DNA from: Variovorax sp. V93
GTDB lineage: Bacteria > Pseudomonadota > Gammaproteobacteria > Burkholderiales > Burkholderiaceae_C
Assembly (NCBI RefSeq): GCF_041154485.1
Contig: NZ_AP028669.1
Coordinates: 1,116,001-1,180,000 of the forward strand
Length of the DNA: 64,000 nt
Reading direction: 5' to 3'
The first letter of the stretch is position 1. The number at the start of each line of letters is the position of its first letter. Positions 1-64,000 of this stretch are shown one piece after another. The translations under genes and the position numbers were made by a program. Under the pieces are notes generated by a model. It did no database searches, was not told where the DNA came from, and saw only the letters and a list, made by a program, of their open reading frames with translations.

Positions 1-191
1 TCGAAACCGACTTCAGTGGAGGCATGGTGCGTGACAACCCGCAGGTGAACGCGATGGTGGCGGGTTTCACCGCGCTTGGGCGCGCAGGCCAGCCCGACGA
101 TATCGGCGGAGTGATCGCGGGCTTGCTGGGGGAGGGCAATCGCTGGGTGAATGCCCAGCGCATCGAAGCATCCGGAGGGATGCTGGTCTGA
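1..191 (+). CDS. Short-chain dehydrogenase/reductase, 3' end only
   Basis: Only the last 62 codons lie in the window; the frame runs from base 3 to a TGA at 189-191. The tail contains GRAGQPDDIGGVIAGLL followed by RWVNAQRIEASGG, which matches the C-terminal block of classical short-chain dehydrogenases: the GRxGxPxDI turn, then the strand that closes the Rossmann fold. Members are cytosolic NAD(P)-dependent oxidoreductases. The cofactor glycine motif and the Ser-Tyr-Lys catalytic residues are upstream of the window, so neither substrate nor cofactor preference can be read. The next gene lies on the opposite strand and converges with this one across a 28-base gap. Confidence 0.85.
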   Translation, partial: ETDFSGGMVRDNPQVNAMVAGFTALGRAGQPDDIGGVIAGLLGEGNRWVNAQRIEASGGMLV

Positions 192-219
192 GCGTGCGGC
201 GCACCCGGCAGGTTGGGGT

Positions 220-474
220 TCAGCTCTTCTCGAGCTCGCTCACTTGCAGAGACAGGTCGAACAGCTTCGACTTGCTCGCGTAATAGCGGTCGAGCCGCCA
301 TTCCTTCAGGATGTCCATGGCGAGCTCGAAGCTCTTGTAGTCGAGGCTGTAGAGCCTGACCAGCTCGAAGCTGCGTTCGGATTCGAGCGCCAACACGAGC
401 TGCGCCAGGATCTTGGCCGACTCGTTGGCCGGGTCCGTTTCTATGAATCGGCGAGCGACCTTGATGGCATTCAT
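220..474 (-). CDS. Small conserved hypothetical protein (84 aa)
   Basis: I do not recognise a named family. The protein starts MNAIKVARRFIE and is predicted almost entirely helical, with alternating charged and leucine positions (SAKILAQLVLALES, FELAMDILKEWRL). It has no signal peptide, membrane segment or cysteine, so it is probably a small cytosolic helical protein. The start at 474 is chosen because a purine-rich CGAGGAAC sits about 8-12 bases upstream; the frame is open 26 codons further, but that extension is low-complexity and has no ribosome-binding site. It is followed convergently by the dehydrogenase tail. Function unknown. Confidence 0.6.
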   Translation of the reverse strand: MNAIKVARRFIETDPANESAKILAQLVLALESERSFELVRLYSLDYKSFELAMDILKEWRLDRYYASKSKLFDLSLQVSELEKS

Positions 475-638
475 GGGATAGTGTTCCTCGGTAGGCAGAG
501 ACCGAGAACTATAGCTAGCACGCCCTCGTGCTTTATGACAGTCGTGTGACAAGCGAGGGTCATTGCCCTTGACGGGCGTGGTGCACGCGTCCGCCGCCGC
601 CCGGTCCGGGCAGCGGGGACGCCGCCGGGCAGCGAGCT

Positions 639-1148
639 TCAGCGTGTCGGCGCCGGCATCGGGGCCGGCATGGGCATCGGCTCCATGGGCGCGATGGGTG
701 CAATGGCCGGTGGCGGAACCCGCGAAGGCGCGGGCATCGGCGCCGGCATCGCAGCAGCGGGCGCCGGCATGACGACGGTGGTGACCGATTCGCGGATCAC
801 GCCGCCGCCCATCACGCTGCCATCCACATTGCCGCGGGTGTTGCCGCTGCCGCCCATCACGCGGGCCTCGCAGTCCGCGCGATCGGCCGGTGGCTGGAGT
901 CCGCAGCGCGCGAGGGCATTGCGCTGGTAGTCGGGTGCGCTGGTCAAGCCGCCGCGCGCAGCTTCCTGACGCGCGGCGCCGGCCTCGCGGATGCAGGCCG
1001 CGCGGTCCTGCTGGTTGTGGCCGCAGACCGCGAGTTCCTGCTGGTAGGTGGAGTCGCCGCGGCGCGACTGGGCCGGGGCCGAGGTGGCGGCGGCCAGGCC
1101 GCCCACGGCAATCAGGGCGGCAATCATCGAACGGGTGGTGCTGTTCAT
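639..1148 (-). CDS. Exported cysteine-motif protein with Pro/Met/Ala-rich tail, paralogue 1 (169 aa)
   Basis: An N-terminal Sec signal peptide (MNSTTRSMIAALIAVGGLAA, ending near APAQ) predicts a periplasmic protein. The mature part carries a four-cysteine module: C-x4-QQDRAACIREA, then ARQEA, GLTSAP, and ARC followed by DRADCEAR. It then has DGSVMGGGVIRESVT. The last 50 or so residues are a low-complexity tail of Pro, Ala and Met (repeats of MPAP). The gene downstream of cphA (1229-1636) encodes a clear paralogue that shares all four cysteines and the SVMGGGVIRE motif but lacks the long tail. AAGGAG lies about 8 bases before the ATG. The cysteine spacing suggests two disulfides; function is unknown. 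The gene runs in the same direction as the cyanophycin synthetases and may be co-transcribed with its paralogue. Confidence 0.7.
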   Translation of the reverse strand: MNSTTRSMIAALIAVGGLAAATSAPAQSRRGDSTYQQELAVCGHNQQDRAACIREAGAARQEAARGGLTSAPDYQRNALARCGLQPPADRADCEARVMGGSGNTRGNVDGSVMGGGVIRESVTTVVMPAPAAAMPAPMPAPSRVPPPAIAPIAPMEPMPMPAPMPAPTR

Positions 1149-1228
1149 GGGGTGCTCCTTGGAGTGACCTGAGACATGAAACTGTTGGACGGGGTGGGCC
1201 GCCTCGGGTTCCGCGCGGCCGATGTCCA

Positions 1229-1636
1229 TCAGCGCGTGGGTGCGGCCGGCTGCGCCGGCAGCGGGGTCACTGTTTCGCGGATGACGCCGCCGCCCATCAC
1301 GCTGCCTTCGGTGCTGGTGCGCGCGCCGCCCTGCAGGCGGGCCTCGCAGTCGGCGCGGTCGGCCGCGGGCTGTTCGCGGCAGCGCGCCATCGCGTTGGCG
1401 TCGTAGCGGCCGGGGCTGGCGCTCGTGAGGCCATTGCGCCCCGCTTCCTGGCGCGCAGCGGCAGCCTCGCGCAGGCACGCCGCGCGGTCCTGCTGCACGC
1501 CGTCGCAGGTGGCGCGCTCCTGCTGCGCGCGCGCGGCCGTGCCGGGCGCCTGCGCGAACGATGCGCCTGGCACCAGCAAACCGCTTGCTGCAAGAAGCGC
1601 GGCAGCACAAAGGGTGGAACGAACTGTTGTTGTCAT
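1229..1636 (-). CDS. Exported cysteine-motif protein, paralogue 2 (135 aa)
   Basis: A typical Sec signal peptide (MTTTVRSTLCAAALLAASGL, cleavage probably after SFAQA) is followed by the same module as the 639-1148 gene: C-x3-VQQDRAACLREA, ARQEA, NGLTSA, ARC and DRADCEAR, then GSVMGGGVIRETVT and a short Pro/Ala end. The two proteins align throughout except that this one lacks the MPAP tail, so they look like a tandem duplication. AGGAG is placed about 8 bases before the ATG. It lies 170 bases downstream of cphA in the same direction, so read-through from the cyanophycin operon is possible but not shown. I do not recognise a characterised relative. Confidence 0.7.
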   Translation of the reverse strand: MTTTVRSTLCAAALLAASGLLVPGASFAQAPGTAARAQQERATCDGVQQDRAACLREAAAARQEAGRNGLTSASPGRYDANAMARCREQPAADRADCEARLQGGARTSTEGSVMGGGVIRETVTPLPAQPAAPTR

Positions 1637-1806
1637 CGGGTGCTCCTGGTTAGGGCGCGCCCTCCGAAAGCGCGACCGGACATGCAGTGTGGTCCGGTGC
1701 AGGCCGTGCGGGGTGTGGGACGGCACAGACAGCAGCCCCGGCCGGACTCGCCCCTGCGTGTGGGACGTGTCCGGCATGGGCCGGCGCGCGGCCGGTCCGG
1801 TGCGTG

Positions 1807-4374
1807 TCAGCCCGCCGCGATGCGCTGCGCGAGGTGCGCGAGCGCTTCCTCGACCTGGTCGACCAGGATCAGCGACAGGTCGCCGGGCTGCAGGCGCGCC
1901 AGTGCGGTGTCGATGGCGACGAATTCGCCGCGGATCTCGTCGATGTAGCGCGTGCGCGCCGCGCCCTGCAGGCCCTGGCGCAGCAGCGCCATCACCTCGC
2001 CATCGGCGCGGCCGCGCTGGGCCGCGTCCTGGTACAGGATCACGTCGTCGAAGGCCTGGCCGAGGATGGCGGTCTGGTCGCGGATGTCGGAATCGCGCCG
2101 GTCGCCCGCGCCGCTGATCACCACCGAGCGCTTGTTGGCCGGCATGGTGTCCACGGCCGAGACCAGTGCGCGCATGGCGTCGGTGTTGTGGCCGTAGTCG
2201 GCGATCACGGTGGCGCCGCGGTAGTCCATGACATTGAAGCGCCCCGGCACCCCGGCCGCGTCGTTCATGAAGCTCGCGAGGCCGCTGCGGATGGTGTCCC
2301 AGTCCAGGCCCACGGCCCATGCGGCGGCCACGGCCGCCATCACGTTGTCGACCTGGAAGCCGATGGTGCCGCCGCGCGTGATCGGCACGTCGCGCAGCGC
2401 GATGCGCTCGCGCCAGGAGCCCTCGGCGGCCACCAGCGTGTCCTGGTCCACATAGACGGTGCGCTTGCCCTGCGCGCGGTGCGTGGCCATCACCGGATGC
2501 TGGCGGTCGGCGGTGAAGAAGATCACGTGGCCCGGGCAGCCCGCGGCCATGGCGGCGACGTTGACGTCGGCCGCATTGAGCACTGCATAGCCGTCGGGCG
2601 CGACGTTGCGCACGATCACGCGCTTGAGCACCGCGAGGTCTTCGACGGTGGTGATGTAGTTCAGGCCCAGGTGGTCGCCGCTGCCGATGTTGGTGACCAC
2701 GGCCACCTGGCAACGGTCGAAGCCGAGGCCCTCGCGCAGGATGCCGCCGCGCGCGACTTCGAACACGGCCGCATCCACGTCGGGGTGCATCAGCACGTTG
2801 CGCGCGCTCTTGGGTCCGCTGCAGTCGCCGCTGTCCGTCTGGCGGCCGTCGACGTACACGCCGTCGGTGTTGGTCATGCCGGTGCGCAGGCCGCTCGAGG
2901 CGAGCAGGTGGTTGATGAGGCGCGCCGTGGTGGTCTTGCCGTTGGTGCCGGTGACGGCCACCACCGGGATGCGGCCGTCGTCGCCGTGCGCGAAGAGGGT
3001 GTCCATGACGGCCTCGCCCACCGCGCGGCCGCGGCCGAACGAGGGCGAGATGTGCATGCGCAGGCCGGGCGCGGCATTGACCTCGACCACGCCGCCGTGC
3101 TGTTCCTCGAGCGGGCGCAGCACGTTCTCGCAGACCATGTCGACGCCGCAGATGTGCAGCCCGACCATCTGCGCCGCATCGACCGCGCGCGCGGCCACTT
3201 CGGGGTGCACGGTGTCGGTCACGTCGGTGGCGGTGCCGCCGGTGGACAGGTTGGCGTTGTTGCGCAGCACCACGCGCTGGCCGCGCGCGGGCACGCTGTC
3301 GGGCGTGAGGCCCTGGGCCTCGAGGCGGCCGATGGCAATGTCGTCCAGGCGGATCTTGGTGAGCGAGGTGGCATGGCCTTCGCCGCGGCGCGGGTCGAGG
3401 TTCACTGCCTCCACCAGCTGGCGCACGGAGGCGCTGCCGTCGCCGATCACGTGCGGCGGATCGCGCCGCGCGGCGGCCACGAGGCGGTCGCCCACCACCA
3501 GCAGGCGGAAGTCGAAGCCGGGCAGGAATTTCTCGACCATGACCTCGCCGTACACGGCGGCCGAGTCGTAGGCGGCCGTGAGCTGCTCCTCGGTCGTGAT
3601 GTTGACCGTGACGCCCTTGCCCTGGTTGCCGTCCTGCGGCTTCACCACCACCGGCAGGCCGATGTCCATGGCCGCGGCCCAGCCGTCTTGCGCATCGGAA
3701 ACCGGGCGGCCCAGCGGCACCGGCACGCCGGCGGCGTTGAGCAGCTGCTTGGTGAGTTCCTTGTCCTGCGCGATCGATTCGGCCACGCCGCTGGTGCTGT
3801 CGACCTCGGCCGCCTGGATGCGGCGCTGCTTGGAACCCCAGCCGAACTGCACCAGGCTGCCGCTGGTCAGCCGGCGGTAGGGAATGCCGCGCGCCACGGC
3901 GGCATCGACGATGGAGCCGGTGCTCGGGCCGAGGCGCTCGGACTCGTCGAGGTCGCGCAGCTCGGTGATGGCGGCGGCGGCGTCGAAGGCGGTGTCGGCC
4001 TGCGCGGCCGCGATCAGCTGTTCGGCCAGTTCGATCGCGCGGCGGCCCACGGCCTCTTCGCTGTACTGGAACACGACCTGGTAGACGCCGTCTTCCACGG
4101 TGGGCGAGGTGTGGCCGAAGTTGACTGCGCAGCCGGCCTGGGCCTGCAGCGCCACGGCGGCGTTCTCGAGCACATGCGCCAGTGCCAGCGGCTGGCCCAG
4201 CACCATGGGATGCAGCTCGCCGATGGTGGGAAACCGTGCGCGCAGGCGGGCTTCGAAGCCCGGCAGGCGGCTGATGGCGTTCTCGTCGCCTTCGCAGGCA
4301 ACCACCGCTTCGATGGCGGTGTGGCGGCTCCAGAGGTTGGGGCCGCGCAGGGCGCGGATACGGGTGACTTTCAT
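1807..4374 (-). CDS. cphA: Cyanophycin synthetase, complete two-ligase form (855 aa)
   Basis: CphA polymerises arginine and aspartate into cyanophycin (multi-L-arginyl-poly-L-aspartate) without a ribosome, spending ATP at two sites. The length and layout fit CphA1. The N-terminal domain opens with RIRALRGPNLW. An ATP-grasp module follows, with the glycine-rich loop around K245 (KPQDGNQGKG). A C-terminal Mur-ligase-like module has an intact P-loop, VTGTNGKTTT, with K480; it adds arginine to the aspartate side chain. The protein is cytosolic. It is the second gene of a minus-strand pair, 15 bases after a shorter homologue whose P-loop is destroyed, so this copy should carry the complete reaction. 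No cyanophycinase or isoaspartyl dipeptidase gene is in the window. Confidence 0.93.
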   Translation of the reverse strand: MKVTRIRALRGPNLWSRHTAIEAVVACEGDENAISRLPGFEARLRARFPTIGELHPMVLGQPLALAHVLENAAVALQAQAGCAVNFGHTSPTVEDGVYQVVFQYSEEAVGRRAIELAEQLIAAAQADTAFDAAAAITELRDLDESERLGPSTGSIVDAAVARGIPYRRLTSGSLVQFGWGSKQRRIQAAEVDSTSGVAESIAQDKELTKQLLNAAGVPVPLGRPVSDAQDGWAAAMDIGLPVVVKPQDGNQGKGVTVNITTEEQLTAAYDSAAVYGEVMVEKFLPGFDFRLLVVGDRLVAAARRDPPHVIGDGSASVRQLVEAVNLDPRRGEGHATSLTKIRLDDIAIGRLEAQGLTPDSVPARGQRVVLRNNANLSTGGTATDVTDTVHPEVAARAVDAAQMVGLHICGVDMVCENVLRPLEEQHGGVVEVNAAPGLRMHISPSFGRGRAVGEAVMDTLFAHGDDGRIPVVAVTGTNGKTTTARLINHLLASSGLRTGMTNTDGVYVDGRQTDSGDCSGPKSARNVLMHPDVDAAVFEVARGGILREGLGFDRCQVAVVTNIGSGDHLGLNYITTVEDLAVLKRVIVRNVAPDGYAVLNAADVNVAAMAAGCPGHVIFFTADRQHPVMATHRAQGKRTVYVDQDTLVAAEGSWRERIALRDVPITRGGTIGFQVDNVMAAVAAAWAVGLDWDTIRSGLASFMNDAAGVPGRFNVMDYRGATVIADYGHNTDAMRALVSAVDTMPANKRSVVISGAGDRRDSDIRDQTAILGQAFDDVILYQDAAQRGRADGEVMALLRQGLQGAARTRYIDEIRGEFVAIDTALARLQPGDLSLILVDQVEEALAHLAQRIAAG

Positions 4375-4389
4375 GGGCGGCGGTGCGCT

Positions 4390-6636
4390 TCAGGCGAGTT
4401 GCAGTTGGGGGGACGAGAGCGGCTGGGTCTGCGACAGCTGCAGCGAGGCCAGCGCCGCCTGCAGGTCGGCCTCGAAGGCCTCGACGCCAGCGCCGATGAG
4501 GTTCAGCGGAATGCCCAGCGCCCAGGCCGCGGCCACCGCGGCCAGCAGGCTTTCCAGGCTGACACCCACGTGCGTGGCGCGCCAGACGGTCAGCCGGCCG
4601 AGGCCGGGCAGGAAGGATTCGCTGCTGCCGTTGGCCAGCACCACGCGGTCCTGCCGCACCAGCACGGCCTTGCCGCCGGCGGCCTGGTGCGCGGCGAGCG
4701 CGGCAGCCTGCGGATCGGCCGCATAGAGGATGACGGCGCCGTCGCACAGCGGCGCCAGGCCCGCCACGCGCGGATCGCCCGCGTTCAGCACCGCGGTGCC
4801 TTCGCCCAGCACCACGTCGACCTGCGTGCGCAGCACCTTGACCATCTGGTCGCTCTCGGTGATGTCGTAGTCGGCCAGCGCCTCGGCGCCTTCGAGGTCG
4901 GTCACGATGCCGATCTCGCAGCGGTCGTAGGCCAGGCCGTCGCGCAGGATGGTCTCGGCGCCGTTCTCGATCACCACGGCTTCCACCGCGCGGTTCACCA
5001 GCAGGCGGCGGCCGGCCTCCCAGTTGGCGCTGTCGCGCGCATCGACGCGGCGGCGCTCCAGGAACAGGCCGTCGCGGCAGGCCAGGCCCGTGTGGCGCCC
5101 GCCCAGGTTGATGAGCCAGGCGACCAGGCGCGCGAGCACCGCGGTGTCGCGCGAGCCGGCCACGCCGATCACGGGGATGCGGCCCGGCGCATCGCCCGGG
5201 AACAGGTGGTCGCAGATCGCGCGCCCCACCGGGCGCGGCGAGCCCACGGCCGGCTTCAGGTGCATCAAGAGGCCGGGGCCGGCATTCACTTCGACGATGG
5301 CGCCGCGCTGCGGGCCGAGCGGCTTGCCGATGTCCTGCGCCACCAGGTCGATGCCCGCGATGTCGAGGCCCACCACGCGCGCAGCCAGCACGGCGGCATG
5401 CGCGACTTCAGGGTGGACCTGGTCGGTGCAGTCGTTGGCCATGTTGCCGTTGCGCTGGATCGTGACCACGCGGCCGGCGGCCGGCACCGAGGCGCCGTCG
5501 AGTTCCTGGCGCTTCAGTTCGAGCTGCAGCTTGGCGTCGGTGTCGAGCACGATCAGGTCGAGCGGGTATTCCTCTTCGGCGCCGCGGCGCGGATCGCTGT
5601 TGAGCTGTTTCTCGATCAGCTCGGCGACGGTGCTCTTGCCGTCACCGGTCACGGTGATGATCTCTCCGCGCGCGGCCGCCACCACTTCACCGCCCACCAC
5701 CAGCAGGCGGTGTTCGTGGCCGCGGATGAAGCGCTCGACCATCACGTCGCTGCCTTCGGGCTCGGCCACCGCGAAGGCGGCCATGACTTCCTCGCGGGTC
5801 GTCAGCTCGAGCGAGACGCCGCGCCCGTGGTTGGCATCCGAAGGCTTCACGGCCACCGGCAGGCCGATGTCTTCGGCCGCTTCCCAGGCTTCCTCGGCGC
5901 TGGCCACCACCTGCCCCTCGGGCACCGGCACGCCGCAGCTCGCGAGCAGCGACTTGGTGAGCTCCTTGTCGCTGGCGATCGATTCGCCGATGGCGCTGGT
6001 GTAGTCGGTTTCGGCGGTCCAGATGCGCTGCTGGTTGGCGCCGTAGCCCAGCTGCACCAGGTTGCCGCTGTTGAGACGGATGTGCGGAATGCCGCGGTCG
6101 GTGGCGGCCGACACGATGGCCGCGGTGCTCGGGCCCAGGTAGCAGTCCTCGACCTTGGCCTTGACCGCATCGACCGCCTTCTGCACGTCGGCCGAAGTGA
6201 ACGGGTCGTTGTTGATGGCCGCCATCAGCAGGCGGTGACCCTCGGCCAGCGCCACGCGGGCCACCTGCTCGTCGCGCGCGCGGAACACCATGCGGTAGAC
6301 GCCGTGCTCCGAGGTGCTGCGGGTTTGCCCGAAGCCGGTCGGCATGCCGGCCAGGTTCAGGAGCTCGATCACCACGTGTTCGAGCACGTGGCCCGACCAG
6401 GTGCCTTCGGTCAGCCGCTGGATGAAGCCGCCGCGCTCGCCCACGCCGCAGTGGTGCTCGATGAGCGCCGGCAGCAGGGCCGTGAGCCGGTCGGTGAAGC
6501 CGTCGATCTTGTTGGAAGGGTAGTCCTCCAGCTGGCCCAGGTCGAGCCAGACTTCCAGCACGGGCCGGTAGGTCCAGAGGTTAGGACCGCGCAAATAGTT
6601 GATGCGCAGCAGGCGGATGTCGTCGAAACGGGTCAT
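4390..6636 (-). CDS. Cyanophycin synthetase homologue with degenerate Mur-ligase P-loop (748 aa)
   Basis: The N-terminal RINYLRGPNLW and the ATP-grasp segment (KPSDANHGRGVSLEL) are well conserved with CphA. In the C-terminal Mur-ligase-like module, however, the ATP-binding loop reads GVAGSRDTAVL around residues 491-501: the GTNGKT signature is gone and the lysine position is threonine (T498). The protein is also about 100 residues shorter than its neighbour. This pattern recalls CphA2-type enzymes, which lost the second active site and polymerise beta-Asp-Arg dipeptides, and the cphA/cphA' pair of Cupriavidus; assignment to either is inference. The start is set at MTRFDDIRLLRI because homology begins there; an in-frame ATG 18 codons upstream exists, and neither start has a strong ribosome-binding site. 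It is the first gene of the pair with cphA. Confidence 0.85.
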   Translation of the reverse strand: MTRFDDIRLLRINYLRGPNLWTYRPVLEVWLDLGQLEDYPSNKIDGFTDRLTALLPALIEHHCGVGERGGFIQRLTEGTWSGHVLEHVVIELLNLAGMPTGFGQTRSTSEHGVYRMVFRARDEQVARVALAEGHRLLMAAINNDPFTSADVQKAVDAVKAKVEDCYLGPSTAAIVSAATDRGIPHIRLNSGNLVQLGYGANQQRIWTAETDYTSAIGESIASDKELTKSLLASCGVPVPEGQVVASAEEAWEAAEDIGLPVAVKPSDANHGRGVSLELTTREEVMAAFAVAEPEGSDVMVERFIRGHEHRLLVVGGEVVAAARGEIITVTGDGKSTVAELIEKQLNSDPRRGAEEEYPLDLIVLDTDAKLQLELKRQELDGASVPAAGRVVTIQRNGNMANDCTDQVHPEVAHAAVLAARVVGLDIAGIDLVAQDIGKPLGPQRGAIVEVNAGPGLLMHLKPAVGSPRPVGRAICDHLFPGDAPGRIPVIGVAGSRDTAVLARLVAWLINLGGRHTGLACRDGLFLERRRVDARDSANWEAGRRLLVNRAVEAVVIENGAETILRDGLAYDRCEIGIVTDLEGAEALADYDITESDQMVKVLRTQVDVVLGEGTAVLNAGDPRVAGLAPLCDGAVILYAADPQAAALAAHQAAGGKAVLVRQDRVVLANGSSESFLPGLGRLTVWRATHVGVSLESLLAAVAAAWALGIPLNLIGAGVEAFEADLQAALASLQLSQTQPLSSPQLQLA

Positions 6637-6775
6637 GCAAACGTTCGATGTGCTTTGGCCGAGCACCGCGGCGCCTTCAAGCGCGCCCATGGCAATCGGT
6701 CAGAATCGGCGCCCGACAAAGGACGCCATGGCGCGGTCCCTGAGGCCCGCGACGGGCAAGAGTCAAAGAAACACA
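6637..6775. promoter_or_regulatory. Divergent intergenic region of the cyanophycin locus
   Basis: These 139 bases separate the minus-strand synthetase pair from the plus-strand ABC/DUF1854 pair and must hold promoters for both, unless transcription starts inside a coding region. I can point to no convincing -35/-10 pair. The last part before the ABC start is A-rich (AAGAGTCAAAGAAACACA), consistent with a leader and ribosome-binding zone. Confidence 0.35.
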
Positions 6776-9058
6776 ATGCAACATCACGATCCAGTCGGCA
6801 CCCGGGAGGGCGAAATCGAGACGGCCTCAGACGCGCTGAAAAGCCGGCTCGCAGCCGCGGAAAACGTTCTGGTCACACTGCCGGTTGACCTTGACGATGA
6901 ACTTCTGTTTACCTTTGGGCTCGTGGCCCTCACCGACCGGCGGCTGCTGGCGCTGCAACCGGACGGCCAGTGGTGTGAGTGGACACTATCAGATTCATCG
7001 CTCCGCCTCCATCTGAGCGATCATTCGGGCGTAGGAACGCTCGACCTGGTGGGCGCCGAAGGCCGCCTCGCGCGCTGGCGCTACACGCTGGCCAGCCAGC
7101 CGGCCGCGCTGCGGCTGCTCAAGCTCTTCGGCCAGCGCGAGAACGGCACTGTCGCGGAGGCGACAGCCGAGCCCGATGGCGACGAGCTGGCCTCGCCCGA
7201 CGCCGAGCTCCAGACGCCGCCGTCGACCTGGGTGCTGCTGCGGCTGGGCCGCTTCGCCAAGCCCTACCGCAAGCAGCTGATCGCCGGCTTCCTGCTGACG
7301 CTCGTCTCCACGGCCGCGACGCTGGTGCCGCCCTACCTGACCATCCCGCTGATGGACGACATCCTGATTCCGTTCCAGAACGGGCAGAAGATCGACCCGG
7401 CCCGCGTCGGGCTCTACCTGAGCGGCCTGCTGGGCGCGGCGCTGGTCGGCTGGGGCCTGGGCTGGGCGCGCACCTACCTGCTGGCGCTGGTGTCGGAGCG
7501 CATCGGCGCCGACCTGCGCACCACCACCTACGAGCATCTGCTGACCCTGCCGCTCGACTATTTCGGCGGCAAGCGCACCGGCGACCTGATGGCGCGCATC
7601 GGCTCGGAAACCGACCGCATCAACGTGTTCCTCTCGCTGCATGCGCTCGACTTTGCGAACGACGTGCTGATGATCGTGATGACCGCGGTCATCCTGGTCT
7701 CCATCAATCCGCTGCTGGCCGTGGTCACGCTGGTGCCGCTGCCCTTCATCGCCTGGATGATCCACGTGGTGCGCGACCGGCTGCGCACCGGCTTCGAGAA
7801 GATCGACCGCGTGTGGTCCGAGGTGACCAACGTGCTGGCCGACACCATCCCGGGCATCCGCGTGGTCAAGGCTTTTGCGCAGGAGCGCCGCGAAGCCGAG
7901 CGCTTCCGCGTGGCCAACGCCTACAACCTGCAGGTCAACGACAAGCTCAACCGCACCTGGTCGCTGTTCACGCCCACCGTCTCGCTGCTGACCGAGATCG
8001 GCCTGCTCGTGGTCTGGGGCTTCGGCATCTGGCAGGTGGCGCGCGGCAGCATCACGGTGGGCGTGCTCACGGCCTTCATTGCCTACATCGGCCGCTTCTA
8101 CACGCGGCTCGACTCGATGAGCCGCATCGTCTCGGTCACGCAGAAGGCGGCGGCCGGCGCCAAGCGCATCTTCGACATCCTCGACCACGTGAGCAACGTG
8201 CCCGAGCCCGCCAACCCGGTGAAGATCGAGCGCGTGCAGGGCCGCATCGAGATGAGCGGGCTGGGCTTTCGCTACGGCTCGCGCGCCGTGATCCACGACC
8301 TCGACCTGACCATCGAGCCCGGCGAGATGATCGGCCTCGTGGGCCACAGCGGCTCGGGCAAGAGCACGCTGGTCAACCTGATCTGCCGCTTCTACGACGT
8401 GACCGACGGCGCCATCAAGGTCGACGGCACCGACATCCGCCGCTTCGCCGTGGCCGACTACCGGCGCCATGTCGGGCTGGTGCTGCAGGAGCCGTTTCTC
8501 TTTTTCGGCACCATTGCGCAGAACATCGCCTACGGCAAGCCCGACGCCACGCGCGCCGAAGTGGTGGCCGCCGCGCGGGCCGCGCATGCGCACGACTTCA
8601 TCCTTCGCCTGCCGCACGGCTACGATTCGCTCGTGGGCGAGCGCGGCCAGGGGCTGTCAGGCGGCGAGCGCCAGCGCATCAGCATTGCGCGCGCGCTGCT
8701 CATCGATCCGCGCATCCTGATCCTCGACGAGGCCACTTCGGCGGTGGATACCGAGACCGAGAAGGAAATCCAGAAGGCGCTCGACAACCTCGTGCAGGGC
8801 CGCACCACCATTGCCATCGCGCACCGCCTGTCGACGCTGCGCAAGGCCGACCGGCTGGTGGTCATGGACCGCGGCGAGGTGGTCGAGGTCGGTCCGCACG
8901 ACGACCTGATGGCCAGGCAGGGCGCCTACTGGCGGCTCTACCAGGCGCAGCTGCGCCAGGCCGACGAGGAGGCGAGCGAAGGCGCCGTCGACGAACGCGC
9001 CGGCGCACAGCTGCCGCTGGCCATCAGCCACGCGGCCCACCCGGCCGGAGAAGCATGA
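6776..9058 (+). CDS. Cyanophycin-associated ABC exporter-type transporter, ATPase-permease fusion (760 aa)
   Basis: Domains in order: an N-terminal soluble domain (about residues 1-125) whose FGLVALTDRRLLAL segment looks like a bacterial PH-like fold; a six-helix ABC exporter membrane domain (about 160-450); and an ATP-binding domain with Walker A GHSGSGKST (523-531), signature LSGGERQR (from 627), Walker B ILILDEAT (D651, E652) and switch histidine H683. This is a half-transporter that should dimerise in the inner membrane. Its stop overlaps the start of a DUF1854 gene (ATGA), so the two are translationally coupled. The pair diverges from the two cyanophycin synthetases, an arrangement recurrent in Burkholderiales. 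Substrate unknown; movement of a cyanophycin-derived or storage-related compound is inference. The ATG at 6776 was chosen because the resemblance to the family starts just after it. Confidence 0.85.
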   Translation: MQHHDPVGTREGEIETASDALKSRLAAAENVLVTLPVDLDDELLFTFGLVALTDRRLLALQPDGQWCEWTLSDSSLRLHLSDHSGVGTLDLVGAEGRLARWRYTLASQPAALRLLKLFGQRENGTVAEATAEPDGDELASPDAELQTPPSTWVLLRLGRFAKPYRKQLIAGFLLTLVSTAATLVPPYLTIPLMDDILIPFQNGQKIDPARVGLYLSGLLGAALVGWGLGWARTYLLALVSERIGADLRTTTYEHLLTLPLDYFGGKRTGDLMARIGSETDRINVFLSLHALDFANDVLMIVMTAVILVSINPLLAVVTLVPLPFIAWMIHVVRDRLRTGFEKIDRVWSEVTNVLADTIPGIRVVKAFAQERREAERFRVANAYNLQVNDKLNRTWSLFTPTVSLLTEIGLLVVWGFGIWQVARGSITVGVLTAFIAYIGRFYTRLDSMSRIVSVTQKAAAGAKRIFDILDHVSNVPEPANPVKIERVQGRIEMSGLGFRYGSRAVIHDLDLTIEPGEMIGLVGHSGSGKSTLVNLICRFYDVTDGAIKVDGTDIRRFAVADYRRHVGLVLQEPFLFFGTIAQNIAYGKPDATRAEVVAAARAAHAHDFILRLPHGYDSLVGERGQGLSGGERQRISIARALLIDPRILILDEATSAVDTETEKEIQKALDNLVQGRTTIAIAHRLSTLRKADRLVVMDRGEVVEVGPHDDLMARQGAYWRLYQAQLRQADEEASEGAVDERAGAQLPLAISHAAHPAGEA

Positions 9059-9534
9059 TGAGCGACACCATTCCCACTTTCGATCTCGAGCGCGATGCCT
9101 TCGGCCGCCTGGTGCTGACCGATGCCGAGGGCGAGCGCCACGAGGGCGTGACGCCCGTGCGCGCCTTTCCGCTCAGCGCGCCCGGCGAGGGCGTGTCGCT
9201 GGTCGGCAGCGATGGGCGCGAACTGGTCTGGATCGACCGCCTCGAAGCGCTGCCTCCACAGATCAGCGCGCTGCTCGAACAGGAACTCGCGGTGCGCGAC
9301 TTCGCGCCCACGCTGCTGAAACTGCACCGCGTGTCGAGCTTCGGCGTGCCCAGCACCTGGACCGTGAGCACCGACCGCGGCGACACCAGCTTCGTGCTCA
9401 AGGCCGAGGAAGACATCCGCCGCCTCGAAGGCGGCGCACTGCTGATCGCCAGCGCGCACGGCGTCCAGTTCCGCATTCCCGACGTCAAGGCGCTCGACCG
9501 TGCCTCGCGCAAACTGCTGGAGCGCTTTCTCTAG
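9055..9534 (+). CDS. DUF1854 family protein, cyanophycin-associated (159 aa)
   Basis: A small acidic soluble protein with no signal or membrane segment. It matches what I know of the DUF1854 family found next to cyanophycin genes: an N-terminal beta-rich half (FDLERDAFGRLVLTDAEG, then FPLSAPGEGVSLVGSDGREL) and a C-terminal half with TWTVSTDRGDTSFVLKAEED and a final helix. The ATG at 9055 overlaps the ABC transporter stop (ATGATGA); a second ATG follows immediately at 9058. The tight coupling implies a one-to-one partnership with the transporter, perhaps as a regulatory or substrate-presenting subunit. No biochemical function is established that I know of. Confidence 0.8.
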   Translation: MMSDTIPTFDLERDAFGRLVLTDAEGERHEGVTPVRAFPLSAPGEGVSLVGSDGRELVWIDRLEALPPQISALLEQELAVRDFAPTLLKLHRVSSFGVPSTWTVSTDRGDTSFVLKAEEDIRRLEGGALLIASAHGVQFRIPDVKALDRASRKLLERFL

Positions 9535-9544
9535 ACCGCCCCGT

Positions 9545-10651
9545 TCAGGCCGAGGCCGCGCTGCCCGGTGCGGCCGGCAATGCAGGTGCCGGCTGCGTGG
9601 CCGCGCGGGCCTGGCGGTGGCCCCACTCGGTGATCGGCTTCTCGAACCGGCGGTAGAGAAAATCGGAGACAACCAGCGCCGCGCCGAAGGACGCGAACAG
9701 CAGCGTTGCCCCCGCCACCGTGGTGGGCGAGATGCCGATCACGGCCTGCGCTGCCAGGTACTGCACCAGGTACATCGCGTACGAGCGGCGCCCCACGAAC
9801 AGCATGAAGCGCGACGAAAGAAGCCTGCGCAGCCAGCTGTTCGCCGCAACCAGCGAGGGCAGCCACAGGCCCACCAGCACCACGTACACCGCGATGAGCT
9901 GCGGCTCGCCGAAGCGGGCGCTGATCGTGAGCGACTTGCGGTGCACCAGGAACAGGGCCAGCGCAATGGCGATGGCGGCCGCCTGCGTCATGAGGCCGCG
10001 CATCCATGGGAAGGTCCGGCGCGTGTGCATCGCCATCGCCACCATCGAGCCCACCAGCATCCCAAGGTAGTGCCAGGGCGAGAATCCGGCCGGGTGGGCG
10101 CCCGTCATCCAGACGGCCGCCAGCAGCGCGAGGCTGCATCCGGCGATTCCGAAGCGCGAGGCGGCCGTGGAACCGAACAGCGCGAACAGCGCCGGCCACA
10201 CCAGGTAGTACTTCCACTCGATGCCCAGCGTCCAGGTCATCTGCAGCGGCGCGAAGCCGGCAAACTCGTTCAGCAGCGTGAGGTAGTAGGGCGTGGCCGC
10301 CTTCATCTGCTCCCAGGCCGCACCCTGGGCAACATAGCTCAGCGCGAGCACCAGCAGGTAGACCAGAAAATACAGCGGCAGGATCCGGGCCGCGCGCCGG
10401 ATGTAGAACGCCTTGAGCGACACCCTGCCCGTGGCATCGCGCTCGCGCAGCAGCAGCGTGGTGATCAGGAAGCCGGAAAGCACGAAGAAGGCATGCACGC
10501 CGAGCCAGCCCGAGAACTTGTCCCAGCGCGGCCCGCCGAAGTGGAACCCGAAAACAAGGAAGACGGCCACCGCCCGCAGCCCATCGAGTGCTGCGAAATT
10601 GCGGGTCTCCAGGTAATCGTCGGGGCCGTGGATCGACCCTTGTTCACGCAT
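9545..10651 (-). CDS. Acyltransferase family 3 membrane protein (368 aa)
   Basis: An integral inner-membrane acyltransferase of the OafA/NodX type, which transfers acetyl or other acyl groups to sugars of surface polysaccharides. The hallmark LDGLRAVAV (22-30) is followed by the proposed catalytic histidine H37 in FGFHFGG, then FFVLSGFLIT, YIRRAARILPLY and about ten hydrophobic helices. The length is usual for the acyltransferase-only form; there is no C-terminal SGNH domain. AAGGAGAGG lies about 11 bases before the ATG. It converges with the DUF1854 gene and diverges from queC. The acceptor cannot be told from context, as no polysaccharide genes are nearby. Confidence 0.87.
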   Translation of the reverse strand: MREQGSIHGPDDYLETRNFAALDGLRAVAVFLVFGFHFGGPRWDKFSGWLGVHAFFVLSGFLITTLLLRERDATGRVSLKAFYIRRAARILPLYFLVYLLVLALSYVAQGAAWEQMKAATPYYLTLLNEFAGFAPLQMTWTLGIEWKYYLVWPALFALFGSTAASRFGIAGCSLALLAAVWMTGAHPAGFSPWHYLGMLVGSMVAMAMHTRRTFPWMRGLMTQAAAIAIALALFLVHRKSLTISARFGEPQLIAVYVVLVGLWLPSLVAANSWLRRLLSSRFMLFVGRRSYAMYLVQYLAAQAVIGISPTTVAGATLLFASFGAALVVSDFLYRRFEKPITEWGHRQARAATQPAPALPAAPGSAASA

Positions 10652-10801
10652 GTTGAGCGGTGCCTCTCCTTCGAATCGCGCGGATTCTGCCCGAGATAGC
10701 ACTTTCGTGGTGCATCGGCAGGGTCGGGCGGCCGCGGCTGTTGGTGCGGCGCCACGCTGCGCCGCAAGGGCTGCGAAAATCGCGGTTTTGAAGAGACGGA
10801 C

Positions 10802-11515
10802 ATGCCCCTGCACACCACCGCCCTCGTCCTGTTCTCCGGCGGCCAGGATTCGACCACCTGCCTCGCGGACGCGCTGTCCAGGTACCAGCGCGTCGAGACG
10901 CTGGGCTTCGACTATGGCCAGCGGCACCGCGTCGAGCTCGACGTGCGCGGCACCATCCTCGCGAAGATGCGCGAGCGCTTTCCCGACTGGGCGCCGCGCC
11001 TGGGCGAAGACCACGTGCTCACGCTGGCCGCGCTGGCCCAGCTCGGCGGCTCCTCGCTCACGGAGGAAGTCGCCTTCGAGATGCAGGCCGACGGCCTGCC
11101 CAACACCTTCGTGCCGGGGCGCAACCTGCTGTTCCTTACCCTGGCCGGCGCGCTGGCCTACCGGCGCGGGCTGCAGGTGATCGTCACCGGCGTCTGCGAG
11201 ACCGACTTCTCCGGCTACCCCGACTGCCGCGACGACACCATGAAGGCGATGCAGCTCGCGCTCTCGCTCGGGCTGGAGCGCCGCCTGGTCATCGAGACGC
11301 CGCTGATGTGGATCGACAAGGCCGAAACCTGGCAGATGGCGCACCGCCTGGGCGGCGAGCCGCTGGTCGACCTGATCGTGGAAGAAACCCACACCTGCTA
11401 CCTTGGCGACCGCACGCATCGCCAGGCCTGGGGCTATGGCTGCGGCGAGTGCCCGGCCTGCGAGCTGCGCAAGAAGGGCTGGGAGCGCTATGCTTCGCGC
11501 CCCCAGGAGGCCTAG
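10802..11515 (+). CDS. queC: 7-cyano-7-deazaguanine synthase QueC (237 aa)
   Basis: QueC converts 7-carboxy-7-deazaguanine plus ammonia to preQ0, using ATP, in queuosine biosynthesis. The N-terminal PP-loop SGGQDST (12-18) binds ATP. The C-terminal zinc site is visible as [10 protein letters not shown] followed by [13 protein letters not shown], giving four cysteines in the family arrangement. [16 protein letters not shown] and [13 protein letters not shown] are typical QueC blocks. The length is normal. No queD, queE or queF is adjacent, so the gene is on its own. I saw no preQ1 riboswitch fold in the 150 bases upstream. Its stop overlaps the stop of the convergent ABC transporter gene by 4 bases. 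Confidence 0.95.
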
Positions 11516-13293
11516 GTAGCCGCCGTTTCCAGCCGGTAGCGCGCGCCGCCCGCCGGTGGGTCTTCGGGCTGGGGCACCAGCGTCCAGCGCTGGTTGTGGA
11601 AATCGCCCACCGCCGCGCGGTGCGCGATCGACACCATGGCGCCGCCCGCGGCCTTCACGCGGTCGGAGAGCCGCTTGTAGAGCACGCCCTCGGCCTCGGC
11701 ATCGAGCGCGCTGGTGATCTCGTCGGCGAAGAGCCATGACGGCTTCTTCAGCAGCACGCGCGCGATGGACAGCCGCTGCTGCTCGCCACCCGAGAGCTTC
11801 TGGCTCCAGGCATCGCTGTCGTCGAGGCGGTCCACGAGGTTGGGCAGCAGCGCGTCGACCAGTGCCTGGCGCAGCTCGGCATCGCTGTAGTTCTCGGCCG
11901 GATTCGGATAGGTCAGCGCATTGCGCAGGGTGCCGTCGGGCACGTAGGGACGCTGCGGCATGAACACCGCGCCATCGGGCACCTTCACATGGCCGCGCGC
12001 GAACGGCCAGATGCCGGCAAAGGTGCGGAACAGGGTCGACTTTCCGCTGCCCGACGGCCCCTGCAGCAGCACGCTGTCGCCCGGCTGGACCGCCAGCGCC
12101 GCACCGGCCAGCAGCGAGGTGCCGTTGGGCAGCGCCACCGTGAGATCGCCGGTCTGCAGCGCGGGCGCGCTGCCGTCGCGCTCGAGCGACTGGCTGCGCG
12201 CGGCGTGCGCGCGCATCGCATCGTCGAAGCTGGTGAGGCGGTCGGTGGTGGCGCGCCAGACGGCCACGCGGTCGTAGTTGTCGACGAACCAGCTCAGCGA
12301 ATCCTGCACCTTGCCGAAGGCCGACGAGATCTGCATCAGCTGGCCGAGCTGGATGGCGCCGCTGAAGAAGCGCGGCGCGGCCACCAGGAACGGAAAGATC
12401 ACTGCCGCCTGCCCGAAGAACGAGGTGAAGGTGATCAGGTTCTTCTGCTGCTTGATGAGCACCAGGTAGTTGCGCAGCACGCTGCCGAAGCGCAGGTCGA
12501 GCTGGCCGTGCTCGACCTTCTCGCCCTTGTCCAGCGCAATCGCCTCGCTGTACTCGCGCACCCGCACCAGGTGGTGCCGGAAGTCGGCTTCGAAGCGCTG
12601 CTGCCGGAAGTTGGTGCCGATCAGCGGGCGGCCGATGAAGTGCGTGATGGCCGTGCCCACCACGCAATAGGCCACCGCCAGCCAGACCATCGCACCCGCG
12701 ATCTGGTAGCTGCTGCCGCCCATCGAGAACGCGAAGCTGCCCGACAGTCCCCAGAGGATGCCCACGAAGCTCACCAGCGTGACCACGGCGTTCAGGAGGC
12801 CCATTGACAGCGTCATCGTGTAGTCGGTGAACATCTGCATGTCCTCCTGGATCCGCTGGTCGGGATTGTCGGGCGCCTGGCCGTCCTGGTTCGCGTAGCG
12901 CGCGAGTTCGAGGTGATAGAAGGTGCGGTCGGACATCCAGCGCGACAGGTAGTCGCGCGTCATCCAGCTGCGCCAGCGCAGCTGCAGCAGCTGCGTCACA
13001 TAGAACTTGAGCACCTGCACCGCGATGTTGAAGAAGGCGATCCAGCCGAAGACGCCCACCTCGCGCCAGAAAACCGCCGAATCCTTGTTCTGCAGTCCGT
13101 CGTAGAAGCGCCCATACCACTGGTTGCCCAGCACCGCCACGTACACGTAGAACAGGTTCAGCGCGACGATGCCCAGCAGCATCGCGCGGGCGCGCCATTT
13201 TTCCTCGGAACGGAAGTAGGGCGCCGCAAGCGCGAAGACGCGCTTCACTACCTGGGCGAACGTGGCGGCACGCGCCGTGACGGATAAAGACAT
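11512..13293 (-). CDS. SbmA/YddA-like ABC transporter, permease-ATPase fusion (593 aa)
   Basis: The membrane half (about residues 1-340) has the ABC_membrane_2 features shared by SbmA/BacA, YddA and the peroxisomal ABCD transporters: [30 protein letters not shown] and [11 protein letters not shown]. The C-terminal ATPase has Walker [10 protein letters not shown] (K418), LSGGEQQRL and a [12 protein letters not shown]alker B region. The last residue of the LFADE core is the catalytic glutamate. Transporters of this group move long-chain acyl compounds or peptides; the substrate here is not known. The start at 13293 is preferred over an ATG 12 codons upstream because GAGGAAA stands 6 bases before it. 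The gene ends in a 4-base stop-to-stop overlap with queC. Confidence 0.87.
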
Positions 13294-13398
13294 GCAGGTT
13301 TCCTCGCTGGGCGCGGGTGCGCCGGACATCGTGAGGAATCGATGGTAGTCAAATGTTCCTTAAGCAGGGCTGAACCGGCCCGGATGCTCGGCAAGCGC

Positions 13399-13959
13399 TC
13401 AGCGCAGCATGATGCGCGCCGCGATCTCCAGGAAGTGCTTGAGCGGCGGCGTCTCGAGTCCCTGCACCTTCGCTTCCTCGTCCCACAGCCGCAGCCGCAC
13501 GGCATCCGCGGCCCAGCGCTGATCGGCAAAGCGCCGCGCCGCTTCGTCGTCCATCACGCCGCCCTGCAGCGCGAGGCTGCGTACCGAATCGGGCGAAAGC
13601 CGCGCGAAGTAGCCGGGCCGCGTCGCGCAAAGATAGCGCTTGGCGTCCACGTGCAGCCGGATCGGCTCGCGCACCTCGGCGCCGAAGACGCCGCGCAGGA
13701 GCGGCATGGCGATGTACTGGTGGCGGTCGTCGATGCCCAGTTCGGTGGGCGAGCGCGACAGCGTCTGGTGCTCGGCGATCAAGAGGTGTCCGAGGTCGTG
13801 CAGCAGCGATGCCGTGACCAGCGCATCGCCCGCGCCGGCCTGCTCCGCAAGCCATGCGCACTGCAGCGCATGCTCGAGCTGCGACACCGGCTCGCCCGCA
13901 TATGCGACCCCGCCGCGTTCGGCGAACAGGCGGGCGATTTCGGCGAGGTCGAGTGTCAT
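13399..13959 (-). CDS. phnZ: PhnZ-like HD-domain phosphonate oxygenase (186 aa)
   Basis: PhnZ is a mixed-valence diiron oxygenase that cleaves (R)-2-amino-1-hydroxyethylphosphonate to glycine and phosphate. Here Y20, E23 (in AYAGEPVSQLEH), H30, H54-D55 and H58 (LLHDLGH) keep the exact spacing of Y24, E27, H34, H58-D59 and H62 as I remember them for the characterised PhnZ. H80, H103 and K107 (HVDAKRYL) and the later GGVMDDEAARRF block also match. This is stronger than a generic HD phosphohydrolase assignment. The usual partner, the Fe/2-oxoglutarate hydroxylase PhnY, is not adjacent, and no phosphonate transporter is in the window. The ATG at 13959 has no strong ribosome-binding site. Confidence 0.82.
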   Translation of the reverse strand: MTLDLAEIARLFAERGGVAYAGEPVSQLEHALQCAWLAEQAGAGDALVTASLLHDLGHLLIAEHQTLSRSPTELGIDDRHQYIAMPLLRGVFGAEVREPIRLHVDAKRYLCATRPGYFARLSPDSVRSLALQGGVMDDEAARRFADQRWAADAVRLRLWDEEAKVQGLETPPLKHFLEIAARIMLR

Positions 13960-14118
13960 GGAGCTGGGGCGAAGGCGGAATGCGCGGAGCGAGGGCACGC
14001 AGCTTCGCGCATTCCGATGACCGGGGCATGACGAAGCCCGCGGCGCTGCACCAGCGCACCGCTCAGTCGGCATGGCGTCCGACTTGACTTGCGGGAAGGC
14101 GGGCATAGCATCCGCCGC

Positions 14119-14253
14119 ATGAGAAGCACAGTCCTTGTTCTTCTGCTCTGCATCGGCCTGGTAGCGGCCGGCTGCAACGACAAGCCCAAGCCCGGCGTCC
14201 CGGTGCCGAAGGCTTCGGCCGATGTCGTGATGCCGGTCCCGTTCGCGGGCTGA
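14119..14253 (+). CDS. Very small lipoprotein (44 aa)
   Basis: A 44-codon frame starts MRSTVLVLLLCIGLVAAGCN: a short basic N-terminus, a hydrophobic core and a lipobox (VAAGC) with the lipidated cysteine at residue 19. The remaining 25 residues are polar and proline-rich (DKPKPGVPVP), ending VPFAG. It resembles entericidin-sized lipoproteins in size only. It sits between the divergent PhnZ-like gene and the MFS carrier. No strong ribosome-binding site is visible, but the lipobox is clear. Function unknown. Confidence 0.6.
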   Translation: MRSTVLVLLLCIGLVAAGCNDKPKPGVPVPKASADVVMPVPFAG

Positions 14254-14358
14254 TTCGCCCCTCCCGGGCGTGCGGGCGGCCATGCGCCGCCGGGCATTGC
14301 GCGTGCTCGCCTTGGCATGTCCGCGCCCGGCGATATCCTTGGCGCGGAGCAAAAAACA

Positions 14359-15612
14359 ATGAAGACTTTCGAGACAAGCGCCCACGCGGCGGATTCGCGC
14401 TACGCCATGCTGCGGCTCGGCCTCACGCTGCTGGTCATGACGGTCGGCAGCAGCGGCATGTACGTGGTCTCGGTGATGCTGCCTGCCGTGCAGGCCGAGT
14501 TCGGCGTCGCGCGCGCGGACGCCTCGCTGCCCTACACGCTGCTGATGCTCGGCTTCGGCGTGGGCGGCGTGCTGATGGGGCGGCTGGCCGACCGCTTCGG
14601 CGTGATGTGGCCCTTGCTGATCGGCGCGCTGAGCCTTGGCGTGGGCTATGTCGCCTGCGGCATGGCCGATGGCATCGTTTCCTTCATCGCGGCGCAGGCC
14701 GTGCTGGTCGGCCTGCTCGGCAGCGCCGCGGCCTTTGCGCCGCTGGTGGCGGACACTTCGCTCTGGTTCGTCAAGCGGCGCGGCATCGCGGTGGCGGTGT
14801 GCGCGAGCGGCAACTACGTGGCCGGCGCCATCTGGCCGCCGATCGCGCAGCACTTCATCGAGACGGTCGGCTGGCGCCAGACCTACATCGGCATGGGCCT
14901 TTTCTGCGGCCTCGCGATGGCGGCGCTCGCGCTCTTCTTCCGTGCGCGGCCACCGGCACTGGCCGTCGTGCCGGCCAGCCATGCCGGCCATGCCGCGCGG
15001 CGGCGCGACCTGACGCGGCCCTTCGGTTTCAGCACGGGCACGGCCCAGGGCCTGCTGTGCGTGGCGGGCGTGGCCTGCTGCGTGGCCATGGCGATGCCGC
15101 AGGTGCACATCGTGGCCTACTGCGGCGACCTCGGCTACGGCGCGGCGCAGGGCGCGCAGATGCTGTCGCTGATGCTGGGCTTCGGCGTGGTGAGCCGGCT
15201 GGTGTCGGGCGCGATCTGCGACCGCATCGGCGGGCTGCGCACGCTGCTGCTGGGCGGCGCGCTGCAGGGCGTGGCGCTGCTGCTGTTCCTGCCGTTCGAC
15301 GGGCTGGTGCCGCTCTACGTGATCTCGGCACTGTTCGGACTGTTCCAGGGCGGCATCGTGCCGTCCTACGCGATCATCGTGCGCGAGCACTTCCCGCCCG
15401 AGGAGGCCGGCGCGCGCGTGGGCACGGTGCTGATGTTCACGCTGTTCGGCATGGCGCTGGGCGGCTGGATGTCGGGCAAGGTGTTCGACCTCACCGGCAG
15501 CTACCACGCGGCGTTCCTCAACGGCATCGGCTGGAACCTGCTGAACGTCAGCATCGCGGCGATGCTGCTGTTCAGGGTCCGGCATCTGCGGCTTCGCACC
15601 GCCGCGGCGTAG
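14359..15612 (+). CDS. MFS transporter (417 aa)
   Basis: A twelve-helix major facilitator carrier in the inner membrane. The first half carries the signature loop GRLADRFG between helices 2 and 3; the second-half equivalent is SGAICDRIGG. Helices read as long runs of Leu, Ala, Val and Gly. The overall pattern (MYVVSVMLPAVQAEFGV, ASLPYTLLMLGFGVGG, WFVKRRG) resembles the oxalate/formate and monocarboxylate antiporter families, so a small organic acid is the best guess. The ATG at 14359 has GGAGC about 8 bases upstream; a frame start 14 codons earlier is less likely. It is a single gene, convergent with the phospholipase gene. Substrate not determinable. Confidence 0.85.
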   Translation: MKTFETSAHAADSRYAMLRLGLTLLVMTVGSSGMYVVSVMLPAVQAEFGVARADASLPYTLLMLGFGVGGVLMGRLADRFGVMWPLLIGALSLGVGYVACGMADGIVSFIAAQAVLVGLLGSAAAFAPLVADTSLWFVKRRGIAVAVCASGNYVAGAIWPPIAQHFIETVGWRQTYIGMGLFCGLAMAALALFFRARPPALAVVPASHAGHAARRRDLTRPFGFSTGTAQGLLCVAGVACCVAMAMPQVHIVAYCGDLGYGAAQGAQMLSLMLGFGVVSRLVSGAICDRIGGLRTLLLGGALQGVALLLFLPFDGLVPLYVISALFGLFQGGIVPSYAIIVREHFPPEEAGARVGTVLMFTLFGMALGGWMSGKVFDLTGSYHAAFLNGIGWNLLNVSIAAMLLFRVRHLRLRTAAA

Positions 15613-15621
15613 CTCGCTGCG

Positions 15622-17826
15622 TCAGAGGTCGGGCATGCCCATCGCCGGATCGCTGACCGTGTGCCGGCCGGTCTCGACGCGGCCGGCAAAGCGGCGCACG
15701 AAGCTCGTGTCGGCATCGCAGCTCACGGCAAAGTCGTACCACGCGCCGCTGGCTGCGAGGTCCCAGTGCAGCTCGGCCTTGGCGCCGCCTGCCACCGTCG
15801 CGGTCCACGGGCCGTCGCTGCGGTAGGCCTTGGCGCGCACGCTGAACTTGCAGGCGTTCTTGCCGCCGTTGAGCAATTCCAGGTAGACGTTGCCGTTGGC
15901 GATGTCGTAGCACACGCGCACCTCGGGCATGGCGGCGTCGCCGGCGCGCAGGGCGTTCAGGTCGCCCTTGAAATGGCGGTGGAAGCCGTTGGGGCCGAGC
16001 ACCCAGAGGTCGTAGAAGCCGCTGTCGTCGCGCATCGCGCTCCATGCATCGTCGAGCGTCTTGCCGGGCTCGACCATGTAGCGGCGCGGCAGGCGGTCGA
16101 GGTTGAGCCTGTCATAGACATGGAACACCGCGCTGGCCGTGCCGGTGTTCGAGAACAGCAGCTGGATCTTTCCGCCGATGGCATCGGCGCGGGCACTCGT
16201 GTGCAGCTCGTAGGGCAGCGCGCGCGAGGGCCGCGTGCCGGTGGCCTGGCGCGGCAGCAGCGGGTCGAGCGGCAGTGCCACTTGCGCCAGGGCCTGCTGG
16301 TCGGCGCGCAGCTTGTCGGCGTCGGCCCTGGTCGTGCGCCCCGCCAGGGTGGGCAGCGCTTCCGTATTGGGCGTGGCGAAGTTGAAGGCGCTGGTGAGAT
16401 CGCCGCACACTGCGCGGCGGAAATCGCTGATGTTGGTTTCCTTCACGCCGAAGCGCGTCTCGATGAAGCGCAGCACGGAGGTGTGGTCGAAGGCCTGCGA
16501 ATTGACCCAGCCGCCGCGACTCCACGGCGACACCACATACATCGGCACGCGCACGCCGGGGCCGTAGACGCGGCCATCGGGCGGCGGCTGGTCGGTGGTG
16601 CCGGGCGGATTCGGATGGTTGAAGTATTCGGGCGCGAGCGCTTGCACTGGCAGCGTGGTCTTGCCCGCGGGCGTGCCGTCGGCGTTGATCGAAGGCGCGG
16701 CCGGCGAAGGAACGTGGTCGAAGTAGCCGTCGTTCTCGTCGAAATTGATGAACAGCACGGTCTTGCTCCACACCTCGGGAACGGCGGTGAGCGCATCGAG
16801 CGTTTCCTGGATGTACCAGGCGCCCTGCACCGGGCTCGACGGGCCGGGGTGCTCGGAATAGGTCGCGGGCGCGACGATCCACGAGACCTGCGGCAGCTTG
16901 CCGTTCCTGATGTCCTGGCGGAACTGCTCGAGAAAGCCGCCGTCCGGCATGGTGTTGGCAATGCCCTTGTAGAGCGGATTGCCGGCGTCGTCGCTGGCCG
17001 GGTCGTAGGCGGGCGAGATGGCGTCGTTGCTCACGGGCTTGCCCGAGACTTCGTTGGCGAGCCGGTACTGCTTGAAGCCGGCCAGCGAGTTGTCGCCGAA
17101 GTTCTCGGGCATGTTCTGGTAGACGATCCAGCTCACCTTGGCTTCCTGCAGCCGCTCGGGGTAGGTCTTCCAGCTGTAGCCATTGGCCGAGCTGTCGATC
17201 GAATCCCACTCGTTGTTGACCGTGGCCACGTTCGCGCCGGTGGGGCCGTTGGTGCCGGTCCAGAGGAACATGCGGTTCGAATTGGTGCCGGTGTGCATGC
17301 TGCAGTGGTAGGCATCGCAGAGCGTGAAGGCGTTGGCCAGCGCGAATTGGAAGGGCAGCTCCGCTTCTTCGAGGTAGCCCATCGATTGCGTGAAAGGCGC
17401 CGTCTTGGTTTTCTTGTAGCGCACCCATTCGTACATGCGGCCGCCAGCCCACGCAGCCTGGCCGTCGCTCCAGCTGTGCGGCGTCCCGGCCACGCGCTGC
17501 GCGTTGCCCTTCGAGCCGTCGAGGTGGTAGGGCAGCACTTCCTTGCCGGCGTCGTCGAGCTGCTGCCACACGCTGCGTCCCTTGGGCAGCGGGATGGTGA
17601 AGCGGTCGCCGAAGCCGCGCACGCCCATGAGCGTGCCGAAGTAGTGGTCGAACGAGCGGTTCTCCTGCATCAGGATGACGATGTGCTCGACGTCCTTGAT
17701 GGTGCCGGTCTTGTTGTTGGCGGGAATGGCGAGCGCGCGGCGGATGCTCGGCGGAAAGGCCGAGAGTGCGAGCGCGGCGGCACCGGTGGTGGCTGTGCCT
17801 GTGAGGAAACTGCGGCGTGAGGTCAT
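15622..17826 (-). CDS. Phosphocholine-specific phospholipase C, Tat-exported (734 aa)
   Basis: A large extracellular phospholipase C that cleaves phosphatidylcholine to diacylglycerol and phosphocholine, of the PlcH/PlcN family (alkaline-phosphatase-like fold, bacterial phosphoesterase). The N-terminus is a twin-arginine signal (SRRSFLTG, residues 3-10) running to about residue 34. HIVILMQENRSFDHYFGTL is the diagnostic metal-binding and nucleophile segment. NFDENDGYFDHVPSP and the C-terminal beta domains (from about residue 520; LLFSNTGTASAVFHVYD) complete the family layout at its usual length. A small lipoprotein gene lies 26 bases upstream in the same direction. A full type II secretion locus follows 1.4 kb further on, and enzymes of this family are known to cross the outer membrane by that route. 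Confidence 0.93.
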   Translation of the reverse strand: MTSRRSFLTGTATTGAAALALSAFPPSIRRALAIPANNKTGTIKDVEHIVILMQENRSFDHYFGTLMGVRGFGDRFTIPLPKGRSVWQQLDDAGKEVLPYHLDGSKGNAQRVAGTPHSWSDGQAAWAGGRMYEWVRYKKTKTAPFTQSMGYLEEAELPFQFALANAFTLCDAYHCSMHTGTNSNRMFLWTGTNGPTGANVATVNNEWDSIDSSANGYSWKTYPERLQEAKVSWIVYQNMPENFGDNSLAGFKQYRLANEVSGKPVSNDAISPAYDPASDDAGNPLYKGIANTMPDGGFLEQFRQDIRNGKLPQVSWIVAPATYSEHPGPSSPVQGAWYIQETLDALTAVPEVWSKTVLFINFDENDGYFDHVPSPAAPSINADGTPAGKTTLPVQALAPEYFNHPNPPGTTDQPPPDGRVYGPGVRVPMYVVSPWSRGGWVNSQAFDHTSVLRFIETRFGVKETNISDFRRAVCGDLTSAFNFATPNTEALPTLAGRTTRADADKLRADQQALAQVALPLDPLLPRQATGTRPSRALPYELHTSARADAIGGKIQLLFSNTGTASAVFHVYDRLNLDRLPRRYMVEPGKTLDDAWSAMRDDSGFYDLWVLGPNGFHRHFKGDLNALRAGDAAMPEVRVCYDIANGNVYLELLNGGKNACKFSVRAKAYRSDGPWTATVAGGAKAELHWDLAASGAWYDFAVSCDADTSFVRRFAGRVETGRHTVSDPAMGMPDL

Positions 17827-17852
17827 GGTGTTGTTCTGGTGTGGGAGGGTGT

Positions 17853-18059
17853 TCAGGGTGCGCAGCGCATCTCGGGCTTTGCGCCGGTGTCGGGCGGCGG
17901 CGTGGTGGGCGTGGTGGGCGTGGTTGGCGTCGGCGTGCCCACGCCGGGCAGGCCGCCGAAGAAGCCGCCGCCACCGCCGCTGCCGCCGCCGCAGGCGGAA
18001 AGGGCGCAGGCCAGGATCAGCGCGGGAACGAGCCGCGCAGGCAGGGATGAAAGTCGCAT
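17853..18059 (-). CDS. Small lipoprotein with Gly-run and Pro-Thr repeats (68 aa)
   Basis: A basic start and hydrophobic core (MRLSSLPARLVPALILACAL) lead to a lipobox ending SAC, with the lipidated cysteine at residue 23. The mature peptide is low-complexity: GGGSGGGGGFFGGLPGVG, then TPT/TTP repeats and an end PEMRCAP with a second cysteine. AAGGAA is placed about 8 bases before the ATG. It lies directly upstream of the phospholipase gene and is probably co-transcribed with it. It may be a short surface or secretion-related lipoprotein; nothing more can be said about function. Confidence 0.68.
   Translation of the reverse strand: MRLSSLPARLVPALILACALSACGGGSGGGGGFFGGLPGVGTPTPTTPTTPTTPPPDTGAKPEMRCAP
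17902..17928. repeat. 9-bp tandem repeat, three copies
   Basis: Plus-strand units GTGGTGGGC, GTGGTGGGC and GTGGTTGGC lie end to end, the third with one change. On the coding (minus) strand they give the Thr-Thr-Pro repeats of the small lipoprotein. The unit is a multiple of three, so gain or loss of copies would keep the frame. Confidence 0.75.
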
Positions 18060-18257
18060 GGGGATTCCTTGGGAGTCGTCGTTGCGTGGGCGCCCGGAAG
18101 AGCGCTGAAAAAAGACCGCGCGGGCTCGAAGACGCAGCGCCGAAAAGGCATCGCGAAGCACCCGCGCGGAGGCAGGCCGCAAGACTAGGGAGATCGCGTT
18201 ACATCGCCATGAACGAGCGATGACAAGGCAGCGGCGCAGGGCGCGCCGCGGGAGCGC

Positions 18258-19157
18258 TCAGCGCTCGTTGCTGATGCCGCTCGAGACGTGGCCCGCAGGC
18301 ACGTGGCGCGCCGCGGCATCGACGTGGCCGGTCTGGTCGTCGAAGAAGAAATCGGGTTCGAACTCGCGCAGGAATTCGCCCTTCGGAAGGCCACCGAGGA
18401 ACATCGCTTCGTCGACGCGGATGTTCCACTTCATGAGCGTGCGGATCGCGCGCTCGTGCGCCGGGGCGCTGCGCGCAGTGACCAGCGCGGTGCGGATGCG
18501 CATCTGCGCATTGCCCGCCATCTGCAGGCGATGCAGCGCCGTCAGCAGCGGCTTGAAGGGCCCTTCGGGCAGCGGCAGGTCGGCCTTGCTGAGCTCGTGC
18601 GCCTGGAAGGCATCGAGGCCTTCGGCCTGGAACACGCGCTCGGCTTCGTCGGAGAACAGCACCGCATCGCCGTCGAACGCGATGCGCACTTCGTTCGGCC
18701 AGGCATCGCTGGCCTTTACCGATTCGACCAGCACGCGCGCGGCAGGAAAGCCCGCGTTGAGCGCTTCGCGCACGTCCTGCGCATTGACCGAGAGGAACAG
18801 GTGCGCGCGCAGCGGCCGCAGATAGCCGAAGGGTGGGCGTCCCTGCGTGAACACGCCGCGCTGCAGCTTGATGTCGGCCGCCGCGCTCGAGCGGAAGATG
18901 CGCATGCCCGAGACCGGATCGTTGCGCGAAAGAATGACCACCTCGACGCGCTGCACGCCGTCCTCGTTGAAGCGCAGCAGCTTGCGGATCAGCGAGTAGG
19001 CGATGCCCGGCGCGGCCGGCACGTCGATGCGGTCGAGCTGCAGCTTCATGTAGCCCTCGTTGTCGCCGGCCTCGAAGATCCTGTTTTCTTCTTCGAGGTT
19101 GAACAGCGCGCGCGAGGAGATCGCGACCACGAGTTTGTCTTCGAGCGTGACGGGCAT
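18258..19157 (-). CDS. 5'-nucleotidase, cytosolic NT5C1-like family (299 aa)
   Basis: It resembles the prokaryotic members of the cytosolic 5'-nucleotidase I family (PF06189). These HAD-fold enzymes remove the phosphate of nucleoside monophosphates. The catalytic pair is seen in IAFDGDAVLFSD, with D162 and D164. Other family blocks are ISSRALFNLEEEN near the N-terminus, VVILSRNDP in the middle and FLGGLPKGEFL followed by FFFDDQTGHVD near the C-terminus. There is no signal peptide. AGGAAG precedes the ATG. It starts 24 bases after gspF and may be carried on the secretion operon transcript, although a functional link with secretion is not obvious. Confidence 0.85.
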   Translation of the reverse strand: MPVTLEDKLVVAISSRALFNLEEENRIFEAGDNEGYMKLQLDRIDVPAAPGIAYSLIRKLLRFNEDGVQRVEVVILSRNDPVSGMRIFRSSAAADIKLQRGVFTQGRPPFGYLRPLRAHLFLSVNAQDVREALNAGFPAARVLVESVKASDAWPNEVRIAFDGDAVLFSDEAERVFQAEGLDAFQAHELSKADLPLPEGPFKPLLTALHRLQMAGNAQMRIRTALVTARSAPAHERAIRTLMKWNIRVDEAMFLGGLPKGEFLREFEPDFFFDDQTGHVDAAARHVPAGHVSSGISNER

Positions 19158-19181
19158 GGCGTGCAGTGCTTCCTGGCGGAC

Positions 19182-20417
19182 TTACTTGACGAACTGGTTG
19201 AGCTGGATGATAGGCAGCATCACCGCCAGCACGATGAGCATCACCACGCCGCCCATGGCCACGATCAGCAGCGGCTCGAGGATGGTGGCCAGGTGCATCG
19301 CGCGGCGCTGCACCTCGGCGCCGAGCTGGTTGGCCGCGCGCTGCAGCATCAGCGGCAGCGTGCCGGTCTGTTCGCCGAGCCGCGCGAACATCGACACAAG
19401 GCCAGGGAAGCGCTTTTTCTGCGCCAGCGCCGAGGCCAGCGGCGCGCCTTCGCGCACCAGCACCAGGGCGTCGAGCGCATCCGCGCGCATGGCGCGGTTG
19501 CCCAGTGTCTCGGAGGCCGCCTGCAGCGCGCGCAGGATCGGCACGCCGGCGGTGGCCAGCATGGCCAGCGTGCTCGCAAAGCGCGCCGCGTTGTAGCCGC
19601 GCGCGAGCTTGCCCACCAGCGGCAGCCGCAGCCAGGCGGCGTCGAACTTCAGCCGGAAGGCCTCCTGCGCCAGCGCCAATCGCGCGGCGATCGCGGCGAA
19701 CACCACGCCGCCCAGCATCCACCAGCCGTAGTTGCGCACCGCCGCGCTCAGCGACAGCATGACGGTGGTGAGGAAGGGCAGCGAGCGCTTGGTGCCCGCG
19801 AACACCTGCGCCACCTGCGGCACCACATAGCTCACGAGGAAGATCACGATCACGATCGCCACCAGCGTGACGATGGCCGGATAGAGCGCGGCGCCGATGA
19901 GCTTCTGCTGCAGCGCCTGCCGCTCCTCCAGGTCGTCGGCGAGCCGGTCGAGCACGAGGCCGAGGTTGCCGCTTTGCTCGCCTGCGCCGATCACGGCGGT
20001 GTAGATGGGCGAGAACTCGCGCGGATGGGCCGCGAGCGCGTGCGCGAAGGGCGAGCCCGCGTTGACCTCGGCACGCAGCGAAGCGACCAGGTTGCGCTGC
20101 GGCTCGGTCTCGGCTTCGTCGGTGAGCGCGGTCAGCGCGCGTTCGAGCGGCAGGCCCGAAGAGACCAGGCCCGCGAGCTGGCGCGTCCAGACCGCGAGGC
20201 CGGTGGAGCTGAAGACCCTGGCGCCGCCGCCCAGCCAGCGGCGCAGGCCGCCATTGCCGGTGCCGTTGACGTGGCTGCTGCTGACTGGCGTGACCGATAG
20301 CGGAATGAGCGCCTGCGCGCGCAGCAGGCTGCGGGCGCTGCGCGCGGTGTCGGCCTCGAGCACGCCTTCGCGCGACTGGCCGCTGGCATCGATGGCTTCG
20401 AAGGAATAGGCGGGCAT
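19182..20417 (-). CDS. gspF: Type II secretion inner-membrane platform protein GspF (411 aa)
   Basis: GspF is the polytopic core of the inner-membrane platform, contacting the GspE ATPase and GspL. The start MPAYSFEAIDASGQSREG is the canonical opening. Two repeated cytoplasmic helical domains are visible, one before LIGAALYPAIVTLVAIVIVIF and one after LPLVGKLARGYNAARFASTL. Three hydrophobic segments are expected near residues 180-215, 225-250 and 380-405. The usual glycine-rich signature GEQSGNLGLVLDRLADDLEER and its repeat LGEQTGTLPLMLQRAANQL are present. It is the last gsp gene of the minus-strand operon, 17 bases after gspE. Confidence 0.95.
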   Translation of the reverse strand: MPAYSFEAIDASGQSREGVLEADTARSARSLLRAQALIPLSVTPVSSSHVNGTGNGGLRRWLGGGARVFSSTGLAVWTRQLAGLVSSGLPLERALTALTDEAETEPQRNLVASLRAEVNAGSPFAHALAAHPREFSPIYTAVIGAGEQSGNLGLVLDRLADDLEERQALQQKLIGAALYPAIVTLVAIVIVIFLVSYVVPQVAQVFAGTKRSLPFLTTVMLSLSAAVRNYGWWMLGGVVFAAIAARLALAQEAFRLKFDAAWLRLPLVGKLARGYNAARFASTLAMLATAGVPILRALQAASETLGNRAMRADALDALVLVREGAPLASALAQKKRFPGLVSMFARLGEQTGTLPLMLQRAANQLGAEVQRRAMHLATILEPLLIVAMGGVVMLIVLAVMLPIIQLNQFVK

Positions 20418-20434
20418 GGCGGGTGCCGGGCGGA

Positions 20435-21826
20435 TCAGTCGCGCGTGACGCGAAGCAATTCGGCGCGCGAGGTGATGCCGGCCTGCACCAGCCGTTCGCC
20501 GTCTTCGCGCATCAGGCGCAGGCCGCCGCGCGCGCCGGCCTGGAGCAGTTCGCTCTCGGCCGCCCTGCTGTGGATCAGGCCCTGCACGGTCTCGTCGGCC
20601 ACCAGCAGCTCGAAGATGCCGGTGCGCCCCTGGTAGCCGGTTTGCCCGCACACCTCGCAGCCGGCGCCGCCGCAGGCCGTGCAGACCTTGCGCACCAGGC
20701 GCTGCGCGAGCACGCCCAGCAGCGACGAGCTCAAGAGGAAGGGCTCCACGCCCATGTCGGTCAGGCGCGTGACGGCGCTGACCGAATCGTTGGTGTGCAG
20801 CGTCGCCAGCACGAGGTGGCCGGTGAGCGAGGCCTGGATGGCGATCTGCGCGGTCTCGAAGTCGCGGATTTCGCCGATCATGATCACGTCCGGGTCCTGC
20901 CGCAGGATCGCGCGCAATGCCTTCGCGAAGGTGAGCTCGATCTTGGCGTTGATCTGTGTCTGCCCCACGCCCGGCAGCTCGTATTCGATCGGGTCTTCCA
21001 CCGTCATGATGTTGCTGCGGCTGGCATCCAGCCGGGCCAGCGCGGCATACAGCGTGGTGGTCTTGCCCGAGCCCGTAGGGCCGGTCACCAGGATGATGCC
21101 GTGCGGCTGCGCAATGAGCTTCTCGAAGCGCGCGAGCGTGTCGCCCTGCATGCCCACCGATTCGAGCGTGAGCTTCGATTCGCTCTTGTCCAGCAGGCGC
21201 AGCACCGCGCGCTCGCCGTGCGCGCTGGGCAGCGTGGAGACGCGCACGTCGACCGCGCGCGTGCCGATGCGAAGGCTGATGCGCCCGTCCTGCGGCAGCC
21301 GCTTCTCGGAGATGTCGAGGTCGGCCATGATCTTCAGGCGCGAGATCAGCGCGGCATGCAGCGCGCGGTTGGGCTGCACCACCTCGCGCAGCGTGCCGTC
21401 GATGCGAAAGCGCACGGACGAGGTGCGCTCGTAGGGCTCGATGTGGATGTCGCTCGCGCCGTCGCGCGCGGCCTGCGTGAGCAGCGCGTTGAGCATGCGG
21501 ATGATGGGCGCGTCGCCGGCGCTTTCCAGCAGGTCTTCCACCGCCGGCAGCTCCTGCATCATGCGCGAGAGGTCGGCGTCGCTCTGCACCTCGCTGACCA
21601 CCGCGGCGGCACTCGACTCGCCCTGCGCATAGGCCGCGCTGATGCGCTGCGCGAGCGGGCCGTCGGCCAGCACCTCGAAGGCCTGCACGCCGTACTTGCG
21701 CGTGACCTCGCCGACCGCGCTGCGCGAGGGATGGCTCGACATCCACAGCGTGTGGCTGCCGTCGTCGGCTTCTTCGAGCAGCAGTTGCTGGCTGCGGGCG
21801 AACGCGTAGGGCAGGGGGTGGCGCAT
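20435..21826 (-). CDS. gspE: Type II secretion ATPase GspE (463 aa)
   Basis: The cytoplasmic hexameric ATPase that powers pseudopilus assembly. Features in order: a short N1E-type region; SDIHIEPYE; Walker A GPTGSGKTTT with K255; the Asp box (NIMTVEDPIEY); Walker B DPDVIMIGEIRD; the His box (LATLHTND); and a tetracysteine zinc site (CTACGGAGCEVC). It is shorter than the roughly 500 residues common for GspE because the N-terminal GspL-binding part is reduced. The ATG at 21826 follows the gspD stop by 5 bases. All catalytic motifs are intact. Confidence 0.96.
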   Translation of the reverse strand: MRHPLPYAFARSQQLLLEEADDGSHTLWMSSHPSRSAVGEVTRKYGVQAFEVLADGPLAQRISAAYAQGESSAAAVVSEVQSDADLSRMMQELPAVEDLLESAGDAPIIRMLNALLTQAARDGASDIHIEPYERTSSVRFRIDGTLREVVQPNRALHAALISRLKIMADLDISEKRLPQDGRISLRIGTRAVDVRVSTLPSAHGERAVLRLLDKSESKLTLESVGMQGDTLARFEKLIAQPHGIILVTGPTGSGKTTTLYAALARLDASRSNIMTVEDPIEYELPGVGQTQINAKIELTFAKALRAILRQDPDVIMIGEIRDFETAQIAIQASLTGHLVLATLHTNDSVSAVTRLTDMGVEPFLLSSSLLGVLAQRLVRKVCTACGGAGCEVCGQTGYQGRTGIFELLVADETVQGLIHSRAAESELLQAGARGGLRLMREDGERLVQAGITSRAELLRVTRD

Positions 21827-21831
21827 GGGCT

Positions 21832-24153
21832 TCAGGGCAATTCGCGCGAGCTGGTCGGGTCGGCCGTGGGCGGCAGCGCGCCGCGCAGCGGGCTCGGGCG
21901 CAGGCTGCGCGTGTCGGCGGGCGGGCGCGGCGGCGGGATCAGCTGCGTGCCCTGGATGCGGTCGCTGCCGCTGCTGTTGCTGCTGGTGTCGCGGCTGCCC
22001 GCGCGCGGCAGCGGTGCCTCCGGCAGCACGGGCGCGGCATCCACGCCGCGCAGCATGACGTTGTCGGTGTTCGGCTGGGTGCGCTGCTGCATGCCGCGGA
22101 TCTCGTCGTAGCGGTCGTAGGCAAAGGCTTCGGTCGAGGCGCCGTCGCGCATGACGGCGGGGCGCAGGAACATCATCAGGTTGCTCTTGTTGCGCGTACG
22201 GATCTCGTTCTTGAACAGGTTGCCGAGCACCGGGATGTCGCCCGCCACCGGCACTTTCTCGACCGTGTTGCCGTAGTCGTCCGACAGCAGCCCGCCGAGC
22301 ATGACCAGGCCGCCGTCTTCCACCAGCACGCTCGATTCGATCGAGCGCTTGTTGGTGGTGGGGCCGTTGGGGTTGTTGATGGTGTTGCCGTCGACGGTCG
22401 AGGTCTCCTGGAAGATGGTCATCTTCACGGTGCCGTTCTCGTTGATGGTCGGGCGCACGCGCAGCGTGAGGCCCACGTCCTTGCGCTCCACCGTGGTGAA
22501 CGGGTTGATGCCCACCGAGCCCGAGGTGCTGGCGTACTGGCCGGTGACGAAGGGCACGTTCTGGCCGATGACGATCTTGGCTTCCTCGTTGTCCAGCGTC
22601 AGCAGGTTGGGCGTGGAGAGCACGTTAGCGTCGCCGTCGCTGTTGAAGAAGTTGGCGATCGCGCCCAGGATGTACTGCCCGCCGATCTTGCCGGCGATGC
22701 CGAGGTTCAGCCCCGACGACGGCCGCACGTTGGCCACGTCGCGGGTGGCCAGTGCCTGCGTCAGCGCCAGGATGTTGGCGCTGGCCAGGCTCGAATTGGT
22801 GCCGATGACCGCGTTGTTGCCCAGCGCGCTCTGCCACTGGACGCCGAAGTTGGCGGCCTTCTTGGCGCTGACCTCGACGATCAGCGCCTCGATCATCACC
22901 TGCGCGCGCCGGCCGTCGAGCTTGTCGATCACCGCGCGCATCTGCCGGTACTGCGGCTCGGGCGCCGTGATGATCAGCGAGTTGGTCGACGGGTCGGCCT
23001 GGATCTGTCCGCCGGTCGACGGCTGGTTGGCATTGTTGAGCGGCGCGTTGGCGGCCGCCGAGCCGCCGCCTTGCCCGCTGAGATTGACCGGCATGGCCTG
23101 CGGAACGTTGGCTTGCTGTTGCGGTGCGCCGCCGCCGCCGGCGGCCCCCGGTGCGCCCGGCGTGCCGGGCAGCTGGTTGGCTGCCATGGCGGCGCGCAGC
23201 GTGGCCGCCAGCCGCACCGCATCGGCGTTCTTCAGGTAGACCACGTAGATGTTGCCGGCCGCGCCGTTGCTGCTCTCGGCGGGTGCGCGGTCGAGCTTCT
23301 CGACCAGCGTGCGCACCAGCGCCGCGCGCGCCGGATTGGCCGCGCGCAGGATCAGCGCGTTGCTGCGCGGGTCGGCCAGCAAGGTGGTGCGGAACGAGGC
23401 ATCGGCCGTGCCCGGCGCGGCGGCGCCCGGCGTGGCGCCCGAGCCGCTGCCGTCGACCAGCCGGGTGATCAGCGGCAGCATGTCGGTGGCGATCGAATGC
23501 TTGAGCGGGATCACCTCGATGTCCGACGCATTGGGCACGTCGAGCGCCGCGATGATGCGCGCCAGCCGGCGCATGTTGTCCGCGTAGTCGGTGATCACGA
23601 GCGAGTTGTTGCCCGGGTTCACGTTGATGGTGTTGTTGGGCGGAATGAGCGGGCGCAGCACCGGCAGCAAGCTGTTCGGCGACTCGTAGTTGAGCCTGAA
23701 GATCTGCGTGACGATCTGGTTGCCCGCCACCGAGCCGGCGCTGGGCGTGGCGGTATTGACGGTCTGGGTCTGGAGCTTGGCGTCGGCTTCGGGCACCACC
23801 TTGTAGAGCCCTTCGGCCTCCACCACCGCAAAGCCCTGCAGGCGCAGCGCGGAAGCGAACTGGTTGAACGCCGCGGCCGGCGCGATGGCCCGGTCGGTCA
23901 CGAGGTTCATCGTGCCCTTCACGCGCGGGTCGACCACCACGTCGCGGCCGGTGACCACCGCCATGGTGCGGGCCACGGCCTCGATGTCGGCGTTGGCGAA
24001 GTTGAGCGTGATGGGCTCGCCCCGGCGCGGCGCATCGCCGGACTGCGCGAACACGGGCGGCGCGGCCTGCAGCAAGGTGGCGGCAACCAGCATCTGCGCT
24101 GCGAGTGCAACGACGGCGAGGCGGCTGCCGGGCGAAGTCAGTGGCTTCATCAT
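21832..24153 (-). CDS. gspD: Type II secretion outer-membrane secretin GspD (773 aa)
   Basis: GspD forms the multimeric outer-membrane channel. A Sec signal peptide (about residues 1-37, ending VFAQ) is followed by the N0 domain (ITLNFANADIEAVARTMAVVTGRDV), ring-building N1-N3 domains with SLVITDYADNMRRLARII and repeats, and a Gly/Gln-rich linker (about 345-395). The secretin domain contains VPVAGDIPVLGNLFKN, the diagnostic signature. The C-terminus is an unusually long Pro/Ser-rich tail after the last beta strands. Two ATGs in tandem begin the gene (24153 and 24150), just after the gspN stop. I saw no pilotin gene in the window. Confidence 0.96.
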   Translation of the reverse strand: MMKPLTSPGSRLAVVALAAQMLVAATLLQAAPPVFAQSGDAPRRGEPITLNFANADIEAVARTMAVVTGRDVVVDPRVKGTMNLVTDRAIAPAAAFNQFASALRLQGFAVVEAEGLYKVVPEADAKLQTQTVNTATPSAGSVAGNQIVTQIFRLNYESPNSLLPVLRPLIPPNNTINVNPGNNSLVITDYADNMRRLARIIAALDVPNASDIEVIPLKHSIATDMLPLITRLVDGSGSGATPGAAAPGTADASFRTTLLADPRSNALILRAANPARAALVRTLVEKLDRAPAESSNGAAGNIYVVYLKNADAVRLAATLRAAMAANQLPGTPGAPGAAGGGGAPQQQANVPQAMPVNLSGQGGGSAAANAPLNNANQPSTGGQIQADPSTNSLIITAPEPQYRQMRAVIDKLDGRRAQVMIEALIVEVSAKKAANFGVQWQSALGNNAVIGTNSSLASANILALTQALATRDVANVRPSSGLNLGIAGKIGGQYILGAIANFFNSDGDANVLSTPNLLTLDNEEAKIVIGQNVPFVTGQYASTSGSVGINPFTTVERKDVGLTLRVRPTINENGTVKMTIFQETSTVDGNTINNPNGPTTNKRSIESSVLVEDGGLVMLGGLLSDDYGNTVEKVPVAGDIPVLGNLFKNEIRTRNKSNLMMFLRPAVMRDGASTEAFAYDRYDEIRGMQQRTQPNTDNVMLRGVDAAPVLPEAPLPRAGSRDTSSNSSGSDRIQGTQLIPPPRPPADTRSLRPSPLRGALPPTADPTSSRELP

Positions 24154-24155
24154 GA

Positions 24156-24956
24156 TCAACCCAGGGTGATGATCGAACGCGCGTTGTCGCGCCGCCCGAT
24201 GATGTTCAACAAATTGGAAAGCGCGTCTTCGCGGCCGGCCGCGGCACTGGCTTCGCCATTGAAGCGAAAGGCGGTGCCGTTCCAGCTGCCGCTGCCGTTC
24301 AGCTGGAGGCTGCCTTCGCGCGTGCTCAGCAGCAGGCTCGGGCGGCTGCCGCCTTCGAGCGTGAGGCGGTAGCTGCCCATCGGCTTGAGTGTCGACAGGC
24401 TGGACGAGACATCGGTGGCGTCGAGCGTGGCCTGGCCCGCGATGCGCAGCACGGGGCCCTCCCACTGCATCGAGAGGCCCCGGGTGGAGAGGTCGAGCGT
24501 GCCTTCGAGCCGGAGCGTGTTCCAGGGCGCGCCCAGGCCGGTCAGCAAGGTGGCGGGCCAGCGCGAACTGCCGTCGTCCCACTGCAGCTGCATGCCGCTC
24601 GCGCGCGGGCTGGCCTTGAGCTGGAGCGGCCGCGCCGCGCAGCAGGGCAGGTCGAGCACCGCGAACATGCCGCTCCATGCCGGACGCATGCGCCAGTTGA
24701 GCGCGCCGGGCAGCGACACCGCTTCGGCGCCGCCGGCGCCGCTGGCAAGCACCACGGCCGCGGTGCCGTTCCAGACCGTGCCGCGCGGGTTGACCAGCAG
24801 CAGCCGGCCCTGGCTCCAGTTCGAGAGCGCCGCGGCCAGCCAGCGCGCCGGCGCGAACAGCACCAGGGCCAGCAGCGCCCCCAGCACGATGCCGAGCAGG
24901 GCCCAGCGCCAGCCGCGGCGCGGCGCCGATTCGGCAAGGGAGGAGCGCGTCACCAT
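24156..24956 (-). CDS. gspN: Type II secretion protein GspN (266 aa)
   Basis: GspN is an accessory component present in some type II systems, with one N-terminal membrane anchor and a periplasmic beta-rich domain. Here the basic start is followed by one helix (WALLGIVLGALLALVLFAPARWLA) and LLVNPRGTVWNGTAAVVLASG, a segment typical of the family. Later blocks such as LEGTLDLSTRGL and GSYRLTLEGG fit its repeated strands. It starts 10 bases after gspM and ends 2 bases before gspD. Its position between gspM and gspD matches the usual betaproteobacterial order. Confidence 0.85.
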   Translation of the reverse strand: MVTRSSLAESAPRRGWRWALLGIVLGALLALVLFAPARWLAAALSNWSQGRLLLVNPRGTVWNGTAAVVLASGAGGAEAVSLPGALNWRMRPAWSGMFAVLDLPCCAARPLQLKASPRASGMQLQWDDGSSRWPATLLTGLGAPWNTLRLEGTLDLSTRGLSMQWEGPVLRIAGQATLDATDVSSSLSTLKPMGSYRLTLEGGSRPSLLLSTREGSLQLNGSGSWNGTAFRFNGEASAAAGREDALSNLLNIIGRRDNARSIITLG

Positions 24957-24966
24957 GCGGCCGTGC

Positions 24967-25500
24967 TCAACGGGCTGCGGGCAGCGCCATCACGAGCGTG
25001 CCCTCCCAGCGCACCTTCGCGGGCTGCGGGTCCTTGCTGCCGGCGGCCGGCGGCGCGGCGGCCGCGCGGGTCAGGTGGGCCTCGCGCGGCACCGCGTGCG
25101 CATTGCCGCGCGCCTGCGCCAGCCACTGGGCCACGGCCTCGGCCGGCGTGGCGCGCATCGTGAGGGTGGCGGCGCCATCGCCGCTGGCCGTCATGAGCTG
25201 GGCATTGGTGCCCAGGCTCTCGCGCACCGAGGTTTCGAGGGCGCGCAGCGCGTCGTCCCGGTTCAGCCGCGGCTGCGCCTGCAGCGCCTTGGCGCGGTTC
25301 TGCAGCATGGCCATCTGCTGCAGCTGCGCGTCGAGTTGCGCATGTTCGGCCGGCGCTGCGGCCAGCGTGCGCAGCGCGGGTGCGAGCGCAATCCACCACA
25401 GCAGCGCGAGCGACACGAGCACGGCCGCGATGGCGACCATGCGCCGCTCGCGCAGTTCGAGGGCGGCCCAGCGGGCCCGGAGCTGTTCGCCGAAGTTCAT
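24967..25500 (-). CDS. gspM: Type II secretion protein GspM (177 aa)
   Basis: GspM is a bitopic inner-membrane protein that stabilises GspL. A short cytoplasmic part (LRARWAALELRERRMV) leads into one membrane helix (residues about 21-41), then a coiled segment with several Gln and Leu residues and a ferredoxin-like periplasmic domain. The start overlaps the end of gspL by 4 bases (ATGA), showing translational coupling. Identification rests on the size, topology, LRERRMVAIAAVLV opening and position in the operon. Confidence 0.88.
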   Translation of the reverse strand: MNFGEQLRARWAALELRERRMVAIAAVLVSLALLWWIALAPALRTLAAAPAEHAQLDAQLQQMAMLQNRAKALQAQPRLNRDDALRALETSVRESLGTNAQLMTASGDGAATLTMRATPAEAVAQWLAQARGNAHAVPREAHLTRAAAAPPAAGSKDPQPAKVRWEGTLVMALPAAR

Positions 25501-26708
25501 CGCGCAGCCTCGGCCTGCACCAGAAGCAGATCGCCTTCGGCGCGCACGCTGTAGCCGCGCGGGCCCATCGCGCCCGAAAGCCGCGTGAGCTCGGAAGGCT
25601 GCAGGCCCAGCCCGCGCAGGCGCAGCTGGCCGGCGCTGTAGTCGATGGCGCTGGGCGTTTTGCCCGGCGGGAGATGGGGAGCAAGCGCGCCGATCATCGG
25701 TTCGAGGTCGCTGCCCGCGACATCGCCCACGGCCTGCTGCAGCGCCGCGACCTCGCGCGCCATCTGCAGCGGCGCATCGACCACGAGTTTCACGGAGGGG
25801 AAGGTCTGGGTCAGCATGGTCTTGACGGCCTGGCGCTTGGCCTCGAGTGCATTGCGCTCCTTCCAGGCCCAGGCATTGAGGCCGATCAATTGGGTCAGCA
25901 GCAGGGCGGCGATGCCCCAGCGCGCGGCGCGCCACTCGGGCGCATAGCGCAGCGCCTGCACCACCGACGCAAATTTCTTGCCGGCGCGGGCACGTCCCGT
26001 CACGGCCAGGTCGAACTGCGCGAGCTCCCAGGGCGAGCGCGCCGCCTGCAGCCAGCGCTGCGGCGCCTGCGCGATGGGCACGCGGCGCTCGAGCAGGCGC
26101 TCGGCGGCCTGCGCGACGGCGGGCTCGGCGCTGATCACGGCGGTGTCCAGCGGCAGGCCGGCGGCCAGCGCGAGCCCGGCGCCCGCGAGCGGCAGCGAGA
26201 CCACGCCATCGGCATCGCACACCGTGAGCTGCGGCGCCTCGGCCTCGCCGGTGACCTGCAGCAGCGGCGGGCCGTCCACGGGCTGCGGCGCGAATTCGGG
26301 AACGATGCGCACCACGCGCCGCCCCGCCGACTCCAGGCCCTGCACCAGCATGCGCAGCCAGATCCGGTTGCAGGCGGCCACCCAGACCGGCACGCCGGCC
26401 CTGGCTTCGGGTTCGAGCGCGAAGTGCAAGGCCTCGGGTTCGTCCAGCAGGTGTTCTTCGAGCAGGCCGTCGAGCACGGCGCGCAGCTTCGATGCGCTGC
26501 TCATGCTGCCCTTGGGCAGCGTCACGCGGTGCCAGGACAGCGCCGCGGCCGGAATGCCGAGCGTGACTTCCGCGCCGGCCGGCAGCAGCGCGAGCAGCGC
26601 GCGGCCATGGTTGCGCAAGGCGATGCCGTCGTCGCCTGCCTGGGCCCAGTCGTACTCGCCCGCGGCGTCGGCCGGCGGGAGGGGGGCGATGAGCAGCAGC
26701 GGGGTCAT
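25497..26708 (-). CDS. gspL: Type II secretion protein GspL (403 aa)
   Basis: GspL links the ATPase GspE to the membrane platform. The first 250 or so residues form the actin-like cytoplasmic domain (ALRNHGRALLALLPAGAEVT, LPKGSMSSASKLRAVLDGLLEE, PVDGPPLLQV). One membrane helix follows near residue 255-280 (WGIAALLLTQLIGLNAWAW), then a periplasmic domain with LRLRGLGLQPSEL. The length is usual. It is separated from gspK by 136 bases, the only sizeable gap in this operon, and overlaps gspM by 4 bases. Confidence 0.9.
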   Translation of the reverse strand: MTPLLLIAPLPPADAAGEYDWAQAGDDGIALRNHGRALLALLPAGAEVTLGIPAAALSWHRVTLPKGSMSSASKLRAVLDGLLEEHLLDEPEALHFALEPEARAGVPVWVAACNRIWLRMLVQGLESAGRRVVRIVPEFAPQPVDGPPLLQVTGEAEAPQLTVCDADGVVSLPLAGAGLALAAGLPLDTAVISAEPAVAQAAERLLERRVPIAQAPQRWLQAARSPWELAQFDLAVTGRARAGKKFASVVQALRYAPEWRAARWGIAALLLTQLIGLNAWAWKERNALEAKRQAVKTMLTQTFPSVKLVVDAPLQMAREVAALQQAVGDVAGSDLEPMIGALAPHLPPGKTPSAIDYSAGQLRLRGLGLQPSELTRLSGAMGPRGYSVRAEGDLLLVQAEAAR

Positions 26709-26844
26709 GTCGATTTCAGGAGGGCGGGTGATTGTAGGGGTGCACCGATGGTGCCATTGCTACTCTATTTGTAGCGTTTGACGTAGATGCGACGGGCTCT
26801 GGACGATGTATTGAAGCAACAAAAATGAGGAAAGGAAGCCGCAC

Positions 26845-27846
26845 TCAGGGTTTAGCCGGAGTGGCTGTGGCAAGGCCGGCGCCGCGGTTGCGCCAGATCG
26901 TCTTCACCGTGACGCCGTCGCGCTGCAGCAGCGAGCGCTCCTCGACCCAGGTGCGGTCGAGCCGCAGCCGGCCGTAGACCTCGAAGAACTGGGTGCCCAC
27001 GCTGTGCTGGCCGGCGTTGAACTGCGTGCCGCCGTTCGGGAGCGCGGCATTGGCGTCGGCAATCTGCTTGAAGTAGGAGCGCGTGCGCTTTTCCACCAGC
27101 TGGCGCGCGTCGCTGATGCTCAGGGATGGCAGGCTCGCGCTGAGGGCTTCGGCGCTGGCGGTATTGATGTTGAGCGGCGTGCGGATCGGGAGGATCGTCA
27201 CGTAGGGTTCGAGGGCGGCCGCGGTTGAGGGCGAAAGGCCGAGCCACACCAGCTGCGAGACCTCCTGCGGCATCAGCGGCGCCGCCCCGGCGTCGCCGCC
27301 GCCGGCGGCATCGGTGCCGGTGGCGAGCGCGCGCACGAGCGAGGCGGTCATCGCGCTGAGCTCGGAGGCCGGCAGGCCCAGGATGTTGAACAGCTTGGTG
27401 AAGGTGGCGACGCTGGCCGGCACCGGCTTGTTGCCGTCGACCAGCGACAGCACGTTGAGCTTGGATTGCGCATCGACCACGCGGCCTGAAAGGAAGGCGT
27501 CGGGCAGTCCTTCGAGGTTGTCGCTCGCCACGTTCTTCTCGGCCGACAGAAAGCTCGTGAGCCGCGCTTCCGCGAGCGGCACGGCCCAGGGCTCGGCCAG
27601 ATGGTCGGGCCCGCCGGTGAGAGCGTCTTCGCGCAGGATCAGGCGCGACCAGTCGAGCGCGCCAATCAGCACCCATGCCGCCTGCACGCGTCCGCGCTCG
27701 GCCGCCTCGACTTCGGACGCGCGCCACTGCTGCCACAGCGCCGCGGCGGAGAAGGTGGCGACCAGCATCACGGTCAGCATGGCCGCGAGCAGCGCGGCGC
27801 CGCGCTGGCGTTGCCCGGTGGGTCGAAAAACCGTGGATGCGGTCAT
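26845..27846 (-). CDS. gspK: Type II secretion minor pseudopilin GspK (333 aa)
   Basis: GspK caps the pseudopilus tip. The prepilin leader ends RQRG at residue 16 and is followed by AALLAAMLTVMLVATF. As usual for GspK, the glutamate at mature position 5 is missing. The large periplasmic part has the SAM-like helix-hairpin domains (LNVLSLVDGN, LNINTASAEALSASLP). The ATG overlaps the start of the next gene, gspJ, in an ATGA arrangement. Cleavage and methylation of the leader need a prepilin peptidase, which is not in this window. Confidence 0.92.
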   Translation of the reverse strand: MTASTVFRPTGQRQRGAALLAAMLTVMLVATFSAAALWQQWRASEVEAAERGRVQAAWVLIGALDWSRLILREDALTGGPDHLAEPWAVPLAEARLTSFLSAEKNVASDNLEGLPDAFLSGRVVDAQSKLNVLSLVDGNKPVPASVATFTKLFNILGLPASELSAMTASLVRALATGTDAAGGGDAGAAPLMPQEVSQLVWLGLSPSTAAALEPYVTILPIRTPLNINTASAEALSASLPSLSISDARQLVEKRTRSYFKQIADANAALPNGGTQFNAGQHSVGTQFFEVYGRLRLDRTWVEERSLLQRDGVTVKTIWRNRGAGLATATPAKP

Positions 27847-28526
27847 GAGCGCGGCGCTCCCACCGTGGGCTTGACCCAGTCGCGCGTGAGCGTGCCCGAC
27901 AGCCCTTCGCCCGGAGCCAGGGTCAGCACCAGGCGAACGCCGTCCGGCATGTTCACGAGGGCGCCGACAGGATTGGCCGGGTTCGCCGGATTGGGCGCGC
28001 TGGCCGGCAGCTCGCCTGCGGGCGTCCAGGCGTTCTCGCGGAAGTAGTAGAGCTGCCAGCTCGTGGCCGGCATCAGCGCGACGTCGCCGCCGCCGCCTTC
28101 CTGCGCCCACGAGGACGCCATGTTCCACGCCTGCTGCCATTCGCCGCGCGTGGTGAAGGGTGGCGACTGCCAGCGCCGCCAGCGGATGCCATCGGCGCCG
28201 GCGCGCAGCGTCCACGCCGCCACCAGCATGGCGGGTGCTGCCGCATCGCTGCTGCGCCGCGTGAGCCGCAGCACGCGGCCGTCCCAGTCGATGGGGCGGG
28301 TTTGCGCGATCGGGGTCACGGCGTCGAGATCGGCGCTCCATTGCGCGAGCGCGGTCTGCAATGCCAGCACCGCGTCGGCGCGCTGCTGGTTCTGCGTCGT
28401 GGCGCGCGACATGTTGTCGAGCCCGCGCCAGCTCACGAGCGCCAGCAGCGCCATCACCGAAATGGCCACCAGCAGCTCGATCAGCGTGAAGCCGCCGCGG
28501 GTTCCGTGGCTTGCGAAGCGGCGCAT
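27843..28526 (-). CDS. gspJ: Type II secretion minor pseudopilin GspJ (227 aa)
   Basis: The leader MRRFASHGTRG is followed by GFTLIELLVAISVMALLALV, with cleavage expected after G12 and glutamate at +5. The downstream globular domain contains WRGLDNMSRA and DWDGRVLRLTRRS, in agreement with GspJ, which forms the tip complex with GspI and GspK. It overlaps gspI by one base (TGATG) and gspK by four, so translation is probably coupled throughout. Confidence 0.92.
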   Translation of the reverse strand: MRRFASHGTRGGFTLIELLVAISVMALLALVSWRGLDNMSRATTQNQQRADAVLALQTALAQWSADLDAVTPIAQTRPIDWDGRVLRLTRRSSDAAAPAMLVAAWTLRAGADGIRWRRWQSPPFTTRGEWQQAWNMASSWAQEGGGGDVALMPATSWQLYYFRENAWTPAGELPASAPNPANPANPVGALVNMPDGVRLVLTLAPGEGLSGTLTRDWVKPTVGAPRS

Positions 28527-28900
28527 CAGAAGCGGCCCACCACGGTCGACACGCGCAGCACCGGCGCGTTGGCCTCGTCGCGCACCTGCACGTCGACGCG
28601 CCGGAAATTGGGATTGAGCGTGGCGATGGTGGAGGTGGTCACGTTGAACGAGACGCCGGCCTGCACGCAGATCGAGCCCGAATCGCCCACGGCCGGCATC
28701 TGCCTGGCCAGCCGCGCCTTGGCGAGCTCGTTTTCCGCGCACAGGTCGGCCAGCAGGAGGTCGGACTGGCGCTGCGCATTGCGTGTCAGCGACATCGTGG
28801 CCTGCGAGCCCGCCGCAAGCGCGAGTGCGACGATGCCCAGCGCAATCAGCACCTCGATCAGCGTGAATCCGCCGCATGCCGATGGGCGTCGGGGCGTCAT
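28526..28900 (-). CDS. gspI: Type II secretion minor pseudopilin GspI (124 aa)
   Basis: A short pseudopilin: leader MTPRRPSACGG, cleavage after G11, then FTLIEVLIALGIVALALAAG with the conserved glutamate. The middle contains CAENELAKARLARQMP, matching the GspI block around ENxLAxxRL. GspI nucleates the tip complex with GspJ and GspK. The start overlaps gspH by four bases. Confidence 0.92.
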   Translation of the reverse strand: MTPRRPSACGGFTLIEVLIALGIVALALAAGSQATMSLTRNAQRQSDLLLADLCAENELAKARLARQMPAVGDSGSICVQAGVSFNVTTSTIATLNPNFRRVDVQVRDEANAPVLRVSTVVGRF

Positions 28901-29361
28901 GGCGTGCTCACGGTGAAGGGCCTGAGGCCGTCGGTGGCAATGCGCAGCGAGCGCGCGGGCGGACCTTCGGAATACAGCACGATCTGCTGCGCGGCAATGA
29001 TCGGGTCGGGGCCCAATTGCACCGCCGCCACCGGCGCGCCGCTGGCCAGCGAAGCCGTGGCGCTGATGCCGCTCGCGGCCCAGCCGCTGGGCAAGGCATC
29101 GGGCGGCAGGCCGTCGAACACGAAGCTGCCACCTTCCACGATGCGCCATCGCACTGCGACGCCGCTCGCGCGCGACTGGGCGCGGGCCGATTCGAGCAGT
29201 GCGGCCAGCCGGTCGGCCTCGCGGTCGAGCCGGGCTGCGTTGGTGTCGCGCATCGCAAAGCTCACGCTGGCCGTCGCGATCGCGATGATCGCGATCACCA
29301 CGATCAGCTCGAGCAGCGTGAAGCCGCCCGCGCGCCTACTGCCAGCTGCCGATGTCGGCAT
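28897..29361 (-). CDS. gspH: Type II secretion minor pseudopilin GspH (154 aa)
   Basis: The leader MPTSAAGSRRAGG is cleaved after G13, before FTLLELIVVIAIIAIATASV, with glutamate at +5. The start at 29361 is chosen over the ATG nine codons upstream because GAGGGCAAGA immediately precedes it and the leader then has normal length. The gene overlaps the 3' end of gspG by 26 bases in another frame. GspH connects the tip complex to the GspG shaft. Confidence 0.87.
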   Translation of the reverse strand: MPTSAAGSRRAGGFTLLELIVVIAIIAIATASVSFAMRDTNAARLDREADRLAALLESARAQSRASGVAVRWRIVEGGSFVFDGLPPDALPSGWAASGISATASLASGAPVAAVQLGPDPIIAAQQIVLYSEGPPARSLRIATDGLRPFTVSTP

Positions 29362-29776
29362 TCTTGCCCTCGCCGCCGGCCTGGCCATCGGCGCCGAGCG
29401 AGAGCACGTCGATTTCGCCCTTGATACCCGGATTCATGTATTGGTACGGATGGCCCCACGGATCGTTCGGCAGCTTTTCGACATAGGGCTTCCAGTTGGG
29501 CGCGGCCGGCCCCACGGTCGGGCGCACGAGCAGCGACTGCAGGCCCTGCTCGGCCGTCGGGTAGCGCTGGTTGTCCAGGCGGTAGAGCTTGAGCGCCTGC
29601 ATCAGGTTGTTGATGTCGGTCCTGGCGGCGGTCACGCGGGCATCGTCGGCGCGCTCGATCACGTTCGGCACGATCAGCGCGGCCAGCACGCCGATGATGA
29701 CCAGCACCACCATCAGCTCGATCAGCGTGAAGCCGCGCTGGGCAGCGCGGGTGGCGTCGCGTAGGATTTTTTTCAT
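29336..29776 (-). CDS. gspG: Type II secretion major pseudopilin GspG (146 aa)
   Basis: The shaft subunit of the pseudopilus. The leader ends QRG at residue 15, followed by FTLIELMVVLVIIGVLAALI. The conserved C-terminal region includes LYRLDNQRYPTAEQGL, LPNDPWGHPYQYMNPG and LGADGQAGGEGKNADIGSW; this last segment carries the calcium-binding loop of GspG. It is the first gene of the eleven-gene minus-strand operon and diverges from gspC across only 49 bases. Confidence 0.96.
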   Translation of the reverse strand: MKKILRDATRAAQRGFTLIELMVVLVIIGVLAALIVPNVIERADDARVTAARTDINNLMQALKLYRLDNQRYPTAEQGLQSLLVRPTVGPAAPNWKPYVEKLPNDPWGHPYQYMNPGIKGEIDVLSLGADGQAGGEGKNADIGSWQ

Positions 29777-29825
29777 AGCTTGGATGACATGGTTCGGAAG
29801 GCGCGCTGCATGATAATCCGCGCCC

Positions 29826-30449
29826 ATGACAAGTCCCTATTCCGCCGCGCGCTGGCACGCCCCCGTTGCAACCACGGGCCTGTGGGCGCTGGCCGCCGGT
29901 GCGGCGGTGTTCTGGGGGCTGCGGCTCGCGGCGCCGCCCGAGCCCGTGGCCGCAGCGGCCACCATGCCCCGGGCGGCGGTCTCGGCCGACGCGGATGCGG
30001 TTGCGCGGCTGCTCGGCGTGGTTTCGGGCACCGAAGCAGCGCCCGCCGCACCCGAGGCGGCCAGCCGCTTTGCGCTGTCGGGCGTGGTCGCGGATCCGTT
30101 CAATCAGGGCGCTGCGCTGATTTCCATCGACGGCAAGCCGCCGCGTCCGTTCCGCGTCGGCTCGCGCGTCGGCGACAACTACGTGCTGCAGTCGGTCGGG
30201 GTGCGCGCGGCGACGCTCGGCACCAGCGCGCAGGGACCGGCGGCCTTCACGCTGCAGTTGCCCGTGCGCGCGCCGATCAGCGTCGGCAGCCCGGCCGCGC
30301 CAACGCCGACCGCCAGGCCCAGCGGACTTTTCCCGGCCACGGTGCCTCCGGTGGTGGCACCGCCTGCCGGCGGGGCCGCAACGCTACAGGCGCCGCCATC
30401 GCCGCAGCCGGGGTCTGAGCAGCAGCCACCGGCACAGTCTGCGCAATAA
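29826..30449 (+). CDS. gspC: Type II secretion protein GspC (207 aa)
   Basis: GspC bridges the inner-membrane platform and the secretin. A cytoplasmic stub and one membrane helix (about 16-35) lead to the HR domain, which binds the secretin N0 domain (RFALSGVVADPFNQGAALIS, then DGKPPRPFRVGSRVGDNYVL). After about residue 150 the protein is a Pro/Ala/Ser/Gln-rich tail with no PDZ or coiled-coil domain, as in short GspC forms of betaproteobacteria. It is transcribed away from gspG and converges with ilvA. Confidence 0.9.
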   Translation: MTSPYSAARWHAPVATTGLWALAAGAAVFWGLRLAAPPEPVAAAATMPRAAVSADADAVARLLGVVSGTEAAPAAPEAASRFALSGVVADPFNQGAALISIDGKPPRPFRVGSRVGDNYVLQSVGVRAATLGTSAQGPAAFTLQLPVRAPISVGSPAAPTPTARPSGLFPATVPPVVAPPAGGAATLQAPPSPQPGSEQQPPAQSAQ

Positions 30450-30464
30450 GGATCAGGCGGCCGC

Positions 30465-32054
30465 TCAGGCCTGCAGGAACAGCCTGTACGCCGGATTCGC
30501 CGTTTCCTCGACGTAGGGATAGCCCAGCGTTTCGAGGAAGTCGTCGAAGGCCGCGGCGTCGCCGGCGGGCACCTGCAAGCCCACCAGGATGCGGCCGTAG
30601 TCGGCGCCCTGGTTGCGGTAGTGGAAGAGGCTGATGTTCCAGTTCGGCCGCATCAGGCTCAGGAACTTGAGCAGTGCCCCGGGGCGTTCCGGAAACACGA
30701 AGCGCAGCAGCCGTTCGTCGTGTGCAAGGCCCGTGCGCCCGCCCACCAGGTGCCGCAGATGCTCCTTGGCGAGCTCGTCGTGCGTGAGGTCGAGCGCGTC
30801 GAAGCCATGGGCAATGAAGGTCTGCGCGATGGTCGTCGATTCGCCGCGTGCCGAGGTGGTGAGGCCCACGAACACATGCGCCTTGGCCGCGTCGCTGATG
30901 CGGTAGTTGAACTCCGTCACATTGCGCAGCGCGCCACCAATCGAGCCCGTTTCCTGCGACTCGCTGGCCGGCATCTCGCCCACCAGTTCGCAGAAGCGGC
31001 GGAAGCTGCCGCGCTCTTCGGGAATGGTCACCGCGAACAGCGCCTCGCGCTCTTCGCCGACCTCCGCGCGCTCGGCCACGAAGCGCAGCCGGTCGAAGTT
31101 CATGTTGGCGCCGCACAGGATGGCCGCGTAGGTCTCGCCATGGCGGCCGTGCCCGGCCACGTACTGCTTGATGGCCGCCACCGCGAGCGCACCCGCCGGC
31201 TCCACGATGCTGCGGGTGTCGACGAACACGTCCTTGATGGCCGCGCAGACGGCGTCGGTGTCGACCGCGATGTATTCGTCGACCAGGTTGCTGGCGATGC
31301 GAAAGGTCTCCTCGCCCACCAGCTTGACCGCCGTGCCGTCCGAAAACAGCCCGACGTCGGGCAGGCTCACGCGCTGGCGCGCCGCCACCGATTGCATCAT
31401 GGCGTCGGAGTCGTTCATCTGCACGCCGATCACCTTGATCTCCGGGCGCACCGCCTTGATGTAGTTGGCCACGCCCGAGATGAGCCCGCCGCCGCCGATG
31501 GCCACGAACACCGCGTCGAGCCGTCCCTGGTGCTGGCGCAGGATTTCCATGGCGATGGTGCCCTGGCCCGCGATCACGTCGGGATCGTCGAAGGGGTGCA
31601 CGAAGGTCAGGCCCTGCTGCGCCTGCAGTTCGAGCGCATGCAGGTAGGCATCCGAATAGCTGTCGCCATGCAGCACCACCTCGCCGCCGAAGCCGCGCAC
31701 CGCATCGATCTTGAGCCTGGGCGTGGTCACCGGCATGACCACCACTGCACGCGTGCCCAGCTTGCGCGCGCCCAGCGCCACGCCTTGCGCGTGATTGCCG
31801 GCCGATGCGCAGATCACGCCGCTCGCCAGTTGCTCGGGTGTGAGGTGCGCCATCTTGTTGTAGGCGCCGCGCAGCTTGAAGCTGAACACGGGCTGCTGGT
31901 CTTCGCGCTTGAGCAGCACGGTGTTGCCGAGCCGCTCGCTGAGCGCATTGGCCTTCTCGAGCGCGGATTCGACCGCCACGTCGTAAACGCGGGCGTTCAA
32001 AATTTTTCTGAGATAGTCGGCGGGCGTCAGTGCCGGCACAGGTACGTCGCGCAC
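30465..32054 (-). CDS. ilvA: Threonine ammonia-lyase, biosynthetic (IlvA, about 529 aa)
   Basis: IlvA deaminates threonine to 2-oxobutanoate, the first step toward isoleucine, using pyridoxal phosphate. The PLP lysine is K60 in VFSFKLRGAYNKM; the glycine loop GGGGLISG binds the cofactor phosphate. Two ACT-like regulatory domains fill the C-terminus (ALFAVTIPEERGSFRRFCEL, RLLRFVFPERPGALLKFLSL), the place where isoleucine and valine act in the family. The frame is open upstream to ATGs at 32129 and 32153. A GTG at 32054, with GGAAAA before it, places the lysine near position 62 as in the E. coli enzyme and leaves the AT-rich stretch upstream free for a promoter. The start is therefore tentative. 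Confidence 0.93.
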   Translation of the reverse strand: MRDVPVPALTPADYLRKILNARVYDVAVESALEKANALSERLGNTVLLKREDQQPVFSFKLRGAYNKMAHLTPEQLASGVICASAGNHAQGVALGARKLGTRAVVVMPVTTPRLKIDAVRGFGGEVVLHGDSYSDAYLHALELQAQQGLTFVHPFDDPDVIAGQGTIAMEILRQHQGRLDAVFVAIGGGGLISGVANYIKAVRPEIKVIGVQMNDSDAMMQSVAARQRVSLPDVGLFSDGTAVKLVGEETFRIASNLVDEYIAVDTDAVCAAIKDVFVDTRSIVEPAGALAVAAIKQYVAGHGRHGETYAAILCGANMNFDRLRFVAERAEVGEEREALFAVTIPEERGSFRRFCELVGEMPASESQETGSIGGALRNVTEFNYRISDAAKAHVFVGLTTSARGESTTIAQTFIAHGFDALDLTHDELAKEHLRHLVGGRTGLAHDERLLRFVFPERPGALLKFLSLMRPNWNISLFHYRNQGADYGRILVGLQVPAGDAAAFDDFLETLGYPYVEETANPAYRLFLQA

Positions 32055-32127
32055 GGTTTTTTCCAAGGGAGGCTCAATTGTTAAATAGCAATGATAAGAG
32101 GCATCGGGATTGCGTACGGGATATGGC

Positions 32128-33258
32128 ATGGACACAAATGTCATAAACCTCATCCAGAGAGCCCCGGCTGCGAACGATTCGGGTTTTTTTGCGCGCAGCT
32201 ATCCCGCGAGCGAGGCGCCCGCCAGTCATTTAACAAATGAGCAAAATCTGTTAACCCTTTTTGTCAGCGACCTTTCCAAAGGGTTGATGCAGGCAGAAGC
32301 GGCGCGCGTGCAGCGCGGCGAAATCGGACGGCCGACCTGGCAGGTGATGGGCAACAGATTGCGCGCGCACATCATTCCTTTGCTGGGTGCCGTGCCGGCG
32401 CAGGCATTCGCTACTTCCGATGCGCAGCGCCTGATCGATCACCTTGGCGCGCAGGGCTTCACCAGCACGACGATCGCGCAGTACCTTGTGTTGCTGCGAA
32501 AGGTGTTGATGCACGGTGTGAACATCGGCGTGGTTCGCGATGTACCTGCCTTCCCGAAGGTCAAGGTGCGCAGCCAGCCGCGCGGAAGCTTCAGCGTTGC
32601 GGAATACCGGGCCGTGGTGGCGGCTGCACGGCGACTGCGCGGGCAGCCGCATCCGGTGCTCGATGAACTGGCCTCCGGCGAGCGCTTCTGGATCGCGCGC
32701 GAGCTGCTCGTCATGCCGCAGGAGTTGCCCTGGCTGATCCGCTGGATGGTCAACACCTTCGTGCGCCCGAGCGACATCAAGCTGATGAAGCACCGGCACA
32801 TCGACATCGTGCGCGGCAAGCATGTCTACCTGCGCATGAACCTGCCCGAAACCAAGCGGCACAGCCAGCCCATCGTGAGCCTGCGCCCGGCGGTGCGGGT
32901 CTATGAATGCCTGCTTGCGCACCGTCGCGAGCAGGGCTTTGGCGGCGCGGATGACTACATCTTCATGCCGCAACTGAAGAACCGCGAGCACGCGCTGGCC
33001 GTGCTCAACTTTCTTTTCCATTGGGCGCTGGAAGCAACGTCGCTCCAGAAAGGGCCGCAGGGCCAGTCGAGGACGCTTTACTGCTTGCGCCATACCGCCA
33101 TCACCTTGCGGCTCTTGTACGGGCAGGGCATCGACATGCTGACCTTGGCGCGCAATGCGCGCACGAGCGTCAACATGGTCGAACGTTTCTACGCGTCGGT
33201 TCTGAGCGGAGAAATGAATGTGGGCTTGCTGCAAAGCAGGCGCGGCCGCGCGAACTGA
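32128..33258 (+). CDS. Orphan tyrosine recombinase/site-specific integrase (376 aa)
   Basis: A SAM-like N-terminal core-binding region (about 40-140, GLMQAEAARVQRG through HGVNIGVV) precedes the catalytic domain. The catalytic residues visible are R213 (FVRPSDIK), R321 and H322 (LYCLRHTAITL) and the nucleophile Y355 (VERFYAS). The HxxR box reads YCLR, and the late GH position is replaced (NARTSVNM), a form shared with a group of uncharacterised proteobacterial recombinases. No excisionase, tRNA, att repeats or phage genes flank it, so it may be a domesticated or stranded recombinase. It diverges from ilvA over an AT-rich segment. Confidence 0.85.
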   Translation: MDTNVINLIQRAPAANDSGFFARSYPASEAPASHLTNEQNLLTLFVSDLSKGLMQAEAARVQRGEIGRPTWQVMGNRLRAHIIPLLGAVPAQAFATSDAQRLIDHLGAQGFTSTTIAQYLVLLRKVLMHGVNIGVVRDVPAFPKVKVRSQPRGSFSVAEYRAVVAAARRLRGQPHPVLDELASGERFWIARELLVMPQELPWLIRWMVNTFVRPSDIKLMKHRHIDIVRGKHVYLRMNLPETKRHSQPIVSLRPAVRVYECLLAHRREQGFGGADDYIFMPQLKNREHALAVLNFLFHWALEATSLQKGPQGQSRTLYCLRHTAITLRLLYGQGIDMLTLARNARTSVNMVERFYASVLSGEMNVGLLQSRRGRAN

Positions 33259-33264
33259 GCAAAG

Positions 33265-33297
33265 CCAAAAAGCCGCCCGGCTTGCGCTGGGCGGCTT
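33265..33297 (-). terminator. Rho-independent terminator of the left porin copy
   Basis: On the minus strand AGCCGCCC and GGGCGGCT form an 8-bp GC-rich stem with a 10-base loop, followed at once by TTTTT. It lies about 50 bases beyond the stop codon of the minus-strand porin copy and is oriented to end its transcript. Confidence 0.8.
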
Positions 33298-33349
33298 GGG
33301 ACTGGACCGATTCGAACTGGCTGAAGCCAGCATTGGAATCAGGCCGCGA

Positions 33350-34552
33350 TCAGAAAGCGTGGCGGATGCCGAAGTCGTAGCCGGTCGAGGTCTTCGGGGT
33401 GAAGACGTTGTTGCTGATGAACTTCGGGCCGCCAACGGTCAGGGCTGCACCGTTCTTGTTGCTCACGCGAGCGATCGTTGCGTACAGGGCCGTGCGCTTC
33501 GACAGGTTGTGCACGTAGCCGAGCGCCAGCTTGTTGGCCTTGCGGTCCGGTTCGTCGAAGAACGGATTGTTGTCGTCCGTCTTGTACGTCACGGCCGAAT
33601 ACGATGCGCGGATCAGACCGGCACCCACAGGCGCCGTCACGCCCAGCAGCCAGCCGTTGAGCTTGTTCGATGCCACGGACGCCGGTTGGACGAAGAAGTC
33701 GCCGTCGATGTCGGTCTTTTCCTTGGCCCGAGACAGTTCGCCGAAGAGCTTCACGGGACCGAAGTCATACGAAGCGCCGAGGTTCAGTGTATTGACCTTG
33801 GTGGTCGTGCCGGCGTAGTAGTCGTCGCCGACGGTGTTGCTGCCATAAGCCAGCGCAACGTCCAGGGGGCCGTTGGCGTAGCCGAAGCGGCCGCCGACGT
33901 ATCGGCCGGTGCGCGAATTGTTGACCGCATGAGGCGTGGCCAGGGCAGGGCTGTACTTGTCCTTTTCATGGAAGCCGTACTGCAACTGGCCATAAAAACC
34001 GCCGAGGTTTGGCGGCAGGAAGTAGCCGACGGTGTTGCTGGCGCGGGTGGGGTTGCCGAATGCACCGGTAGCCGTCTGGATCAGGTTGGTGCCAACGCCG
34101 TTGGCGCCGAACGGATCGAACACGGTGTTGTTCCAGAACGATGGGGTGTAGTCGCGGCCGAGGCGGACTTCACCGAAACCACCCGACAGGCTCACGGTCG
34201 AACGACGGTTGAAGGTTGCAACACCTTCCGAGCCGTCGTCGTTCTTGATCGGAGCTTCGAGCCAGAAGCTGGCTGCCAAGCCGCCGCCGAGGTCTTCCGT
34301 GCCACGGAAGCCGAGTTTGCTGGAGTTGTAGGCCGAGTTGGCCAGTTCACGGCGGCTGACCCTGACGCTGCCCTGGTTCACATAGAACGGGTTGTAGGCA
34401 ACCGGGAAGCCGAGGGCGTTGTACGTCACGCCGTGGTTCAGGTCACGCGAGCTGTTCGAATAGCCGCTGATCGACGCATCGACCAGGCCGAACAGCGTGA
34501 CGGACGACTGGGCCGAGGCAACACCGGCAACAGCCAGGGCAGCCAGAGCAAC
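33350..34552 (-). pseudogene. Porin gene copy lacking start codon and signal-peptide start
   Basis: From base 34552 down to the stop this frame encodes 400 residues of a trimeric Gram-negative porin (Porin_4 type), nearly identical in large blocks to the intact porin at 36186-37430: the signal core LALAVAGVASA, SSVTLFGLVDASISGYS, RLGRDYTPSFWN and the final beta strand GYDFGIRHAF. The copy begins exactly at codon 6 of the intact gene. The first five codons (MKKSL in the intact copy) and the upstream promoter region are replaced by unrelated sequence with an in-frame TGA at 34559-34561. The first in-frame GTG (34429) would give a protein with no signal peptide. The body is intact and unfrayed, suggesting recent loss, a silent cassette, or an assembly error. 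Confidence 0.8.
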
Positions 34553-34603
34553 TGCCCTTCAGGCCCAAAAACTAGAGTGGACCCGCAGCGCCGCGGCCCC
34601 CCC

Positions 34604-34638
34604 AAAGAAAAAAGCCCCGAGCCTTGCAGCTCGGGGCT
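34604..34638 (-). terminator. Terminator hairpin just upstream of the broken porin copy
   Basis: On the minus strand AGCCCCGAGC and GCTCGGGGCT form a perfect 10-bp stem with loop TGCAAG, followed by TTTTTTC. It points toward the broken porin and ends about 50 bases before the porin homology begins, with no gene to its right that it could serve in this orientation. It looks like the end of a transcript now missing. Confidence 0.75.
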
Positions 34639-34811
34639 AAATCCACCAATTGGAAGGGTGGAGGAGACAACCGGTGCGCACGGTTTCGTACGCGATGAAA
34701 TAAAGTATATCGGTTGTTTGTTGCGTTGCAACAAGCAAGTGACGATTTCCCCACACACTAATGGATGTCGGCGTGATTTTTTGCCGAACATCCTGAATGG
34801 ATCTGACACAG

Positions 34812-35261
34812 ATGGAATGCACAGTAAGTTGGACCGGCGATGCCGGAACCCGCTCGGCCATGGGTTTCGTGGCCGAGACCGGCAGCGGCCATGTCTTGAT
34901 GATGGACGGCGCGCCGGATGCCGCCAAACCCGAGAACGGCGGCCAGAACCTGGCGGCCAGGCCCATGGAAACCGTGCTCGCCGGCACCGGGGGCTGTACC
35001 GCCTATGACGTGGTGCTGATACTGAAGCGAGGCCGCCACCGCGTGGAGCGCTGCAGCGTCAAGCTGACCAGCGAACGGGCAGAAAAGGATCCCAAGGTGT
35101 TCACCAAGATCCACATGCACTTCACCGTGGCGGGCAAGGGCATTCCTGCCGCCGCCGTCGAGCGTGCGATTGCCCTGAGCCACGAAACCTACTGCTCGGC
35201 CAGCATCATGCTCGCGAAAACCGCCGAGATCACCACCAGCTTCGACCTGATCGAAACCTGA
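34812..35261 (+). CDS. OsmC-like family protein (about 149 aa)
   Basis: OsmC/Ohr-fold proteins are small cytosolic dimers, many of them cysteine-based peroxidases for organic hydroperoxides. The two family cysteines are seen in LAGTGGCTAYDVVLIL and SHETYCSASIMLAKT. The opening MECTVSWTG, a first beta sheet and NLAARPMETVLAG agree with the family. The start at 34812 is preferred because relatives begin at MEC; an ATG five codons upstream (34797) is an alternative, and neither has a strong ribosome-binding site. It lies between the two inverted porin copies and converges with coq7. Substrate not known. Confidence 0.85.
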   Translation: MECTVSWTGDAGTRSAMGFVAETGSGHVLMMDGAPDAAKPENGGQNLAARPMETVLAGTGGCTAYDVVLILKRGRHRVERCSVKLTSERAEKDPKVFTKIHMHFTVAGKGIPAAAVERAIALSHETYCSASIMLAKTAEITTSFDLIET

Positions 35262-35273
35262 GCCCGCCAAGCC

Positions 35274-35903
35274 TCAGATCCGGTGCGCCACCGTGGTCAT
35301 CACGCGGGAGGCGAGCCGCATCAGGGCCTTGGCCGGCGCCGGCAGTTCCGCCGCGCCGGCATCGACGGCCTGCGCGGCGTGCCGCGCCTCGTCGATCTTC
35401 ATCTGCTCGACTACCGCCCGGGAGGCACTGTCGGCGGCCGGCAGGCGGCCGAGATGGCTCTCCAGGTGGGCTTCCACCTGGCGTTCGGTCTCCGCGACGA
35501 ACCCGAGGCTCAGCGGGTCCCCCAGGCGTCCGGCCATCAGGCCCAGGCCGAAAGCTCCGGCATACCAGAGCGGGTTCAGCACGGAAGGCCGGGCGCCGAG
35601 TTCGTCCAGCCGCTGGCGCGTCCAGGCCAGGTGATCGGTTTCTTCGTGCGAGGCTTCGAGCAAGCGGGCCCGGAGGACAGGATCGCGCGCCACCGCGGCC
35701 TGGGCCGTGTAGAGCGCCTGGGCGCACACCTCGCCCACGTGGTTCACCCGCATCAATGCCCCGGCCTCGCGCCGTTCCGAATCAGTCATCTCGCCGGGCG
35801 CCTGGATGGGCGCAGGCGTGGCCCGCGTTGCATGGGGCCGGGCAAAAAGAGTGCGCAATGCCGCATCAGCCGCAGCCAGGACGGGGTCGAGCGTGGAAGT
35901 CAT
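35274..35903 (-). CDS. coq7: Ubiquinone biosynthesis 3-demethoxyubiquinol hydroxylase Coq7 (209 aa)
   Basis: Coq7 hydroxylates the quinone ring in the penultimate step of ubiquinone synthesis with a carboxylate-bridged diiron centre. The ligands are visible in [38 protein letters not shown] and [11 protein letters not shown] hydrophobic segment [16 protein letters not shown] fits the membrane-associated helix. The first 40 residues are a longer, Ala-rich extension common in Burkholderiales. It converges with the OsmC-like gene and diverges from the intact porin. Loss or inversion of this segment would affect respiration, so the gene is likely under strong selection. Confidence 0.94.
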
Positions 35904-36185
35904 GCCCGTATTTGAACGTATGCGGAAAGAGCAGCGCGAAACAGTTGCTTCATTTCATATGGTGGTTTGTGAGCGAGCCAAAGTCCTTTGTTGCAGGACT
36001 GCAACGAAACGCAGGGGCCACTGGAGATTTCGGGCGATTTGTTTTGCCCTGCCGCAGCGGCTCTGGTGCAATAGCATCAACTTCCCAAAAGGAGGTTGGC
36101 CCGGGGTCCGGTGGGAGCACAAAAGTGCCAGTCACGGTGAGCCCTTCGCACCGGAGCCCTATGTTTAACCTTGGAGAAACTTGCA
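35904..36185 (+). promoter_or_regulatory. Upstream and leader region of the intact porin gene
   Basis: These 282 bases separate coq7 and the porin. They contain a perfect small hairpin GTTGCA-GGAC-TGCAAC at 35990-36005, further GC-rich fold-back sequence near 36095-36170 (GTGGGAGCAC, GTGCCAGTCAC) and a good ribosome-binding site GGAGAAA 8 bases before the ATG. A promoter must lie here, but I cannot choose a -35/-10 pair. None of this sequence is found in front of the left porin copy. Confidence 0.4.
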
Positions 36186-37430
36186 ATGAAAAAATCTCTA
36201 GTTGCTCTGGCTGCCCTGGCTGTTGCCGGTGTTGCCTCGGCTCAGTCGTCCGTCACGCTGTTCGGCGTGGTCGACGCGTCGATCAGCGGCTATTCGAGCA
36301 CCTCGCGTGACCTGAACGGTGCCACGTTCCTGAACCCGTTCTACCTGAACCAAGGCAGCGTCAAGGTCAGCCGTCGTGAACTGGCTAACTCGGGCTACAA
36401 CTCCAGCCGTCTGGGCTTCCGTGGTACGGAAGACCTCGGCGGTGGCCTCGCAGCCAGCTTCTGGCTCGAAGCCCCGATCAAGAACGACGACGGCTCGGAA
36501 GGTGTTGCAACCTTCGCTCGCCGCTCGACCGTGAGCCTGTCGGGTGGTTTCGGTGAAGTCCGCCTCGGCCGTGACTACACCCCCACGTTCTGGAACGACA
36601 CCGTGTTCGATCCGTTCGGCACCAACGGCGTTGGCAGCAACCTGATCAACACCGCCAACAACACCTTCGGCGCGTTCGGCACCCCCACGGCTGCCGTCGG
36701 CTCGTTCACCAACGTTGGCGCCAGCAACTACGTTCGCGCCAGCAACACCATCGGCTACTTCCTGCCGCCGAACCTGGGTGGTTTCTACGGCCAAGTGCAG
36801 TACGGCTTCAGCGAGAAGACCAAGTACGATCCGGGCACCGCTACGCCGACCACCGCGAACGCTTCGCGTCAAGGCCGTTACGTTGGTGGCCGCTTCGGCT
36901 ACGCCAACGGTCCTCTGGACGTTGCAATCGCTTACGGCAGCAGCACGGTTGGCGATCAGTACTACGTTGGCACGACCACCAAGGTCAACACGCTGAACCT
37001 CGGCGCTTCGTATGACTTCGGTCCCGTGAAGCTCTTCGGTGAAGTGTCGAAGGCCAAGAACAAGGTCGACTACGAAGTCGAACCGTTCCTCGGCGGCCGT
37101 CCTGACGTGGACCTCACCGGCTACCTGCTCGGCGTGACCGTGCCGGTCGGTGCTGGCCTGATCCGCGCTTCGTACTCGCACGTCAAGTACGACAACAACG
37201 CACCTGTGGTGTTGTTCGCTCCTGCCGTCGAAGATCCGAAGGCCAACAAGCTGGCTCTGGGCTACGTGCACAACCTGTCGAAGCGCACGGCTCTGTACGC
37301 AACGATCGCTCGCGTGAGCAACAAGAACGGTGCAGCCCTGACCGTTGGCGGCCCGGCCTTCATCAGCAACGGCGTCTTCACCCCGAAGACCTCGACCGGC
37401 TACGACTTCGGTATCCGTCACGCTTTCTAA
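36186..37430 (+). CDS. Gram-negative porin, intact copy (414 aa)
   Basis: A 16-stranded trimeric outer-membrane porin allowing diffusion of small solutes. The signal peptide (MKKSLVALAALAVAGVASAQ) is cleaved near residue 20. The mature start SSVTLFGVVDASISGYSS, constriction-loop region RLGRDYTPTFWNDTVFDPFG and terminal strand GYDFGIRHAF with final Phe are typical of the OmpC-like porins of Burkholderiales. Codon use is biased to GTT, GCT, GGT and TCG compared with neighbours, a sign of high expression. The start is supported by GGAGAAA at good spacing, and a strong terminator follows the gene. A near-identical broken copy lies in inverted orientation 1.65 kb away. Confidence 0.95.
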   Translation: MKKSLVALAALAVAGVASAQSSVTLFGVVDASISGYSSTSRDLNGATFLNPFYLNQGSVKVSRRELANSGYNSSRLGFRGTEDLGGGLAASFWLEAPIKNDDGSEGVATFARRSTVSLSGGFGEVRLGRDYTPTFWNDTVFDPFGTNGVGSNLINTANNTFGAFGTPTAAVGSFTNVGASNYVRASNTIGYFLPPNLGGFYGQVQYGFSEKTKYDPGTATPTTANASRQGRYVGGRFGYANGPLDVAIAYGSSTVGDQYYVGTTTKVNTLNLGASYDFGPVKLFGEVSKAKNKVDYEVEPFLGGRPDVDLTGYLLGVTVPVGAGLIRASYSHVKYDNNAPVVLFAPAVEDPKANKLALGYVHNLSKRTALYATIARVSNKNGAALTVGGPAFISNGVFTPKTSTGYDFGIRHAF

Positions 37431-37470
37431 TTTGAGGCTGGCTTTCGCCAGCTTTGAATCGAAAGACTCA

Positions 37471-37503
37471 AAAGCCACTCGACGAAAGTCGAGTGGCTTT
37501 TTT
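37471..37503 (+). terminator. Rho-independent terminator of the intact porin
   Basis: AAAGCCACTCGAC and GTCGAGTGGCTTT form a perfect 13-bp stem with loop GAAA, followed by TTTATTT. It lies 40 bases after the porin stop codon. Confidence 0.93.
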
Positions 37504-37630
37504 ATTTGTGCTTCGCTGGTTGGTTGTGCATGAGCTCAAGCGAAGCGCACCATCTGCGTGCACCCCCGGGGAACCACCGTGCGGGCACGCAGCTTGCACT
37601 GCTAGCATGCCTGTTCACTCTGCTTGCTGA

Positions 37631-38611
37631 ATGATTGCCTTCGTCCTGCGCCGCCTGATCCAGGCCGTGATCGTCATGATCGCGGTCGCGTTCATCGCCT
37701 TTCTCCTCTTTCAATATGTGGGCGACCCCGTCGTGTTTCTGCTGGGCCAGGACGCCAAGCCCGAGCAGATCCGCGAGCTGCGCGCCGCATTGGGGCTCGA
37801 CCAGCCCTTCTTCGTGCAGTTCTGGCACTTTCTCGTCAATGCGGCCCAGGGCGAGTTCGGCCTGAGCCTGCGCCAGGGCGCGAAAGTCTCGCGCCTCATC
37901 GGCGAGCGCTTTCCGGCCACGCTCGAACTCGCGCTCGTTGCGGCCGTGCTGGCTCTGTTCATCGGCATTCCGATGGGCGTGTACACCGCGCTGCGCCGCG
38001 GCACCTTCCTGAGCCAGGTGTTCATGACCGTGTCGCTGCTCGGCGTGTCCCTGCCCACCTTCCTGATCGGGATCCTGCTGATCCTGGTGTTTGCGGTGAT
38101 TCTGGGCTGGTTCCCGAGCTTCGGGCGCGGGGAGACCGTGCAGTTCGGCTGGTGGAGCAGCGGCCTGTTCCGGGCCGACGGATGGCATCACATCATCCTG
38201 CCGGCGGTCACGCTCGCGATCTTCCAGCTGACCCTGATCATGCGGCTGGTGCGCGCCGAGATGCTCGAGGTCCTGCGCACCGACTACATCAAGTTTGCGC
38301 GCGCGCGCGGCCTGACGAACCGCGCCATTCATTTCGGCCATGCGCTCAAGAACACGCTGGTGCCGGTGATGACGATCACGGGCCTGCAGCTGGGCGGCCT
38401 CATTGCCTTTGCCATCATTACCGAGTCGGTGTTCCAGTGGCCCGGCATGGGGCTGCTGTTCATCCAGGCCGTGACCTTTGCCGACGTTCCGGTGATGGCG
38501 GCCTACCTGTGCCTCATTGCCTTGATCTTCGTGGTGATCAATCTCGTGGTCGACCTGCTCTATTTCGTGGTCGATCCGCGGCTGCGCGTGGGCAAGGCGG
38601 GAGGACATTGA
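37631..38611 (+). CDS. Peptide-type ABC transporter permease, DppB-like (326 aa)
   Basis: An inner-membrane permease of the dipeptide/oligopeptide/nickel class with six predicted helices. MIAFVLRRLIQAVIVMIAVAF is the usual first helix. The EAA loop that docks the ATPase is EMLEVLRTDYIKFARARGL, followed by the conserved VFQWPGMGLLFIQAV. It is the first gene of a six-gene operon: permease, amidohydrolase, binding protein, second permease and two ATPases. No strong ribosome-binding site is seen before the ATG. Substrate probably a peptide or N-acylated amino acid, judged from the enclosed M20 hydrolase (inference). Confidence 0.92.
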   Translation: MIAFVLRRLIQAVIVMIAVAFIAFLLFQYVGDPVVFLLGQDAKPEQIRELRAALGLDQPFFVQFWHFLVNAAQGEFGLSLRQGAKVSRLIGERFPATLELALVAAVLALFIGIPMGVYTALRRGTFLSQVFMTVSLLGVSLPTFLIGILLILVFAVILGWFPSFGRGETVQFGWWSSGLFRADGWHHIILPAVTLAIFQLTLIMRLVRAEMLEVLRTDYIKFARARGLTNRAIHFGHALKNTLVPVMTITGLQLGGLIAFAIITESVFQWPGMGLLFIQAVTFADVPVMAAYLCLIALIFVVINLVVDLLYFVVDPRLRVGKAGGH

Positions 38612-38612
38612 A

Positions 38613-39887
38613 ATGACGGTTGTCGCAGCAGCTGCAGCACCGCGACTGCAGGCCTCGGGCAGGGCGTTTGCGCACATCGCGAGCTTCTATCCGGAGATCA
38701 CGGCCTTTCGCCGCGACCTGCACGCCCACCCCGAACTCGGCTTCGAAGAGGTCTACACGGCCGGCCGCGTGCGCGAGGCGCTGCGTGCCTGCGGCGTGGA
38801 CGAGATCCACGAGGGCATCGGCAAGACCGGCGTGGTGGGCGTCATCCGCGGCCGGTCCACGGCGAGCGGGCGGATGATCGGCCTGCGCGCCGACATGGAT
38901 GCACTGCCCATGCGCGAAGACAACGACTTCGGCTGGCGCTCCGCCAACGACGGCCTGATGCACGGCTGCGGGCATGACGGGCACACGGCCATGCTGGTCG
39001 GCGCGGCGCGCTACCTGGCCGAGACCCGCAGTTTCGACGGCACCGCGGTGCTGATCTTCCAGCCTGGCGAAGAAGGCTTTGCCGGCGCGCGCGTGATGAT
39101 CGAGGACGGCTTGTTCGACCGCTTTCCGGTCGACGCGGTCTATGCAATGCACAACTGGCCCGCCATGCCCGCGGGCACCGTGGGCATCAACCGCGGCGCC
39201 ATGATGGCGGCGGCCGACCGCATCACGATCGAGATCAAGGGCAAGGGCGGCCACGGTGCCCATGCCTACCAGACCATCGACCCCGTGGTGGTCGCCGCGC
39301 ATATCATCACGGCCGCGCAGACCATCGTATCGCGCAGCGTGCGGCCGATCGATGCTGCAGTGGTCAGCATCTGCGCGGTGCAGGCGGGCGACCTGGGCGC
39401 GATGAGCGTGATTCCGGGCGAGGCCACGCTGGTGGGGACCGTGCGCACCTTCAGCGCGCGCGTGCAGGCGCAGGTCGAGCAGCGCCTGACCGAACTCTGC
39501 ACCGCGGTGGCTGCGGGCTTCGGCGCCACGGCCACCATCAGGTACGAGCGCATCTACCCCGCCACCATCAACACCGCACCGGAGGCGATGTTCGCGGCCG
39601 ACGTGGCCGAGTCGCTGGTGGGCGCTTCCAACGTCGAGCGCAGCATGGAGCCCAGCATGGGCGCCGAGGACTTCTCCTTCATGCTGCAGAAAAAGGCCGG
39701 GGCCTACCTGCGCATCGGCCAGGACGCCAAGTGCGGCGCCTTCCTGCACAACAGCCGCTACGACTTCAACGACGAGATCCTGCCGCTCGGCGCCGCATTG
39801 CATGCGGGGCTGATCGAGCAGGGCATGCCGCTGGCTGCCACCCGCAGCCAGCAGCCCGTGAAAGACGCCGCTACCGCGACGTCTTGA
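38613..39887 (+). CDS. M20 family amidohydrolase/aminoacylase (424 aa)
   Basis: A zinc-type peptidase M20 (hippurate hydrolase/IAA-amino acid hydrolase group) that removes acyl groups or cleaves peptides; cytosolic, no signal peptide. The metal-binding residues are in MHGCGHDGHTAML (H117, C119, H121), the catalytic pair E153-E154 in QPGEEGFAGARVM, then AMHNWPAMPAG and the late SMGAEDFSFML. The dimerisation domain starts with IEIKGKGGHGAHAY. It begins 1 base after the first permease gene ends, so it belongs to the same operon, implying that the imported compound is hydrolysed by this enzyme. Confidence 0.92.
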   Translation: MTVVAAAAAPRLQASGRAFAHIASFYPEITAFRRDLHAHPELGFEEVYTAGRVREALRACGVDEIHEGIGKTGVVGVIRGRSTASGRMIGLRADMDALPMREDNDFGWRSANDGLMHGCGHDGHTAMLVGAARYLAETRSFDGTAVLIFQPGEEGFAGARVMIEDGLFDRFPVDAVYAMHNWPAMPAGTVGINRGAMMAAADRITIEIKGKGGHGAHAYQTIDPVVVAAHIITAAQTIVSRSVRPIDAAVVSICAVQAGDLGAMSVIPGEATLVGTVRTFSARVQAQVEQRLTELCTAVAAGFGATATIRYERIYPATINTAPEAMFAADVAESLVGASNVERSMEPSMGAEDFSFMLQKKAGAYLRIGQDAKCGAFLHNSRYDFNDEILPLGAALHAGLIEQGMPLAATRSQQPVKDAATATS

Positions 39888-39920
39888 TGTACTTCAGATT
39901 CCAACCCGAGGAGTGTTTCC

Positions 39921-41507
39921 ATGAGTTTTCAGAAGAAGGCGGCTGCGGTCGCAGTTTTGTGCATGCTGGGCACCGCCAGCCTGATGGCCGGCGCGCAGAC
40001 CATTCGCGTGGCGAACCAGGGGGACGCGCTGTCGCTCGACCCGCACTCGCTCAACGAGTCGCTGCAGCTGAGCACCACCGCCAACGTCTATGAAACGCTG
40101 GTCGGCCGCAACAAGGACCTGAGCGTCGCGCCGTTGCTGGCCACCAGCTGGAAACAGACCTCGCCCACCGTGTGGCGCTTCGAACTGCGCAAGAACGTCC
40201 AGTTCCACGACGGCACGCCCTTCACGGCCGACGACGTGCTCTTCAGCTTCGCGCGCGCCTCGGGCGACGGCTCGGACATGAAGTCCAACACCACCGACAT
40301 CAAGGAAGTGCGCAAGGTCGACTCGCATACGATCGAGATCGAGACCAAAGGGCCGTTCCCCATTCTTCCCGACGTCATCACGCAGCTCATGATCATGAGC
40401 AAGAAGTGGTGCGAAGAAAACAAGGCCGTCACGCCCGTCGACCGCCGCAAGGGCATCGAGAACACCGCCTCGTTCAAGGCCAACGGCACCGGCCCGTTCC
40501 GCGTGCGCGAGCGCCAGCCGAACGTGCGCACGGTGTTCGTGCGCAACCCCACCTACTGGGGCAAGATCGAAGGCAACGCGCAGGAGATCATCTTCACGCC
40601 GATCGCCAACCCGGCCACACGCGTCGCCGCGCTGATCTCGGGCGAAGTCGACGTCATGGAGCCGGTGCCCGTGCAGGACATCGCGCGCGTCAACGCCAGC
40701 CCGACGGCGCGCGTCATCTCCGGCCCCGAGCTGCGCACCATCTTCCTGGGCATGGACCAGAAGCGCGACGAGCTGCTGTACTCCAGCGTCAAGGGCAAGA
40801 ACCCGTTCAAGGACAAGCGCGTGCGCCAGGCCTTCTACCAGGCCATCGACATCGCCGGCATCCAGCGCACGGTGATGCGCGGGGCCTCGCGTCCCACCGC
40901 GCTGATGGTCGGCCCCGGCATCAACGGCTGGAACGAAGCGCAGGACAAGCGCCTGCCCTACGACGTCGAGGCCGCCAAGAAGCTGCTGACCGAAGCCGGC
41001 TACCCGAACGGTTTCGAAGTGACGATGAACTGCCCGAACGACCGCTACGTGAACGACGGCCAGATCTGCCAGAGCGTGGCCTCCAACCTCGCGAAGATCG
41101 GCGTCAAGATCAACCTCGCGGCCGAGACCAAGGGCACCTACTTCCCGAAGGTGCTGCGCCGCGACACCAGCTTCTACATGCTGGGCTGGACCCCGACCAC
41201 CTACGACTCGCACAACGCGCTCACGGCGCTGATGGCCTGCCCGGACGACAAGACCGGCGCCGGCCAGTTCAACCTGGGCGCCTACTGCAATCCCAAGGTC
41301 GACGAGCTGACCAAGAAGATCCAGTCGGAGACCGACAAGCCCAAGCGCGACGCGATGATCAAGGAAGCCTTCGACCTGCACACCGCGGACATCGGCCACC
41401 TGCCGCTGCACCAGCAGACGCTGGCCTGGGGTGTCAGCAAGAAGGTGGCACTGACGCAGATGGCCGACAACTACATGCCCTTCAAGTGGATGAGCATCAA
41501 GCCGTGA
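39921..41507 (+). CDS. Peptide-type ABC transporter substrate-binding protein (528 aa)
   Basis: A periplasmic family 5 binding protein (DppA/OppA fold). The signal peptide covers about residues 1-25 (ending AGA). QTIRVANQGDALSLDPHSL and FELRKNVQFHDGTPFTADDVLFSF are the diagnostic family 5 blocks; RVRQAFYQAIDI is the second-lobe signature. GAGGAG stands 8 bases before the ATG. A hairpin with a T-run directly follows the gene, so this member may be made in excess over the membrane parts. Ligand not known. Confidence 0.92.
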   Translation: MSFQKKAAAVAVLCMLGTASLMAGAQTIRVANQGDALSLDPHSLNESLQLSTTANVYETLVGRNKDLSVAPLLATSWKQTSPTVWRFELRKNVQFHDGTPFTADDVLFSFARASGDGSDMKSNTTDIKEVRKVDSHTIEIETKGPFPILPDVITQLMIMSKKWCEENKAVTPVDRRKGIENTASFKANGTGPFRVRERQPNVRTVFVRNPTYWGKIEGNAQEIIFTPIANPATRVAALISGEVDVMEPVPVQDIARVNASPTARVISGPELRTIFLGMDQKRDELLYSSVKGKNPFKDKRVRQAFYQAIDIAGIQRTVMRGASRPTALMVGPGINGWNEAQDKRLPYDVEAAKKLLTEAGYPNGFEVTMNCPNDRYVNDGQICQSVASNLAKIGVKINLAAETKGTYFPKVLRRDTSFYMLGWTPTTYDSHNALTALMACPDDKTGAGQFNLGAYCNPKVDELTKKIQSETDKPKRDAMIKEAFDLHTADIGHLPLHQQTLAWGVSKKVALTQMADNYMPFKWMSIKP

Positions 41508-41551
41508 TCTCGCCGGCCGCTCGCCAATGGGCGGCCTGAGAGGCTCGATTC

Positions 41552-41583
41552 TGGGCCCGCTTCTTGCGGGCCCATCCTTTTTT
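41552..41583 (+). terminator. Intra-operon terminator/attenuator hairpin
   Basis: TGGGCCCGC and GCGGGCCCA pair perfectly (9 bp) around loop TTCTT, followed by TCCTTTTTT. It sits 44 bases after the binding-protein gene and only 8 bases before the next permease start, so it probably trims most transcripts and raises binding protein over permease and ATPase. Confidence 0.85.
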
Positions 41584-41590
41584 CCTCACG

Positions 41591-42502
41591 ATGAAAAAAA
41601 CATTCGCCCGCTGGCTCGACAGCGATGTCGGCTACAGCTTTCGCACTTCGCCCGTGGCGATGGCGGCGGCGCTCATCGCGCTGGCCTGCGTGTTCTGCGC
41701 GGTCTTTGCAGGATGGGTGTCGCCGCACAACCCCTTCGACCTCGCGACGCTCGAACTCGGCGACGCGCGCCTGCCGCCCGCGTGGAGTGCCGAGGGCTCC
41801 TCCAAGTACCTGCTGGGCACCGACGACCAGGGCCGCGACATTCTCTCGGCCGTGATCTACGGCGCGCGCATCTCGCTGATCGTCGGCATCGTGTCGGTGG
41901 CGCTGTCGATCACGGTGGGCGTGGTGCTCGGCCTGCTGGCCGGTTTCCTCGGCGGCTGGCTCGATTCGTTCCTCATGCGCCTGTGCGACGTGATGCTGTC
42001 GTTTCCGCCCATCCTGGTGGCGCTGCTGATTGCCGGCGTCGGCCGCGCGCTGTTTCCCAATGCGCATGAGTCGCTGGCCTTCGGCGTGCTCATCATCTCC
42101 ATCTCGCTGACCGGCTGGGTGCAGTACGCGCGCACGGTGCGCGGCTCCACGCTGGTGGAGCGCAACAAGGAATACGTGCAGGCCGCGCGCGTGACCGGCG
42201 TGGCGCCGCTGCGCATCATGCTGCGCCACGTGCTGCCCAACGTGATGGGCCCGGTGATGGTGCTGGCCACCATCCAGGTGGCCACCGCCATCATCACCGA
42301 GGCGACCCTGTCGTTCCTCGGCGTCGGCGTGCCGCCGACCTCGCCTTCGCTGGGCACGCTGATCAGCATCGGCAACCAGTACCTGTTCTCGGGCGAGTGG
42401 TGGATCACCGTGTTCCCGGGCCTGATGCTGGTGCTGATCGCGCTCAGCGTGAACCTGCTGGGCGACTGGCTGCGCGATGCGCTGAACCCGCGCCTGCGCT
42501 GA
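41591..42502 (+). CDS. Peptide-type ABC transporter permease, DppC-like (303 aa)
   Basis: Second inner-membrane subunit of the importer. An N-terminal extended region with helix 1 (SPVAMAAALIALACVFCAVFAG), the periplasmic LGTDDQGRDILSAVIYGARISL block and the EAA loop EYVQAARVTGVAPLRIMLRHVLPN are typical of DppC/OppC. FLGVGVPPTSPSLGTLI is the family's conserved loop. The ATG at 41591 is chosen because an upstream in-frame ATG (41564) lies within the terminator hairpin. It is followed after 24 bases by the first ATPase gene. Confidence 0.92.
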   Translation: MKKTFARWLDSDVGYSFRTSPVAMAAALIALACVFCAVFAGWVSPHNPFDLATLELGDARLPPAWSAEGSSKYLLGTDDQGRDILSAVIYGARISLIVGIVSVALSITVGVVLGLLAGFLGGWLDSFLMRLCDVMLSFPPILVALLIAGVGRALFPNAHESLAFGVLIISISLTGWVQYARTVRGSTLVERNKEYVQAARVTGVAPLRIMLRHVLPNVMGPVMVLATIQVATAIITEATLSFLGVGVPPTSPSLGTLISIGNQYLFSGEWWITVFPGLMLVLIALSVNLLGDWLRDALNPRLR

Positions 42503-42526
42503 GATGGAAAAAAGGACAACGCCGCC

Positions 42527-43597
42527 ATGACGCTGCTCCAGGTCAAGAACCTTGTGGTCGAGTTCCCGCACCGCCGCGGCACGCTGCGCGCGCTCGACGG
42601 AATTTCCTTCGACATCGCGCCCGGTGAAATCCTGGGCGTGGTGGGCGAGTCGGGCGCCGGCAAGTCGCTCACGGGCGCGGCCATCATCGGGCTGCTCGAG
42701 CCCCCGGGCCGCGTGGCCAGCGGGGAGATCGTGCTCGAAGGCCAGCGCATCGACAACCTCGGCTTCGATGCGATGCGGCCGATCCGCGGCCGCAAGATCG
42801 GCGCGATCTTCCAGGATCCGCTGACTTCGCTGAACCCGCTCTACACCGTCGGGCGGCAGCTGGTGGAAACCATCCGCGCGCACCTGCCGGTGACCGAGGC
42901 CGAAGCGCGGCGCCGCGCCATCGGCCTGCTGCAGGACACCGGCATTCCGGCCGCCGAGCAGCGCATCGACCACTTCCCGCACCAGTTCTCGGGCGGCATG
43001 CGCCAGCGCGTGGTGATTGCCCTGGCGCTGGCGGCCGAGCCCAAGCTCATCGTGGCCGACGAGCCGACCACCGCACTCGACGTGTCGATCCAGGCGCAGA
43101 TCATCCAGCTGCTCAAGCGCATCTGCAAGGACCGCGGCGCCGCCGTGATGCTGATCACGCACGACATGGGCGTGATCGCCGAAACCTGCGACCGCGTGGC
43201 CGTGATGTACGCGGGCCGCATCGCCGAGATCGGCCCGGTGCACGAGGTGATCCACCAGCCGGCGCATCCCTACACCTCGGGCCTGATGGCCTCGATTCCC
43301 GACATGACGAGCGACCGCGAACGGCTCAACCAGATCGACGGCGCCATGCCGCGGCTCAATGCCATCCCGCAGGGCTGCGCCTACAACCCGCGCTGCCCGC
43401 GCACCTTTGCGCGCTGCCTGACCGAGCGGCCCGAGCTCATGCATGCCGGCGCCACGCGTGCCGCATGCTGGCTGCACGATGCCACCGATCCGCACAAGGG
43501 CCAGGCCGAGCTGGCCGCCCGGCACCACGATGCGCAGCTGGCCGGCGAGCGCGCCGTGCCCGATGCGGCCGCGCCGCTTGCGGAGGTGACCCGATGA
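42527..43597 (+). CDS. Peptide-type ABC transporter ATPase, DppD-like (356 aa)
   Basis: Walker A GESGAGKS (40-47), [16 protein letters not shown]-loop region, signature FSGGMRQRV, Walker [14 protein letters not shown] and switch [11 protein letters not shown] are all intact. The C-terminal oligopeptide-type extension has the cysteine cluster [14 protein letters not shown], which holds an iron-sulfur cluster in some relatives. A further Ala/His-rich 40-residue tail is unusual. The stop overlaps the start of the second ATPase (ATGA), so the two are coupled and should form the heterodimeric motor. Confidence 0.93.
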
Positions 43598-44592
43598 GCG
43601 CCGCACCGCTCGTGGTGGCGCACGACCTCGCCCGCACCTTCGACGTCTCGCCGCCGTGGCTCAACCGCGTGCTCGAACGCAAGCCGCGCGTGCTGCTGCA
43701 TGCGGTGGACGGCGTGAGCTTTTCGATCGAGCGCGGCAAGACGCTGGCGCTGGTGGGCGAGTCGGGCTGCGGCAAGAGCACCGTGGCGCGGCTGCTGGTC
43801 GGCCTTTACGCACCCACGCGCGGCGGCCTGCAGTTCGACGGGCAGGACGCGCACGCCGCGTTCAAGACCCCCGAAGGCCGCAAGCTGCGCCGCCGCATCC
43901 AGATGATCTTCCAGGACCCGTACGCGAGCCTGAACCCGCGCTGGATCGTGGAAGACATCGTCGGCGAGCCGCTGCGCGAGCACGGCATCCTCAGCGGCAA
44001 GGCCGAGCTGCGCGAGCGCGTGGGCGAACTGCTCAAGTCGGTCGGCCTTTCGCCGCTGGACATGAGCAAGTACCCGCACCAGTTCTCGGGCGGCCAGCGC
44101 CAGCGCATTTCGATTGCGCGCGCACTCGCCACCGAGCCCGAGTTCCTGGTGTGCGACGAGCCCACCTCGGCGCTCGACGTGAGCGTGCAGGCGCAGGTGC
44201 TCAACATCATGAAGGACCTGCAGCGCCAGCAGGGCCTGACCTATCTCTTCATCTCGCACAACCTGGCAGTGGTGCGGCACGTGGCCGACCAGGTCGGCGT
44301 GATGTACCTGGGCCGGCTGGTCGAGGTGGCGGACAAGCAGAAGCTGTTTGCCGAGCCACAGCATCCCTATACGCGCATGCTGCTCGACGCGATTCCGCAG
44401 ATGAAGCACACCGGCCGCGCGCGCACGCCGGTGCAGGGCGAAGTGCCGAACCCGCTGAACCCGCCGGCCGGCTGCGCGTTTCATCCGCGCTGTCCGCATG
44501 CGAATGCGCGGTGCTCGGCCGAGCGGCCGAAGCTGCTGACCATCAGGGGCGTGCAGGTGGCTTGCCACGCGGCGGAGGAAGGCCGGATCTAG
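43594..44592 (+). CDS. Peptide-type ABC transporter ATPase, DppF-like (332 aa)
   Basis: Walker [10 protein letters not shown] (55-63), [18 protein letters not shown], signature FSGGQRQRI, Walker [14 protein letters not shown] and switch [11 protein letters not shown] are all present. The C-terminal [14 protein letters not shown] cysteine cluster matches that of the partner. The start ATG overlaps the stop of the DppD-like gene by 4 bases; an open frame extends 43 codons upstream but is inside that gene. It is the last gene of the operon. Confidence 0.93.
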
Positions 44593-44653
44593 CCCGAGCC
44601 GAGGTGTGCGTAAACGCACCGACAAGCGTGGCAAAGCGGCGCAGAGTGCGGCC

Positions 44654-45586
44654 ATGACGATGAAGCAGAACACAGGCACCGGCGGCAGCCCGGCGATCCG
44701 GTCGGCGCTGGGCCGACGCGGCTTTCTCATGGGTTCCGCGCTAGCGGCCACTTCGACGCTGGCTTCGCTTTGTTCGCTGTCGCACGCCGCCACCGGGGCG
44801 CCGTCGCAGCGGATGCCGGTCATCTTCATCGGCCATGGTTCGCCGATGAACGCGCTGGCCGACAACGCCTTCACGCGCCGGCTGTCCGCCTGGGGCAGGG
44901 AACTGCCGCGGCCTTTGGCCATCCTGAGCGTTTCGGCCCATTGGCTGAGCCGCGGCGCCACCGGCGTCGGAATGCAGGAGCGGCCGAAGACGATCCACGA
45001 CTTCGGCGGCTTTCCACAGGCGCTTTTTGACATCGAGTACCCGGCACCGGGCCATCCCGCGCTCGCGCGCGAAACCGTCGGCGCGGTGAAGCAGGCCCCG
45101 GTGGTGGGCACCCAGCAGTGGGGCCTGGACCACGGGACCTGGACGGTGCTGAAGCACCTCTATCCGAAGGCCGACATTCCGGTGTTCCAGCTCAGCATCG
45201 ACTACGACCAGCCGGCCGCCTTCCACTACGCGGTGGGCCGCGACCTGGCGGCGCTGCGGGACAAGGGCGTGCTCGTGATGGGAAGCGGCAACGTGGTGCA
45301 CAACCTGCGGGCCACCGACCGTGGCACGGCCGACGGGCTCACAGCCAGCCGGCCCTGGGCGCAATCGTTCGACGACGCGGTGAAGGCTGCGCTCGCGGGG
45401 CGGGACGACCGCGCGCTGGTCGGCTATGAAAAGCTGGCAGGTGCCGCCACCGCGGTCGCCACGCCGGACCACTACTTTCCGTTTCTCTACGCGCTCGGTG
45501 CCGCGGGGCCGAGCGAGCGTGCGAAAACGGTCCACGAGGGATTCCAGTCGGGCACGCTGAGCATGCGCTGCGTGCAGTTCGGCTGA
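44654..45586 (+). CDS. LigB-type extradiol dioxygenase (YgiD/DODA-like) with Tat-like leader (310 aa)
   Basis: Class III extradiol dioxygenase of the YgiD/plant DODA group, which opens the ring of 3,4-dihydroxyphenyl compounds such as DOPA. Metal-ligand histidines are seen in FIGHGSPMNAL (H61), LSVSAHWLSRG, GSGNVVHNL and ATPDHYFPF. Unusually, the first 45 residues form a twin-arginine type leader: GRRGFLMGSALAATSTLAS, ending SHA. The ATG at 44654 is preferred; a GTG at 44606 would only lengthen the leader. If exported, the enzyme would act in the periplasm, unlike the cytosolic YgiD. It converges with zwf, with an 10-base gap. Confidence 0.87.
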   Translation: MTMKQNTGTGGSPAIRSALGRRGFLMGSALAATSTLASLCSLSHAATGAPSQRMPVIFIGHGSPMNALADNAFTRRLSAWGRELPRPLAILSVSAHWLSRGATGVGMQERPKTIHDFGGFPQALFDIEYPAPGHPALARETVGAVKQAPVVGTQQWGLDHGTWTVLKHLYPKADIPVFQLSIDYDQPAAFHYAVGRDLAALRDKGVLVMGSGNVVHNLRATDRGTADGLTASRPWAQSFDDAVKAALAGRDDRALVGYEKLAGAATAVATPDHYFPFLYALGAAGPSERAKTVHEGFQSGTLSMRCVQFG

Positions 45587-45596
45587 GCGCGCGGAC

Positions 45597-47066
45597 CTAC
45601 TGTTCCTCGCTCCACGAGAAGCCGTCGCGCGCAATCATCGCGCTCGAGGCGCTCGGCCCCCAGGTGCCCGCGGCATAGGGGCGCGGCCCGCCGTCCGATG
45701 CCCAGCTGTCGATCAGCGGCTCGACCCAGCGCCATGCCTCTTCCTGCTCGTCGCTGCGCACGAAGAGGTTCAGGCGGCCGTCGATCACGTCGAGCAGCAG
45801 CCGCTCGTAGGCGCCCACGCGCTCGGCGCCAAAGCGCTTGTCGAAGTCGAGGTCCAGCTGCACGGGCGCGAGCTGCGCGGCGCTGTGGTGGCCGTTGCTG
45901 CTGCGGCGGTTGTCCTGGGCCTGCGCGAGCAGGTGCAGCTCCAGGCCGTCCCGCGGCTGGAGGTTGATCACCAGCTTGTTGACGGCGCCGGCAGGTGCGC
46001 GGTAGATCGCATGCGGCGTGGGCCTGAAGTTGACCTCGATGCGCGCGTCGCGCGAGGCCAGCCGCTTGCCGGTCCGGATGTACAGCGGCACGCCGGCCCA
46101 GCGCCAGTTGGCGATCTCGGTGCGCAGCGCCACGAAGGTCTCGGTGCGGCTCTCGGGGTCGACGCCCGGCTCGTCCCTGTAGCCCGGCACGCGTTCGCCG
46201 TAGGCCGTGCCGGCCGTGTACTGGCCGCGAATCGCATGCAGCCCCAGCGTCTCGGGCGTCCAGGGCTTGAGTGCGCGCAGCACCTTGAGCTTCTCGTCGC
46301 GGATGGCGTCCGCATGCGAGTTGATCGGCGGCTCCATGCCGATGGCGCAGACCAGCTGCAGCGCATGGTTCTGCACCATGTCGCGAAGCGCGCCGGTCTG
46401 GTCGTAGAAGGCGCCGCGCTTTTCGACGCCCAGGTCTTCGGCGATGGTGATCTGGATGTTGGCAATGTGCTCGCGGCGCCAGATGGGCTCGAACAGCGCA
46501 TTGCCGAAGCGCATGGCGAACAGGTTCTGCACCGAGGGCTTGCCCAGGTAGTGGTCGATGCGGAAGACCTGCTTCTCGTCGAGCACCTTGCACACTGCGG
46601 CATTGATCGCGCGGTTGGACGCCAGGTCGTGGCCCAGCGGCTTCTCGAGCACCACCCGGGTCGACGCTCCGTTGAGGCCGGCCGCGGCAATCTGCTCGAC
46701 CACCTGGGTGAAGAGCGCGGGCGCCGTGGCCACGTACATCACCACCGTGTCGGCATTGCGCTGCTTGAGCAGTTCGGAAAGCCGGGCGTAGTCGGCCGGC
46801 TTGGACAGGTCCATGCGCAGGTAGTACAGCAGCGAGGCGAACTTCTCGAACTCCTCGGCCGAAGGGCGCTTGGCGCCTTCGACGGCATTGAAGCGCGACT
46901 GGATCAGTTCGCGGTACTGGTCGTCCGAGAGGTCGTCGCGGGCCACGCCGACGATGCGTCCGTCTTTCGGAAGGCTGCCGTGCCTGAAGGCCTGGAACAG
47001 CGCGGGCATGAGCTTGCGCCATGCGAGATCGCCAGTGCCGCCGAACAGAACGAGATCGAAGCTCAT
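45597..47066 (-). CDS. zwf: Glucose-6-phosphate 1-dehydrogenase (489 aa)
   Basis: Oxidises glucose 6-phosphate to 6-phosphogluconolactone with NAD(P), feeding the pentose phosphate and Entner-Doudoroff routes. The cofactor loop is FGGTGDLAWRKLMPAL (G9-G12 core), and the substrate/catalytic segment is FRIDHYLGKPSVQNLFAMRF with the key histidine. The length is normal. AAGGAAT precedes the ATG. It diverges from an ABC binding-protein gene whose family includes a sugar-phosphate importer; a perfect palindrome lies between them, 54 bases upstream of this start. Neither pgl nor edd/eda is adjacent. Confidence 0.96.
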   Translation of the reverse strand: MSFDLVLFGGTGDLAWRKLMPALFQAFRHGSLPKDGRIVGVARDDLSDDQYRELIQSRFNAVEGAKRPSAEEFEKFASLLYYLRMDLSKPADYARLSELLKQRNADTVVMYVATAPALFTQVVEQIAAAGLNGASTRVVLEKPLGHDLASNRAINAAVCKVLDEKQVFRIDHYLGKPSVQNLFAMRFGNALFEPIWRREHIANIQITIAEDLGVEKRGAFYDQTGALRDMVQNHALQLVCAIGMEPPINSHADAIRDEKLKVLRALKPWTPETLGLHAIRGQYTAGTAYGERVPGYRDEPGVDPESRTETFVALRTEIANWRWAGVPLYIRTGKRLASRDARIEVNFRPTPHAIYRAPAGAVNKLVINLQPRDGLELHLLAQAQDNRRSSNGHHSAAQLAPVQLDLDFDKRFGAERVGAYERLLLDVIDGRLNLFVRSDEQEEAWRWVEPLIDSWASDGGPRPYAAGTWGPSASSAMIARDGFSWSEEQ

Positions 47067-47119
47067 GAGTCGAAATTCCTTTTGTCTTGGTGCCGAGTGG
47101 GCTCTCTGTTTCAACCGAA

Positions 47120-47133
47120 TGGTACTTGTACCA
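47120..47133. promoter_or_regulatory. Palindromic operator candidate between zwf and the ABC importer
   Basis: TGGTAC-TT-GTACCA is a perfect inverted repeat with 6-base arms and a 2-base spacer, centred in the 144-base divergent region. It is 54 bases before zwf and 78 before the binding-protein gene, a place from which one repressor or activator could govern both. Its reverse complement contains AAGTACCA, which is also repeated twice upstream of the polyol operon. Confidence 0.55.
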
Positions 47134-47210
47134 ATTCATGAAACCTGTACGAAAGCTACGCTCAACCCCGGCCGGGAGGCCTATTTTTGTTTTGGAGGCG
47201 GGGTTTTCAC

Positions 47211-48224
47211 ATGAAGAAGCTTTTTACTGCAGCGGCCTTGGTGGGTTTGTCGGCTGCCGCGTCGGCCCAGGGCACGGTCAACGTGATCTGCTCGGTCCAG
47301 GCCGAATGGTGCAACGTGATCGCCACCGTGTATGCGCGCACCACGGGTACCCGCATCAACATGTCGCTCAAGGGCTCGGGCGAGGCGCTGGCCCAGCTCA
47401 TCGCCGAGAAGGACAACCCCAAGACCGACATCTGGTTCGGCGGCACCGGGGACCCGCACCTGCAGGCGGCCGAGCAGGGCCTGACGCTCGAATACAAGTC
47501 GCCCACGCTGGCGCAGCTGCACCCCTGGGCCCAGCAGCAGGCGAAGCAGTCGGGCTACAGGACCGTGGGCATCTACTCCGGCCCGCTGGGCTTCGGCTAC
47601 AACCCCGAGCTGCTCGCCAAGAAGAAGCTGCCGGTGCCCAAGACCTGGGCCGACCTGCTCAAGCCCGAATACAAGGGCGACATCCAGGTGGCCAACCCCG
47701 CATCGAGCGGCACGGCCTACACCATGATCGCCACGCTGGTGCAGCTGATGGGCGAGGACAAGGCCTTCGACTACCTGAAGGCGCTGCACAAGAATGTCGG
47801 CCAGTACACGCGCTCGGGCACCGGTCCCATCAAGGCGGTGGCGCGCGGCGAAACGGCCGTGTCGATCAGCTTCGTGCACGACGGCCCGGGCGAGAAGATG
47901 CAGGGCTTTCCGGTCGAGACCATCACGCCGGCCGACGGCACCGGCGCCGAGATCGGCTCCATGAGCATCATCAAGGGTGCGCGCAACCTCGAGGCCGCGA
48001 AGAAGTTCTACGAATGGGCGCTGACGCCGGCCGCGCAGGAGCTCGGCGCCGCCAACAAGCAGTTCCAGCTGCCGAGCAACGCGAATGCCAAGCTCGATCC
48101 GCGCATCCCTGACTTCAAGAAGATCAGGTTCATCAACTACGACTACGCCAAGTACGGCGCGAGCGCCGAGCGCCGCCGCCTGATCGCGCGCTGGGAAAAA
48201 GACGTCAATTCGCTGCCGCGCTAA
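47211..48224 (+). CDS. ABC importer substrate-binding protein, AfuA/FbpA-like, possibly for sugar phosphates (337 aa)
   Basis: A periplasmic binding protein with a Sec signal (MKKLFTAAALVGLSAAASA). The sequence resembles the AfuA/FbpA group once annotated as ferric binding. GSGEALAQLIAEKDNPKTDIWFGG and GEKMQGFPVETITPADGTG are typical. H223-D224 (SFVHDG) and E247 keep the 23-residue spacing of the D206/E229 sugar-contacting residues that I recall for AfuA of Actinobacillus, a hexose-6-phosphate binder. The paired tyrosines of iron binders are not evident. The gene heads an operon with a fused permease and an ATPase, divergent from zwf; this supports a sugar-phosphate ligand but does not prove it. 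Ribosome-binding site GGAGGCGGGG. Confidence 0.85.
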   Translation: MKKLFTAAALVGLSAAASAQGTVNVICSVQAEWCNVIATVYARTTGTRINMSLKGSGEALAQLIAEKDNPKTDIWFGGTGDPHLQAAEQGLTLEYKSPTLAQLHPWAQQQAKQSGYRTVGIYSGPLGFGYNPELLAKKKLPVPKTWADLLKPEYKGDIQVANPASSGTAYTMIATLVQLMGEDKAFDYLKALHKNVGQYTRSGTGPIKAVARGETAVSISFVHDGPGEKMQGFPVETITPADGTGAEIGSMSIIKGARNLEAAKKFYEWALTPAAQELGAANKQFQLPSNANAKLDPRIPDFKKIRFINYDYAKYGASAERRRLIARWEKDVNSLPR

Positions 48225-50498
48225 GTGCAAGCCCTTTCCATCGGCGGCGCGCCGGCCAATCCGGCGTCAGTGGCCGCCGCCCGGCGGGCGCAGCGCTGGA
48301 TCCGGGCCTGGGTGGCGCTGGGCCTTGCGGCCTACCTGCTGCTGCCCTGGTATGCGATCCAGGACGCCATCTGGTACGAAGCCGTTCCGCAGGTCTTCGG
48401 CCGGGCCGAGGGTGCCAACGGCCTGATGCAGGCGGCCACGCAGGGGCGCGGCTGGCTCTTCATCGGGCTTGCCGGACTCGCGATGTGCGCCATCGGCGCC
48501 TGGCTGCCGGCCGGCCGCGCGCAGGGGCGCTGGCTGCTGGCGGGTGGCGCCATCGGTGCCTTCGGCCTGGCCATTGCCGGGTTCGCCATCGGCGCGCGCG
48601 GCTGGAGCTTCGAAGCGCTCAACGCGCTGTTCGGCGAACTCGCAATCAACCAGTTCGGCATCGGCGCGGGCGGCTTCGTGGCGCTCACGGCGCTCACGAT
48701 GCTGGCCGCCTTCGGCATTGCGCGGCTCGGGCTTTTCAAGGGCGACCTGTTCGTGGCGGCCGCGGTCATCGGCTGCGGCGTGCTGATGGCGCTGTTCATT
48801 GCCTACCCGGTGAGCAAGGCGCTCGCGGGTGCCTTCCTCGACGAGGACGGCCGCTGGTCGATCGCGGCCTTTGCCGCGCGCGTGTTCGCCGAACGCATCT
48901 GGGGCGTGGGCTGCCTGGCCGGCGGCGTGCGCTGCGGCGTGGCCTGGAACACGCTCGTGCTGGCGCTGCTGACGGCGGCTGGCACCACCTTCCTCGGCAC
49001 CTTGATGGCGCTGATGGCCGAACGCGGCAGCAAGCGCGGCCAGGGCGCGCTGCGCGTGCTCGCGCTGCTGCCGATCATCACGCCGCCCTTCGTGGTGGGG
49101 CTCGGGCTCATCCTGCTGTTCGGCCGCGCGGGCATCGTCAACCAGCTGCTCGAGAGCGTGTTCGGCGTCGAGCCGACGCGCTGGTTCTACGGCATGCCGG
49201 GCGTGCTGGTGGCGCAGCTGTTCGCCTTCACGCCCATTGCCTTCATGATCATGCGCGGGGTGGTGCAGGGCATCGCACCCAGCCTGGAAGAGGCGGCGCA
49301 GATGCTGCGTGCCGACCGCCGCCGCACCTTCTTCACCATCACGCTGCCGCTTTTGAAGCCCGGGCTGGCCAATGCCTTCCTGGTGGGCTTCATCGAAAGC
49401 ATTGCGGACTTCGGCAATCCGGTGGTGGTGGGCGGGCAGTTCTCGGTGCTGTCGACCGACATCTTCTTCGCCATCGTCGGCGCGCAGTACGACCAGGGCC
49501 GCGCGGCTTCGCTGGCGTGGGTGCTGACGATCTTTGCGCTTGGCGTGTTCGCGCTGCAGCGCGGCGTGCTCGGCCGGCAGAACTACACCACCGTGAGCGG
49601 CAAGGGCGACGCGGGCATCGCGATGGCGCTGCCCGACGGCGTGCGGCGCACCATCCAGTGCATCGCGCTGCCCTGGATCGCGTTCACCGCGGTGGTCTAC
49701 CTGTTCGCCTTCGCGGGCGGCTTCGTGCAGACCTGGGGGCGCGACTACAGCTTCACGCTCGACCATTTCAAGAACGCGTTCGCGCTCGAATGGGGCCAGT
49801 TCGGCCTGGTGTGGGCCGGCACCGCGTGGAACTCGCTGCTCACCACGCTCAAGCTCGCGGGCATCTCGGCGCCCATCACCGCCGCGCTGGGGCTGCTGAT
49901 TGCGTGGCTGCTGGCGCGCAACGAGTTCAAGGGGCAGGGCGTCTTCGAGTTCGGCGCGCTGCTGGCCTTTGCCATCCCGGGCACGGTGCTGGGCGTGAGC
50001 TACATCCTGGCCTTCAACGTGCCGCCCTTCGAGCTCACGGGCACCGGGCTCATCATCGTGCTGTGCTTCATGTTCCGGAACCTGCCGGTGGGCGTGCGGG
50101 CCGGCACGGCGGCCTTCAAGCAGCTGGACCGATCGCTGGACGAAGCCTCGCTGATGCTGCGCGCCTCCACGGCCCAGACGCTCTTCAGGGTGGTGCTGCC
50201 GCTGCTCAAACCTGCGCTGGTGGCCGCGCTGGTCTACAGCTTCGTGCGCGCCATGACGACGGTGAGCGCGGTGATCTTCCTGGTCACGGCCGAGAACGAG
50301 CTCGCCACCACCTACATCATCGGCCGCGTGGGCAACGGCGACTACGGCATCGCGCTGGCCTACTGCACGGTGCTGATGATCCTGATGTCTGTCGCGATTG
50401 CGCTGGTGCAGTTCGTGGTGGGGGAGCGCAGGCTGGGGCGGCGCGGGGCCACGCCGCCGCACCAGGGGCATCACAAGATGGAAAGCCTGGCGGCATGA
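48225..50498 (+). CDS. ABC importer permease, fused double-domain AfuB/FbpB-like (757 aa)
   Basis: One polypeptide carries both permease halves. An extra N-terminal block of about five helices (residues 25-210) precedes the first permease domain, whose EAA loop is EEAAQMLRADRRRTFFTITL. The second domain has the EAA loop DEASLMLRASTAQTLFRVVL. More than a dozen hydrophobic helices are visible. It begins with GTG directly after the TAA of the binding-protein gene (TAAGTG), so it is translationally coupled. The FbpB/AfuB family is usually 500-700 residues, so this is a long form. The neighbouring ATPase gene follows after 19 bases. Confidence 0.88.
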   Translation: MQALSIGGAPANPASVAAARRAQRWIRAWVALGLAAYLLLPWYAIQDAIWYEAVPQVFGRAEGANGLMQAATQGRGWLFIGLAGLAMCAIGAWLPAGRAQGRWLLAGGAIGAFGLAIAGFAIGARGWSFEALNALFGELAINQFGIGAGGFVALTALTMLAAFGIARLGLFKGDLFVAAAVIGCGVLMALFIAYPVSKALAGAFLDEDGRWSIAAFAARVFAERIWGVGCLAGGVRCGVAWNTLVLALLTAAGTTFLGTLMALMAERGSKRGQGALRVLALLPIITPPFVVGLGLILLFGRAGIVNQLLESVFGVEPTRWFYGMPGVLVAQLFAFTPIAFMIMRGVVQGIAPSLEEAAQMLRADRRRTFFTITLPLLKPGLANAFLVGFIESIADFGNPVVVGGQFSVLSTDIFFAIVGAQYDQGRAASLAWVLTIFALGVFALQRGVLGRQNYTTVSGKGDAGIAMALPDGVRRTIQCIALPWIAFTAVVYLFAFAGGFVQTWGRDYSFTLDHFKNAFALEWGQFGLVWAGTAWNSLLTTLKLAGISAPITAALGLLIAWLLARNEFKGQGVFEFGALLAFAIPGTVLGVSYILAFNVPPFELTGTGLIIVLCFMFRNLPVGVRAGTAAFKQLDRSLDEASLMLRASTAQTLFRVVLPLLKPALVAALVYSFVRAMTTVSAVIFLVTAENELATTYIIGRVGNGDYGIALAYCTVLMILMSVAIALVQFVVGERRLGRRGATPPHQGHHKMESLAA

Positions 50499-50517
50499 GC
50501 CGCGCGGAGATCATTGA

Positions 50518-51567
<1,050 letters not shown>

Positions 51568-51579
51568 AACAATGGAGCC

Positions 51580-52212
51580 ATGAACGTGGTTTTCGATCTT
51601 GGCGCCGTGCTGCTGGCATGGGAGCCCACCCGGCTGGTGCAGACCCATCTTTCCGAGCATGCCCCCACCGAGGCTGCCGCAGCGGCGCTGGGCCGAGCGC
51701 TTTTCCACCACGACGACTGGATGAGCTTCGACTGCGGCATGCGCTCGCTGGACGAGGCCATCGCGCGCATGGCCCGGCGGCTGTCGCTGCCGGCGGAGCG
51801 GCTGGACGCCATGCTCGGCACGCTCGGGGAGCGCCTCGAGCCCATTGCCGTCACCGTGGAACTGCTGGAGGGCCTGTTCGTCCGGCGCGAGGCCGGCGAG
51901 GCGCTGCGCCTGTACTACCTCTCGAACATGCCGGCGCCCTACGCACGCGCGGTCGAGCGCCGGCACGGCTTCATGCGGCGCTTCGACGGCGGCGTGTTCT
52001 CGGGTGACGTGAAATTCATCAAGCCGGATCGCGAAATCTACGAACTGCTGGCGGTGCGCCATGCGCTCGATCCCGCCGAGACGGTGTTCATCGACGACTC
52101 GGCCGCCAACGTGGAGGCCGCGCGTGCCTTCGGCTGGCAGGCCATCCATTGCACCTACCCGCCAGCTCTGGCGGCGCAGCTGGCGCGCTACCTGCCGGCT
52201 ACCGGCCGGTGA
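51580..52212 (+). CDS. HAD superfamily phosphatase, YihX-like (210 aa)
   Basis: A cytosolic HAD-IA hydrolase. Motif I is VVFDLGAVLL (nucleophile D6), motif II LYYLSNMPAPY, motif III lysine in GDVKFIKPDREIYE and motif IV FIDDSAANVEAA. The DLGxV form of motif I and the sequence order resemble E. coli YihX, an alpha-D-glucose-1-phosphate phosphatase. Its place directly after a probable sugar-phosphate importer suggests a sugar-phosphate substrate (inference). The last 14 bases overlap the convergent lipocalin gene. Confidence 0.85.
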   Translation: MNVVFDLGAVLLAWEPTRLVQTHLSEHAPTEAAAAALGRALFHHDDWMSFDCGMRSLDEAIARMARRLSLPAERLDAMLGTLGERLEPIAVTVELLEGLFVRREAGEALRLYYLSNMPAPYARAVERRHGFMRRFDGGVFSGDVKFIKPDREIYELLAVRHALDPAETVFIDDSAANVEAARAFGWQAIHCTYPPALAAQLARYLPATGR

Positions 52213-52879
52213 GCACCACCTTGGAGGTGTCGAAGCCCAGGCTGGCGGCGTAGTCCAGCTCGGCCTGCAGCGCGTCGTCCTCGAGGCGCGGCGCGCGTGA
52301 AAGCACCCAGAGGTATTCGCGGTCGGGCGTGCCGACCAGCGCCACCTGGTAGTCGCGGTCGAGCTTCAGGATCCAGTAGTCGCCCCACACCATCGGCAGC
52401 CAGCTGAGCCACGACGGTGCAAAGCGCACTTCGAGCCGGCCCGCGCCGGGCTGGCCGGCCACCGGCACCACACGGGCCGTTCCCACCGCTTCGTCGAAAT
52501 TGCCATCGGGCCGCACGCAGCGGTTGAGCACCTGCATGGTGCCATCGACCTGGAGCGTGTACTCGGCGCTCACGGGACCGGCGCACTGCTTCTGGAAGCG
52601 GTTGGGCAGGCGGGCCTGCTCGTGCCAGATGCCCGCATAGCGCTGCAGATCGACCGGCGCCACCACCTGCAGCGGCGCACGCATGAGCGGCGCACCATCG
52701 GGCGGCCCGGGCAGCTGGGCTCGCCCGGTGCGCCCCGCACCCATGGCGATCCAGGTGGCGACGCCGCCCACCACGAAGGCCGTGGCCAGGGTGCCGATGG
52801 CGTGGCTGGTGCGGCGGTCATCGAAGGAAGGAGCGCGGCTGGCGGCGGCAGCCGCGGCGGAGCGATGGCGAAGGGGCAT
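52199..52879 (-). CDS. Blc-like lipocalin with N-terminal membrane anchor (226 aa)
   Basis: A bacterial lipocalin (Blc/apolipoprotein D type), a beta barrel that carries lipids. The GxW motif is DLQRYAGIWHEQARLPNRFQ; later GDYWILKLDRDYQVALVGTP and REYLWVLSRAP are the usual barrel strands. Instead of a lipobox it has a 30-residue polar N-terminus and one hydrophobic helix (ATAFVVGGVATWIAMGAG), so it is probably tethered to the inner membrane. Two cysteines (QKQCAGP, NRCVRP) could form a disulfide. It converges with the HAD gene and diverges from tal across 250 bases. Confidence 0.85.
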   Translation of the reverse strand: MPLRHRSAAAAAASRAPSFDDRRTSHAIGTLATAFVVGGVATWIAMGAGRTGRAQLPGPPDGAPLMRAPLQVVAPVDLQRYAGIWHEQARLPNRFQKQCAGPVSAEYTLQVDGTMQVLNRCVRPDGNFDEAVGTARVVPVAGQPGAGRLEVRFAPSWLSWLPMVWGDYWILKLDRDYQVALVGTPDREYLWVLSRAPRLEDDALQAELDYAASLGFDTSKVVLTGR

Positions 52880-53129
52880 GGGCGTGGCACTCCTGTGGTC
52901 GGAAGCATCAATCGGAAACAGCCAGCCTAGTCCCCGGCCGGGGCGGCGCGCCGTCAGCGGCGGACCACAGCCGCTGTAGGGCAGCGCGGCCGGCCGGCCA
53001 CTTACAACCCTGTCGGCGGCAGGCTGATGCGGGGCGGTGAAAACCCGTGCTACGGTGCGCATGAAAACATCGGACCCGGCGCAACAGCGTGCAGGACTTG
53101 TCATCACCCGCACTGGATAATCTTTCTCC

Positions 53130-54086
53130 ATGAACCAACTCGATGCTCTCCGCCAATGGACCACCGTGGTCGCCGACACCGGCGACTTCAAGCAACTTGC
53201 CATCTCCAGGCCGCAGGATGCGACCACCAATCCGTCGCTCATCCTGAAGGCGGTGCAGAAGCCCGAGTACCGGCCGCTGCTCGACGAAGCCGTCAGCAAG
53301 CACGCGGGCAAGCCGCTCGACGAGGTCATCGACCGGCTGCTGGTGCGCTTCGGCACCGAAATCCTCTCGATCATCCCGGGCCGCGTGTCGACCGAGGTCG
53401 ACGCGCGCCTCTCGTTCGACACGGCCGCCACCGTTGCGCGCGGCGAGCGCATCGTGGCGCTCTACAAGGCCGAAGGCATCGACACCGAGAAGCGCCTGCT
53501 GATCAAGGTGGCCTCCACCTGGGAGGGCATCGAGGCGGCGCGCGCCCTGGAGCAGAAGGGCATCCGCACCAACCTCACGCTGCTGTTCTCGTTCGCGCAG
53601 GCCGTGGCCTGCGGCGCGGCCGGCGTGCAGCTCATCTCGCCCTTCGTGGGCCGCATCTACGACTGGTACAAGAAATCGGCCGGGGCCCAGTGGAACGAGG
53701 CCGCCAACGCGGGCGCGAACGACCCGGGCGTCAAGTCGGTGCGCCAGATCTTCGAGTACTACAAGCAGCACGGCATCAAGACCGAGGTGATGGGCGCGAG
53801 CTTCCGCAATGTGGGACAGATCCGGGCCCTGGCCGGCTGCGACCTGCTGACCATCAGCCCCGAGCTGCTGGCCGAGCTGGCCGCAAGCAACGAGCCGCTC
53901 GCGCATGCGCTCGACGCCTCCGCCGCGCCCACGGCCGACATGCAGAAAGTGAGCTACGACGAGGCCGGCTTCCGCTTCGCGCTCAACGAAGACGCCATGG
54001 CCACCGAGAAGCTCGCCGAGGGCATCCGCGCCTTTGCGGCCGATGCCGTGAAGCTCGAAAAACTCATGCAGGAAAGCGGCAAGTAA
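53130..54086 (+). CDS. tal: Transaldolase (318 aa)
   Basis: Transfers a dihydroxyacetone unit between sedoheptulose 7-phosphate and glyceraldehyde 3-phosphate in the non-oxidative pentose phosphate route. The Schiff-base lysine is K126 in [27 protein letters not shown] near the N-terminus and [15 protein letters not shown] are class I transaldolase signatures. The length is standard. pgi follows after 2 bases, so the two form an operon that links the pentose phosphate route and glycolysis. Confidence 0.96.
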
Positions 54087-54088
54087 GC

Positions 54089-55651
54089 ATGGCCATGACC
54101 CTTCGCTGCGACCGCGCGCCCGCCTGGGCGCAATTGCAGGCCGCCTTCGAGACCGCGGGCCGCCAGTTCGACGTGCGCCACGCCTTCGTCGACGATGCCG
54201 GCCGTTTCGAACGCTTCAGCCAGGAAGCGCCGTACCTGTTCGCCGACCTGTCGAAGAACCTGATCGATGCGCGCACGGAAGAGCTGCTCTTCGCGCTGGC
54301 CCGCGAGTGCGGCCTCGAGGCGCACCGCGACGCGATGTTCGCGGGCGAGCACATCAACAACACCGAAGACCGCGCCGTGCTGCACACGCTGCTGCGCGCC
54401 CCCGCCGATGCGAAGGTGGGCAAGACGGCCGACAAGCTTCGCGAGGTGCACCAAACCCTCGATGCGATGCTGGCCTTTGCCGAGAAGGTGCGCGCCGACC
54501 ACACGATCACCGACGTGGTCAACATCGGCATCGGCGGTTCCGACCTCGGGCCGCAGATGGCGGTGCTCGCGCTGGCCGAGTTCGCCGCGCCGGGCAAGCG
54601 CTTCCACTTCGTCTCGAACGTCGATGGCCACGAGCTGGCCGGCGTGCTGCAGGGCCTGGCGCCCGAGCACACGCTGTTCCTCATTGCCTCGAAGACTTTC
54701 ACCACGGCCGAGACGATGACCAACGCGCTCTCGGCCAGGCGCTGGCACGAGCAGTCGGGCGGCACCGACATTGCCGGCCACTTTGCCGCGCTCACCACCA
54801 ACGTCGAGGCGGCGAAGCAATTCGGCATCGACACCACCTTCGGTTTCTGGGACTGGGTGGGCGGGCGCTATTCGCTGTGGTCGGCCATCGGATTGCCGAT
54901 CGCGCTGGCCATCGGCGCCGACGGCTTCCGCCGGCTGCTGGCGGGCGCGCACGCAATGGACGAGCACTTCCGCAGCGCGCCGCTCGAGCAGAACCTGCCG
55001 GTGCGGCTCGGCCTGCTCGACGTCTGGTACCGCAACTTCCACAAGTTCACGAGCCGCGGCATCGCGCCGTACCACAGCGCCCTGAAGCGCCTGCCGGCCT
55101 ACCTGCAGCAGCTCGAGATGGAGAGCAACGGCAAGCAGGTCGATGCGAGCGGCGCGCCGCTGCCCGCCGGCCTGGGCACCTCGCCCGTGCTCTGGGGCGA
55201 GCCCGGAACCAACGGCCAGCATGCCTACTTCCAGATGCTGCACCAGGGCACCGACGTGATCCCGCTCGAATTCGTGGCGGTGCGCGATGCGGCGCACGAC
55301 CTCGACGGCCACCACCCCAAGCTGCTGGCCAATGCGCTCGCGCAGGCGCAGGCGCTGATGGTCGGCAAGCTCGATGCCGGCGGCCACAAGAACTTCCCGG
55401 GCAACCGGCCGAGCAGCTTCTTCGTGTTCGAGAAGCTCACGCCCGAATCGCTGGGCGCGTTCCTTGCGCTGTACGAGCACCGCGTGTTCACCAGCGGCGC
55501 GCTGTGGGGCATCAACAGCTTCGACCAGTGGGGCGTGGAACTCGGCAAGGTGCTCGCGAAGGACATCGAGCCGCGCCTCGCCTCGTGCGACATCATGGGG
55601 CTCGACGCCTCGACGGCCGGCCTCCTGAAACGCCTGGGCACGCAGGCCTGA
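54089..55651 (+). CDS. pgi: Glucose-6-phosphate isomerase (520 aa)
   Basis: Interconverts glucose 6-phosphate and fructose 6-phosphate. The sugar-phosphate binding and catalytic blocks are visible: NIGIGGSDLGPQM, FVSNVDGHEL, SKTFTTAETMTN, FWDWVGGRYSLWSAIG, NGQHAYFQMLHQGTDV and GGHKNFPGNRPS. The start at 54089 follows the tal stop (TAAGCATG). The length is a little under the roughly 550 residues of the E. coli enzyme, as usual in betaproteobacteria. With zwf and tal in the same 10 kb it defines a hexose-phosphate processing cluster. Confidence 0.96.
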   Translation: MAMTLRCDRAPAWAQLQAAFETAGRQFDVRHAFVDDAGRFERFSQEAPYLFADLSKNLIDARTEELLFALARECGLEAHRDAMFAGEHINNTEDRAVLHTLLRAPADAKVGKTADKLREVHQTLDAMLAFAEKVRADHTITDVVNIGIGGSDLGPQMAVLALAEFAAPGKRFHFVSNVDGHELAGVLQGLAPEHTLFLIASKTFTTAETMTNALSARRWHEQSGGTDIAGHFAALTTNVEAAKQFGIDTTFGFWDWVGGRYSLWSAIGLPIALAIGADGFRRLLAGAHAMDEHFRSAPLEQNLPVRLGLLDVWYRNFHKFTSRGIAPYHSALKRLPAYLQQLEMESNGKQVDASGAPLPAGLGTSPVLWGEPGTNGQHAYFQMLHQGTDVIPLEFVAVRDAAHDLDGHHPKLLANALAQAQALMVGKLDAGGHKNFPGNRPSSFFVFEKLTPESLGAFLALYEHRVFTSGALWGINSFDQWGVELGKVLAKDIEPRLASCDIMGLDASTAGLLKRLGTQA

Positions 55652-55809
55652 TCCGCTGAAAGGCCGGGGCAGCAGGTCCGGATAGGCCGCGACAGGCCGA
55701 TTCATAGGCCGTTTGTTTGCGAACTGATGGCCGAATTTGCCGTTGAAAGATGCATCGATATGATCGGCCCGGGGAATTTCCCTGGGATTCAATCAAGAGG
55801 AGTCGATCA

Positions 55810-56139
55810 ATGGACTTTCAGACAGCAGTCAAGACCTGTTTCAGCAAATACGCCGATTTCAACGGACGCGCATCGCGTTCGGAGTACTGGTGGTTCGTGC
55901 TGGCCGAGGTCGTCGTTCTCATCGTGGCGAGCCTGATCCATCAATATGTGTACGTCATCGCGGCGCTGGGCTTCCTGCTGCCCGCGCTGGCCGTGGGCGC
56001 GCGCCGCCTGCACGACATCGGCAAGAGCGGCTGGCTCCAGCTGTTGATGATCATTCCGATCGTCAACCTGGTGCTGATCTACTTCTACGTGCAGCCCACG
56101 CAGCCCGAAACCAACCCGCACGGGGCACCCGCCACCTGA
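55810..56139 (+). CDS. DUF805 family membrane protein (109 aa)
   Basis: A small inner-membrane protein. The DUF805 pattern is clear: FNGRASRSEYWWFVL, two or three hydrophobic helices (VVVLIVASLIHQYVYVIAAL), ARRLHDIGKSGWLQLLMII and a last helix ending IYFYVQP. AAGAGGAG lies 8 bases before the ATG. Members are widespread but without a defined biochemical role. It ends 7 bases before the convergent pdxA-family gene. Confidence 0.88.
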   Translation: MDFQTAVKTCFSKYADFNGRASRSEYWWFVLAEVVVLIVASLIHQYVYVIAALGFLLPALAVGARRLHDIGKSGWLQLLMIIPIVNLVLIYFYVQPTQPETNPHGAPAT

Positions 56140-56146
56140 GCCTCGG

Positions 56147-57211
56147 TCAGGCTGCAATTTCCGCGCTGGAAAGCGCGCGCACCGGTCCGCCACTGGCCAT
56201 GCGCACGCACAGGTCGAAGGCCTGCTGCAGCCCTTCGATCTGCGCGATGCCCTTGCCCGCGATGTCGAAGGCGCTACCGCTGGCCGAGGTGGCCACCGGC
56301 ACGGGCAGGCCACCATGCAGCGTCACGCCCTGCTCGAAGCCCATCAGCTTCATCGCGATCTGGCCCTGGTCGTGGTACATCGACACCACCGCATCCACAT
56401 CGCCGCGGCGCGCGCCGATGAACACCGTGTCGGGCGAGAACGGGCCGCGCGCATCGTGGCCCTCGGCGCGCAGCCGCTCGATGGCCGGCGCGATGATCTC
56501 GATCTCTTCCATGCCAATGGAGCCGCCGTCGCCCGCATGCGGGTTGAGCCCCGTCACCGCAATGCGCGGCTGTGCCACGCCCGCGCGGCGCAGCGCCGAC
56601 GCAATGATCTTCACCGCGTCGCTCACGCCCTCCACCGTGATGTGGCTTGCCACGTCCTTCAGCGGAATGTGCGAGGTCACGCGCGAGGTCCAGAGCGATC
56701 CCGTGAGGTTGAACTCGCAAACGAAGCCCGTCACCGCGAAGCGCTCCTGCATGTAGCGCAGCTCGTCCTCGTGCACGAGGCCACCGAGCCGCAGCGAATG
56801 CTTGTTGAGCGGCGCGAAGAGAATGCCCTCGGCCTGGCCGCGCCGCACGGCCGCGGTGGCGAGTTCGAGCGCCTCGAAGGAAGCGCGGCCCGAGGCCTCG
56901 TTCGACGCCCCGAGCACCGGCTCCCGGCCTTCCATCCAGTCGTGCAGCAGCACGGTGAGGCGGCCGTCTTCGAAGCGCAGGTCGTCGAGTCCGCCGACCC
57001 GCAGCGGGTCCAGCTTCATGCCCGCCACGCGCTCGCCCGCGGCCAGCACCGCGGGGTCGGCGATCAGCAGCACGCGCGCGGCGTCCAGATTGCGCTGGCG
57101 CGCGAGCAGCTTCACGGCCATCTCGGGGCCGATGCCGCCGGGGTCGCCGAGCAGCACGGCGATGCGGGGCTTGGCGGAGATCAGGCTGGGGGTCTTCGAT
57201 GGAGTGGACAT
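56147..57211 (-). CDS. pdxA: PdxA-family 4-phosphohydroxy-threonine dehydrogenase (354 aa)
   Basis: PdxA oxidises 4-phosphohydroxy-L-threonine in pyridoxal 5'-phosphate synthesis; related PdxA2 enzymes act on 4-phosphoerythronate or other compounds in sugar-acid breakdown. GDPGGIGPEMAVKLL, LNPHAGDGGSIGMEE and the metal-binding histidines in TSHIPLKDVASHI and MYHDQGQIAMK are intact. It is paired (37 bases) with a tripartite-tricarboxylate binding protein gene and faces a LysR regulator, a catabolic setting. A PdxA2-type role is therefore as likely as vitamin B6 synthesis. Confidence 0.88.
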   Translation of the reverse strand: MSTPSKTPSLISAKPRIAVLLGDPGGIGPEMAVKLLARQRNLDAARVLLIADPAVLAAGERVAGMKLDPLRVGGLDDLRFEDGRLTVLLHDWMEGREPVLGASNEASGRASFEALELATAAVRRGQAEGILFAPLNKHSLRLGGLVHEDELRYMQERFAVTGFVCEFNLTGSLWTSRVTSHIPLKDVASHITVEGVSDAVKIIASALRRAGVAQPRIAVTGLNPHAGDGGSIGMEEIEIIAPAIERLRAEGHDARGPFSPDTVFIGARRGDVDAVVSMYHDQGQIAMKLMGFEQGVTLHGGLPVPVATSASGSAFDIAGKGIAQIEGLQQAFDLCVRMASGGPVRALSSAEIAA

Positions 57212-57248
57212 GTGGGCAGGAATGAAATGATGATGAAGAAGAGAGGCC

Positions 57249-58226
57249 TCATTCGGCCTTGATGTTGGCGTCGCGCACCAGCTGGCCGTAGTGGTCGAAC
57301 TCCTGCCTGTTCATCGCCGCGAAGGCTTCGCCGGTCAGCGTGCCGGGCTCGCCGCCCAGGGCCTTGATGCGCGTTTGCACGTCGGCCAGCTTCAGCGTGC
57401 GCACGAGCTCGGCGTTCAGCCGTTCGACCGCGGGCCGCGGCGTGCCGGCCGTCACGTAGAGGCCGTACCAGGTGGAGACGTCGGCGCCCTTGATGCCCTG
57501 CTCGGCCAGCGTGGGCACATCGGGCAGCTCGGGCGAGCGCTGCGGCGCGCTCACGGCCAGCGCGCGGAACTTGCCGGCCTTGATCTGGCCCATGGCGGAG
57601 GAAGTGCTGTCGAACATCATGTCGACTTCGCCGCCGATGATGTCGACGTGGGCCTGCGAGCTGCCCTTGTAGGGCACGTGGATCGACTTCATGCCGGTGG
57701 CCAGGTTGAAGGCCTCGCCGCCCACGTGCTGGGTGCTGCCGATGCCGGAGGAGGCGTACTTGAAGCCGCCCGGCCTGGCGCCCATGGCCGCCACCAGCTC
57801 CTTCACCGATTTGTAGGGAGAGCTTGCCGAGACCACCAGCACGTTGGGCATCACCGCCACCAGGCCGATCGGCTGCAGGTCTTTCAGCGGGTCGTACTTG
57901 AGCTTGAGGATGTGGGGCGCCACCGCCTGCGCGGTGTTGGTGGCCAGCAGCAGCGTGCTGCCGTCGGCCGCGGCGCGCGCCGTGAGTTCGCCGGCAATGG
58001 TGTTGGAGGCGCCGGGCCGGTTCTCCACCGTCACGGGCTGCTTGAGCACCGGAGCGAACTTGTCGGCCAGCACCCGTGCCAGGATGTCGGTGCCGCCGCC
58101 GGGCGAGGCGCCGACCAGGATGCGCAGCGGCTTGTCGGGGTAGGCCGGCTGCTGCGCACCGGCGGTGGCGGCCATCAGCGCCAGCGCGGCCGTGCCCGCC
58201 GCGCGGGCCAGAAAAGATTGCTTCAT
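57249..58226 (-). CDS. Tripartite tricarboxylate transporter (TctC-type) binding protein (325 aa)
   Basis: A periplasmic binding protein of the Bug/TctC family, very abundant in Burkholderiales. The signal peptide covers about residues 1-24 (ending AGA). The family blocks PDKPLRILVGASPGGGTDILARVLA, KYASSGIGSTQHVGGE and GEVDMMFDSTSSAMGQIKAGKFRALAVS are clear. No TctA or TctB membrane gene is near, so it is an orphan that must borrow a permease or act as a sensor. It is divergent from the LysR gene and probably controlled by it. Confidence 0.92.
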   Translation of the reverse strand: MKQSFLARAAGTAALALMAATAGAQQPAYPDKPLRILVGASPGGGTDILARVLADKFAPVLKQPVTVENRPGASNTIAGELTARAAADGSTLLLATNTAQAVAPHILKLKYDPLKDLQPIGLVAVMPNVLVVSASSPYKSVKELVAAMGARPGGFKYASSGIGSTQHVGGEAFNLATGMKSIHVPYKGSSQAHVDIIGGEVDMMFDSTSSAMGQIKAGKFRALAVSAPQRSPELPDVPTLAEQGIKGADVSTWYGLYVTAGTPRPAVERLNAELVRTLKLADVQTRIKALGGEPGTLTGEAFAAMNRQEFDHYGQLVRDANIKAE

Positions 58227-58317
58227 CGGGGTGTCTCCTGCTTGTTTGGCGCGAGCTTAGGCAGCTTCATGCGGCCGATCCAATCAAAAAAGCCCGAAGC
58301 TCCATATACTTTTGTGC
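58227..58317. promoter_or_regulatory. Divergent TctC-type gene/LysR regulatory region
   Basis: Only 91 bases separate the two starts. The right half is AT-rich (AATCAAAAAAGCCC, then CTCCATATACTTTTGTGC) compared with the surrounding sequence and is the likely site of overlapping promoters and the LysR binding site. I do not assign an exact operator. Confidence 0.4.
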
Positions 58318-59253
58318 ATGACCTCCGGTTCCGGCCTGACCGACGCATCGCTGATGCTCCACGTGCGGCCGCGCCAGTTGCTCCTGCTGGCGCGGCTCGA
58401 TACCCACCGCCACCTGGGCCGCGCGGCCGAGGCCATGAACATCAGCCAGCCGGCCGCCACCAAGCTGCTGCAGCAGCTGGAGGACTCGCTCGGCGAAAGG
58501 CTTTTCGAGCGCCTTGCGCGCGGCATGGAGCCCACGCCCTACGGCCAGATCCTGATCCGCTATGCCCGCCGCGTGCTCAGCGACTTCGGCAGCGCGCGCG
58601 AGGAAATGCTCGCGCTGCGCTCCGGCCTCAGCGGCTCGCTGCGCGTGGGCAGCGTGCCGGGCGCCGTGCCCGAACTGCTGGCGCCGGCACTGGTCGAGTA
58701 CCACCGCCGCCATCCGCAGGTGGCCGTGTCGGTGGTGGTCGAGACCAGCGACGTGATGCAGGCGCAGCTGGAGCAGGGCGATGTCGACCTGGTGCTGGGC
58801 CGGCTCACCGACGGCCATGACGAGGCGAAGTACGCGAGCGTGCCGCTGCTGGGCGAATCGCAGGTGGTGGTGGTGCGCGCCACGCACCCGGTGTTCGAGC
58901 GCGCCACCGTCACGCTGGCCGAGATGGCCAACTGGTCCTGGGTGCTGCAGCCGCCGGGCTCGCCGCAGCGCGGGCGCTTCGAGGCGGCGATGCGGGAGGC
59001 GGGCATCCAGGCGCGGCTCGACATCATCGAAACGGCATCGCCCATCGCCATCACCGCCTTGCTCGAGAACTCCGACATGGCGGCCGTGATGCCGGCTTCG
59101 CAGGCCAGCCATTACGCCCGGCTGGGCGTGCTGCGCACGGTGCCGGTGGAACTGCCGGTGCGCGTGCCGCCGATCTGCCTCGTCACCCGGCAGGACCGCG
59201 CGCTCTCACCGGCCGCGGCGCAGTTCCGGCGCCAGCTGCTGGGCGGCGCCTGA
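58318..59253 (+). CDS. LysR-type transcriptional regulator (311 aa)
   Basis: The N-terminal winged helix-turn-helix (about residues 12-71) contains HLGRAAEAMNISQPAATKLL and LEDSLGERLFERLARGMEPT. The C-terminal effector domain has the periplasmic-binding-protein fold (LRVGSVPGAVPELLAPAL, GDVDLVLGRL). The ATG at 58318 is chosen; an upstream TTG is possible. Divergence from the TctC/PdxA pair, the classic LysR arrangement, suggests it controls them with a small organic acid as effector (inference). Confidence 0.93.
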   Translation: MTSGSGLTDASLMLHVRPRQLLLLARLDTHRHLGRAAEAMNISQPAATKLLQQLEDSLGERLFERLARGMEPTPYGQILIRYARRVLSDFGSAREEMLALRSGLSGSLRVGSVPGAVPELLAPALVEYHRRHPQVAVSVVVETSDVMQAQLEQGDVDLVLGRLTDGHDEAKYASVPLLGESQVVVVRATHPVFERATVTLAEMANWSWVLQPPGSPQRGRFEAAMREAGIQARLDIIETASPIAITALLENSDMAAVMPASQASHYARLGVLRTVPVELPVRVPPICLVTRQDRALSPAAAQFRRQLLGGA

Positions 59254-59284
59254 AGCCTTTGGATTGAGATTTTCCATGCTGTAT

Positions 59285-59320
59285 TGCACCAACTAGGGAA
59301 TCTCCTAGCCAACTGGTGCA
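59285..59320. promoter_or_regulatory. Inverted repeat upstream of the polyol operon
   Basis: TGCACCA (59285-59291) and TGGTGCA (59314-59320) form 7-base inverted arms; inside them CTAGG (59293-59297) and CCTAG (59304-59308) form a second, slightly off-centre pair. It may be an operator or part of an RNA fold; it lies 110-145 bases before the binding-protein start. Confidence 0.4.
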
Positions 59321-59323
59321 TGA

Positions 59324-59352
59324 AAGTACCATGGCGAGCCGGTGAAGTACCA
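59324..59352. promoter_or_regulatory. Two direct AAGTACCA repeats upstream of the polyol operon
   Basis: AAGTACCA occurs at 59324-59331 and 59345-59352, exactly 21 bases apart, about two helical turns, so both would face the same side of the DNA. The same octamer is part of the zwf/importer palindrome (reverse strand). Together these suggest a common regulator. Confidence 0.45.
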
Positions 59353-59430
59353 AACCCGCAAGCGCGTTTCTCCAGAATCCCGCCACGGCGACCCAAAAAG
59401 AGCGGGCGTCGCTCACCTCTAGGAGACAAC

Positions 59431-60741
59431 ATGAAGCGTTTTCTGAAAGCGGGCCTCGTCCTCGCACTCATCGGCACGGGCGCGATGTCCCAGGCCGCCA
59501 CCGAACTCGTGATCGCGACCGTCAACAACGGCCACATGATCGAGATGCAGAAGCTCACCCCCTTCTTCGAAAAAGCCAACCCCGACATCAAGCTCAAGTG
59601 GGTCACGCTGGAAGAGGGCACGCTGCGCCAGCGCGTGACCACCGACATCGCCACCAAGGGCGGCCAGTTCGACGTGATGACCATCGGCCTGTACGAAACG
59701 CCGATCTGGTCGAAGAAGGGCTGGCTCAAGCCCATTGCCACCGACGCCGCCTATGACGTGGACGACCTGCTGCCCGCCATCCGCAACGGCCTGTCGACCG
59801 ACGGCAAGCTCTACGCCGCGCCGTTCTACGGCGAGAGCTCGATGCTCATGTACCGCAAGGACCTGGCCGACAAGGTGGGCGTGAAGTTCTCCGAGCAGCC
59901 GACCTGGGCGCAGGTGAAGGAGTTCGCCGACAAGGCCAATGACCCGAAGGCCGGCGTGTACGGCATGTGCCTGCGCGGCAAGCCGGGCTGGGGCGACAAC
60001 ATGGCCTTCCTGACCACGCTGGTCAATACGCACGGCGGCCAGTGGTTCGACATGCAGTGGAAGCCGCAGATCGACACCAAGCCATGGAAGGACGCCATCA
60101 CCTTCTACGTCGACTTGATGAAGAAGAACGGCCCTCCGGGCGCCTCGGCCAACAGCTTCAACGAGAACCTCGCGCTCTTCAACGAAGGCAAGTGCGCGGC
60201 CTGGGTCGACGCGACCATCGCGGCCTCGTTCATCAGTGACCCGAAGCAGTCGAAGGTGGCTGACAAGGTGGCGTTCGCGCAGGCGCCGATCGCCGTCACG
60301 CCCAAGGGCGCCAACTGGCTGTGGTCGTGGAACCTGGCTATTCCGGCCAGCTCGACCAAGGACGACGCCGCGCAGAAGTTCATCAAGTGGGCCACGTCCA
60401 AGGACTACGTCAACCTCGTGGCCAAGGAAACCGGCTGGGCTTCGGTGCCGACCGGCACGCGCAAGTCGACCTATGCGAACCCCGAGTTCCAGAAGGTTGC
60501 GAAGTTTGCTGCAGCCGAGAAAAGGGCCATCGACACCGCCAACCTCACCGACAGCACGCTGCCCAAGTCGCCCTACGCCGGCGTCCAGTACGCGGCCATC
60601 CCCGAGTTCCAGGCCATTGGCGTGGCCGTGGGCCAGCAGATGAGCGCGGCGCTGTCGGGCAAGGTCACGGTCGACCAGGCGCTGAAGACCTCGCAGACGG
60701 CGGCCGAGCGCGAGATGAAGAAGGCCGGGTACTACAAGTAA
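59431..60741 (+). CDS. Polyol/sugar ABC importer substrate-binding protein (436 aa)
   Basis: A periplasmic family 1 binding protein of the sorbitol/mannitol group (SmoE/MtlE-like). The signal peptide spans about residues 1-23. The conserved blocks are KANPDIKLKWVTLEEGTLRQRV, GGQFDVMTIGLYETPIWSKKGWL and YAAPFYGESSMLMYRKDL. AGGAGACAAC immediately precedes the ATG. The operon order (binding protein, permease, permease, ATPase, mannitol-type dehydrogenase) equals mtlEFGKD of Pseudomonas, which supports mannitol, sorbitol or arabitol as ligand. It is followed by a BIME-like repeat. Confidence 0.93.
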   Translation: MKRFLKAGLVLALIGTGAMSQAATELVIATVNNGHMIEMQKLTPFFEKANPDIKLKWVTLEEGTLRQRVTTDIATKGGQFDVMTIGLYETPIWSKKGWLKPIATDAAYDVDDLLPAIRNGLSTDGKLYAAPFYGESSMLMYRKDLADKVGVKFSEQPTWAQVKEFADKANDPKAGVYGMCLRGKPGWGDNMAFLTTLVNTHGGQWFDMQWKPQIDTKPWKDAITFYVDLMKKNGPPGASANSFNENLALFNEGKCAAWVDATIAASFISDPKQSKVADKVAFAQAPIAVTPKGANWLWSWNLAIPASSTKDDAAQKFIKWATSKDYVNLVAKETGWASVPTGTRKSTYANPEFQKVAKFAAAEKRAIDTANLTDSTLPKSPYAGVQYAAIPEFQAIGVAVGQQMSAALSGKVTVDQALKTSQTAAEREMKKAGYYK

Positions 60742-60758
60742 GCCAGGCTTTCTTTCTT

Positions 60759-60868
60759 GCTCCCTCCCCTCCCGGGGGAGGGTTGGGGTGGGGGCACGCG
60801 GCGCACCAATCGCCGCAGCGCTCGAGCAGCGAGCCCCCATCCCCGCCTTCCCCAGAGGGGGAAGGAGC
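60759..60868. repeat. BIME-like inverted repeat within the polyol operon
   Basis: A left arm (60759-60795, CTCCCTCCCCTCCCGGGGGA followed by a G-rich run) and a right arm (60833-60868, a C-rich run ending AGAGGGGGAAGGAGC) are imperfect inverted copies of each other, and each is itself partly palindromic. The 37-base spacer is also GC-rich. Elements of this look recur between genes in Comamonadaceae. It fills the gap between the binding protein and first permease genes and could affect mRNA stability or uncouple expression. Confidence 0.7.
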
Positions 60869-60894
60869 CAGAGACAACGAGAAGGAACCTCTTC

Positions 60895-61752
60895 ATGAAA
60901 CGCCTCCTGCCCCGCGCCCTCATGGCGCCCGCCGTGCTTACGCTCCTGCTGTGGATGATCGTGCCGCTCGCGATGACGTTGTACTTCTCGTTCGTGAACT
61001 ACAACCTCATGCAGCCCGGCGAACGCACCTTCGCGGGCATCGAGAACTTTCACTACTTCGTCACCGATCCGGACTTCTGGCCCGCCACCTGGAACACGCT
61101 GATGCTGATCGGCAGCGTGATCATCATCACGGTGGTGCTCGGCGTGCTGCTTGCGCTGCTGGTGAACGAACCCTTTCCGGGCCGCGGCATCGTGCGGGTA
61201 CTGCTGATCTCGCCCTTCTTCGTCATGCCCGCGGTCAACGCGCTGCTGTGGAAGCACATGATGATGAATCCCATCTACGGCATCCTGGCCGACGTGTGGC
61301 GCTTCTTCGGCGCGACGCCGGTCGACTGGCTCACCGATGTACCGCTGTTCTCGGTGATCGTCATGGTGGCCTGGCAGTGGCTGCCGTTCGCCTGCCTGAT
61401 CTTCATCACCTCGCTGCAGTCGCTCGACCGCGAGCAGATGGAAGCCGCGCGCATGGACGGCGCGAGCGCGTTCCAGCGCTTCTTCTACCTGACCATCCCG
61501 CACCTCGGCCGGCCGATGGCGGTGGTGATCATGATCGAGATGATCTTTCTGCTCAGCGTGTTCGCCGAGATTGCCATCACCACCAATGGCGGCCCGGGCA
61601 ACGAGAGCACCAACATGACCTACCTGATCTTCAAGCAGTCGCTGATGAACTTCGACGTGGGCGTGGCCTCGGCCGGTGCGCTGTTCGCGGTGGTGCTGGC
61701 CAACATCGTGGCCGTGTTCCTGATCCGCATCATCGGCAAGAATCTGGATTGA
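60895..61752 (+). CDS. Polyol/sugar ABC importer permease, MalF type (285 aa)
   Basis: A six-helix inner-membrane permease. The N-terminal helix (LMAPAVLTLLLWMIVPLAMTL) and EAA loop EQMEAARMDGASAFQRFFYLTIPHL are typical of sugar importers. TTNGGPGNESTNMTYLIFKQSL is the conserved C-terminal block of the SmoF/MtlF type. GAAGGAAC lies 8 bases before the ATG; the upstream open frame runs through the repeat and is not used. It pairs with the next permease. Confidence 0.92.
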   Translation: MKRLLPRALMAPAVLTLLLWMIVPLAMTLYFSFVNYNLMQPGERTFAGIENFHYFVTDPDFWPATWNTLMLIGSVIIITVVLGVLLALLVNEPFPGRGIVRVLLISPFFVMPAVNALLWKHMMMNPIYGILADVWRFFGATPVDWLTDVPLFSVIVMVAWQWLPFACLIFITSLQSLDREQMEAARMDGASAFQRFFYLTIPHLGRPMAVVIMIEMIFLLSVFAEIAITTNGGPGNESTNMTYLIFKQSLMNFDVGVASAGALFAVVLANIVAVFLIRIIGKNLD

Positions 61753-61762
61753 AGGAACGACC

Positions 61763-62587
61763 ATGCAACCCAGCAATTTCCTTCCGCAACTGCTGCGCAC
61801 CGCCGGTGCATGGGCCGTGGCGCTGCTGCTGTTCTTCCCGCTCGGCTGGCTGTTCCTCACGGCCTTCAAGACGGAGCTGCAGGCGATCCACGTGCCGCCG
61901 CTCTTCATCTTCGAGCCCACGCTCGGCAACTTCAGCGAAGTGCAGCGCCGCAGCGACTACCTGCTGTATGCGCGCAACTCGCTCATCACCAGCCTGGGCT
62001 CGACCATCATCGGCCTGCTGATCGCGGCGCCCGCCGCGTACTCGATGGCCTTCTTCCGCACGAAGAAGACGCGCGACATCCTGATGTGGATGCTCTCCAC
62101 CAAGATGATGCCGGCCGTCGGCGCGCTGGTGCCGATCTACGTGCTCGCGCAGACCGCGGGCCTGCTGGACTCGCTCACCGCGCTCACAGTCGTGTTCACG
62201 CTGTCGAACCTGCCGATCATGGTGTGGATGCTCTACAGCGCCTACAAGGACATTCCGAACGAAATCCTCGAAGCCGCGCGCATGGACGGCGCCAGCCTGT
62301 GGACCGAGTTCCGCCACGTCGTGCTGCCGCTGTCGGTGGGCGGCCTCGCATCGACCGGCCTCTTGTGCCTGGTGCTGAGCTGGAACGAGGCCTTCTGGGC
62401 GCTCAATCTCAGCTCGGCCAAGGCCGGCACGCTGGCCACGCTGATCGCCTCGTACTCCAGCCCCGAAGGCCTGTTCTGGGCCAAGCTGTCGGCCGCCTCG
62501 CTGATGGCGATCGCACCCATCGTCGTGTTCGGCTGGTTCAGCCAGAAGCAACTGGTGCAAGGCCTGACCTTCGGCGCCGTCAAGTAA
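61763..62587 (+). CDS. Polyol/sugar ABC importer permease, MalG type (274 aa)
   Basis: Second permease subunit. Helix 1 is AVALLLFFPLGWLFLTAFKT, and the EAA loop NEILEAARMDGASLWTEFRH leads into the usual VVLPLSVGGLASTGLL helix. WNEAFWALNLSSAKAGTLAT is characteristic of the polyol subgroup. It starts 10 bases after the first permease with a GAAGGAACG ribosome-binding site and is followed after 17 bases by the ATPase. Confidence 0.92.
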   Translation: MQPSNFLPQLLRTAGAWAVALLLFFPLGWLFLTAFKTELQAIHVPPLFIFEPTLGNFSEVQRRSDYLLYARNSLITSLGSTIIGLLIAAPAAYSMAFFRTKKTRDILMWMLSTKMMPAVGALVPIYVLAQTAGLLDSLTALTVVFTLSNLPIMVWMLYSAYKDIPNEILEAARMDGASLWTEFRHVVLPLSVGGLASTGLLCLVLSWNEAFWALNLSSAKAGTLATLIASYSSPEGLFWAKLSAASLMAIAPIVVFGWFSQKQLVQGLTFGAVK

Positions 62588-62604
62588 AGAAAGGGAGACA
62601 CCTC

Positions 62605-63642
62605 ATGGCCTACCTGCAACTCAAAGACATCAAGAAGAGCTTTGGTGAAGTCAACATCATCAAGGGCGTCGATCTCGAAATCCAGAAGGGCGAGTTCATC
62701 GTCTTCGTCGGGCCTTCGGGCTGCGGCAAGTCGACGCTGCTGCGCCTGATCGCGGGGCTCGAGCCGATCACCAGCGGCAAGCTGCTGCTCGACGGCAAGG
62801 ACATCACCTGGACGCCTTCGGGCAAGCGTGACCTGGCGATGGTGTTCCAGAGCTATGCGCTCTATCCGCACATGAGCGTGTACGACAACATGTCCTTCGC
62901 GCTCAAGCTCGCGGGCGTGCCGAAGGACGAGATCAAGACCAAGGTCGAGTACGCGGCGAAGACGCTCAACCTCACGCAGTACCTCGACCGCACGCCCAAG
63001 GACCTGTCGGGCGGGCAGCGCCAGCGCGTGGCGATCGGCCGCGCGATCGTGCGCGCGCCCAAGGTGTTTTTGTTCGACGAGCCGCTGTCCAACCTCGATG
63101 CCGCGCTGCGCGGCAACACGCGCGTCGAGATCCACAAGCTGCATCGCTCGCTCGGCGCCACCACCATCTACGTGACGCACGACCAGGTCGAGGCCATGAC
63201 GCTGGCCGACCGCGTGGTGGTGCTCAGGGACGGCCTGATCGAGCAGGTCGGCACGCCCCTCGAGCTCTACGATCACCCGGCCAACCAGTTCGTCGCGCAG
63301 TTCATCGGCATGCCGTCGATGAACATGGTGGCGGCAAGCGCGATTCCGAGCTTCTCCGCCGCCACCGGCGGGCGCCTGCCGAGCGACGGCTTCCTGGGCG
63401 TGCGGCCCGAAGGCCTGCGCGTGCATCCGAAGCAAGCTGCCGCCACGGGCGTGCCGGGGCGTGTGGAGCTGATCGAGGCGCTGGGTGCCGACACGCTGAT
63501 CCACGTCGACGTGGGCGGCGTGCCGCTGATCGCGCGCCAGAACGAGCGCACGCCGCTGCATGCGGGCGACGACGTAGCGGTCGAGCTCGATCCGTCGGTG
63601 CTCCATTTGTTCAACCGCGAAGGCCGTTCGGTCTCCGCCTGA
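62605..63642 (+). CDS. Polyol/sugar ABC importer ATPase, MalK/UgpC type (345 aa)
   Basis: Walker A GPSGCGKST (36-44), Q-loop FQSYALYPHMSVYDNM, signature LSGGQRQRV, Walker B LFDEPLSNLDA and switch VTHDQVEAMTLAD are intact. The C-terminal regulatory domain (about 240-345) has the MalK-type FLGVRPEGL and final DPSVLHLFNREG strands. AAAGGGAG precedes the ATG. It is probably shared only with its own permeases. The dehydrogenase gene follows after 19 bases. Confidence 0.93.
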   Translation: MAYLQLKDIKKSFGEVNIIKGVDLEIQKGEFIVFVGPSGCGKSTLLRLIAGLEPITSGKLLLDGKDITWTPSGKRDLAMVFQSYALYPHMSVYDNMSFALKLAGVPKDEIKTKVEYAAKTLNLTQYLDRTPKDLSGGQRQRVAIGRAIVRAPKVFLFDEPLSNLDAALRGNTRVEIHKLHRSLGATTIYVTHDQVEAMTLADRVVVLRDGLIEQVGTPLELYDHPANQFVAQFIGMPSMNMVAASAIPSFSAATGGRLPSDGFLGVRPEGLRVHPKQAAATGVPGRVELIEALGADTLIHVDVGGVPLIARQNERTPLHAGDDVAVELDPSVLHLFNREGRSVSA

Positions 63643-63661
63643 TTTCTTCCGGAACATTCCC

Positions 63662-64000
63662 GTGACCCTCGCAGCAGCGCCTCTCGATGCGCCAACTCCA
63701 CCCGCGGCTCCGTCGGAGTTCATGGTGCTTCACCTCGGACTCGGCTCGTTCCATCGGGCCCACCAGGCCGTCTATTTGCAACGGCTGATCGATGCGGGCG
63801 ACACCCGCTGGTCGCTCTCGGGCGCCAACATCCGTCCCGACATGGCCGAGGTCGTCGCCGCGCTGCAGGCGCAGGGCGGCCGCTACACGCTCGAAACCGT
63901 GTCGCCGGCCGGCGAGTACCGCTACGAACAGATCGAGGCCATCCGCGAAGTGCTGTCGTGGGAGCCCTCGCTGGCCGCGGTGATCGCGCGCGGCGCGGCG
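63662..64000 (+). CDS. Mannitol dehydrogenase family protein, 5' part only
   Basis: Cut by the window end after 113 codons. VLHLGLGSFHRAHQAVYLQR is the nucleotide-binding opening of the mannitol 2-dehydrogenase/D-arabinitol dehydrogenase family, and WSLSGANIRPDM plus YTLETVSPAGEYRYEQIEAIREVL continue the family pattern. These enzymes oxidise the imported polyol to the ketose (mannitol to fructose, for example) with NAD. A GTG at 63662 is the likely start; the ATG at 63722 would cut off the first 20 residues just before the motif and is possible. It lies in the polyol operon. Confidence 0.88.
   Translation, partial: MTLAAAPLDAPTPPAAPSEFMVLHLGLGSFHRAHQAVYLQRLIDAGDTRWSLSGANIRPDMAEVVAALQAQGGRYTLETVSPAGEYRYEQIEAIREVLSWEPSLAAVIARGAA

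Follow-up and report, generated by a model that had tools for sequence, protein, structure and literature searches.

Why would a bacterium keep an open porin body that lacks a start codon, facing a second copy that has one? The question is raised by a 64,000-nucleotide stretch of the Variovorax sp. V93 genome, referred to here as the window, in which two porin genes flank an osmC-like gene and coq7. The initial annotation of this DNA proposed a porin switch with a silent cassette, and allowed for a decayed duplicate or an assembly error. The reading as a conserved porin-switch locus, rather than either of the latter, is supported by the recurrence of the start-less state across genomes, purifying selection acting on the silent body, its loss together with a neighboring recombinase, the match between the spacers of the two copies, and a relative in the inverted state.

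Layout of the locus and the proposed switch

The two genes form an inverted repeat in the window and both match Porin_4 (Pfam profile search, E-values 6e-57 and 3e-66). Three arms make up the repeat: 34436-34553/36200-36317 (118 nt, 96% identity), 34055-34393/36333-36671 (339 nt, 89% identity), and 33349-33541/37239-37431 (193 nt, 94% identity). The inverted pair described earlier around OsmC and COQ7 is thus borne out, as are the identities claimed for it: the 118-nt arm differs at about 5 positions, and close to their 3' ends the copies share a long identical stretch. The features are as follows:

32128..33258, + strand: predicted tyrosine recombinase, 376 aa, proposed porin invertase (AF2 model, PDB fold matches, residue alignment)
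33266..33301, no strand given: terminator-like hairpin at the 3' ends of the recombinase and the silent porin (AAGCCGCCC...GGGCGGCTTTTT, read directly)
33350..34552, - strand: silent porin body porL, open and start-less (Porin_4; ORF and repeat comparison)
34536..34558, - strand: predicted silent-side crossover site, AGGGCAGT / TGCTCTG / GCTGCCCT, with the 7-bp spacer at 34550-34544
34551..36202, no strand given: predicted invertible segment, about 1.65 kb from spacer to spacer (repeat and junction comparison; inverted form seen in a Ramlibacter contig)
34607..34669, - strand: Betaproteobacteria toxic small RNA RF02278 with terminator (Rfam, 63.4 bits, gathering threshold 50)
34797..35261, + strand: OsmC-like gene within the segment (PF02566)
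35274..35903, - strand: coq7 within the segment (PF03232)
36076..36185, + strand: leader of the expressed porin, strongly conserved across 20 loci compared
36186..37430, + strand: expressed porin porR, start and signal peptide intact (Porin_4; ATG at 36186)
36203..36209, + strand: expressed-side spacer TGCTCTG in signal-peptide codons (sequence comparison)

The left copy is, as had been noticed, open-bodied and start-less: its signal-peptide codons contain no ATG, GTG or TTG, and an in-frame TGA lies just upstream, separated from the first shared codon by two others. From ATG 36186, the N-terminus of porR reads MKKSLVALAALAVAGVASA. The recombinase gene (32128-33258) sits between ilvA and the silent porin, and the RF02278 small RNA (34669-34607) between osmC and the silent porin; both had been overlooked in the initial annotation.

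We consider it very probable that the locus is a site-specific porin switch. The leader, ribosome-binding site and start codon belong to one copy only, and two full bodies face this start from opposite sides. The neighboring recombinase would cut the TGCTCTG spacer within the signal-peptide codons of both copies, and the osmC-coq7 segment would invert along with the start, which would thereby be fused in frame to the second body. The abandoned body would be left start-less and insulated by the small RNA terminator. Catalysis of this inversion by the recombinase is suggested by the sequence comparisons described below. The benefit might lie in changed solute selectivity, or in changed recognition by phages or predators; porins are principal gateways through the outer membrane and often serve as phage receptors.

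Assignment of the recombinase

The window recombinase matches no Pfam family (at 1e-3) and no NCBIfam family, and its weak sequence matches in the PDB are to two integrase-domain entries. Its AF2 model (pLDDT 79.5) is matched by Foldseek with a probability of 1.00 to the PDB structures of Tn1549 Int, Cre, lambda Int, XerA and the integron integrase IntI. Across an alignment of 32 sequences, R213, K243, R321 and Y355 are invariant, and we take these to be the catalytic Arg, Lys, Arg and Tyr of tyrosine recombinases. The box II His and box III His/Trp are not present in the 32 sequences, which have instead an invariant Y318 and N343 at what are presumably the corresponding positions. Both positions vary among known tyrosine recombinases, so the assignment is carried by the modelled fold and the other four residues, which place the predicted protein in the Int/Cre/Xer superfamily of tyrosine recombinases.

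Some relatives of the recombinase score weakly against phage-integrase domains. No relatives were found in IMG/VR and the phage collection, and the plasmid collection gave five remote records, none covering half of the query; there is therefore no sign of phage or plasmid carriage in these collections. PADLOC returned no match for the recombinase or for three array ORFs. In one locus (L161), an ATPase between osmC and coq7 matches PDC-S01 in PADLOC.

Conservation of the silent copy and its candidate crossover site

The recombinase was found in 45 of 101 Variovorax genomes, and the silent copy is readable in 41 of these 45. No in-frame ATG lies within 40 codons of the silent copy in any of the 41, and the body is open in 39. 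Weak alternative starts may exist, judging from sequence, in 12 of the 41 silent copies, because in these a GTG or TTG stands in frame no more than 40 codons ahead of the cleavage position (18-21 codons in two, G017 and G067). The silent body is under purifying selection, with dN/dS values of 0.08-0.31 in the 14 closest pairs (0.21-0.45 for expressed bodies) and a median of 0.315 among intact silent copies, the two broken copies being excluded.

Of the 101 genomes, 42 have a single copy of the junction motif, namely 41 of the 45 that bear the recombinase and 1 of the 56 others. This last genome (G083) has no recombinase match, and its porL is reduced to fragments. Elsewhere, the recombinase is cut at residue 224 and porL is deleted (G062), or the recombinase has a stop at codon 125 and porL one at codon 42 (G077); the exception is G084, with an uninterrupted recombinase frame and a frame-broken porL. 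This co-occurrence with the silent copy, and the decay of porL that goes with recombinase loss, point to a dedicated recombinase.

A wider count gives the same contrast, in that 64 of 78 distinct recombinase-adjacent porin 5' regions have no ATG, versus 3 of 38 others; identical 5' regions were merged, and ORFs cut by a contig start, as well as 11 of 147 porin ORFs with an N-terminus beyond the reach of the profile, were left out. The 14 adjacent regions with an ATG comprise 8 normal MKK-type starts (L211, L220, L235, L273, L275, L276 twice, and L279) and 6 with the ATG elsewhere. Some recombinase relatives adjoin porins with intact starts, which, like the relatives with no porin nearby, counts against the switch reading. 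Some draft contigs break or have N within these porins.

The likeness of the two copies begins at the 7-bp spacer TGCTCTG, in signal-peptide codons. Where a locus has a single silent porin and a single started one, the two spacers can be paired; they agree in 37 of 39 distinct pairs, four of these having variant spacers. One of the two mismatching pairs (L215) is real; in the other (L193) the site is actually TGCTCTG, the heptamer having been shifted by a 9-nt insertion. Over the 45 nt that follow the spacer, own pairs show 77 mismatches versus 305 for shuffled pairs, with none of 10,000 shuffles as low. The expressed spacer is TGCTCTG in all 42 of the recombinase-bearing genomes that gave a match, versus 25 of 52 others (hand count; Fisher test). 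Some silent sites have strong inverted arms around the spacer (AGGGCAGC/GCTGCCCT and AATGTAGC/GCTACATT) and others have none, the mean for 41 distinct sites being 4.4 of 8 positions complementary against 3.8 when shuffled.

All 41 readable Variovorax loci are oriented alike, with none flipped. The occurrence of inversion in Variovorax, the species of the window included, and its rate are therefore what we infer, and a switch that flips freely and stays close to equilibrium is improbable in this genus; in Variovorax, flipping would need to be biased, rare or induced.

Outside Variovorax, a Ramlibacter contig shows the predicted opposite state: coq7-osmC is inverted, the porin on the recombinase side is started, and that on the dppB side is start-less; two other Ramlibacter genomes have the standard orientation. 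Three Limnohabitans genomes have a started gene and an inverted silent copy 13-14 kb apart, and a Limnohabitans parvus contig has a porin with a start and, behind it in direct orientation, three that lack one, each accompanied by a recombinase of its own. Only this tandem array resembles an integron. Across 114 recombinase ORFs (some genomes being listed under two locus names, as in the silent-site survey), a porin lies within 1.5 kb in 91 (86 on the opposite strand) and farther away in 1; in the other 22, no porin was found in the fetched stretch. Among the porin-less recombinases are some rather close relatives for which the fetched stretch is long (L159/L238) as well as the distant L274 and L280-L282; no porin was found near the recombinase of L293 and L342-L344 either. 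Many loci have none of the ilvA, osmC, coq7 and dppB flanks nearby.

Competing explanations and known systems

Porin bodies have been exchanged or homogenised between the two positions over evolution. The porin tree contains at least six well-supported changes of silent/expressed label, with sister silent and expressed copies in G061 (L088) and Pseudacidovorax (L153), and the differences between porR of two same-species genomes lie in discrete tracts. A within-genome window test of exchange (147 of 1508 windows versus 45; sign test p 0.076) is uneven, about six genomes contributing most, and is not a main argument. The tree, this test and the dN/dS values excluded the frame-broken G077 and G084 copies and some cut or gapped ones. 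Such exchange, and the long inverted homology in the window, would suit a start-less copy that supplies sequence for gene conversion of the RecA type or for homologous inversion, with the recombinase as a bystander. We regard this as unlikely, however: recombinase and silent copy occur together, recombinase loss is accompanied by decay, one 7-bp spacer marks the boundary across several genera, and the inverted Ramlibacter pair has 12 bp in common at the crossover and no shared stretch of more than 15 bp. The switch put forward in the initial annotation is supported; in place of the long-homology recombination or gene conversion suggested there, the evidence favors a dedicated tyrosine recombinase acting at a short site in the signal-peptide codons.

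It is very unlikely that the recombinase mainly integrates and excises porin cassettes, as in an integron, and that the Variovorax pair is one frozen outcome. The direct array of Limnohabitans parvus and the many loci without the usual flanks would fit this, but in the window, in all 41 readable Variovorax loci and in several relatives the copies are inverted, an arrangement from which inversion is the expected outcome; the 13-14 kb Limnohabitans pairs and the inverted state in Ramlibacter also speak against it. As for a decayed duplicate or an assembly error, one copy does lack a start and leader and some draft contigs are broken or gapped in the porins, but we give this hardly any credence. 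The relaxed selection and broken frames of a decayed pseudogene are not the pattern found, with 39 of 41 silent bodies open and dN/dS well below 1, and the start-less state is not chance or misassembly, because it recurs in 41 Variovorax genomes, some of them single-contig.

For the family as a whole, a recombination system seems fairly probable, in which a tyrosine recombinase accompanies a start-less porin body and uses host porin signal-peptide codons as the crossover site. It would yield inverted pairs, segments that enclose both bodies, or tandem arrays resembling integrons, and would let Comamonadaceae swap the displayed pore, a possible phage receptor. Neither this family-wide system nor such a porin switch was found described in the literature searched. 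If true, a built-in porin swap would give clonal soil and freshwater populations standing variation in uptake and phage sensitivity, and annotation would readily overlook it, since the spare copy lacks a start codon. The locus also offers a recombinase that is compact and testable, together with a mapped candidate site.

A tyrosine recombinase gene lies beside the locus in both the vsa/HvsR system of Mycoplasma pulmonis and the vpma/Xer1 system of M. agalactiae (PMC2268961). At vsa, inversion brings the 3' part of a silent surface-protein gene behind a single promoter with its ribosome-binding site and 5' coding end; at vpma and vsp, a single promoter is brought before a silent gene; the constant vsa coding region is 714 nt, and the vpma sites lie upstream of the start codon (PMC2268961). 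The porin locus resembles vsa in its adjacent tyrosine recombinase, one complete 5' end, silent copies without leader, ribosome-binding site or start, and a short shared crossover site at the boundary. It differs from both in involving an outer-membrane porin, usually with two bodies, a site in signal-peptide codons, a free-living betaproteobacterial host, and a recombinase without a Pfam or NCBIfam family.

The slpA/slpB genes of Lactobacillus acidophilus are also an expressed and a silent surface-protein gene swapped by inversion, but encode S-layer proteins rather than porins, and we know of no adjacent dedicated tyrosine recombinase. The sap S-layer locus of Campylobacter fetus shares an invertible segment, which carries the sole promoter between inverted silent cassettes, but is RecA-dependent and has long shared 5' homology. 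In the G segment of phage Mu, a constant 5' end is fused to alternative tail-fibre bodies by Gin, a serine recombinase rather than a tyrosine recombinase acting on porins. Polaromonas (L220) and some Limnohabitans have layouts that resemble this arrangement, in that the segment encloses both bodies.

A porin pair and its neighboring recombinase

The initial annotation had described an inverted pair of porin genes, and this arrangement was borne out, with two Porin_4 genes (the genome has six Porin_4 matches) flanking osmC and coq7 and sharing inverted arms of 118 nt at their 5' ends (96%) and 193 nt at their 3' ends (94%). The left copy was also correctly read as start-less; its body is open, a usable start is absent, and an in-frame TGA lies two codons ahead of its first shared codon. 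This copy is called "silent" here because it has neither start nor leader. A recombinase gene and a small RNA had been missed, and the locus is organized as follows.

32128-33258, + strand: gene for a 376-aa tyrosine recombinase, between ilvA and porL
33350-34552, - strand: porL, the start-less, silent porin body
34607-34669, - strand: Betaproteobacteria toxic small RNA RF02278 with terminator (Rfam, 63.4 bits)
36186-37430, + strand: porR, the expressed porin

The recombinase matched no family in Pfam or NCBIfam. Its predicted structure (pLDDT 79.5) resembles the Tn1549 integrase, Cre, lambda Int, XerA, and an integron integrase, and all 32 sequences compared keep the expected catalytic Arg, Lys, Arg, and Tyr. 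The small RNA lies immediately upstream of porL, without running into it. Its sequence is also visible in four Variovorax genomes without the module (recombinase plus start-less porin), and in all four module-less genomes examined ilvA directly adjoins it. In three related loci (L158, L160, and L163) the N-terminal part of the recombinase resembles Phd/YefM antitoxins, which agrees with the source name of one relative (P0031) and with the precomputed domain PF02604 of another (P0048), a domain that we take to be of the Phd/YefM antitoxin type.

Without start or leader, porL is probably silent, and inversion of the osmC-coq7 segment at the Variovorax locus would exchange the two porins behind a single start. 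Such a switch would presumably benefit its host. It would follow the same logic as the vsa system of Mycoplasma pulmonis (PMC2268961). No comparable porin system was found in the titles and abstracts searched, a literature that leaves out most subscription papers and preprints.

Distribution of the module

The recombinase is present in 45 of 101 Variovorax genomes. The order ilvA, recombinase, porL, osmC, coq7, porR start is the same, orientation included, in all 41 readable loci, one of which (G032) has an N at the site in the porR start. dppB follows porR in 38, and the contig stops inside porR in three (G066, G086, and G097). The four recombinase-bearing genomes outside the 41 are split over two contigs (G010), reach contig ends (G078 and G029), or have porL deleted (G062). 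No in-frame ATG occurs within 40 codons before the cleavage site of porL in any of the 41, GTG or TTG does in 12 (at 18-21 codons in two), and the body is open in 39, the exceptions being G077 and G084. The junction motif AGGGCAGYTGCTCTGGCTGCCCTGGC, allowing up to 3 mismatches, has one occurrence in 42 of the 101 genomes, and a backwards control found none; it is found in 41 of 45 recombinase-bearing genomes versus one of 56 others (G083), and is absent from the same-species genome G063 because of a 9-nt deletion. One genome (G017; L050:5075-6337) holds a second full porin, its DNA 95% identical to the switch porin, 160 kb away and without the module.

A scan of genome contigs gave 179 recombinase relatives, and 80 loci were kept, from Variovorax, Pseudacidovorax, Xenophilus, Ramlibacter, Limnohabitans, Polaromonas, and others. 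Among distinct porin 5' regions up to 700 nt from a recombinase, 64 of 78 lack an ATG in the stretch 14-40 codons ahead of cleavage (with GTG or TTG at 16-30 codons in 13 of these 64), whereas beyond 700 nt an ATG is found in 35 of 38. The three distant exceptions are the silent copy of an inverted Ramlibacter locus, the decayed copy of G083, and one more porin without a start, in L243. Of 90 Limnohabitans genomes, 49 have a relative when all scores are counted; among 20 of the listed places that were retrieved, a start-less porin adjoins the recombinase in all 17 scoring at least 573 bits, and no porin lies near it in the three scoring 391-486 bits. The recombinase of L159/L238 (537 bits) likewise has no porin beside it. 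In three Limnohabitans genomes the silent copy and the only started gene fitting the pattern are inverted and 13-14 kb apart, and in L. parvus a single started porin is accompanied by three start-less porins in tandem and a fourth that is inverted. The L. parvus array (L161:2600-19500 and L162:1-5300) has a spacing of about 7 kb and diverged porin bodies, with a repeated 2.1-kb block of a 147-aa ORF, recombinase, and site, and further ORFs. An AAA_14/DUF4143 ATPase (PADLOC PDC-S01) lies between osmC and coq7 at L161:433-1662. Recombinase relatives outside this family can adjoin porins whose starts are intact, and start-lessness is thus not universal; in one such family (L276 and L279), they lie between two inverted porins with alike signal peptides and both with intact starts.

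The proposed crossover site and an inverted state

Where both are known, the silent and expressed copies become alike at a short element within the signal-peptide codons, made up of a 7-bp spacer, in most cases TGCTCTG, and then GCTGCCCT (Variovorax) or GCTACATT (many Limnohabitans). The silent side often carries an inverted arm at the element. Of 39 distinct pairs, 37 have the same spacer in both copies; four variants (TGCCTTG, TGCACTG, TGCTTTG, and CGCTCTG) also match on the two sides. Over the 45 nt after the spacer, silent copies differ from their own partners by 77 mismatches versus 305 from others (36 pairs), and by 19 versus 54.8 in 25 Variovorax-type pairs; none of 10,000 shuffles gave mismatches as low in either set. 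The expressed spacer is TGCTCTG in all 42 recombinase-bearing genomes with a match versus 25 of 52 others (Fisher 3e-9, kinship between genomes ignored), in a tally made by hand from the best match per genome, which in module-less genomes is perhaps not the coq7-linked porin.

The opposite state is represented by a single metagenome-assembled Ramlibacter contig (L211, or L294 in its longer form); six of 60 genomes of that genus have a recombinase relative. The contig runs from the recombinase through a porin with ATG and leader, coq7, and osmC to a small-RNA-like terminator (recognized by eye), a start-less porin, and dppB, so that its middle part lies the opposite way round from that in Variovorax and in two further Ramlibacter genomes (L209 and L292). 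The two porins of this contig share so little (only AGTTGCTCTGGC at the junction, and elsewhere no common stretch above 15 bp) that misassembly at a repeat and homologous recombination do not readily explain it.

Exchange, selection, and joint loss

In a tree of 87 porin bodies, which includes long branches, the silent/expressed label changes nine times, at least six of them forced by well-supported branches. Both copies of G061 are sisters, as are both of Pseudacidovorax. The silent copy's unique best match was its own genome's expressed copy in 147 of 1508 windows and that of the nearest relative in 45, against 32.8 expected by chance, with a sign test p of 0.076 and a Wilcoxon p of 0.022, and about six of 37 genomes supply most of this signal. 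Compared with a locus of the same species (L087), the expressed porins are 94.3% identical and differ in discrete tracts (36380-36870), and the silent porins are 99.2% identical; a donor of the tracts was looked for and not found.

In never-expressed sequence, dN/dS is expected to drift towards 1. Among intact silent bodies the median is 0.315 (609 pairs with dS below 0.8), and 0.08-0.31 in the 14 closest, compared with 0.375 for expressed bodies (998 pairs). Purifying selection acts on intact silent bodies. Decay affects both parts of the module in three genomes: in G083 the recombinase gives no match and porL survives only as fragments, in G062 porL is absent and the recombinase is truncated at residue 224, and in G077 stops interrupt the recombinase at codon 125 and porL at codon 42. 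There are counter-cases, however, with an uninterrupted recombinase beside a frame-broken porL in G084, and a stop near the N-terminus of the recombinase frame beside an open porL in G007. The expressed copy of G084 (L100:5180-5420), like its frame-broken silent copy possibly an assembly problem, has short duplications in tandem close to its start.
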